From positions 1-32,530 of the forward strand of contig NZ_QJSM01000028.1 of NCBI RefSeq assembly GCF_003205235.1: 32,530 nt of DNA. The letters are read 5' to 3'. The notes beneath the pieces are model-generated. The model was not told the DNA's origin and made no database searches. It was given only the letters and a program-made list of their open reading frames with translations. Made by a program: the position numbers and the translations under genes. Shown one piece after another: positions 1 through 32,530 of the stretch. This DNA is from Thermoplasma sp. Kam2015. GTDB lineage: Archaea > Thermoplasmatota > Thermoplasmata > Thermoplasmatales > Thermoplasmataceae. Each line of letters begins with the position of its first letter. Within the stretch, counting starts at the first letter, position 1.

Positions 1-1
1 C

Positions 2-691
2 TCAGAGAACTCCGTTGGCATAGATCTAGGCATCGAAAAATTTGCAACCTTATCGAATGGTATAGCAATAGAGAATCCAGGATTCATAAAGAAGGTAGAG
101 AAAAGAATAAAGCGTCTTCAAAAACAGCTATCAAGAAAGCAGAAAGGATCGAAGAATGGAAGCAAGCATATACTTAAATCACAGAAGGAGTACATGAAGC
201 TGAGAAACATGCGTGAAGACTTCCTTGATAAGGTATCTACTGCGATAGCCAAGCGGTACGATACCATCATCATCGAAGATCTGAACGTATCAGGCATGTT
301 TAGAAACCACCATATTGCAAAGAGTCTAAGTGATGTTTCTTTCTATTCCTTCAAGCAGAAACTGGAATGGAAAGCAGAAAAATATGGAAAGAATATAATA
401 GAGATAGGAAGGTTCGATCCATCATCTAAGATATGTTCATCATGCGGTAACATAAAGCATGATCTGAAGTTATCAGATCGCATATATCATTGTGATGTAT
501 GTGGTCTTATCATAGACAGGGATCACAACGCATCAAAAAATATAAGGAAGATTGGACTTATAAAAGTAGGGCTGGTGCGGTCCGAACTTACGCCTGTGGA
601 GATCGCAACATCGGGCTTGTACGGAATATATCCGTACAGGCAGAGGCCGGTCGTTGAAGCAGGAAGCTCCGATGCTTCAGCTGAGGAATAG
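2..691 (+). CDS. tnpB: TnpB (IS605-family RNA-guided nuclease), 5' end outside window
   Basis: This is the C-terminal two thirds of a TnpB protein, the RuvC-like RNA-guided endonuclease of IS200/IS605 elements. The frame is open from base 2, so the gene begins before the window. The three RuvC acidic residues are visible: Asp in GIDLGIEKFAT (bases 20-52), Glu in IIIEDLNVSGM, and Asp in DRDHNASKNI. A zinc finger (CSSCG ... CDVCG) lies between the second and third motifs, as in the family. No frameshift is seen in the visible part, so the catalytic core appears intact. The last 20 or so residues are low in conservation because the same DNA probably encodes the guide-RNA scaffold. No TnpA partner is visible. 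A second, decayed copy lies near 26 kb on the other strand. Confidence 0.9.
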   Translation, partial: SENSVGIDLGIEKFATLSNGIAIENPGFIKKVEKRIKRLQKQLSRKQKGSKNGSKHILKSQKEYMKLRNMREDFLDKVSTAIAKRYDTIIIEDLNVSGMFRNHHIAKSLSDVSFYSFKQKLEWKAEKYGKNIIEIGRFDPSSKICSSCGNIKHDLKLSDRIYHCDVCGLIIDRDHNASKNIRKIGLIKVGLVRSELTPVEIATSGLYGIYPYRQRPVVEAGSSDASAEE

Positions 692-698
692 CTCACAA
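561..698 (+). ncRNA. Putative omega-RNA (reRNA) scaffold and right end of the TnpB element
   Basis: The 3' end of tnpB and the bases just after its stop match the end of the second copy (25956-26095, minus strand), including bases past the stop codon. Shared parts include a run of about 35 identical bases ending near 625, a small hairpin GAAGC-TCCGAT-GCTTC at 663-678, and the terminal GCTCACAA at 691-698. Sequence similarity stops abruptly after 698, as expected at an element end where the guide starts. This copy also has a perfect hairpin, TGTACGGA (618-625) and TCCGTACA (631-638). In characterised TnpB systems the guide RNA is made from exactly this part of the element. The exact 5' end of the RNA is not known. 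Confidence 0.55.
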
Positions 699-730
699 TA
701 TGTTGCGAATAATCAGATAGAGGTGGGAGA

Positions 731-1762
731 ATGAAAGCCGTGGAATTCAGATGGTTGAATTTTCTGGATAAATACAAATCATCGGCAAAGCACAACCTCT
801 CTAACAGTGGCCTACCCGAACCGGATCTTAAGGAGATGGGTATAGACGCGGATTATGAGGAGTATTTGAATGATAAGACTGATCATGAGGCTGCACTTCG
901 CGATGCAATCGCTGAGAGGTATGGTGTGGAAAGGGACAGCGTGCTGATAACAAACGGCGGAACAGAGGCAATATTTCTGGCCTCGGCCTTCATCAGCATA
1001 TATTCCAGGCGAATCATCGTCCCATTGCCAGAATATGAGCCCATTTTCCTTGTACCGGAATCGCTTGAAAGAGAAGTGGAAAGGGTAAAACTGGAAAATA
1101 TAACACGTGCAGCTGATGAAAGAGACAGCCTATCAATGAGCCTGCCAAACAATCCCACAGGAAAATATAGCGATATCGCCGAACATATCAACAGGGTCAA
1201 AGATTCTTATAAGTATGTATATCTGGACGAGACCTTTCACGATTTTATAGAAGATAAAAATGCATCGATCTATGATGGCTCAAAGAATCTTATCGTTTCG
1301 AATACCATGACTAAGTTCTTTGGTCTCAGCAGCCTCAGAGTTGGATGGATAGTATCACATCCAGAGAACATATCTGGGATGAGAAGGTTGAAGGATCTCA
1401 CCACGATCAACAACGCAAAGTTCTCACTGTATCTTGCAAGAAAATCTTTGGAAAGATGGGAAAAATTCAGGAAAAGGGCCCTTGATGTAGTGAAACGAAA
1501 TGCAGAAATAGCGCTGAAGGAGATATCAGAGTTCGGTCTATACGACGATCATTATGAGGGCGCACCCTTTCTATTCGTAGGAGACGGAAAATTAAGATCG
1601 GAAGAACTAACAAAGAAAGCTGTAACAGATTATGGGATATTGGTAGCGCCCGGTTCCTATTTTGGTCTGGATGGTTACCTCAGAGTATGTCTTACGTCGT
1701 ATGAGATCAGAAATGATATAGATGCATTCAGAACATTTGCCGAAAGAGAGTTAAAGAAATGA
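731..1762 (+). CDS. Class I/II PLP-dependent aminotransferase-fold enzyme (possibly CobD-like)
   Basis: This 343-residue protein has the marks of a fold-type I PLP enzyme. They are a PNNPTG motif (139-144), YLDETF with the ring-nitrogen Asp166, the Schiff-base Lys195 in SNTMTKFFG, and SLRVGW with Arg203 just after it. The size and motifs fit the histidinol-phosphate aminotransferase / threonine-phosphate decarboxylase (CobD) group. Its stop codon overlaps the start of cobS (ATGA at 1759-1762). That coupling suggests a role in the corrinoid nucleotide loop, where CobD makes aminopropanol phosphate from threonine phosphate. The family does not let substrate be read from motifs alone, so an amino-acid aminotransferase is equally possible. 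A GGTGGGAG stretch at 722-729 precedes the ATG. Confidence 0.75.
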   Translation: MKAVEFRWLNFLDKYKSSAKHNLSNSGLPEPDLKEMGIDADYEEYLNDKTDHEAALRDAIAERYGVERDSVLITNGGTEAIFLASAFISIYSRRIIVPLPEYEPIFLVPESLEREVERVKLENITRAADERDSLSMSLPNNPTGKYSDIAEHINRVKDSYKYVYLDETFHDFIEDKNASIYDGSKNLIVSNTMTKFFGLSSLRVGWIVSHPENISGMRRLKDLTTINNAKFSLYLARKSLERWEKFRKRALDVVKRNAEIALKEISEFGLYDDHYEGAPFLFVGDGKLRSEELTKKAVTDYGILVAPGSYFGLDGYLRVCLTSYEIRNDIDAFRTFAERELKK

Positions 1763-2526
1763 GCGGATTCAGATCAGCATTTTCGTTCTTCACCATATTG
1801 CCCATAAAGGGTGAACTAGAACCTGATCTCATAGCATACCTACCATTTGTATCACTTTTTGATGCTGCAGTTGGCGTGTCGTTGTATGTTGCGGTGTATA
1901 GATACTCGATCCTAATGGCCTCGTTCCTCTCCATATCTTCTATATATATGCTCAATGGTTTGAATCATGTAGACGCTGTGACCGATACTGGCGATGCCCT
2001 GATGGTCAGAGATAAGACGAGATTAAAGGATGTTCTCCTTGATCATCATATAGGTGCTGGCGGTCTCTTCGTCTTCCTTTTCATATATCTCCTGTCCTTT
2101 ATCTCACTCTCAGCCACCAGACCATATATGGCCATTGCCTCCATAATAACGGCAGAGTTCTTGTCCAAATCAACTATGATGCTGATACTGCATAGATCAA
2201 GACCTTTATTTGAGGGGATAGGCAGCGCATTCATCGATATGTATAAACGGCATCCTTATGCTTATACGGCTGAATTCTTGATCATACCGATGGCAATTTC
2301 TCTGATCTTTCCAGCAGCAATTATCCTTGCCACTGTTCTCACGTTACTTTTTTATGTTATACTTAGAAAGCTGCTTAACCTCAAATTTGGGGGGATAAAT
2401 GGGGATATTGCAGGGTTTACTGGTGAAACTGTCAGATCAATTCTCATATTCACGGTATTTATGTTATCTCAATCCAGTATGCTGTCTACATACGACATTC
2501 TCTCGAAGATCATATCATTGCTGTGA
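1759..2526 (+). CDS. cobS: Adenosylcobinamide-GDP ribazoletransferase (cobalamin synthase) CobS
   Basis: CobS is an integral membrane enzyme that joins adenosylcobinamide-GDP to alpha-ribazole (or its phosphate) to complete cobalamin. The protein is 255 residues, the usual length, with several hydrophobic segments. It carries the family signature GLNHVDAVTDTGDALM (residues 67-82), whose acidic residues Asp72, Asp76 and Asp79 bind Mg. The downstream DHHIGAGG also fits. The start overlaps the stop of the upstream PLP enzyme, so translation is likely coupled. The 3' end overlaps the convergent Cgi121 gene by 58 bases. No other cobalamin genes are in the window. Confidence 0.9.
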   Translation: MSGFRSAFSFFTILPIKGELEPDLIAYLPFVSLFDAAVGVSLYVAVYRYSILMASFLSISSIYMLNGLNHVDAVTDTGDALMVRDKTRLKDVLLDHHIGAGGLFVFLFIYLLSFISLSATRPYMAIASIITAEFLSKSTMMLILHRSRPLFEGIGSAFIDMYKRHPYAYTAEFLIIPMAISLIFPAAIILATVLTLLFYVILRKLLNLKFGGINGDIAGFTGETVRSILIFTVFMLSQSSMLSTYDILSKIISLL

Positions 2527-2897
2527 TCATGCGGGATAGGTAAATCGTTTTCTGAGATGTACTGAAATGCATGAAGGAAATCGGATATATCTGAATCATC
2601 TTCGTATACAACGGCGAATGAAGCGCAATCCTGTTGAATTCCGCATTGTTCCATGGCATCCTGAATCTGATCGCTTCCGGAAAGATACATCAGTATGAGT
2701 ATGCCAGGATCACGTATCCTGCTTCCATTCTCCGATCGCCTCAATGACCTTTCGATGGCCGAAGCTAGATGAACCTCTGAAACTATACATTTGCTCCGTA
2801 TAGGTTGGAATATTCCCTTTCTTGATCGAACAAAATTGACGATATCAGAAATATTCAATTGACCGTTTGATCTAAAAAATTTAACTTTAAGCCGCAT
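2469..2897 (-). CDS. cgi121: KEOPS complex subunit Cgi121
   Basis: This 142-residue protein resembles Cgi121/TPRKB, the subunit of the KEOPS complex that helps Kae1/Bud32 make t6A at position 37 of ANN-decoding tRNAs. The helical segment ILILMYLSGSDQIQDAMEQ followed by CGI (about 66-87) is the most recognisable part of the family, and the length is typical. The start ATG overlaps the 3' end of lonB by 11 bases (ATGCGGCTTAA), so it is probably co-transcribed with the protease. The 3' end runs 58 bases into convergent cobS. The other KEOPS subunits are not in the window. Confidence 0.75.
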   Translation of the reverse strand: MRLKVKFFRSNGQLNISDIVNFVRSRKGIFQPIRSKCIVSEVHLASAIERSLRRSENGSRIRDPGILILMYLSGSDQIQDAMEQCGIQQDCASFAVVYEDDSDISDFLHAFQYISENDLPIPHDHSNDMIFERMSYVDSILD

Positions 2898-4860
2898 TGT
2901 TTCCTGCCCTGGTCGTTGCAGTGGTTGCTGGTCTCTGCGGCTTTATTATCTTTGCTGCATTTATCAGGTTTGATATTCTGTCGAAGAGCTTTTCCTTCTC
3001 AGGCGAATTGACGAGGGCCACCCTCAATACATCCTCTATGGTCTTCGCTGGGATGATCTGTATCTTATTTATATGCTCTGCATCAAGTATTATGTCGTTG
3101 TAGTTCAGATCTGGTACTATGACCTTGTTCAATCCTGCTTCTATTGCGGCTTCAACCTTTGCAGTTACTCCACCCACAGGCAAAACATCTCCTCTAACGC
3201 TAAGGGAACCGGTCATTGCTACGCTCTGATCCACTGGTATATTTTCAATGGCAGATATCACCGCAGTGGCTATTGACACGCTTGCCGAATCGCCTTCCAC
3301 ACCCTCATATGTGCCAACAAACTGTATGTGAATATCCATATTGGATATGTCCTTCCCCGTCAGCTTCTTGAACACGGCCGAAACGTTGAGAACAGCTTCT
3401 TTCGCTATATCCCCAAGCTTTCCGGTTGCTATTATATTACCAGCCCCTTTATGCTCAGCCGGCGTGACCTCAGCAACTATCGGTAGAACAACTCCAGTAT
3501 ATTCTGACATGCCAGTATCAGCGCCGACCACCGCCAGGCCATTCACCATTCCGACAACGCTCCCCTCAGTCCTGAATGTCTTGTATATCTTCTTTATCTC
3601 TATGGATCTATCTGCTATCTGCTGTTCAAGAGGCTTGGCGAGATTCTTTGCAGCTATCACATCTGCAGCAGAGACAACGGTTTTTTTCTGGCTTACAGCA
3701 ATATCACCAGCTACTCTAACGAGACCGCCTAGTTCCCTAAGCCTCAATGTCAGTTTGTTTCTCCTGCCTGACCTCTTCTGTGCTTCCTTTATTATCTCAA
3801 CTATAGCGGATTTATCGAAATGAGGTATCTTTTTATCTTTCTCTACCTCCTGAGCTATGAACTGAACAAGCTTCCTCCTGTTCTCGTCGTTATCATCCAT
3901 ATAATCGTTGACCACAACCTCATAACCGTATCCCCTTATCCTAGATCTCAGAGCGGGATGCATGTTCCTTATGGCATCGTAATTTCCAGCGGCCACAAGA
4001 ACAAAATCACACGGCACGGGCTCAGTCTGAACCATAGCACCTGCGCTTCTTTCGCTCTGCCCAGATATGGGATACTTCTTTTCCTGCAATGCCGTAAGAA
4101 TTGCCTGCTGATCCTCCGGCCTTAGCAGGTTTATCTCATCTATGAAGAGAACTCCCTTGTGCGCCTTATGTATATTTCCTGCTTCTACTCTTTCATGGGC
4201 TGGCGTCTCTAAACCACCAGATTGAAACGGGTCATGCCTCACATCGCCAAGCAATGCACCAGAATGAGCTCCGGTCGAATCGACGAACGGTGGCTTATCG
4301 TTTGGGCTGTGAGATACAAGCAGCTTTGGAACCATGGCCCTTTCATTTCTGATCACGGGGTTGAATGCCATTGCCATATAGAGGAACGCAGCTGCCATTA
4401 TCGCAAAGAATATCAGCGTTATAGATCTTAGTACAATAGCTGCTATTATTCCAAGCAGAACTACTGAAAAGATGACAAACATTATGCTTCTTGATCTGTC
4501 CCGCTTCTCTCTCTCCGCCTTTATCTGATACTGTCTCACTATTTCCTTGCCCTTTCCAGCGGGAACGGTTTTGATCTTTGGTTTATTTGGATCTTCAGGA
4601 TTAGGAAAAACGAGAATATCTTCAAGTTCACTCTTGGGCAGGAAATCTACCATTGACTGTGCGAGCATTGATTTCCCGGTACCCGGTTCCCCAATCAGGA
4701 TCACGTGCCTTCTCTGCAGGGCTGCCTTCTTTACTATTTCGCCAGCCTGATCCTGCCCGATGACCTGATCAAAAAGGAGTTTAGGTACATGTATATCCTT
4801 GGTCGTCTCTATGTCTAATTTACTGACCCACTCCTCGACGCTCTCAATGTTTTCTTCCAC
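2887..4860 (-). CDS. lonB: Archaeal membrane-bound ATP-dependent Lon protease (LonB)
   Basis: LonB is the membrane-anchored AAA+ protease of archaea and degrades unfolded and regulatory proteins. The order of parts is Walker A GEPGTGKS (57-64), two membrane helices inserted in the ATPase domain (about 126-144 and 147-166), Walker B VLFIDE (237-242), then the protease domain. The catalytic dyad is Ser525 in EGDSASVSIA and Lys568 in GGVTAKVEA. The numbering matches that known for T. acidophilum Lon. The start is GTG, since an in-frame stop lies a few codons upstream. A TATA box 24-25 bases before the GTG implies a leaderless message. cgi121 follows with an 11-base overlap. Confidence 0.97.
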   Translation of the reverse strand: MEENIESVEEWVSKLDIETTKDIHVPKLLFDQVIGQDQAGEIVKKAALQRRHVILIGEPGTGKSMLAQSMVDFLPKSELEDILVFPNPEDPNKPKIKTVPAGKGKEIVRQYQIKAEREKRDRSRSIMFVIFSVVLLGIIAAIVLRSITLIFFAIMAAAFLYMAMAFNPVIRNERAMVPKLLVSHSPNDKPPFVDSTGAHSGALLGDVRHDPFQSGGLETPAHERVEAGNIHKAHKGVLFIDEINLLRPEDQQAILTALQEKKYPISGQSERSAGAMVQTEPVPCDFVLVAAGNYDAIRNMHPALRSRIRGYGYEVVVNDYMDDNDENRRKLVQFIAQEVEKDKKIPHFDKSAIVEIIKEAQKRSGRRNKLTLRLRELGGLVRVAGDIAVSQKKTVVSAADVIAAKNLAKPLEQQIADRSIEIKKIYKTFRTEGSVVGMVNGLAVVGADTGMSEYTGVVLPIVAEVTPAEHKGAGNIIATGKLGDIAKEAVLNVSAVFKKLTGKDISNMDIHIQFVGTYEGVEGDSASVSIATAVISAIENIPVDQSVAMTGSLSVRGDVLPVGGVTAKVEAAIEAGLNKVIVPDLNYNDIILDAEHINKIQIIPAKTIEDVLRVALVNSPEKEKLFDRISNLINAAKIIKPQRPATTATTRAGNNAA

Positions 4861-4879
4861 AACTTCATAATCAAAATTT

Positions 4880-4889
4880 CATAAATAAG
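4880..4889 (-). promoter_or_regulatory. TATA box of lonB
   Basis: The minus strand reads CTTATTTATG here. Its centre is about 25 bases before the GTG start of lonB, which predicts transcription starting at or within a few bases of the start codon. Confidence 0.6.
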
Positions 4890-5027
4890 TCTTTCCTAAA
4901 TTAGAACGGTTAAAATGTCGCTATAGTTGAGATCTTAAAACCAATATTTCACAGTGAAGAGAACACATACCGTTGAAATTGATTCGAAAAATGAAATATA
5001 AAAAACTAATGGCAAAACAAAAAATCC

Positions 5028-5369
5028 TTAACCGATTTCTACAGTATACACTTTCTTGTCGCTGAACATGTTTTTCATATTTCTTACTTCTTCAACTATC
5101 TCTGGATTTATCTTAAAGTATTTGAATCCATTCTTGGACTGCTCCACTATCACAAGGCCCAGTCCAATCAGGCTCTCTTCGCCAGTATACCTAACACCTA
5201 ACCCTTCAAGACAGCCTTTAACATTCGATGGATCTGATTTAACTGCCCTTGAGATTTCTGAAAGGTAGGATCTGTATGGGTATATGGAGAGAAGATAGAA
5301 AAGAACCTTTCTCCTGAGTTCGCTTCTATTTAATGATCTTAATATGTTCCCATCAACCATCGGTTCCAT
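5028..5369 (-). CDS. Small winged-helix DNA-binding protein
   Basis: This small protein (113 residues from the chosen start) looks like a single winged-helix regulator. RSELRRKVLFYLLSIYP forms a first helix, YLSEISRAVKSDPSNVKGCLEGL the helix-turn-helix, and LIGLGLVIVEQSKNGFKYFKI the wing. The exact family is not recognised. An ATG five codons upstream (5384) would also be in frame. However, the TATA box TATTTAAA at 5391-5398 sits 26 bases from the ATG at 5369 and only about 11 from 5384, so a leaderless start at 5369 is preferred. It lies between lonB and the NfeD-type protease, both membrane proteases on the same strand, and could regulate either. That role is a guess from position. Confidence 0.7.
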   Translation of the reverse strand: MEPMVDGNILRSLNRSELRRKVLFYLLSIYPYRSYLSEISRAVKSDPSNVKGCLEGLGVRYTGEESLIGLGLVIVEQSKNGFKYFKINPEIVEEVRNMKNMFSDKKVYTVEIG

Positions 5370-5390
5370 AAATGAAGATGACATAAACTA

Positions 5391-5398
5391 TATTTAAA
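5391..5398 (-). promoter_or_regulatory. TATA box of the winged-helix gene
   Basis: TTTAAATA on the minus strand is centred 26 bases upstream of the ATG at 5369. It decides between two in-frame start codons in favour of 5369. Confidence 0.55.
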
Positions 5399-5418
5399 TT
5401 TTTTTAGTATATACTGCA

Positions 5419-6723
5419 TCATTTAATTTTCACCTGTTCTTCCTCCACCTTCTCCACCACCAGTATCAGGCCCTCCCTGCCAACTATCTTCACTTTCGAC
5501 CCTGCCGGTATACTGGAAGTTGTACTGGATCTGGCCTGCCATTCTATTCCATCCACTGAGACCCAGCCCTTGTCGTCTATATTGCCCACAGCATATCCAA
5601 ACTTCCCAATGAGGGATTCAGCACCAGTCCATTTTCCTCTGTATTTGAAGGCTCGAACTATACGACGTATATAAAATGCTAGAAATCCAGCAACAATAAC
5701 TATGAGTATGGATGTGAGTACGTCGAACGTTGTGAATGGCGATGGTGAATAACCAGGATTAGATGAATAATACGGAGAAGCAAGAAGAAATGTACCGATA
5801 AGACCTACAACCACTCCCGATAGCAGTGCGAAGCCGTGACCCATCTTGGCTTCAAGTATTATAAGGACGGATCCAAGGATTAACAGCAGCACTCCTACTA
5901 GGGATGCTGATATCAGCTGAAGACCAAGAAAACCGAGGATGAGCAGTGTAATACCAATAACCGTCAGAATCACGCTCCCATGATAAATATCAAGCATTAT
6001 GGCTACGAAACCAAGTAATATAAAGATTCCGTCAACGTATGCGTTACTTAGAAAGCTGAGGAAATTATCATACGCAGAAGGATAAACCGCGATCCGGGGA
6101 TAAGATGAGAGCGAAAGAGAAGCTAGGGCCCCAGTAAGTGAACCATATATACCATTTATAATGTGAATATTATAGGCCGTGGTATCATTATAAGCTGTAT
6201 TGTTGCTGACCATAGAGTATGCAGCAGTTGTATTCCTCCCATGCTCTGCTGCCAGACTGACCATGTACTGCTCCATGGCGCTTTTTACGTGCTGTTCTTC
6301 AAGTGATGTTCCACCGACAACGATGGGGGTTGATGGCCCGATATATGTACCATTGGCCATGAAGATATAATCGGTTGCCATGGCAACATATGACCCTGCC
6401 GACGCAGCCATAGCGTTCTGAGGCACATACGTTATTGTTATTATGCCCCTTGCTTCTACGCTGGTTATGGCTGACACCATCTGGATCATGTCTTCCAATT
6501 CTCCGCCCGGAGTATTCATATCTATTACAACAGCGGCAGTGGTTGAATTGGATAAAGAGCTCAATGTGCTAGTGATCATTGCCGAGGATCCGGCATCTAT
6601 AGCCTCATCAAGGTATATGACAACGACGTTCTTCTGGGGTTGAGCCTGAGAATTCGAAGATACACCTATGAGTATCATGATCGAAAAGAGAACGACGATT
6701 ATTATGGGGATTCGATGATCCAT
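5419..6723 (-). CDS. NfeD/ClpP-class membrane serine protease (STOPP-type)
   Basis: This 434-residue protein combines a secreted ClpP-like serine protease, membrane helices and a C-terminal NfeD OB-fold domain, as in the Pyrococcus stomatin-specific protease PH1510. A signal peptide covers about residues 1-27. The protease part has DMNTPGG (69-74), the nucleophile Ser108 in AMAASAGSYVA and a likely general-base Lys147 in EEQHVKSAMEQY. About four to five hydrophobic helices span 230-350, and the NfeD domain follows (about 375-434). It probably cleaves membrane or extracytoplasmic substrates. The stomatin gene that usually accompanies this type is not next to it. The PEBP gene upstream ends 12 bases before the start, so the two are likely one transcript. 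Confidence 0.88.
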   Translation of the reverse strand: MDHRIPIIIVVLFSIMILIGVSSNSQAQPQKNVVVIYLDEAIDAGSSAMITSTLSSLSNSTTAAVVIDMNTPGGELEDMIQMVSAITSVEARGIITITYVPQNAMAASAGSYVAMATDYIFMANGTYIGPSTPIVVGGTSLEEQHVKSAMEQYMVSLAAEHGRNTTAAYSMVSNNTAYNDTTAYNIHIINGIYGSLTGALASLSLSSYPRIAVYPSAYDNFLSFLSNAYVDGIFILLGFVAIMLDIYHGSVILTVIGITLLILGFLGLQLISASLVGVLLLILGSVLIILEAKMGHGFALLSGVVVGLIGTFLLASPYYSSNPGYSPSPFTTFDVLTSILIVIVAGFLAFYIRRIVRAFKYRGKWTGAESLIGKFGYAVGNIDDKGWVSVDGIEWQARSSTTSSIPAGSKVKIVGREGLILVVEKVEEEQVKIK

Positions 6724-6735
6724 CGATATAACAAA

Positions 6736-7182
6736 TTAATGCTTCCTTAAATATGTACCCATATATTCTGCTGTGGCCACCACATGTCCGCTTATAGCAT
6801 TATCAAACTCTCTTCTCTTCATCCCAGGCTTTTCAAGGGTTCTATCCAGAGCGAGGATCTTGAAATAATACCTGTGCGGCTTTCCAGGAGGTGGGCATGG
6901 GCCACCATATCCTTTGTTCCCAAAGTCATTTATACCGCTGAACACGCCGGATGACTTCAAAATTGAACCATCGATTTTTTTAGTTTTTACTGGAATATTG
7001 TAGATGATACAGTGAGTGAACAGCCCTGATGGGGCATCAGGATCATCAACTATAAGCGCAAGAGCCTTCGCCTCATCTGGAACTCCTTCTATCGTTATCT
7101 TAGGCATTTCATCTGATCCGTCGCAGGTAAACTTCACAGGTATCTGCGAACCATTGCTGAAATCTTCAACCTTTATCTCCAT
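6736..7182 (-). CDS. PEBP/RKIP family protein (YbhB/YbcL type)
   Basis: This 148-residue protein belongs to the phosphatidylethanolamine-binding-protein family in its prokaryotic YbhB/YbcL form. It has the two family ligand-site motifs, DDPDAPSG (46-53) with His57 in the following LFTH, and GPCPPPGKPHRYYF (94-107). Members bind anionic ligands, and their physiological role in archaea is unclear. No signal peptide is present, so it should be cytoplasmic. It lies between an MFS transporter (23 bases upstream) and the NfeD-type protease (12 bases downstream), all on the minus strand, so the three may form one transcript. Confidence 0.9.
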   Translation of the reverse strand: MEIKVEDFSNGSQIPVKFTCDGSDEMPKITIEGVPDEAKALALIVDDPDAPSGLFTHCIIYNIPVKTKKIDGSILKSSGVFSGINDFGNKGYGGPCPPPGKPHRYYFKILALDRTLEKPGMKRREFDNAISGHVVATAEYMGTYLRKH

Positions 7183-7205
7183 AATATTATATCGATCAAC
7201 CAGTA

Positions 7206-8438
7206 TTAAGCTTTATTGAGAACTCCAGAACTGCGCGAAACTCTCCTTACAAAACTGTTTCCCATGAAGACATAGGCCATTGCAGTAGCTAATGTGGCAA
7301 CCGCGATCACCGTCCAGAAGGTGATAGTTGAACCTCTAAGGAGATAAAGAAAATAGAGGCCGAAAATAGTGCCGAAGAAGCGGCCAAAACTTGTAAGAAG
7401 GTTGTATGATCCGATATATGTACCTTTTTTATCGGCTGGGGCCAGAGTTGTTATGATAGTTTGAGTGGTTGGGGCCATAAAGTCCTCACCTATCGTGAAT
7501 ATGAGCATTGCTATCAGAAAGTATGCGAACGCGCTGTTGAATGCAAGCACCATAAATCCGGCCGCATAGTATACTGTTCCTATTCCCCTCCAGAAAACAG
7601 CGTTCATCCTAGATGACATTAGCCTCAAGATCGGCATCTGAAGGGCAATAACAGCCAGTCCATTCACAGAGTATATCAAACCTATGTCTATTAGAGGAAG
7701 GGCCTTAAGATCAAATGCATAAACCGTCAGTGTAGGCCCATTCTGTCTGAGGGTAAACCCAAGTACCACGCCCACGATTGTGAAAAGAAAAAAGAACCTA
7801 TCAGATTTGAAGATCTTGAACTTTATCTCCTCTTTATTAATATTCCTGATGGTATAGGTCTCCTTGACGTTGAAATAAAGCATGAACAACTCTGCTATTG
7901 TGAGGACAGACGCAAGGATAAATATATATGAGAAATTTATGGAGCTCAGTATACCGCCGATGAGAGGCCCGATTGCAGCTCCAAGATTGGCGAGTATTCT
8001 TATGAGTGTATATCCGGAAAGCCTCTCACTCACGCTTGTTATATCTGCAACTGCAGCTTCTATTGCAGGATACTGTAGAGAATTCAATATTATGGTTCCA
8101 TACCAAGGTAGAATGAGATATATGAACTGCAGATGGTAAAATACGGCAATAAACATCAAAAAGTAGAATATACTCGCTGGTATTGGGATTATTATCAGAA
8201 ATGACCTTCTTCCGATCCTGTCGGTCCACTTCCCAGCATAGTACTGGACTATGGCCATTATAACAGCGGATGAGCCAAGTATGAGCCCTGTCAGAAGGAA
8301 TGAAATATGGTATATACTTATGAATATTAAAGGGAGGAATATGAATGCAGATACTCTTCCTAATGCGCGTATGAATCTTGAAAGCCCCAGATAGAGAACC
8401 CTCCTATCCAGAGATCTAAAACCATAAGAATATACCAT
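7206..8438 (-). CDS. Major facilitator superfamily transporter
   Basis: This 410-residue protein has about twelve hydrophobic segments and the MFS motif A between helices 2 and 3, GKWTDRIGRRS (69-79). The layout resembles DHA1-type drug/metabolite exporters, but the substrate cannot be read from the sequence. The initiating ATG is preceded by TTAAAATATA on the minus strand (8461-8470), centred 27 bases upstream, which suggests a leaderless start. It is the first gene of a likely MFS-PEBP-NfeD transcript and is divergent from grpE. Confidence 0.85.
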   Translation of the reverse strand: MVYSYGFRSLDRRVLYLGLSRFIRALGRVSAFIFLPLIFISIYHISFLLTGLILGSSAVIMAIVQYYAGKWTDRIGRRSFLIIIPIPASIFYFLMFIAVFYHLQFIYLILPWYGTIILNSLQYPAIEAAVADITSVSERLSGYTLIRILANLGAAIGPLIGGILSSINFSYIFILASVLTIAELFMLYFNVKETYTIRNINKEEIKFKIFKSDRFFFLFTIVGVVLGFTLRQNGPTLTVYAFDLKALPLIDIGLIYSVNGLAVIALQMPILRLMSSRMNAVFWRGIGTVYYAAGFMVLAFNSAFAYFLIAMLIFTIGEDFMAPTTQTIITTLAPADKKGTYIGSYNLLTSFGRFFGTIFGLYFLYLLRGSTITFWTVIAVATLATAMAYVFMGNSFVRRVSRSSGVLNKA

Positions 8439-8460
8439 ACTTTATATCCTGATTGCTTCC

Positions 8461-8470
8461 TATATTTTAA
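8461..8470 (-). promoter_or_regulatory. TATA box of the MFS gene
   Basis: The minus strand reads TTAAAATATA, centred about 27 bases before the ATG at 8438. Confidence 0.55.
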
Positions 8471-8832
8471 CCTCTCCCCAATATGCGATATCCTGAAATA
8501 GAAGGGTGAAGATGCCAAATCGAAGATCATCAAGAATACGTTAGATGATCATCTCAGTTGGGAGCATCTCAATTCCAGTTGATTGAGAATTTATCGGCAG
8601 TTATGTCCTGAGCCAGGTTATGGAAATGATGATACAAACATTGCGAATTCCCGTGATATCAAACTTGATGCCATGAAACGCGTGTGCATGAATAGATCTT
8701 CAAATCGAATATGCAGCTATTCAGAGGTTCTCTCACAGAAGAGATTAATATATGGTTATGATCGAAATTCTTAAAGAACCTTCCAAAATATTGTGCGGGA
8801 TCAATGATCATTGCGAACAGGATTCTAACTAT
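8471..8832. other. Gene-free stretch upstream of grpE with inverted repeats
   Basis: No convincing gene was seen here; the short open frames have no family features. Two short perfect inverted repeats stand close together. GATCATC (8525-8531) pairs with GATGATC (8544-8550), and CTCAAT (8568-8573) pairs with ATTGAG (8582-8587). They could form hairpins or bind a regulator. The gap is long for this gene-dense genome and lies between divergent promoters, one of them for the heat-shock operon. Confidence 0.35.
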
Positions 8833-8833
8833 G

Positions 8834-8841
8834 TTTATATA
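8834..8841 (+). promoter_or_regulatory. TATA box of the grpE-dnaK-dnaJ operon
   Basis: TTTATATA is centred 26-27 bases before the ATG at 8864. It supports that ATG over a later in-frame ATG (8912) and predicts a leaderless message. Confidence 0.6.
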
Positions 8842-8863
8842 GAAGAACAAATATACCTGATAG

Positions 8864-9391
8864 ATGCTACCGTCACCATCCGAATACACCAAAAATCCAA
8901 TAAAGATTGAAATGCAAAGGAGCTTGGAAAGGAACAGCAGGGTTTATAAAGAGATGTTCAATGATGCACAGAAAAAATATTCAGATGCCATCGAAAAGTT
9001 AACTAAACTAACCGATGCATACCTCAGAGAAAAGACAGAGGTTGAAAATTTCATAAAGATCAAGGACCGCGAAGTAGAGCTTTCAAAGAAGAATGCGAAC
9101 GAAAAATTGCTAAAGGACTTTCTACCTGTTCTTGATTCAATAGATGCAGCAATACAGGCAGAAAAGGATAACAACCTGATAAGGATCAGGGATCAGATGC
9201 TTGGAGTGCTTTCCAAATATGGTCTCAAACCGATCAAGGCAGAGGGGAGCAGATTCGATCCATATCTTCATGAGGTGGTCGGTGTTACGGCAGATGGTGA
9301 GGATGGCATGATAAAATATGAAGTTCAAAGAGGATACACCCTTAACGATGGGGTGCTCCGCACATCGAAAGTGATCGTTGTTAAAAGGTGA
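8864..9391 (+). CDS. grpE: GrpE nucleotide exchange factor of DnaK
   Basis: GrpE releases ADP from DnaK and so drives the chaperone cycle. The 175-residue protein has a long N-terminal coiled-coil (about 20-85) and then the family core DFLPVLDSIDAAI (about 86-98). The C-terminal beta domain carries RFDPYLHEVVGV and GYTLNDGVLRTSKVIV, both typical GrpE signatures. The start at 8864 fits a TATA box 26 bases upstream. The first 15-20 residues are not conserved in the family, so a shorter form from 8912 cannot be excluded. dnaK starts 6 bases after the stop, with a GGTGA motif overlapping the grpE end. The DnaK system is rare in archaea and thought to be acquired from bacteria. Confidence 0.93.
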   Translation: MLPSPSEYTKNPIKIEMQRSLERNSRVYKEMFNDAQKKYSDAIEKLTKLTDAYLREKTEVENFIKIKDREVELSKKNANEKLLKDFLPVLDSIDAAIQAEKDNNLIRIRDQMLGVLSKYGLKPIKAEGSRFDPYLHEVVGVTADGEDGMIKYEVQRGYTLNDGVLRTSKVIVVKR

Positions 9392-9397
9392 TGGTGA

Positions 9398-11242
9398 ATG
9401 TCAAAAATAATAGGTATTGATCTGGGTACAAGTAATTCAGCTGCTGCAGTAGTTATATCAGACAAGCCGACTGTTATTCCTAGTTCAGAGGGCGTATCTA
9501 TCGGCGGTAAAGCCTTCCCAAGTTATGTAGCATTCACAAAAGATGGACAGATGCTGGTGGGTGAACCGGCCAGAAGACAGGCTCTGCTGAACCCTGAGGG
9601 AACGATATATGCCGCGAAGAGAAAGATGGGTACGGATTATAAATTCAAGGTATTTGATAAGGAGTTCACTCCACAGCAAATATCTGCTTTCATACTCCAG
9701 AAGATAAAGAAGGATGCTGAAGCTTTCCTTGGTGAACCCGTAAATGAGGCGGTTATAACCGTGCCCGCATATTTCAACGATAATCAGAGACAGGCAACAA
9801 AAGATGCTGGGACGATAGCGGGTTTTGATGTTAAGAGAATAATAAATGAACCGACGGCTGCCGCCCTTGCGTATGGCGTGGACAAAACAGGAAAGTCGGA
9901 GAAGATCCTCGTATTTGATCTTGGCGGTGGTACCTTAGATGTCACGATAATGGATTTCGGTGAAGGAGTATTTCAGGTCCTATCCACCTCTGGCAATACC
10001 CAGCTTGGAGGAACAGATATGGATGAGGCCATAGTGAACTACATAGCAGACGATTTCCAGAAGAAAGAGGGTATAGACCTGAGGAAGGATCGTTCTGCCT
10101 ATATAAGGCTGAGAGATGCTGCAGAAAAAGCCAAGATCGAGCTCTCTACGACCCTATCCACAGATATAGATCTGCCGTATATAATCGTGACAAACACAGG
10201 CCCGAAACACATAAAGATGACCCTTACAAGGGCAAAGCTGGAAGAGCTCATATCTCCAATCGTAGAGAGGGTTAAGGGCCCAATCGATAAGGCACTTGAA
10301 GGCGCAAAACTGAAGAAGAATGAGATAACGAAACTGCTCTTCGTGGGCGGACCGACAAGGATACCCTATGTCAGGAAATATGTTGAGGATTATCTTGGGA
10401 TAAAGGCAGAGGGCGGAGTCGACCCAATGGAAGCGGTTGCCATTGGCGCTGCGATTCAGGGTGCAGTCCTGAATGGCGAAATAAAGGATATAGTTCTGCT
10501 GGATGTCACTCCGCTTACACTGAGCGTTGAGACACTCGGTGGAATAGCCACTCCAATAATACCGGCAAACACAACTATACCGGTACGTAAGAGTCAGATA
10601 TTCACTACGGCGGAAGACATGCAGACAACGGTAACAATCCATGTGGTGCAGGGAGAGAGACCGCTGGCCAAAGACAATGTTTCGCTGGGAATGTTCAATT
10701 TAACTGGCATAGCTCCAGCCCCCAGAGGGATTCCACAGATAGAGGTCACGTTTGATATAGACTCCAATGGTATTCTCAACGTGACAGCAGTTGACAAGGC
10801 AACTGGCAAGAAACAGGGTATAACCATAACTGCATCTACAAAACTCTCCAAAGAAGAGATAGAGAGGATGAAAAAGGAAGCCGAACAGTATGCAGAACAG
10901 GACAGAAAAGCCAAGGAGGAGATAGAGCTACTGAACAACGCAGAATCTCTGGCATACAGTGTCGAGAAAACTCTCAATGATGCTGGTGACAAGGTTGACA
11001 AGGAGACAAAGGAGAAGATTACAAATGAGGTCAAGGATCTGCGAAAAGCCATAGAGGAGAAAAAGGTGGATGACGTGAAAACGCTGATGGAAAAGCTTTC
11101 AAAGGACATACAGGAAGTCGGAGCAAAGATGTATCAGCAGGCCTCAGCCGGCACGCAGCAGAATACACAGACAACTGGCGGTCAGAGCACAGGATCCTCA
11201 GATGGCAAGACTGTGGACGCAGAATACAAGGAGAAAAGCTGA
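9398..11242 (+). CDS. dnaK: Molecular chaperone DnaK (Hsp70)
   Basis: DnaK is the ATP-dependent Hsp70 chaperone, acting with GrpE and DnaJ encoded on either side. The 614-residue protein starts with the phosphate-binding [14 protein letters not shown] and carries [16 protein letters not shown] and [15 protein letters not shown] of the actin-like ATPase. It then has the substrate domain ([13 protein letters not shown] and [15 protein letters not shown]) and a helical lid. The C-terminal tail is rich in Gln, Thr, Ser and Gly. The ATG follows a strong GGTGATGGTGA ribosome-binding region that overlaps the end of grpE, typical for an internal operon gene. Confidence 0.98.
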
Positions 11243-11258
11243 TTGAAAGAACGATAAA

Positions 11259-12356
11259 ATGGCTAAGGACTATTATAAGATACTCGGTGTAGACAGGAAC
11301 GCTACCGACGAGGAGATTAAAAAGGCGTTCAGGGAACTAGCCAAAAAATGGCATCCTGATCTCCATCCGGAAAATAAGCAGGAAGCGGAGGAAAAATTCA
11401 AGGAGATCAGCGAAGCCTACGAAGTCCTGTCTGATCCCCAGAAGAGGAGAATGTACGATCAGACAGGAACCGTTGACTTCGGAGCCGGCGGAGAGAACTT
11501 CAACTGGGATAATTTTACCCATTACAGCGATCTGAACGATATTTTCAATGATATATTTGGCGGAAACTTCGGATCTGATTTCTTTTCTGGATTTGGACGT
11601 GGGCAGCGAGAAGAGAGATATGATCTGGATCTCTATACGAACCTTGACATAACGCTCGAAGATGCATATTACGGCACAGAGAAGAGGATCAAGTACAGAA
11701 GGAATGCCATGTGCCCGGATTGCAACGGAACGGGAGCAAAAGACGGCAAACTAATAACATGTCCCACCTGCAATGGAACTGGCCAGCAGAGGATAGTGAG
11801 AGGCCAGGGTTTCTTTAGAATGGTAACTGTTACGACGTGCCAGACATGCGGTGGTAAGGGACGGATACCTGAACAGAAATGCCCGAGATGCAACGGCACT
11901 GGTACGATAGTCGTAAATGAGGATATATCGGTAAAGATACCGAAGGGAGCCACTGATAATCTAAGACTGAGGATACAAGGAAAGGGCCAGTCATACAATG
12001 GTCGCACTGGGGATCTCTACGTCGTTCTAAGGGTGAGGAATGATAGAAACGTACAGAGAATAAACGATGACCTGATGATAGATCAGAAGATAAACTTCGC
12101 TCAGGCCGCTCTAGGAGACAACATAGAGGTCAGCCTGTTCAAGGAGAAATACAGTCTGAAGATACCAGAGGGCACCCAGCCAGGAGAAGTCCTGAGGATA
12201 AAGGGAGCCGGGATGCCTCATCTCAATGGGCACGGTAGTGGCGATCTGCTTGTTCGTATAAATGTAGAGGTACCGAAAAGGCTCACACAGAAGCAGAAGG
12301 ATCTTATAAGGGAGATCTTCGACCTTAAGGAGAATCGTCATTCCTGGTTTCATTGA
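11259..12356 (+). CDS. dnaJ: DnaJ (Hsp40) co-chaperone
   Basis: DnaJ delivers substrates to DnaK and stimulates its ATPase. The J domain covers residues 1-70 with the HPD motif at 32-34. A short Gly/Phe region follows (about 75-115). The zinc domain has four CxxCxGxG repeats with cysteines at 152/155, 168/171, 194/197 and 208/211. The C-terminal substrate-binding domains end at 365. This is a full-length type I DnaJ. It starts 16 bases after the dnaK stop and is the last gene of the operon. Confidence 0.97.
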
Positions 12357-12485
12357 GCGTATGTAAAGTTAAAAATAATGCTGACGACAAAATTAATTAT
12401 TATGTTAGTTATATCACTGAAGCTTCGATGATTGTAAAATATCATGTATCTTTATTCATGAATATGAATATTGTGAGGGATAAAC

Positions 12486-13064
12486 GTGTACATGTTGGTT
12501 GAGGATAGATATATTGCTAGGGTTCCACCAGAGATGTTAGGTGAAGATTATGATGTTGCGGTCAGGGAAGTGACAAAAAGATCCCTAGAGGGCCGCCTTG
12601 TGGATGTCATAAATGAAAGAACCTCACAGAATGAGGGTAAATATCTTGTCATATCAGTTCTAGAAACAGAATCAATAGGTGAAGGTACCATAGTTCATGG
12701 AGATGGCGGTGTTTATCAGGAAGTAAGATACAAAGCATTGGTGTATTATCCAGAGATGCAGGAGATCGTGGATGGAGAGGTCGTGAGCGTCCAGAAATTT
12801 GGAGCCTTCATAAAATTCTCATCGTTTGAGGGATTGCTACACATAAGTCAGATAATGGATGACCGAATAGACATAGATCTTGAGAATAAGAGATTCATAG
12901 GAAAGGAAACGAAGAGGGATCTGAAGGTCGGAGATCGTGTTCGTGTGAGGATAGTTGCTATGAATCTTGCATCATCATCAATAGGCGACAGCAAGATCGG
13001 ATTCACCATGAAACAGGTGGGACTTGGAAAACTTGACTGGCTGGCAAAGGAGGCATCACAATGA
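12486..13064 (+). CDS. rpo7: RNA polymerase subunit Rpo7 (RpoE1, E')
   Basis: Rpo7 forms the stalk of archaeal RNA polymerase together with Rpo4. The 192-residue protein has the N-terminal RNP-like domain (MLVEDRYIARVPPEMLGED at the start) and a C-terminal S1-type OB domain (about 80-165, GEVVSVQKFGAFIKFSSFEGLLHISQI). A GTG at 12486 and an ATG two codons later at 12492 are both possible starts. GAGGG upstream suits the GTG. The rpo4 partner is not nearby, as is usual. The stop overlaps the start of spt4 by four bases (ATGA), opening a compact operon of transcription and translation genes. Confidence 0.95.
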   Translation: MYMLVEDRYIARVPPEMLGEDYDVAVREVTKRSLEGRLVDVINERTSQNEGKYLVISVLETESIGEGTIVHGDGGVYQEVRYKALVYYPEMQEIVDGEVVSVQKFGAFIKFSSFEGLLHISQIMDDRIDIDLENKRFIGKETKRDLKVGDRVRVRIVAMNLASSSIGDSKIGFTMKQVGLGKLDWLAKEASQ

Positions 13065-13255
13065 AAGTGCAGTACAGGGCATGCAAAAAATGCAAGAGAC
13101 TTACGCCGGAGAAAACATGCCCAGTGCATGGCGACGAGAAAACAACAACCGAATGGTTCGGGTTTCTTCTCATATCTGAACCAGAACTTTCTGCGATAGC
13201 TAAAAGAACAGGAATAACTGAGCCTGGTATGTATGCTATCAAGGTCAGGCAGTAA
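13061..13255 (+). CDS. spt4: Transcription elongation factor Spt4 (RpoE2, E'')
   Basis: Spt4 binds Spt5 and keeps RNA polymerase processive. The protein is 64 residues, the usual archaeal length, with [19 protein letters not shown] at the zinc site and [19 protein letters not shown] after it. The metal site reads C8-x2-C11 ... C20-x2-H23, so His23 stands where many archaeal Spt4 proteins have Cys. It overlaps rpo7 by 4 bases and the next gene by 23 bases, consistent with translational coupling. Confidence 0.93.
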
Positions 13256-13733
13256 ATTCATAGTTACCGAAGAAGCAAGACTGAAGATAAAGGGCAGAAA
13301 TGGAAGAATAGTTAACCCTGAGGATGTAAAGGTTCTTTCAAGGGATCGCCCCGTTGCTGCCGTGGGCGATGTTACAGTCCAAAATCTGAAAAATGCCGGT
13401 GCAAGGCTGGATCTTGAAGTGGTTGATCTCAAGACAAAGCGAGGGGAACTATCCTTCTCGCATGAGGAGGGAAGTTTAACAATAGTGAATGAACCTGGCA
13501 CAATATCTTTTGATCTTATAAAGTCAATACAGACCGCTCTCTATGAACATAAGCATACCAGGATAGAGGTCATTGGAGAGGAAGATCTAGCTGTTCTTCC
13601 GATAATTTATTATGCTGATCTGGATACGGTGATTGCCTATGGCATACCCGATGTCGGTATGGCCATTCTGACTGTGGACTTCGATCTGAAATGCAATGTG
13701 TGTGAAGTTCTCAGAGAGATGGCCATTGCTTGA
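13233..13733 (+). CDS. GTP-dependent dephospho-CoA kinase (DUF359)
   Basis: This 166-residue protein matches the DUF359 family, shown in archaea to phosphorylate dephospho-CoA with GTP as the last step of CoA synthesis. Visible family parts are [48 protein letters not shown] and [15 protein letters not shown]. The ATG at 13233 lies inside the end of spt4. Genes of this family are regularly found between spt4 and eS24 in euryarchaea, which supports the call. The 3' end touches the region of the eS24 start. Confidence 0.88.
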
Positions 13734-13744
13734 AGGTGAATGGT

Positions 13745-14044
13745 ATGGTGGATCTGATAATTAAGGAAAAAAGGGATAATCCGATCCTGAAAAGGAAGGA
13801 GATAAAGTATACCCTGAAGTTTGAAAACAGCAGGACCCCCTCGAGAGAGGAGATCAGAGAGATGATGGCAAAGCACGAAGGAGTCGACAAGGAGCTGGTC
13901 ATCGTAGACAGCAATAAACAGCTGACTGGAAAGCATGAGGTTGATGGCTATGCAAAGATATACGCTGATAAGGCTAGCGCCATGCTCTATGAACCCGATT
14001 ACGAACTTATAAGAAACGGGCTCAAGCAGAAAGAGGCAAAGTGA
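13745..14044 (+). CDS. rps24e: Ribosomal protein eS24
   Basis: This is the small-subunit protein eS24 of archaea and eukaryotes. From the ATG at 13745 it has 99 residues, the usual length, beginning [20 protein letters not shown]. The frame stays open to a TTG at 13730, but GGTGA at 13734-13738 sits six bases before the 13745 ATG and fixes that start. [17 protein letters not shown] and [15 protein letters not shown] are typical of the family. eS31 follows after 9 bases. Confidence 0.95.
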
Positions 14045-14053
14045 GGGATCCTG

Positions 14054-14221
14054 ATGCAGAAGAGAGAACTTTACGAATTGGCAGATGGAAAACTCGTACG
14101 CAAACATCGTTTCTGCCCAAGATGCGGCCCTGGTGTTTTTCTGGCCGAACATGCGGACAGGTATTCATGCGGTAGATGCGGATACACCGAGTTTAAAAAA
14201 GCAAAGAAGAGCAAATCATAA
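14054..14221 (+). CDS. rps27ae: Ribosomal protein eS31 (S27ae)
   Basis: This 55-residue protein is the zinc-finger small-subunit protein eS31, fused to ubiquitin in eukaryotes but free in archaea. It starts [20 protein letters not shown] and has the zinc site FCPRCGPG ... YSCGRCGY (four cysteines at residues 21, 24, 39 and 42), followed by a Lys-rich end. It is the last gene of the rpo7 operon. Its last six bases overlap the end of the convergent DUF2175 gene. Confidence 0.93.
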
Positions 14222-14518
14222 CTCTTCCATCTTTTTTGTTATATCACCAGCCAGCTTTTCATAAGCCTGTATGCTCTGGCGTTTAGCCTCTGCCGCCGAT
14301 TCTTTCTGTGTCTGAATGCTCATAGCGTTTAACAGAGCCTGAAGGCTGTAATCCAGCAGCATGGCGAGAGTCCTGAATTCTTCCTCCTTACTTGGATCGA
14401 TGTTCTGCCTCTTTGAGGACACATAGCAATCGTAATGCACCGATCCCTTCTTCGTGAAGGTGAATTTTTCTCCAGTCTTCACAGTACTATTGCAAACATA
14501 GCATTTGAATTCTGCCAT
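14216..14518 (-). CDS. DUF2175 family zinc-binding protein
   Basis: This 100-residue protein has an N-terminal zinc site with C6 and C9 (CYVC), then [13 protein letters not shown] with H28 and C31, matching the archaeal DUF2175 family. The rest (about 45-100) is helical with heptad-like spacing, probably a coiled coil. The function of the family is unknown. The site may bind zinc in a LIM-like manner, which is inference. It converges on eS31 with a 6-base overlap. Confidence 0.75.
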
Positions 14519-14559
14519 AAATCTTTATTGCTTATCAAAATATAATTATTTCTTTTCAA

Positions 14560-15645
14560 TCATGAATCAAAACTAGTTCTGAGGTAACTGAGCCTGGCCA
14601 GCGATCTAGCAATGTTTTCCTTCTCTCTGATATTCAGAACCTTTTCCCTCATGAGATCGGTGAAAAATTCTATAGCCTTGTCATAATCATAGACGTTCAC
14701 CGGCTTTGGAATTCCATCCTTCCCACCAACTGCGAACGAGAATTTTACCGGGTCTTTGAATGAAGCTTTCGGGCCATATATTACCTCCGCTATGTAGGAC
14801 AGAGCCCTCAGTGTGCTCTTCCCTATGCCCTTTGCCATGTATATCTTTTCGAAATCATCCACCCCGTACTCATAGAGGTTCCTCAACCTGCTCCAGTTTA
14901 CCCTGTTGCTCAGATCAAGAAATGGCAGTGAATAATTGTCCAGCGTGCTCTGCCTCTCCGTTCTGAAATGCCAAACCTCCCCCTCTCTGACGGAGGACAC
15001 TATTGCGGATCTGTTGTCTCTACTCTCATGTGCTGATAGATCCAGAACATTTTCGCTTGTACCTTCAGAAGCGACTCCATATCTGCCTTCGACATCAACA
15101 CGTTCATCACCGATAATCCAGTGATATCTTCTGGCCAACCGAGCATCAGAATTCATTCCCTGCTGAACTACGGCATGCTTTCCCTTCGCGGAAACGATGA
15201 GGAACTGCATGTAGAGATCGTAGCCATCCTGAAGAAGCGAATTATCTATCTTTGCTATCCTCCTGGCATTGTCGTATAATTCATAGACTTCAGCATCGTT
15301 TATGACACCAGAGTGCTCAGAATCGATTAGGTCAGTCTTCATATCTGCCATGGATCCTGCCTTCCCGCCACAGACCCTCACCCCAATATCCCTGGATGAT
15401 AGATACTCCTTCAGAGCCGATAGGGTGAAAACAGTGGTACCGCTGGAGTTCCAGTCAAAGCCAGTTACAAGCGAGAGCGAATGGAACCAGAACGGATCGG
15501 CGAGACGCCGTATGATCTCATCTGTACCGTATGTTTCAACTATTAACTCTGTCATAAGGCCTGAGAGTTTTACAGCTCTCTTGAAGAGGTATTCAGGCGG
15601 ATGCCCGTAATGAAGCGGTAAAGAAGATATCCCCCGTCTTTCCAT
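14560..15645 (-). CDS. DUF763 family protein
   Basis: This 361-residue protein matches the DUF763 family found in archaea and some thermophilic bacteria. Family marks are SSLPLHYGHPPEYLFKRAVKLSGL (5-28) and the block LADPFWFHSLSLVTGFDWNSSGTT (about 48-71). A helix-hairpin-helix-like stretch, FEKIYMAKGIGKSTLRALSYI (about 264-284), suggests nucleic-acid contact. The biochemical role is not established. It has no signal peptide or membrane segment. It is monocistronic as far as can be seen and divergent from glycerol kinase. Confidence 0.8.
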   Translation of the reverse strand: MERRGISSLPLHYGHPPEYLFKRAVKLSGLMTELIVETYGTDEIIRRLADPFWFHSLSLVTGFDWNSSGTTVFTLSALKEYLSSRDIGVRVCGGKAGSMADMKTDLIDSEHSGVINDAEVYELYDNARRIAKIDNSLLQDGYDLYMQFLIVSAKGKHAVVQQGMNSDARLARRYHWIIGDERVDVEGRYGVASEGTSENVLDLSAHESRDNRSAIVSSVREGEVWHFRTERQSTLDNYSLPFLDLSNRVNWSRLRNLYEYGVDDFEKIYMAKGIGKSTLRALSYIAEVIYGPKASFKDPVKFSFAVGGKDGIPKPVNVYDYDKAIEFFTDLMREKVLNIREKENIARSLARLSYLRTSFDS

Positions 15646-15795
15646 TATGATTCTTATCTCAACATGACAAATTAACTAAAATGTTTATCCATCTGTGATC
15701 CAATGATCTTCAAAAGAACGGATGCCCAAGATAAATTCGTTCAGATGCAACTGAAGACAGGACAGCGTGATTGAACGGATCCGGGATTCGGCAAA

Positions 15796-15804
15796 TTTTA
15801 AATA
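15796..15804 (+). promoter_or_regulatory. TATA box of glycerol kinase
   Basis: TTTTAAATA is centred at 15800. A start of transcription near 15826 is expected from the usual archaeal spacing. This coincides with an ATT codon that lines up with the first residue of other glycerol kinases. Confidence 0.55.
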
Positions 15805-15824
15805 TTGTGGTAATTTCTCATAAC

Positions 15825-17375
15825 ATTACTGAGAAAAAATATGTCATGTCCATAGACGTCGGTACGACCGGAACAAGAACCGCAATAATAGACGAAAATG
15901 GGCATATCGTTTCTTTTTCATACAGGACGAACAGACAGTACTTCCCTGCCCCGGGGTGGGTTGAGCAGGATCCTTCCGATCTCTGGGAAAACGTAAGGAC
16001 AACGATGAAAGAGGCAATTACCTCCAGAAGAATAGATGTCAGAGATATTGCCTCTGCAGGAATAACAAATCAAAGGGAGACGCTCATAGTCTGGGACAGG
16101 CATACCGGCAGACCTCTATACAATGCCATCGTGTGGCAGGATAAACGCACTGCGCCCATCATAAAGGATCTTGACATGGACATCTCTGACACGATTATAA
16201 CCACGACAGGATTGAGACCAGACGCTTATTTTTCGGCCTCAAAGGTAAAATGGCTTCTTGACCATGTGGATGGCCTCAGATCCAGAATGAAAGCCGGGGA
16301 GGCTGTTTTCGGAACTGTGGACGCCTGGATCATCTGGAACCTCACATATGGAAGGAAAGGATCCAGAAATCAGAAGCCAATTTTCGCCACCGATCACAGC
16401 AACGCCTCCAGAACGATGATATATGATATATCCAGACTGAGATGGGATCATGATCTCATGGAACTCTTCGGAGGAATAGATGAAAATTCGCTGCCCCAGG
16501 TAAATCCCTCTGGCTCACCAGATGCCTATGGCCATATCTCTGATAATGCCTCAACGATATTCGAAGGCAGGGAGATATCGATAACATCAGATCTTGGAGA
16601 CCAGCAGGCAGCGCTATTTGGTCAGGTATGCTTCGATCCTGGTGACATGAAGATCACATATGGAACCGGAACCTTTGCACTGGCCAATGCTGGGCATGAC
16701 ATACCGCGATCGTCAGCCAGACTTCTTAAAACCATATTTTATTCGCTGCATGGAGGCCGGATCAATTATGCACTTGAAGGGAGCATACTAGCAAGCGGAT
16801 CTGCGCTGCGATGGCTTGAGAACGGCATTCATATGCTCGGGTCGGCAAAGGAAATAGAGGATGCTGCACAGAGGGTCAGGAGCAATGAGGGGGTGTATTT
16901 TGTTCCTGCCTTTTCCGGGCTCGGATCTCCTTACTGGGATCAGGATGCGCGTGGGCTCTTCATAGGGCTGACCGAAAGAACGTCCATCGATCATCTGGCA
17001 AGAGCGATCCTAGAATCAGAGGTTTATATGGCCACTGACGTCATAAGATCCGTTGAGGAGGAGACCGGATCTGAGATCACGAAGATCAAATGTGATGGTG
17101 GCGGATCCAGAAGCGATTTTCTGATGCAGTTTCAGGCGGATATGGCGAACTCTGAGGTGCTTATCCCGGAGACCTCGGAAACAACGGTCATCGGTTCTGG
17201 TTACCTTTCTGGGCTCACGTCCGGCTTCTGGACGGGCCTGAATGAGATACGTGAGCTATGGAGACTTGGAAGGATCTACAGGCCCGGAATGAAGAGAGAG
17301 GAGCGGGAACGGCTGTATGTGGGATGGAGAGAGGCTGTTAAAAGATCCATGGGCTGGGCCTCCAGCATACGATAG
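15825..17375 (+). CDS. glpK: Glycerol kinase
   Basis: Glycerol kinase (FGGY family) makes glycerol 3-phosphate, in archaea for lipid turnover and glycerol use. Family marks are SIDVGTTGTRTAII, PGWVEQDPSDLW, NQRETLIVWDR, YGTGTFALAN, YALEGSILASG, VYFVPAFSGLGSPYWD and DGGGSRSDFLMQFQADM. The start is uncertain. The N-terminus TEKKYVMSID lines up with E. coli GlpK (MTEKKYIVALD) if translation begins at an ATT codon, 15825, which is also where the TATA box predicts the transcript to start. The first in-frame ATG (15846) would remove half of the first beta strand but cannot be excluded. In-frame GTG (15807) and TTG (15771) codons lie at or before the predicted transcript start. Confidence 0.93.
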   Translation: MTEKKYVMSIDVGTTGTRTAIIDENGHIVSFSYRTNRQYFPAPGWVEQDPSDLWENVRTTMKEAITSRRIDVRDIASAGITNQRETLIVWDRHTGRPLYNAIVWQDKRTAPIIKDLDMDISDTIITTTGLRPDAYFSASKVKWLLDHVDGLRSRMKAGEAVFGTVDAWIIWNLTYGRKGSRNQKPIFATDHSNASRTMIYDISRLRWDHDLMELFGGIDENSLPQVNPSGSPDAYGHISDNASTIFEGREISITSDLGDQQAALFGQVCFDPGDMKITYGTGTFALANAGHDIPRSSARLLKTIFYSLHGGRINYALEGSILASGSALRWLENGIHMLGSAKEIEDAAQRVRSNEGVYFVPAFSGLGSPYWDQDARGLFIGLTERTSIDHLARAILESEVYMATDVIRSVEEETGSEITKIKCDGGGSRSDFLMQFQADMANSEVLIPETSETTVIGSGYLSGLTSGFWTGLNEIRELWRLGRIYRPGMKREERERLYVGWREAVKRSMGWASSIR

Positions 17376-17485
17376 TTGAAATGTTGGGTATTGAGATTTT
17401 AAAAATTCATACCGATGAATGAAAACTGGGACGAATAGGTAAGATCAATATTCAAAAGAGGATTTTTACAGATTTCATATTCTTG

Positions 17486-17522
17486 AGCCTGGCATGCGAA
17501 AGACAGCTTCACGGGCTTTTTT
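17486..17522 (+). terminator. Hairpin plus T-run downstream of glpK
   Basis: AGCCTG (17486-17491) can pair with CGGGCT (17512-17517) and is followed at once by a run of six T. Archaeal termination mainly needs the T-run, so this is a plausible glpK terminator. The rest of 17376-17551 shows nothing else recognisable. Confidence 0.45.
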
Positions 17523-17551
17523 AATTGAGAATCCGCAGGAATTGTATGATA

Positions 17552-17626
17552 TGCTCCGGCCGGGATTTGGACCCAGGTCGTCGGCTCGAAAGGCCGATAT
17601 GCTTGTCCGGACTACACCACCGGAGC
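17552..17626 (-). tRNA. tRNA-Glu (anticodon UUC)
   Basis: The minus strand folds as a full tRNA. The acceptor stem is GCTCCGG/CCGGAGC with discriminator A, followed by a 4-bp D stem. The anticodon stem TCGGC/GCCGA holds loop C-T-TTC-G-A, giving anticodon UUC for Glu. The T stem is CTGGG/CCCGG. It closely resembles other archaeal tRNA-Glu genes. No intron and no encoded CCA are seen. The T loop reads TCCAAAT, so position 55 is C instead of the nearly universal T. A TATA-like box lies upstream at 17650-17659. Confidence 0.93.
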
Positions 17627-17649
17627 GACAGAACTGAATTTAAAAGGAG

Positions 17650-17659
17650 TATATTTAAT
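17650..17659 (-). promoter_or_regulatory. TATA box of the tRNA-Glu gene
   Basis: The minus strand reads ATTAAATATA, centred about 29 bases before the 5' end of the tRNA, a normal distance for archaeal tRNA promoters. Confidence 0.5.
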
Positions 17660-17728
17660 TTTTCAGAACACGGATTTCAAGTTAAAATATCGCAGTATCA
17701 ATTTTATAATGATTCCAGCATACAGAGA

Positions 17729-18748
17729 TCACTGAGGCTTAAACCTAAGCAGACCTGCCACTCCTCCAAATTTCTTTATCATCTGACCGGGATCATTGCT
17801 CACGCTCACTATATGTATCTTTGTTCCAAGAGATTCTGCAGTGCTTAGAATGGCGCGCCCCTCCTCTGTTCTGAAGATCTCGTCCGTCATTATAATATCG
17901 GAAAGCGCACCGGCTTCTAGGGCATTTTTTGTCAATTCTCTGCCATACACGGCCATATCCTTCTTAACTGCCCTTAGGAATTCATCAACGATCTCCTTGT
18001 CCCTTGATATGCGTTCTTCACTCATTATCCTCTTTCCGTCTGCAGATGTTATGAACTCGTACACGGATCCGGAGTCTGTTCTGTTGGAAGGAAAGCTACC
18101 TATTACCCTTATACCCTTTTCATTGCAATATCTGGCGAATCTATCCCTAGCGAATCCTGGCCCCAATACAATTATCCTATTCCTATAATTTTTAATTGCG
18201 TTAATTATCTCGTCAAAGTACGCGCTTTCGGAGTAAGCACTTTCAGCGTATTTGCCAGATCTTCCTGAAAATACGGTGCCTATCTGCTGTATTCCGTAGG
18301 GATGTATGATGAACACCTGTGCCTCGTCCTCGTCCATGGCCACGGCCGTATACACCGTTACATACTTTTCGTCTGTGGCTTCCTTCAGCAGGTCCATGTG
18401 CTGTTGATCCCATTCCTTCGTTATGGCTATCTCACTGTCAGTGGTTATTGTTATTGATTGATGCTTTCCCTTTGTATCTTCCGGCCCCTCGATCACTGTA
18501 CCCAGAACACGCAGCCTGTTGTCAAAGTCCTGGAATTCAATCTTTTCTACCTTCAGCTTTATGGTTATGGGTATCCGCTCTCGCTCCCTGGATCTCTGTA
18601 CATCTGCGGATTCCTCGACTCTTCTGAAGGTGATAGCAGAGACCACATCTCCCTCGGAAAGTATATTCCTTATGTACCAGAGGTCGTCAAGGCTCTCTAT
18701 GCGTACCCTGATCGTGCTATCTTTCAGATCCTCTTCAAGGATTCTCAT
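17729..18748 (-). CDS. pelA: Pelota homolog (aPelota), ribosome rescue factor
   Basis: Pelota recognises stalled ribosomes with an empty or blocked A site and, with ABCE1, splits them (no-go decay pathway). The 339-residue protein has the N-terminal Sm-like domain (1-130, beginning MRILEEDLKDSTIRVRIES). The central eRF1-like domain follows (about 130-255, with NRIIVLGPGFARDRFARY), then the C-terminal L7Ae-like domain (about 260-339). It lacks the GGQ motif of release factors, as expected. The upstream Mut7-C RNase gene ends 8 bases before the start, so the two are probably co-transcribed. Confidence 0.95.
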   Translation of the reverse strand: MRILEEDLKDSTIRVRIESLDDLWYIRNILSEGDVVSAITFRRVEESADVQRSRERERIPITIKLKVEKIEFQDFDNRLRVLGTVIEGPEDTKGKHQSITITTDSEIAITKEWDQQHMDLLKEATDEKYVTVYTAVAMDEDEAQVFIIHPYGIQQIGTVFSGRSGKYAESAYSESAYFDEIINAIKNYRNRIIVLGPGFARDRFARYCNEKGIRVIGSFPSNRTDSGSVYEFITSADGKRIMSEERISRDKEIVDEFLRAVKKDMAVYGRELTKNALEAGALSDIIMTDEIFRTEEGRAILSTAESLGTKIHIVSVSNDPGQMIKKFGGVAGLLRFKPQ

Positions 18749-18756
18749 CGCGCATC

Positions 18757-19230
18757 CTATCTCCGCTTGGGCCCTAGCTTCTCAATTCTCTTGTAAATTC
18801 TTCGGTAATGGCTCCCCTTCCAGTATATCTTGTGGCACTGCGTGCATACGTATACATCCCTGTGATTTTCAACGTAGGAGGGTACCTTTGTCGACAGTTT
18901 AACAAGTCTGCCGTTGCACACGGGGCATCTCATGAATCTATCTCTGGTCTTCGGAGAGAAGTGCATAGCGAAGTCCCTCAGCTGTTCGTCTATATCATCA
19001 TACGGTTCGAATATTGACATGGGATATTTCTGATACATTCCGTAATCTCTGGTTATGATTATCCTCCCCTCAGATCTGCTCCTCTCTATTATTTCATTAT
19101 CCGGGACGCTTCCTGCCGGATAGTAGACATCGTAACCCATCAACCTTATCCATCTTGCAAGTTTTCCCAGCATCTGATCGACTGTCAGCTTAATCTCACC
19201 ATCTTTCGATAAGATCGTTTTTAACACCAA
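18757..19230 (-). CDS. Mut7-C family RNase-like protein (PIN-type fold plus zinc ribbon)
   Basis: This protein matches the Mut7-C domain family, a PIN-like putative RNase. It has Asp18 in LTVDQMLGKLARWIRLMGYD, the acidic stretch IIITRD with Asp62, and a zinc ribbon with C102/C105 and C129/C132. The start is unclear. The frame opens at TTG 19230, overlapping ubiX by 35 bases. Homologs, however, usually begin only a few residues before the conserved Asp. GGTGA at the ubiX stop stands 7 bases before a CTG at 19188, and an ATT at 19194 would fit the alignment best. It is followed 8 bases later by pelota, which suggests a role in decay of stalled mRNAs or rRNA. That role is inferred from position only. 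Confidence 0.82.
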   Translation of the reverse strand: MVLKTILSKDGEIKLTVDQMLGKLARWIRLMGYDVYYPAGSVPDNEIIERSRSEGRIIITRDYGMYQKYPMSIFEPYDDIDEQLRDFAMHFSPKTRDRFMRCPVCNGRLVKLSTKVPSYVENHRDVYVCTQCHKIYWKGSHYRRIYKRIEKLGPKRR

Positions 19231-19738
19231 CCAGATCTAAAAGCCTTGAAACAACAAACGAGATCATATCATCCACCGATTTTGGATGGGTGTAGAATCC
19301 CGGGGATGCTATTGCCACTATAACACCGTTTTCAGAAAGGTATGTCATATTTCTGAGATCTATCGTGCTGAGCGGCATCTCGCGTGGTACTACTATCAGC
19401 CTGCGCCTCTCCTTCAAGGAGACAGCAGCTGCCCTGGTTATCAATGTGTCTGAGATGCCGGAAGCTATCTTTGATATTGTAGTTATGGAACATGGCACTA
19501 TGACCATTGAGTCAAATAAAAAACTCCCCGAACTTATGGGAGCTGAAAAGTCATCATCTTCATAATTGTGTGATGCGAGTGATCTTATACGATCCACATC
19601 AACATCAGATTCGTACTCTATAACCTTCTTAGCTGCATCTGATATAATCAGGTAGGTTTCCTGTCCTTTCAGATTCTCCAAAAATTTAACCGCATATGGT
19701 ATGCCGGACGCACCAGATATCCCAACGACTATCCTCAT
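19196..19738 (-). CDS. ubiX: UbiX-like flavin prenyltransferase
   Basis: UbiX-type enzymes attach a dimethylallyl group to FMN to make prenylated FMN, the cofactor of UbiD decarboxylases. The 180-residue protein starts with MRIVVGISGASGIPYAVKFL (FMN phosphate loop). It has PCSITTISKIASGISDTLITRAA with the flavin-contacting PCS, and RRLIVVPREMPLS with the conserved prenyl-phosphate-site residues. The length is typical. No ubiD is in the window. It opens the minus-strand cluster ubiX - Mut7-C - pelota. Confidence 0.92.
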   Translation of the reverse strand: MRIVVGISGASGIPYAVKFLENLKGQETYLIISDAAKKVIEYESDVDVDRIRSLASHNYEDDDFSAPISSGSFLFDSMVIVPCSITTISKIASGISDTLITRAAAVSLKERRRLIVVPREMPLSTIDLRNMTYLSENGVIVAIASPGFYTHPKSVDDMISFVVSRLLDLVGVKNDLIERW

Positions 19739-19750
19739 TCTTCTTTCTGA

Positions 19751-20296
19751 TTATTTTCTCCTATTAAAAACATAGTAGAGCACAAATATGGAGGCGAAAA
19801 GCACTATTATGACCCCAATACCAATATATTCTCCAGTATGGTTGATGACAGGTTTCGAGAAGGAGAACCCTGGATAGGCACCTGCATCTAGAGCTTGTAT
19901 ATTCGTATATCCTGGAATCTGAGATGGTTTATTCTCAATAGATTTGAAGGCCTTTGTCATGTTCTGAACACTTGGGAAGCCTATACCCGAAAGAGCAACT
20001 ACCAGCTCAAGCCCATATGGATTCAGGCCGGTATAGCTGAGATCGAACACAATAAGATCCTGAGTCGAGACGTTTATCCAGTTATAGGATACGTATGATT
20101 TGTTATCTATCACATCCGCAAAGAATGAGTTCCATTCTGCCTGCGTTATGCTGTAATGCGTAGACCCGTAATAGTAAGTTATGGACGGTAAAGAGGCGGG
20201 CGGCAGAGGAAGCGAAGGTGAACTGGCCAGTGATGCCGCAGGAAGTGATAGCAGAATCAACGCGAACAGCGCAGCTATGATCAGTTTGAATCTCAT
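19751..20296 (-). CDS. Secreted, membrane-anchored protein of unknown function
   Basis: This 181-residue protein has a clear signal peptide (about 1-24, hydrophobic, ending ASLAS). A Ser/Pro/Tyr-rich stretch follows, then a globular part with several N-glycosylation sequons (NKS, NVS, NMT, NHT). A C-terminal membrane helix (about 154-176) ends in NRRK. It should sit on the outer face of the membrane. No family is recognised. It has its own TATA box (TATTTAAA on the minus strand, 20320-20327), so it is probably transcribed separately from the larger surface protein upstream. Confidence 0.8.
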   Translation of the reverse strand: MRFKLIIAALFALILLSLPAASLASSPSLPLPPASLPSITYYYGSTHYSITQAEWNSFFADVIDNKSYVSYNWINVSTQDLIVFDLSYTGLNPYGLELVVALSGIGFPSVQNMTKAFKSIENKPSQIPGYTNIQALDAGAYPGFSFSKPVINHTGEYIGIGVIIVLFASIFVLYYVFNRRK

Positions 20297-20319
20297 TCAG
20301 GACGAGAATGAAAATATCA

Positions 20320-20327
20320 TTTAAATA
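20320..20327 (-). promoter_or_regulatory. TATA box of the 181-residue surface protein
   Basis: The minus strand reads TATTTAAA, centred 27 bases before the ATG at 20296. It lies just past the stop codon of the upstream gene. Confidence 0.5.
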
Positions 20328-20328
20328 T

Positions 20329-23300
20329 TTATCCGCCAGATCCCTTCCTTCCGATGACAAATTCCTCTCCGTCTGGATCCTGTTCAACTCTCAAGGATCC
20401 ATCGATCCTTTCCTTCTCGAGGACTTCCCTAAACTGCTTATTGCTGTATCTTCTTTTCCTTGCAAGCTTCCTGAGATCACTGACGCTTTTGCCATCTGAA
20501 TTCTCCATCATCTTCTTCAGGGAATCTAGGTCTTTGTTTCTGGTTATGAGGTACAGTGGATAGGCAATGGCAGAACCTGAAATCGAGAAGACTGCATATG
20601 ACGGGGAATAGAAATTGTAATGCAGCACCTTGCTCACGTTTCTGCCAGAAACGCTTACCATGACCGTGTTAAGACCGATTCGATTAGAAATATTCCTGCT
20701 GTAACCTCCTGCATACATAACTCCATTTACATACCAGGTTATGTTAAGATTCGATATATCATATCCTGAAATCCTCAGACGCATGCTTGATCTAATTAGT
20801 GAAATGTCATGCTGCAGAACTATGGATCGAATTTCCATGTAGGGGTATTCAGGGATTTTGTATATCATGTTGTTTGAATTTCCATACGCATCACTGCCAG
20901 AAACTTTGACGATGAAAATTCCATCAAATGGTATTCTGTAGATTGCGCTACCATTGGTGATGGCGCAGGACTGATTTCCAACTTTTATATGAACGCCCGT
21001 AAGATTCGATGGCTGAACGTTTATTATTAGATAGGCAATACCATCGATCGTAATGTTGGCAAACCTTGCATATATCACTGGCCTATAGAGTGATGCATGC
21101 ACGACCAGGGTGATCGTGCCATAATTGCCTGTCAGTGTGTAGTTATAGAAGGTGAAGGTATAGGTTCCGTAGCCAGGCAACAGTATATGATCTCCACTTA
21201 AGTTGGCTGATGTGACGATTCGATTGCCGTGGAATGGTATGCGCACCTCAGTCGTATTGGTGTATATGTCATAATTGTATGATGGTGGGACTGTGCTATT
21301 CTCATATATCGATATGGTCTCTGCCGCTTTCGTTCCGCTTCGCGATATGGCCTCAACTTCAATGCTGTAATTTCCACCTAAAACGAAATACGGTGATGAT
21401 GCATTGAACATCAGATGCGCCGTATCCAAGAACGAAAGAACCGCCACATCAATCCCCTCATGTATTATATAAACAAAGAGATCGGCAGTTATGTTGGACG
21501 AAACGTTGATCATCATGGTATTGTTCCTGGAGTTGCCGTAGAATGAGTAAAACCTGTTATGTGTATAATTTATGATCAACAACGGATGAAATGTTATGAC
21601 GTATATATGACCACTGAATACAGTCACGTTTCTACCAAAGTATGTTAGATACACCGTTAAATTGTTCTCGCCCTCTTTGGCTTGAAAAATGACGGTGCCG
21701 TTGCCTGATACGGTATTATTCGATCCGAAGACTGTGAATGTCCGGCAATCCGGCTTAATGGATATTGGTATAAGCGAAGTGTTGAAATATTCGCCATTGT
21801 AAATGTTTACTGAAAAATTCTGATCAGCGTATACATCGTAATTCAAGGAAAAATTGAACTCAAGGCCGAATCGATCCATTATCGTGATATTTATGACGTC
21901 TATACCCGTATAATTCAAAACAAACCAGGCATTTCCTGTATACGAGCTCTCATATCCATGGCTGTTTATGAAGATCGAAGATATCAGAGGATCGTTTTTT
22001 ATGTATAGAGAAACGTTTGTCCCGTATGCTGCATATGATCCATTTGGAACAGATGCGGTTATTGAAGGCTCATAATTATCCACAAAGACAGTCGTTCTAT
22101 AGCCATATTTGAAGCCGACGGAATTGTTCAGGCCCAAGCAAATATCATTTGTACCGTTATCCAGCAATCGGCTGTCTACGAGAAAGTCAGATTCATCGTA
22201 TGCTCTATCAGTGACGTTTCCTATTTTCAATACGGCTGAATATGGATATGCCGAATATACTGTGAAATTCAGCCATGAATTCAGATGCATGTACGGAATG
22301 CGATGGAACAGAACAGACATGCTCCCATTCACGGGCATAACCACATTTCGGTAAAGTAAAAATAGCCTGCCGCTGGATCCAATCACAATTGCGCTCGAAT
22401 TGAAAGCCGAAGCGTAATCTATATGATAAGTGAGGTTAAGGCTGGTATTTCCGATGATGACCTCATGATCCCCATAATAAAGGTAGTTTGACACATTGTA
22501 GATGCCGTATATGAGATGATCGCCATATATGCCTACATTGCTGTGATCTCCGTATGCGATGAACGATATACCATCTGAAACGTCTAAGTATGGATATGTC
22601 GTATTGCTGAATCCACGCATTACGGTAGAATCGTTATCAATACTGTAGATTATCTGGTCTCTCTCTGTATCGTTGTAAAAAATCAGGGATCTGATCTCCC
22701 GATCGTAATACTCAAAGGTTCCGCAGGTCATATGATCAAGATCGCCACTTGCAAGAAAATACAGATATGTGCTGGAATTTCTGTGCAGAATCAGCATCTT
22801 TCCATTCGAATAGGCTAGATAGCCAGTTAGGTTTTGACGTATCGCCTGGATGCTGATGTCCGTAAAATTGGAGGCATCTATGCTGAACAGTTTAGTTTCA
22901 TTCCGGAAAACAGAGAGAACATAGATTATTCCGTCGTATGCAGAATACGTGTAATAGGAAGAGTTAAAGTTCACTATGGGGTATGACGTATCATTGACAT
23001 AGTTCGAGACGCGTACACCGGAATCGTCTATACCTATGACGGCATTTTCAGGATAGTCGAGATAGTATACAGTATCATTGACGTAGGGAATATCCGTATC
23101 ATAGGTTCTGTACAGAGACCCGTCCTGAGTCATCATAGCTGGGTAGCGAACCACCGAAATATTGTATAACGTGAGATTTACAGCTGTTGAACCTATGAGG
23201 AGATCGGTCTGTCCCGGTGGAATGGAAGCGTTGAAGACCAACGGCATATTGAAGCTGCCGTCAGTCGTGTTAAGGAACACCAGCGTTCTGCCATGGAAAA

Positions 23301-23790
23301 AGGCGATCTTCATGGTGTACCAGATGTTTACAGAAACTGTTGTCCCCGTCCTCATGTCACTGGGAGAGTCAATCTGAAGATTCTGTGAGTTGGAAAAGCT
23401 GAATGCGATTTCAGAACCATTTGAATTCAATATGAAATCGTTGATCTCCGCACCGCCAACATTGTTTTCCGAGTAATTGAATTCGAGTACTATGGCCTCA
23501 TCTGTACCCCTCATGAACGATACGTTCAGATACGTTCCATTTTCAGATTGCCCAGCATAGTATGGATTCAGAGACAGTATATTCAACCCGATGCTGCCAT
23601 CGATATCTTTGATGCCTATGTCTGTCTTAGACACAGGATTGACAATGCTAAATGAGAAATTCGTATTATTTGCGGGAAATGTTCCAACCTGCATGGAACC
23701 GAAATTGTAATAGTATTCCCCCGCACTGAGTGCTGCGAATAATGGTACTACTACTATTAAAATTATTATAATTGTTATTATTCTGTTCAT
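20329..23790 (-). CDS. Large surface protein with a cytoplasmic tail (1153 residues)
   Basis: This 1153-residue protein has a signal peptide (about 1-22), a very large extracytoplasmic part full of NxS/NxT sequons, one membrane helix (about 1062-1083) and a cytoplasmic tail of about 70 residues. The first 220 residues look like a laminin-G/lectin-type beta sandwich. The next 300 or so have repeated short strands as in a beta-propeller. The remainder suggests Ig-like repeats. These fold guesses come from strand patterns only. The tail (from RNKDLDSLKK) is strongly charged, with SVSDLRKLARKRRYSNKQF then an FREVLEKERIDGSLRV strand region, which could be a winged helix. It may be a glycosylated envelope protein or receptor. 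The gene is divergent from GAPDH. Confidence 0.85.
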   Translation of the reverse strand: MNRIITIIIILIVVVPLFAALSAGEYYYNFGSMQVGTFPANNTNFSFSIVNPVSKTDIGIKDIDGSIGLNILSLNPYYAGQSENGTYLNVSFMRGTDEAIVLEFNYSENNVGGAEINDFILNSNGSEIAFSFSNSQNLQIDSPSDMRTGTTVSVNIWYTMKIAFFHGRTLVFLNTTDGSFNMPLVFNASIPPGQTDLLIGSTAVNLTLYNISVVRYPAMMTQDGSLYRTYDTDIPYVNDTVYYLDYPENAVIGIDDSGVRVSNYVNDTSYPIVNFNSSYYTYSAYDGIIYVLSVFRNETKLFSIDASNFTDISIQAIRQNLTGYLAYSNGKMLILHRNSSTYLYFLASGDLDHMTCGTFEYYDREIRSLIFYNDTERDQIIYSIDNDSTVMRGFSNTTYPYLDVSDGISFIAYGDHSNVGIYGDHLIYGIYNVSNYLYYGDHEVIIGNTSLNLTYHIDYASAFNSSAIVIGSSGRLFLLYRNVVMPVNGSMSVLFHRIPYMHLNSWLNFTVYSAYPYSAVLKIGNVTDRAYDESDFLVDSRLLDNGTNDICLGLNNSVGFKYGYRTTVFVDNYEPSITASVPNGSYAAYGTNVSLYIKNDPLISSIFINSHGYESSYTGNAWFVLNYTGIDVINITIMDRFGLEFNFSLNYDVYADQNFSVNIYNGEYFNTSLIPISIKPDCRTFTVFGSNNTVSGNGTVIFQAKEGENNLTVYLTYFGRNVTVFSGHIYVITFHPLLIINYTHNRFYSFYGNSRNNTMMINVSSNITADLFVYIIHEGIDVAVLSFLDTAHLMFNASSPYFVLGGNYSIEVEAISRSGTKAAETISIYENSTVPPSYNYDIYTNTTEVRIPFHGNRIVTSANLSGDHILLPGYGTYTFTFYNYTLTGNYGTITLVVHASLYRPVIYARFANITIDGIAYLIINVQPSNLTGVHIKVGNQSCAITNGSAIYRIPFDGIFIVKVSGSDAYGNSNNMIYKIPEYPYMEIRSIVLQHDISLIRSSMRLRISGYDISNLNITWYVNGVMYAGGYSRNISNRIGLNTVMVSVSGRNVSKVLHYNFYSPSYAVFSISGSAIAYPLYLITRNKDLDSLKKMMENSDGKSVSDLRKLARKRRYSNKQFREVLEKERIDGSLRVEQDPDGEEFVIGRKGSGG

Positions 23791-23913
23791 ATGACCATAA
23801 ATTTAACTAATATAATAATTATACTTTTACCGTATATATCATTATGACCACAAAAACACATGACGATATCACAGCAAACCTCGAAAAACTAAGGCTGCAA
23901 TCAATATAGATAG

Positions 23914-23922
23914 ATTTATATT
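23914..23922 (+). promoter_or_regulatory. TATA box of the GAPDH-radA operon
   Basis: ATTTATATT is centred 27 bases before the ATG at 23945. It argues for that ATG over the upstream in-frame TTG (23921) and for a leaderless message. Confidence 0.6.
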
Positions 23923-23944
23923 GCAATATAACTTACAAACTCGA

Positions 23945-24961
23945 ATGATCAGAGTAGGTATTAACGGATATGGTACAATAGGCAGGAGAGTGGCCAGAGC
24001 TGTTTCACTGCAGGACGATATGATAGTCACGGGCATCGTCAAGACAAAGCCGGACTACGTTAGCATGGTTGCATCAAGAGATTTCAAGATATTTGTACCT
24101 GACAGAACCTATGAAAAGGCATTCATAGATGCGGGAATTAAGGTTGCAGGCACGCTCGAGAATCTTATGGATGATTCGGAAGTCATAGTAGATGCGACCC
24201 CAGAAGGTCAGGGAGAAAAAAATAAGGATTTGTATGTGAAAAGGAAGATCAAGGCCGTATTCGAAGGGGGCGAGGATCCGGAGATAGCTGAGTCAAGTTT
24301 CAATGCCTATTCAAACTATGATGATGCAAGATCAAAGGATTACGTCAGAGTTGTATCATGCAATACCACAGCACTTGCAAGAACGCTGCATCCTCTTCGT
24401 GAGAGATTCGGCATAAAATTTGTGGATGCGACCATAGTGAGAAGGGCCACGGACCCGAATGACAGCAAAAAGGGACCCATTAATGCCGTGGAGCCGAGCC
24501 TCTCAATACCCTCACATCATGCACCAGACCTCAAGACGGTCATGAACGGACTCAATGTCAGCACGATCGCCATAAAGGCTCCAACTACGTTGATGCACGT
24601 TCATGCCGTGAGGGTAGAGCTGGAGAAGGCCATTTCGAAGAACGACGTTATCGATGCATGGAAGGGCTACAAGCGTATAATGGAGGTTGGAAAGAACAGC
24701 GGTATCACATCAACAGGACAGATGATGGATCTTGCGAGGGAGTTCGGAAGGGATCGTTCTGATCTCTATGAAATAGCTGTATGGACTCAGAGCGTGTCCG
24801 TGGGCGGTAACCATGTCTCTTATATTCAGGCGGTACATCAGGAGAGTGACGTGGTTCCAGAAAATGTTGACGCCATCAGATCCATGTTCGAGATCGCCGA
24901 CAGGGACAAATCGATCTCGATGACCGATGGCAGATTGAAGATTGAGAAAAGGGTGTTTTAA
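23945..24961 (+). CDS. gap: Archaeal glyceraldehyde-3-phosphate dehydrogenase (phosphorylating, type II)
   Basis: This enzyme interconverts glyceraldehyde 3-phosphate and 1,3-bisphosphoglycerate with NAD(P). From the ATG at 23945 it has 338 residues. It has the dinucleotide-binding [13 protein letters not shown] (6-18) and the catalytic Cys139 in [11 protein letters not shown], the archaeal form of the SCNTT motif. HAVRVELE and the C-terminal [29 protein letters not shown] region also fit the archaeal class. A TTG 24 bases upstream is in frame, but the TATA box and the family N-terminus favour 23945. The stop overlaps the radA start (TAATG), so the two genes are coupled. Confidence 0.96.
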
Positions 24962-25929
24962 TGGAAAGTAATGAGGAGAATAAGGAAAAGAAGACCATAG
25001 AGGATCTTCCAGGTGTTGGAGAAGCGACGGCTGAAAAGCTGAGGGAAAATGGATACGACGATATAATGGCAATAGCCGTAGCCTCCCCAAAAGATCTGTC
25101 GGACGTCACCGGGATAGGCGAGGGCGCCGCAGCGAAGATAATTGCGGCGGCAAGGAAATTTGCAGATATCGGAAATTTCGAAACCGGCGAAGAGATACTT
25201 GAGAGGAGAAAGAGCATACAGAAACTCACAACGGGCAGCAAGAACCTCGACGATCTGCTCGGCGGTGGCTTGGAGACTCAGGCCATAACAGAATTCTTCG
25301 GGGAATTTGGATCTGGAAAGACCCAGATAATGCATCAGCTAGCCGTAAACTGCACACTTCCTAAGGAAAAGGGAGGCTTCGACAGCGACGTCATGATGAT
25401 AGATACCGAAAACACGTTCAGACCGGAGCGAATAATCCAGATGGCAAAGAGCAAGGGTGCGGATCCGGATGAAACCCTCAAGAGAATACATGTGGCAAGG
25501 GCCTACAATTCCCATCATCAGATACTTCTCGCTGAGAAGGCGCAGGACACGGCCAAGGAGTTCAACATAAAGCTGCTGATAGTGGATTCACTCACGGCAC
25601 ACTTCAGATCCGAGTATGTGGGACGTGGTTCTCTGGCAGAGAGGCAGCAGCTGCTCAATAAGCATATGCACGATCTGCTGAGGTTCGGAACCATATACAA
25701 CGCGGTTATAGCGGTTACGAATCAGGTTTCCGCCAGGCCTGACGTCTTCTTTGGTGATCCTATGGCGCCCATAGGTGGAAACATAGTGGGCCATACCGCG
25801 ACCTTCAGGATATATCTGAGAAAGAGCAAGGGAGGGAAGAGGATAGCAAGACTCATAGATTCGCCATATCTGCCTGAAGGAGAGACGGTGATACAGATCA
25901 GCGAAGATGGGGTGAGCGATGGTACGTGA
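24961..25929 (+). CDS. radA: DNA repair and recombination protein RadA
   Basis: RadA is the archaeal RecA/Rad51 recombinase that forms filaments on single-stranded DNA and drives strand exchange. The 322-residue protein has the N-terminal helix-hairpin-helix domain (about 10-70, [15 protein letters not shown] and [13 protein letters not shown]). The ATPase core has Walker A GEFGSGKT (114-121), Walker B LLIVDSL, and the L2 region around [13 protein letters not shown]. No intein interrupts it. Its ATG overlaps the GAPDH stop codon. A decayed TnpB copy begins about 30 bases downstream on the opposite strand. Confidence 0.98.
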
Positions 25930-25955
25930 TCTCCTCCTGCTTCATTTTTATAGGT

Positions 25956-26095
25956 TTGTGAGCTACTCCTAAGCTAAAGCATCGGGGCTTCCCTTCATTG
26001 AAGAGACCTCTGCCTCTCCGAACATCCGTACAAGCCCGATGTTGCGATCTCCACAGGCGTGTATTCGGATCGCACCGATCCTACTTTTATAACTC
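25956..26095 (-). ncRNA. Putative omega-RNA scaffold and right end of the decayed TnpB copy
   Basis: On the minus strand this segment matches bases 561-698 at the window start. The hairpin GAAGC-CCCGAT-GCTTT is kept (one G-C pair has become G-U), as is the terminal GCTCACAA, ending at 25956. Similarity then stops. The larger hairpin of copy 1 is replaced by a different sequence. Transcription through it would run into the 3' flank and then antisense to the end of radA. Whether it is still expressed cannot be told. Confidence 0.45.
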
Positions 26096-26355
26096 CAATC
26101 TTCCTTATGTTCTTGGTGGCATTCAGATCCCTGTCGATCGTTAATCCGCACACATTGCAATGATATATGCGATCTGATAACTTCAGATCATGCTTTATGT
26201 TACCGCATGATGAACATATCTTAGATGATGGATCTAACCTTCCTATCTCTATTATATTCTTTCCATATTTTTCCACTTTCCATTTCAGTTTCTGCTTTAT
26301 GCCACGATGCTCCGATCATGGAAGGCGACCGGTTTCCACACATCGCTGCCCAAGT
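25995..26355 (-). pseudogene. tnpB: TnpB remnant (C-terminal part, frameshifted)
   Basis: The last 93 or so codons are open from a GTG at 26276 and match the TnpB at the window start closely. They include the zinc finger (CSSCG ... CNVCG) and the third RuvC motif DRDLNATKNI. Upstream the homology continues but out of frame. ASWH and the AAGCAGAAACTG match are separated by what looks like a 5-base loss, and ATGT-T-GAAACC (near 26330-26342) matches the copy 1 region after NVSGM. Stops and indels show this is a decayed copy; the first two RuvC motifs are not recognisable. It fills the space between radA and the macro-domain gene. Confidence 0.75.
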
Positions 26356-26384
26356 ATCATTATCCGATCAAATTCCATGGATCA

Positions 26385-26963
26385 TCATTCATTTCCCCTG
26401 TATATGCCGTATTCTTTCAGTATCCTTAGAAATTCCTGTGCGTTCTTTTCAGTGTAGAATACAAATCTTATAACGTACCCTTCCTTTTTTTCTCTCAGGA
26501 AGGAGAGAACGGTCTCAAGTGCTATTCTCTCTGCACGATCGAATGGAAACCCGTAAATGCCCGTGCTTATCGCCGGAAAGGCTACGTCATGTATGCCGTT
26601 CTCCGCAGAAAGTTCAAGCGAGTTTCTGTAGGCACTGGCAAGCGTCTCATCCTCATTATCATGTCCTCCCCTCCAGATTGGTCCAACCGTATGTATCACA
26701 TACTTCGATCTCAGCCTGTAACCTCTCGTCATAACAGCTTTGCCAGCCGGGAGCCCATCTGCATATCTCTCCATCCTTATCCTTGCGAGCTCCTGGTCCA
26801 TTTCTGGCCCAGCTGCTGCATGTATGGCCCCATCAACACCACCGCCACCCATCAGCGATGAGTTGGCTGCGTTGACTATGGCTTCGGCATCAGATTCCGT
26901 TATATCCCCTATCTCGATAACAATCTGGCTATTCCCATAGGGAATAGAGAGGATACGTCTCAT
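26385..26963 (-). CDS. Macro domain protein (ADP-ribose binding / deacetylating type)
   Basis: This 192-residue protein (from the ATG at 26963; a GTG two codons earlier is also possible) is a stand-alone macro domain. It has GDITESDAEAIVNAANSSLMGGGGVDGAIHAAAG, where the Asn and Gly residues form the ADP-ribose pocket. IHTVGPIWRGG and AFPAISTGIYGFPFDRAERIA complete the signature. These residues resemble the MacroD/YmdB class that hydrolyses O-acetyl-ADP-ribose or ADP-ribosyl-protein bonds. It is divergent from the HTH-ACT regulator. The TnpB remnant lies directly after its stop. Confidence 0.93.
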   Translation of the reverse strand: MRRILSIPYGNSQIVIEIGDITESDAEAIVNAANSSLMGGGGVDGAIHAAAGPEMDQELARIRMERYADGLPAGKAVMTRGYRLRSKYVIHTVGPIWRGGHDNEDETLASAYRNSLELSAENGIHDVAFPAISTGIYGFPFDRAERIALETVLSFLREKKEGYVIRFVFYTEKNAQEFLRILKEYGIYRGNE

Positions 26964-26997
26964 GATCACAGCTATACTAACCTATGAAAAAATCCTT

Positions 26998-27015
26998 CCG
27001 ATCATGTTTGATCGG
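26998..27015. promoter_or_regulatory. Palindrome in the divergent macro / HTH-ACT promoter
   Basis: CCGATC-ATGTTT-GATCGG is a perfect 6-bp inverted repeat with a 6-base spacer. It lies about 35 bases from the macro start and just before the TATA-like AAATTTAAG (27031-27039) of the plus-strand regulator. Its place suggests an operator, possibly for that regulator itself. Confidence 0.4.
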
Positions 27016-27063
27016 CAGTTTCAGCCTGAAAAATTTAAGTACGGCATGATCATTTTATTCTGA

Positions 27064-27576
27064 ATGTGGTCTTACATCTACGAGAAATTTTCCAGAAGCC
27101 CTTCACAGTTGAAGATAGTCAAGAAGATGTTTTCAATAGGAATACGCGTGGCAAAACTCTATGACGAACCGGTGCTGATGTGCGGAGATATAGAGATAAG
27201 ACCAAATACGCTTGCAAAGGCCACAGGGACGGATCGAAGGTCCGTTATCAGTGTTCTAGATCGCATCATCAATGATGAAACGCTTTATCCCATATTTTCA
27301 CAGCTTGAGCCAGTGGCGAATCTTTGGAAGGTCAGCTCAAAGCTCGGATATGGTGTGATCGAGATACTGCCGGAGAGTGCCTCAAAGCCTGGAATAATTG
27401 CTGGCGTATCTAGCATAATAGCAAAGAGAGGGATAAGCATAAGACAGGTAATAGTCGATGATCCTGAACTGGTGGAGGATCCAAAGGCCGTGGTTGTTAC
27501 CGAGCAGAAGGTACCTCCGGATATCATACAGGATCTTAAAGCTGTTGAAGGCGTGAGGGCTATAACGATATTGTGA
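27064..27576 (+). CDS. HTH-ACT domain regulator of amino-acid metabolism (COG2150 type)
   Basis: This 170-residue archaeal protein combines an N-terminal helix-turn-helix (about 45-80, IRPNTLAKATGTDRRSVISVLDRI) with a C-terminal ACT domain (about 93-170). The ACT part has GVIEILPESASKPGIIAGVSSIIAKRGISIRQVIVDD and ends EGVRAITIL. ACT domains bind amino acids or other small ligands. The protein is predicted to regulate amino-acid genes, but its targets are unknown. A palindrome lies in its promoter. A TATA-like box about 29 bases upstream of the ATG suggests a leaderless message. Confidence 0.85.
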   Translation: MWSYIYEKFSRSPSQLKIVKKMFSIGIRVAKLYDEPVLMCGDIEIRPNTLAKATGTDRRSVISVLDRIINDETLYPIFSQLEPVANLWKVSSKLGYGVIEILPESASKPGIIAGVSSIIAKRGISIRQVIVDDPELVEDPKAVVVTEQKVPPDIIQDLKAVEGVRAITIL

Positions 27577-27631
27577 TCCAACTTAAGTTGAGATTGAAAT
27601 TATTCTGCAATCCTTTATGATATTCTGGCGA

Positions 27632-28708
27632 TCAGATATAGTTTGATACGCCGTCAGGATAAAGCACTTCCATAGTCTTGGCGATCCTTTCCTCCAGTTT
27701 GTCTCGTGTATAGCCAGTCAGGTTGACGTGACCTACCTTCCTCCTCCTTCTTATACCCTGCTTACCATACCAATACACACTGGATTCTCCCAGAGAAAGT
27801 ATCTTTACAACCTTATCGTGATCAAGATCCTGTCCGAGTATATTTATCGAAGAGGATGGTCTGTAGAGCACAGGTTTTGGAACTGGCAGGCCGCTTATGG
27901 CCCTCACATGCTCCTCGAACTGAGAAATGGATGATCCGAGAAGTGTGTGATGTCCAGAGTTGTGCACCCTCGGTGCATATTCATTTATTATTACCTGTCT
28001 ATTCTTCACATAGAACTCTATGCCCATAACACCGTGATAATCCAGGGCCTGCATCAGCTTCAATGCCATATCTGGCATGGAGAGATCCTCTGTTGGCGCG
28101 ATATTGTAGATGAATATTGCCTCCCTGTTGTAATTGTACGTGGGATCGAAATATGTGAAATTTCCATCCCGATCACGGATCGCTATTATGGAGGCTTCAT
28201 AATCGAAGTCTATGAATTCCTCGACAACAAATTTATCGCCCTTAAGCGTCTCGCTCACACTGCCGTCATATATGACCTGCCCCTTTCCGTCGTATCCTCC
28301 ATAGGCATTCTTTATAACCGCCTTGCCGAAATCCTTTGCATACCTGACGGCCTCTTCAAAGCTGTTTGCCACCCGGTATTCCGCAACCCTGAGGCCATGA
28401 TCCGAGAGAAAATCCTTCTCCCTTGATCTGTCCTTCTTGAGGTCCACAGCCTCTTTGCTGGGAAATAGCTTTCCCTGAGATTGCGCATAACTGAGGGCTT
28501 CCTCCATCACATGTTCAAATTCAAAAGTGACCACATCAGACTCGTCCACGAATTTTCTATATTCTTCCGGGCTGAAGTGTGCATCTGCTATTAGTGATGC
28601 TGGGCCAACTCCATTAGAGTCTAGCGTGAAATACCTGTTTCCAAGCCTTCGGCCCTCATTTATCATCATAAAACCCAGCTGACCGGTGCCAATGATCCCT
28701 ATGTTCAT
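27632..28708 (-). CDS. purK: N5-carboxyaminoimidazole ribonucleotide synthase PurK
   Basis: PurK carboxylates AIR with ATP and bicarbonate in purine synthesis. The 358-residue ATP-grasp protein begins MNIGIIGTGQLGFMMINEG. It has VVTFEFEHV, the nucleotide loop NAYGGYDGKGQVI, FVVEEFIDFDYEASII, and the metal-binding IEFYVKNRQVIINEYAPRVHNSGHHT, all typical of PurK. The purE partner is not in the window. An AT-rich TATA-like stretch (28731-28743) is centred about 27 bases upstream, so it may have its own promoter as well as lying 12 bases after the small upstream gene. Confidence 0.95.
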   Translation of the reverse strand: MNIGIIGTGQLGFMMINEGRRLGNRYFTLDSNGVGPASLIADAHFSPEEYRKFVDESDVVTFEFEHVMEEALSYAQSQGKLFPSKEAVDLKKDRSREKDFLSDHGLRVAEYRVANSFEEAVRYAKDFGKAVIKNAYGGYDGKGQVIYDGSVSETLKGDKFVVEEFIDFDYEASIIAIRDRDGNFTYFDPTYNYNREAIFIYNIAPTEDLSMPDMALKLMQALDYHGVMGIEFYVKNRQVIINEYAPRVHNSGHHTLLGSSISQFEEHVRAISGLPVPKPVLYRPSSSINILGQDLDHDKVVKILSLGESSVYWYGKQGIRRRRKVGHVNLTGYTRDKLEERIAKTMEVLYPDGVSNYI

Positions 28709-28720
28709 AGCAGATGGATG

Positions 28721-28858
28721 TTATTGAAAAATAAATAATTTATAGGGGACGACCAGGAACCTCTGGCCTCCAGAGTCTTTGAAATCTATCACATATCTAT
28801 CCGGTGTACGCCGCGTTCCAGTCAATGGAAAGTGGATTCCCGAGACTGCGCCGGTCAT
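28721..28858 (-). CDS. Small protein of 45 residues between TauE-like and PurK genes
   Basis: A 45-codon frame starts at an ATG that overlaps the stop of the TauE-like gene (ATGA, 28855-28858) and ends 12 bases before purK. The protein starts [14 protein letters not shown], has a basic centre (TRRTPDRY) and ends in a hydrophobic-aromatic stretch (FLVVPYKLFIFQ). Codons are of the local type (AGA, AGG, ATA). No family is recognised. The ATGA coupling favours a real gene. Against it, the last codons overlap the likely purK TATA box, and the frame is short enough to occur by chance. Confidence 0.5.
   Translation of the reverse strand: MTGAVSGIHFPLTGTRRTPDRYVIDFKDSGGQRFLVVPYKLFIFQ
28731..28743 (-). 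promoter_or_regulatory. TATA box of purK
   Basis: The minus strand reads ATAAATTATTTAT, centred near 28735, about 27 bases before the purK ATG. Confidence 0.45.
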
Positions 28859-29631
28859 CGGAATGATAATGCAACCGTATAGGCGGTCTTCAGTGTGACG
28901 AAGAGAATTATCACGATGATTAGCAGGCGGACCTTTCTGCTGTCAAATCTGTGCATCATCAGGGATCCTGTCAAACCTCCAGCCACCCCACCGACCAGTA
29001 CTATTATCCAGAGAATGTAGTTAACGCCCCTGAGTATTGCAAGGTATGACATGAAGCCCGATGCCGACGAAAAGAGTGCTATGAATGCGGATGTCCCGGC
29101 GATCTTCTTGTAATCAGTTTCCATGAATGTGAGAACGGGCAGTATGATCATGCCGCCTCCAACCCCAAGCAGACCTCCCAGGAATCCAGCCAGGGCACCT
29201 ATGAATATTCCCGTTATAGCTCCGTTTATGCCGGTCAAAACGGCATTCTTTCTATCGCTCTTTCGCCCCCTTATTAGGTTGAACAGCGTGTAGGAGAGGA
29301 ATATGACGAATATTATGAGGAGATATTTTCTCGGCGTATGTACTCCCACCATAGCCCCAACTGGCGCCATTATCACGGCCGGTATGAGGAAGATCACGCC
29401 GATCTTCCAGATGATGAAATTATGCTTTGCATTGTTTGCCGTTGCGCTGGAGAGTGAGAAGACGTTAAGCAACAATCCTGCGGCCGCTGCGATCGAGAAA
29501 GGTATGCCAAAGGAATAGTAAATCGGTATGAGAGTATTGGCTGCACCAACCCCAGATATGGCAAATAGAGCTGAGAGTATCCATGTCAATATGAGTATTA
29601 TTATATAGAGTGCCCCAAACATAGGCATCAT
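28855..29631 (-). CDS. TauE/SafE-family membrane transporter
   Basis: This 258-residue protein has seven to eight membrane helices and the internal repeat of the TauE/SafE (COG0730) family. The first repeat has [21 protein letters not shown] (about 18-38) and the second [19 protein letters not shown] (about 149-167). Members export sulfite, sulfoacetate or other organosulfur anions. The substrate here is unknown. Its start overlaps the stop of the FmdE-like gene (ATGA) and its stop overlaps the 45-residue gene, so the three are translationally coupled. Confidence 0.9.
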
Positions 29632-30239
29632 TTCCGGCCATAGTAATCTGGCTTGCAGACGAATTTACCATTGAGCACCTTTATATCGGACTCGTAGGTG
29701 TATTCGCCGCATATTTCGCATTTTACCTTAGATCCGTCCTTCTTTACAGGTTTGAACTTGAAATCCTGGATCTCGGCATATTCAAATATATCCTCATCAG
29801 GCAGGCCTGCGATCCATTCAAGGACCGGATCTATAGCCTCGGAGGGGATTTCAGAGGGTTCCATTCCCTGCTTTCTGTATTTGAAAAATTCGGAGGCTCT
29901 TACATTTAGCTCGTCCATGAAGCTGTTTCGCACATGGACACGTATAGCTTTACCACCTGGCCTGTATATTATGATTGCAAGCTTGCCGTATCCGAGAAGC
30001 GAGAACAGACCTTTCCCATATGTACATCCAGTGGAAGCCTGAACTCCATCGTTGAAACAGCCGTTCATATCCTCTTCGGACATCTCAGAAAGTAGAAATG
30101 TCCTGTGATCTTTCTCCTTATCCAGCTTCGCCAGCTTAAGTGCATAGGCGCCGGCCCTGTAACCCATCGGCATATACGGGCACTTGTGCCCGTGAAACTC
30201 AAACGCCCATTCAGGAATACCGAACTCAAGTCTTTCCAT
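29628..30239 (-). CDS. FmdE-like protein with C-terminal zinc ribbon
   Basis: This 203-residue protein belongs to the FmdE family, named after a subunit annotated with formylmethanofuran dehydrogenase. Thermoplasma is not a methanogen, so that name gives no function here. The conserved core has [16 protein letters not shown] (His16, His18, Cys20) and [17 protein letters not shown] (Cys61, Cys72), a likely metal site. The C-terminus adds a ribbon with C174/C177 and C195. A structure of a T. acidophilum member of this family exists, to my recollection. The gene leads an operon with a TauE-like transporter and is divergent from an ArsR-type regulator, which suggests metal- or sulfur-related regulation. 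Confidence 0.88.
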
Positions 30240-30260
30240 TCTGTTTCACCAACACCATAA

Positions 30261-30284
30261 TCAAATAGTTATATTTCTATTTGA
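30261..30284. promoter_or_regulatory. Palindrome 1 in the fmdE / arsR promoter region
   Basis: TCAAATAG (30261-30268) and CTATTTGA (30277-30284) form a perfect 8-bp inverted repeat with an 8-base spacer. It covers the predicted core promoter of the fmdE operon, 22-45 bases from its ATG. An ArsR dimer binding here would block that promoter. Confidence 0.6.
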
Positions 30285-30308
30285 CTATGACAAATATTCT
30301 CATAGTCA
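30282..30308. promoter_or_regulatory. Palindrome 2 in the fmdE / arsR promoter region
   Basis: TGACTATGA (30282-30290) and TCATAGTCA (30300-30308) form a perfect 9-bp inverted repeat with a 9-base spacer. It overlaps palindrome 1 by three bases and ends just before the arsR TATA box, over the expected BRE position. This suits autoregulation by the divergent ArsR protein. Confidence 0.6.
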
Positions 30309-30313
30309 GAAAA

Positions 30314-30322
30314 CTATATATT
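30314..30322 (+). promoter_or_regulatory. TATA box of the ArsR-type gene
   Basis: CTATATATT is centred about 28 bases before the ATG at 30346, immediately next to palindrome 2. Confidence 0.5.
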
Positions 30323-30345
30323 GTATAATCGGATGTTAACAGGTT

Positions 30346-30663
30346 ATGGAATCAACCTGCAGGATAATAAAGCTCAGGAACACCGATCTAAACGCCTATG
30401 AGGGCAGTGAAAGGATACTCGAAGCCCTTGCCTCAAAGGTCAGACTTGCCATTCTCGATCTGATGATTCAGTACGATGAGGTCTGCACTTGCGAGCTGGT
30501 TCCGGCACTGAATCTTTCGCAGCCAACCATAACGGTGCACCTGAACAAGCTGTATGATGCAGGTATAATCGAAAAGAGGGAGATCAAAAAATTCACGTTC
30601 TATCATATCAGGCCTAAATATAGGGAACTGGTGGAAACGGCGATAAGACTAGATAAAACATAG
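30346..30663 (+). CDS. ArsR-family transcriptional regulator
   Basis: This 105-residue winged-helix protein belongs to the ArsR/SmtB group, which usually represses metal or sulfur genes and releases DNA when its ligand binds. The core is ALASKVRLAILDLMIQYDEV, then CTCELVPALNLSQPTITVHLNKLYDAGIIEKREIKKF. Cys47 and Cys49 (VCTCEL) sit at the start of the recognition unit, as in the CxC metal site of ArsR, and Cys5 could be a third ligand. Sensing of a soft metal or a thiol-oxidising signal is therefore plausible but unproven. It faces the FmdE-TauE operon across two palindromes and probably controls it and itself. Confidence 0.88.
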   Translation: MESTCRIIKLRNTDLNAYEGSERILEALASKVRLAILDLMIQYDEVCTCELVPALNLSQPTITVHLNKLYDAGIIEKREIKKFTFYHIRPKYRELVETAIRLDKT

Positions 30664-30886
30664 CAGTGTGTGTGATGTAAAAGGGTTCAGAAATGGAGCA
30701 TTATTTCCCAATTAAAATAAAAATCTTCGCATTTAAATCCAGCCCTATCAATTTTATCCATTCGCATAAATTTTATACAAGTCAGCCCATACCAGTCTCG
30801 GATTGTGGCTATCATCGGAGTTGTTAAATTCTGTTAAAATAAACTGTTAAATTGGCTAACAGCGGTTGAATGCGGTCAATTGTGGA
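30664..30886. other. AT-rich gene-free stretch
   Basis: No gene, RNA or clear operator was seen. The heptamer TGTTAAA occurs three times in 30822-30851, probably only because the stretch is AT-rich. Confidence 0.3.
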
Positions 30887-31177
30887 TTATGTAGTTTCAT
30901 CAACCATTAGTATATTATATTTATCGATTTGAATATATATCGGTTCATCGTCTCCGTAGCTTACTTTAACAAAGTCTGCAAATAAGTATGGCTCATATTT
31001 CTTTTTAGTTCGTAGATAATCTCTATTAGGGTGTGAGCTTTCTGCTAATCTATCACAAATTGTGTCGTAATCGATGTATTCGATATCGTATGCCTTTGTC
31101 TTAAACTTCGCATATTTCAATCTCTTCGCAACGCTTTCTCTGTCTATCGGCTTTATATACGGGTTATCTACAAACAT
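30887..31177 (-). CDS. Orphan open frame of 96 codons, possibly a gene fragment
   Basis: The frame encodes a charged, Tyr- and Asp-rich protein starting MFVDNPYIKPIDRESVAKRL, with no membrane segment and no family I can name. It has no visible ribosome-binding site at the ATG. The same frame stays open for about 30 further codons upstream without a good start (reading YLSEHELPTDYIFLIDLPQ just before the ATG), which suggests it was once part of a longer protein. It lies in a zone with other decayed coding sequence. It may be a horizontally acquired fragment. Confidence 0.4.
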   Translation of the reverse strand: MFVDNPYIKPIDRESVAKRLKYAKFKTKAYDIEYIDYDTICDRLAESSHPNRDYLRTKKKYEPYLFADFVKVSYGDDEPIYIQIDKYNILMVDETT

Positions 31178-31205
31178 TTGTGGTAAGTCAATCAGAAAGA
31201 TATAA

Positions 31206-31391
31206 TCAGTTGGTAGTTCGTGTTCTGATAGGTATTTCGTGGTTTTGAGAAAAAAAGCCTTCTCTGGGAGCAGTTATGGTCTCATTAGAACGTATATATG
31301 ATTCAATGGCTAGTCTGGCTATCTGGACTGCCTTTTTTCCGATATCAAGGTCAATGCTTAATCCTGGATTGTTCATGATAATATGATTCAA
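31206..31391 (-). pseudogene. Remnant of an AMMECR1-family gene (N-terminal part)
   Basis: The 61-codon frame contains IGKKAVQIARLAIESYIRSN followed by ETITAPREGF. This lines up with the first helix of archaeal AMMECR1 proteins (G-x-x-x-V-x-x-A-R-x-A-I-E-x-Y then I-x-x-P). The rest of that family, including the LRGCIG motif, is missing: the frame stops after TRTTN. A run of seven T follows the codons for GF, and slipping one base there would join the frame to the orphan frame downstream. The match is short, so the family call is tentative. Confidence 0.4.
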
Positions 31392-31452
31392 ATTAAGATA
31401 ATAAAGACGTGCATATTCTGTTCATTTGCATCCTGGATATCTGAAATACAGC

Positions 31453-31584
31453 TCAATTTAATGACAATAATGAAATAACATGTCCCAACGCTGGAGATCT
31501 TACTTTCCATATATCTATCCCTAAACGATTGATGCTGTCCACACTTTCCCTTTCCAACGCATAGATTCTGATGTAAAGCCATTT
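31453..31584 (-). pseudogene. Possible remnant of a DUF58-type gene (C-terminal end)
   Basis: A 44-codon stretch with no start codon reads KWLYIRIYALERESVDSINR and continues LGIDIWKVRSPALGHVISLL before a stop. The pattern, a helix rich in Arg/Glu, then LGIDI and a final helix, resembles the C-terminal ends of DUF58 proteins. It starts right after a stop codon, so nothing upstream supports it. The call is weak. It is listed because it is the most protein-like reading of this gap; the rest of 31392-31778 shows no gene. Confidence 0.25.
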
Positions 31585-31778
31585 CTAAAATTATGAGATA
31601 ACCATCATCTTTGCCTTAATGCCTATATTTGAACTGCTATATACTTGAGAAGCAATATATGATGATAAAACTAGGATAAGATATACAGATAGAAGAAGAA
31701 TCATGAATCAGAAATAAAAATAAAACTTGAAGCTAGATCGACTTTTGATCGGATTTCTTTATATCAGCCTTCGTTGAT

Positions 31779-32135
31779 TCATGCAAGTAAAGAAGGATTA
31801 TCGTTGAGCTTCTTTTTCAATTCTTTCTGTAGCTGTTCTGCCGTAAGGCTTTTTACAACTTCTTTGATTCCTGAAACATCTGGATGCGTTATGGCGTTCC
31901 ACAGGCAGGCCACGGTACAGTTATTGCAGCCAACCATGCAGTTTTCGGGGTACATGACCACTGCTTTATGCCTGTCGAAATCATAACCGAACACATTTCT
32001 CTTTTCTCCGCAGGTGACAACACACATGCCGCATCCAGTACATTTATTCTCATCGATAACAGGCTCCCAGTGAATTGTGGATCTGGAAATACCATGCCAC
32101 ACTGCGAATTTATTCTGCTGTTCGATCTCAGTCAT
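31779..32135 (-). CDS. Dicluster 4Fe-4S ferredoxin-like protein 1
   Basis: This 118-residue protein should carry two 4Fe-4S clusters and act as a cytoplasmic electron carrier or as a subunit of a redox complex. Cluster one uses KCTGCGMCVVTCG (C32, C35, C38, C42). Cluster two uses CMVGCNNCTVAC (C66, C70, C73, C77), with an extra residue in the first spacing (C-x3-C-x2-C-x3-C). The motif WHGISRSTIHWEPVIDENKC before cluster one is shared with the next gene, so the two are duplicates. The usual Pro after the last cysteine is Leu here. Its ATG overlaps the stop of the second ferredoxin gene by 8 bases, so they are coupled. Confidence 0.9.
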   Translation of the reverse strand: MTEIEQQNKFAVWHGISRSTIHWEPVIDENKCTGCGMCVVTCGEKRNVFGYDFDRHKAVVMYPENCMVGCNNCTVACLWNAITHPDVSGIKEVVKSLTAEQLQKELKKKLNDNPSLLA

Positions 32136-32493
32136 TTTTTATCGCCTCTAAATGTACCGAGTGATCAGGGAATTTATCAATCCTCTCCTGCAGCTCATGT
32201 TTTACCTCTGGAAATATCTTGTATTTTAGGATAGCATCTTTCACGTATTTCTTTGGGTCATCCGGAAAGCTAATCGCATCTTCTGGACATAGTTTTCCGC
32301 ATGTAGTACATCCTATCACACATTTTCCGGGATTTCCCACAAGTGGCATATTCCTCGATCCATCCCACCTGAACACATCATTTCCACAGGTCAATAAGCA
32401 CATTCCACAGCTATCACATTTTGATTCATCAATTATAGGGTACCAGTTGAACAGACTTCTGTCCACACCATGCCATGATTTCTGTCCGCCCAT
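32128..32493 (-). CDS. Dicluster 4Fe-4S ferredoxin-like protein 2
   Basis: This 121-residue paralog is the first gene of the pair. Cluster one is KCDSCGMCLLTCG (C26, C29, C32, C36) and cluster two CVIGCTTCGKLCPEDAI (C58, C62, C65, C69, followed by Pro). It shares the N-terminal WHGVDRSLFNWYPIIDESKC with its neighbour. Proteins with this WHG...W.P.ID lead are, to my knowledge, known from sulfur-metabolising archaea and bacteria, but the partner enzyme is not in the window. AT-rich sequence upstream (32494-32530) probably holds the promoter. Confidence 0.9.
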   Translation of the reverse strand: MGGQKSWHGVDRSLFNWYPIIDESKCDSCGMCLLTCGNDVFRWDGSRNMPLVGNPGKCVIGCTTCGKLCPEDAISFPDDPKKYVKDAILKYKIFPEVKHELQERIDKFPDHSVHLEAIKND

Positions 32494-32530
32494 ATATTGT
32501 CAAATTTTAATATACTAATATATTATTTAA

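Follow-up and report, generated by a model that had tools for sequence, protein, structure and literature searches.

A predicted ArsR operator between fmdE-tauE and arsR in a Thermoplasma genome

Divergent promoters of fmdE-tauE and arsR

The window analyzed here, a contig of 32,530 nt (C28) from a Thermoplasma genome of 1.79 Mb (labelled G000), contains a 106-bp intergenic region from which fmdE (start at 30239, minus strand) and arsR (start at 30346, plus strand) diverge. The identities of FmdE, TauE and ArsR were all confirmed by Pfam, and since the end of fmdE overlaps tauE by 4 bases, these two genes are read as one operon:

28855-29631, minus strand: tauE, a TauE/SafE-family permease (PF01925, 2.2e-37; ORF coordinates)
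29628-30239, minus strand: fmdE, a two-domain FmdE protein, orthologue of T. acidophilum Ta1109 (PDB 2gvi) (PF02663, 2.2e-28; 2gvi, 2.3e-118)
30346-30663, plus strand: arsR, an ArsR/SmtB repressor of 105 aa with Cys5 and Cys47-Thr-Cys49 (PF01022, 4.3e-13; NF033788; cysteine alignment)

Over 203 residues, the FmdE of another Thermoplasma, G082, shows no difference from T. acidophilum Ta1109, the protein of PDB 2gvi. In G198, G043 and G082 a 317-aa gene, an NAD-dependent epimerase by profile in G198, follows arsR within about 60 bp. This gene is absent from the window, where positions 30664-31770 are occupied instead by an AT-rich stretch of about 1.1 kb, whose orphan 96-aa ORF (30887-31177) had no match in Pfam or NCBIfam. 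At the contig end, two overlapping genes (31779-32135 and 32128-32493) encode small, similar 4Fe-4S ferredoxin-like proteins.

Two perfect inverted repeats lie in the intergenic region. The first (IR1) has 8-bp arms, TCAAATAG at 30261-30268 and CTATTTGA at 30277-30284, around an 8-bp spacer; the second (IR2) has 9-bp arms, TGACTATGA at 30282-30290 and TCATAGTCA at 30300-30308, around a 9-bp spacer. They are centered at 30272.5 and 30295, respectively, and overlap at 30282-30284. When the intergenic region was dinucleotide-shuffled 20,000 times, 652 of the shuffles contained a perfect repeat of at least 8 bp (spacer of at most 9), 167 contained one of at least 9 bp, and just 4 contained two repeats, one of them at least 9 bp; these figures are somewhat flattering, since the spacer limit was chosen to fit the finding. 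The whole window holds eight perfect repeats of at least 8 bp with a spacer of at most 9, and IR1 and IR2 are the sole overlapping pair.

Upon inspection, a single half-site word, 5'-TATTTGAnTATG, accounts for all of the arms. It occurs at 30256-30267 reversed (H1), at 30278-30289 (H2) and at 30301-30312 reversed (H3); counted by eye, H1 shares 11/12 bases with H2, and H3 shares 10/12. H1 and H2 make up the 8-bp repeat and H2 and H3 the 9-bp repeat, H2 being common to both, so that the nested palindromes result from a single half-site repeated three times, in reverse, forward and reverse orientation. With the probable core promoter elements, the features of the region are:

30256-30289, no strand assigned: proposed ArsR operator, H1 and H2 in opposed orientation on either side of the fmdE TATA box (12-10-12), containing IR1 (30261-30284) (half-site and motif matches)
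30256-30267, plus strand: half-site H1, CATAATCAAATA, left arm of IR1 (9/10 to TAxAxTCAAATA)
about 30269-30276, minus strand: probable fmdE TATA box (AAATATAA on the minus strand), centered in IR1 (from sequence; TATATTT conserved in four Thermoplasma)
30278-30289, minus strand: half-site H2 (TATTTGACTATG on the plus strand), common to IR1 and IR2 (9/10; four-Thermoplasma alignment)
30301-30312, plus strand: half-site H3, CATAGTCAGAAA, weaker, right arm of IR2 (30282-30308), beside the arsR promoter (7/10; poorly conserved)
about 30308-30322, plus strand: probable arsR BRE/TATA (AGAAAACTATATATT) (from sequence; CAGAAAA(C/T)TATAT conserved in four Thermoplasma)

The fmdE TATA box was placed according to the usual archaeal promoter spacing. 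The arsR start codon follows the BRE/TATA by about 25 bases, and the arsR transcript may therefore be leaderless. A first-pass annotation of this DNA had reported perfect repeats of 8 and 9 bp with a three-base overlap, which are indeed present and are rarely equalled in shuffles. It had also described their arms as different in sequence, which is mistaken given the common half-site, and had them covering both core promoters; the probable fmdE TATA box does lie inside a repeat, but the arsR BRE/TATA-like sequence starts where IR2 ends.

As a yardstick independent of motif training (see below), we used the published core of ArsR/SmtB operators, TAxAxTCAAATA-xx-TATTTGAxTxTA, a bacterial 12-2-12 operator given for arsRBC, cadCA, smt, ziaA, czrAB and nmtA in PMC6555750. 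H1 and H2, in inverted orientation, each match the half-site of this core at 9/10 and are two of the six single half-sites in the window that do so. The best two 12-2-12 matches in the window, 30264-30289 and 30256-30281, reach 15/20 each. When spacers of 0-14 were allowed, two half-site pairs in the window reached at least 16/20, both of them here, the best at 18/20 with a spacer of 10 bp where the core has 2. With half-sites at 9/10 but a 10-bp spacer, the half-site is thus classical by this core and the layout is not.

The divergent gene pair was aligned from four Thermoplasma. In the order of the window's own genome, G198, G043 and G082, the arms match by eye at 8/8, 7/8, 7/8 and 6/8 positions for IR1 and at 9/9, 7/9, 6/9 and 5/9 for IR2, the less conserved repeat; one IR1 change in G043 is compensated. 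Both TATA-like boxes are retained in the alignment, as is CTATTT(G/A)ACTATG; CATAGnCAG is retained less well. Because the arms mismatch in the three relatives, neither perfect palindrome is conserved as such, and we rejected the perfect palindromes, present in one of the four species, as the conserved unit. By the earlier annotation's own check, recurrence of the repeats in relatives with the same gene pair, the perfect palindromes fail, but a degenerate candidate ArsR operator occupies this place in all four.

A motif from acr3/arsR promoters

Homologues of ArsR occur widely in the class, with matches at E<=1e-5 in 195 of 400 genomes drawn; many of the top-scoring ones sit in operons with ACR3-type transporters. 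From 42 loci examined, 36 upstream regions of arsR-containing (acr3/arsR) operons outside Thermoplasma were taken as a training set. Five Thermoplasma loci and the fmdE-tauE-arsR locus of G122 were left out beforehand; the separate acr3 locus of G122 was kept. A simple one-site-per-sequence search for a 36-bp motif returned taTCAtATCATaAtATtTTAATATGACAaTgTgATt, which scores above 8 bits in 21 of the 36 regions. For eight of the 15 regions that fell short, the fetched locus contains a site scoring 23.9 bits or more at a different position, either upstream of the region used or at a different gene; for the other seven it contains nothing that reaches 9.3 bits. Run as a sequence model against 117 genomes of the order, the motif matched 25 sites at E<=1e-4, spread over 21 genomes. 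Seventeen are training sites or identical to one and eight lie outside training (G405, G412, G288:C76, G128, G222, G351, G309 and G360), the G222 and G351 sites being near copies of that of G240. An ACR3-like gene is present at 24 of the 25 loci, and the motif is therefore an ars operator in a comparative sense; the 25th (G128:C7:76081) lies about 1.6 kb upstream of the ArsR of its contig, beside a 429-aa transporter-like ORF. The inner dyad of the motif is TCAnAT-N12-ATnTGA; in the training sites 87.5% of its cells pair, and no slid version exceeds 61.7%. The arm columns of this dyad showed no covariation beyond shuffles (223 of 500 as high; pairing, 225 of 500), and an outer dyad is weak (covariation score in 8 of 500 shuffles, pairing in 72 of 500, with G-T counted as a pair).

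The best place for this motif on either strand of the 32.5-kb window is 30259-30294 in the fmdE orientation, at 12.5 bits against 26-43 bits for training sites; the opposite strand there ranks second (9.4 bits), and the third match scores 8.0. Within the window the sequence model gives 30259-30294 E values of 0.017 and 0.026; across G000 the site reaches only E 1.1, behind eight better rows (seven places). Its motif score was reached by 2 of 2000 and 1 of 1000 shuffles of the intergenic region, and the score at the orthologous place by 0, 3 and 6 of 1000 in G198, G043 and G082, respectively. With the TATA columns masked, leaving the arms only, the window's score was reached by 29 of 2000 shuffles, and those of the four species by 16, 7, 16 and 8 of 1000 (own, 16). 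The better orientation varies, being that of fmdE in the own genome and G198 and the opposite in G043 and G082. In G122, which belongs to another genus and has fmdE-tauE-arsR in one direction, a 19.9-bit site outside training precedes fmdE (0 of 1000 shuffles). Two members of the family, G075 and G182, carry fmdE-tauE but gave no ArsR hit anywhere in the genome; their fmdE promoters are without the site, with shuffle-like scores of -3.0 and -1.8 bits (293 and 328 of 1000). In G075 a 102-aa ORF (L065 2943-3251) separates fmdE from tauE, and no ArsR adjoins. Distant fmdE loci (G041, G161, G304, G070 and G045) are without this motif; at three of these the ArsR is of a different kind and carries LCPC.

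Two further candidate targets were rejected. The arsR-promoter side had no motif match (best, -12.5 bits), and IR2, which is also absent from the 51 sequence-model matches, was discarded as a second full operator on arsR; the acr3 locus of the own genome (C5) has no site either (-4.3 bits; the G043 acr3 locus, -8.9). As a genome-wide site, CTATG-N8..14-CATAG proved uninformative, with 38 places against 32 for the reversed control. TCAWAT-N12-ATWTGA occurs at five places in the own genome against one for its control. Its four other places lie between the 3' ends of proC-like and Rieske-like genes, just past the 3' end of a 342-aa ORF, on the start codon of an alcohol-dehydrogenase-like gene, and close to the 5' end of a 230-aa ORF, with a second TauE-like gene starting about 260 bp downstream of the site (genes named by eye); because of these locations we treat them as probably due to chance. 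The last is at G000:C26:74129-74152 (L148 1630-1653), and the TauE-like gene, also named by eye, is at L148 1912-2679.

The ArsR protein and the fmdE neighborhoods

The window's ArsR scores over the curated family cut-offs of NF033788 (62.4 bits; cut-off 55) and PF01022 (49.3 bits; cut-off 22). Its Cys5, Cys47 and Cys49 form the pattern of arsenite/cadmium sensors, an alpha-3 Cys-x-Cys plus an N-terminal Cys, and all three are present in 38 of 45 aligned rows (the window's ArsR included). Five of the remaining seven rows are without the N-terminal Cys only, some perhaps through N-termini cut by our script, and two are without the Cys-x-Cys pair. These two are the acr3-linked ArsRs of Thermoplasma (C5 of the own genome and C18 of G043), in which the pair is replaced (YAQ; CTQ) and whose promoters are without the ars operator motif. 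At both loci an acr3-like gene, under the ACR3 cut-off, is divergent from the ArsR paralogue (G000:C5, L062 1121-2824; G043:C18, L063 91-1781). Neither G082 nor G198 has an ACR3 match at E<=1e-5, and each has a single ArsR match. In the tree examined for a single origin of the fmdE-linked ArsRs, that of G122 has no firm place.

The name FmdE comes from methanogenesis, yet many FmdE proteins occur in organisms that do not produce methane. In the paper on PDB 2gvi (PMC2954224), only 13 of 208 family genes lie beside the methanogenic enzyme, metal-ion transporters are among the neighbors, and the function is left open. We collected 29 fmdE loci, 27 of them different (L071 and L072 repeat L033 and L034) and some on short contigs, and searched them for neighbors by phmmer at E<=1e-3. 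A TauE-like gene is present in 24 of the 29 (absent from L043, L074, L077, L081 and L085) and an ArsR-like gene in 12. The ArsRs of L040, L044 and L046, from other Thermoplasmata, are of a different kind with LCPC at the same helix, and constitute a second association of fmdE-tauE with Cys-x-Cys ArsRs; those near fmdE in L073, L077 and L082, on the Bacteroidota side, are without the pair. Profile searches identified ACR3 beside fmdE in L039 (367.8 bits; cut-off 282.8), ArsM (330.8 bits; cut-off 263) together with ArsR adjoining a TetR-fmdE-tauE run in L082, and ArsP_1 permeases in L046 and L073. These ars neighbors were picked by eye from 13 loci, and so are a lead and not a test. A small DUF6951 protein (PF22263) is a recurrent neighbor of fmdE-tauE in distant Thermoplasmata (L041 878-1207, L045 1064-1393 and L046 2209-2559).

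Interpretation and relation to known ArsR/SmtB systems

Taken together, these data make it likely that the region carries one ArsR operator of ordinary ArsR/SmtB half-sites, symmetric around the fmdE-tauE TATA box and accompanied by a weaker third half-site at the arsR promoter, where ArsR would act as a repressor that a thiol-binding metal releases. The site is real and very probably regulatory, and appears to be mostly of a known kind, an ArsR operator with an archaeal layout and an unexpected target. We predict that ArsR from the divergent gene binds at H1 and H2 around the fmdE TATA box; because IR1 is centered on this likely TATA box, bound ArsR would exclude TBP/TFB at fmdE. The arsR box has no more than H3 at its edge, so that repression of arsR would be weaker or would depend chiefly on protein spreading along the three half-sites; ArsR would thus control its own gene more weakly. 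Arsenite or a similar thiol-binding metal ion, bound at Cys5, Cys47 and Cys49, would then cause release of ArsR and transcription of both units. The first-pass annotation had offered two unlike sites, for two regulators or for one ArsR with different affinity, and separate control of the operon and arsR. A regulatory site in the divergent promoter with ArsR as its likely binder is retained from that reading; the idea of one ArsR with different affinity would fit the operator proposed here, for which a second regulator is unnecessary, and separate control of fmdE-tauE and arsR is possible, with a good operator on the fmdE TATA box and the weaker H3 by arsR.

An alternative that we consider unlikely, although it keeps a real chance, accepts the operator and changes the signal: ArsR would sense sulfane sulfur or thiol oxidation in the manner of BigR/SqrR, FmdE-TauE would handle sulfur compounds, and arsenic would play no part in Thermoplasma. 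Some ArsR repressors and some members of the TauE family act in sulfur metabolism, the NCBIfam BigR model NF040642 matches the window's ArsR at 7.1e-7, though with 29.2 bits against a membership cut-off of 155, and the Bacteroidota-side ArsRs near fmdE are without Cys-x-Cys. However, acr3-linked ArsRs have the same three cysteines (38 of 45 rows), the operator is that of acr3 operons, and fmdE is found near ACR3 in L039 and near ArsR and ArsM in L082, all of which argues against this alternative. It is quite improbable that there is no operator at all, and that back-to-back AT-rich archaeal core promoters, chance palindromes and conservation of TATA/BRE elements alone explain the region. The most conserved blocks do include both TATA-like boxes, and both the arms-only shuffles and the genome-wide E value of 1.1 are what such a region might give; against this stand the rarity of two such repeats in shuffles, a pair of matches to the published half-site that is the best of 32.5 kb, and the failure of the fmdE promoters of G075 and G182, which are without ArsR, to score. 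Two unlike sites for two different regulators, suggested by the different perfect arms and centers of IR1 and IR2, are very improbable: all arms are one half-site, 11/12 and 10/12 alike, that fits the published ArsR/SmtB half-site, IR2 is the less conserved repeat, and two different proteins would compete for H2, as it is common to both. A transcribed hairpin (terminator or leader structure) is extremely improbable despite the perfect repeats, as these lie upstream of both probable transcription starts, form a stem that is not G+C rich, and have arms that diverge among relatives, where no more than one change is compensated.

The operator of this predicted arsenite-type ArsR would supply fmdE-tauE with a signal that can be tested, and would point to a possible substrate for FmdE, a protein with a solved structure and no assigned function. 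We tentatively entertain the further idea that FmdE-TauE is an unrecognized ArsR-controlled metalloid module, in which FmdE, with its thioredoxin-like core and zinc finger, would hand thiol-bound arsenic or a similar species to TauE for export, and to which sensor and operator would have moved from acr3 in Thermoplasma; it is a genuine possibility, though not the outcome that we would expect. Bearing on such a move, G082 and G198 have their single ArsR at fmdE-tauE, and the acr3-linked ArsRs of the own genome and G043 have neither Cys-x-Cys nor the operator. A metalloid role of FmdE-TauE is worth testing, and we regard its link to arsenic genes as a more interesting lead than the operator; the motif in turn is a way to read ArsR regulons in Thermoplasmatales.

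Among the matches listed in a literature search whose coverage mostly leaves out subscription journals, we recognized no description of an fmdE-tauE-arsR operon or of a Thermoplasmatales ArsR operator. The regulator itself resembles CadC of S. aureus pI258 (PDB 1u2w; sequence match, 2.8e-6), with Cys47-x-Cys49 aligned to ELCVCDI of CadC. CadC also has an N-terminal Cys. In contrast to CadC and the ArsR As(III) sensors, the present protein is archaeal and has a shorter N-terminus and a predicted ligand. With the acr3-arsR systems of other Thermoplasmatales it shares the ArsR cysteine pattern, a like recognition helix (mostly (S/P)QPT) and, in the promoter, the TCAnAT-N12-ATnTGA dyad, which spans 24 bp and encloses a TATA-like box; the site here differs in that it is a weaker match and is proposed to control fmdE-tauE. 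With published ArsR/SmtB operators (PMC6555750), it has in common the half-site TCAAATA/TATTTGA, the overlap with a core promoter and the adjoining gene of its own regulator, whereas its partner genes are fmdE-tauE and no known metal pump, a probable archaeal TATA box lies between the half-sites, and a third half-site is present. Finally, the half-sites are 10 bp apart and not 2, so that the TCA/TGA centers stand 21 bp, or two helical turns, apart around the TATA box, as they do in the dyad of the motif, a spacing that departs from the bacterial 12-2-12 layout.
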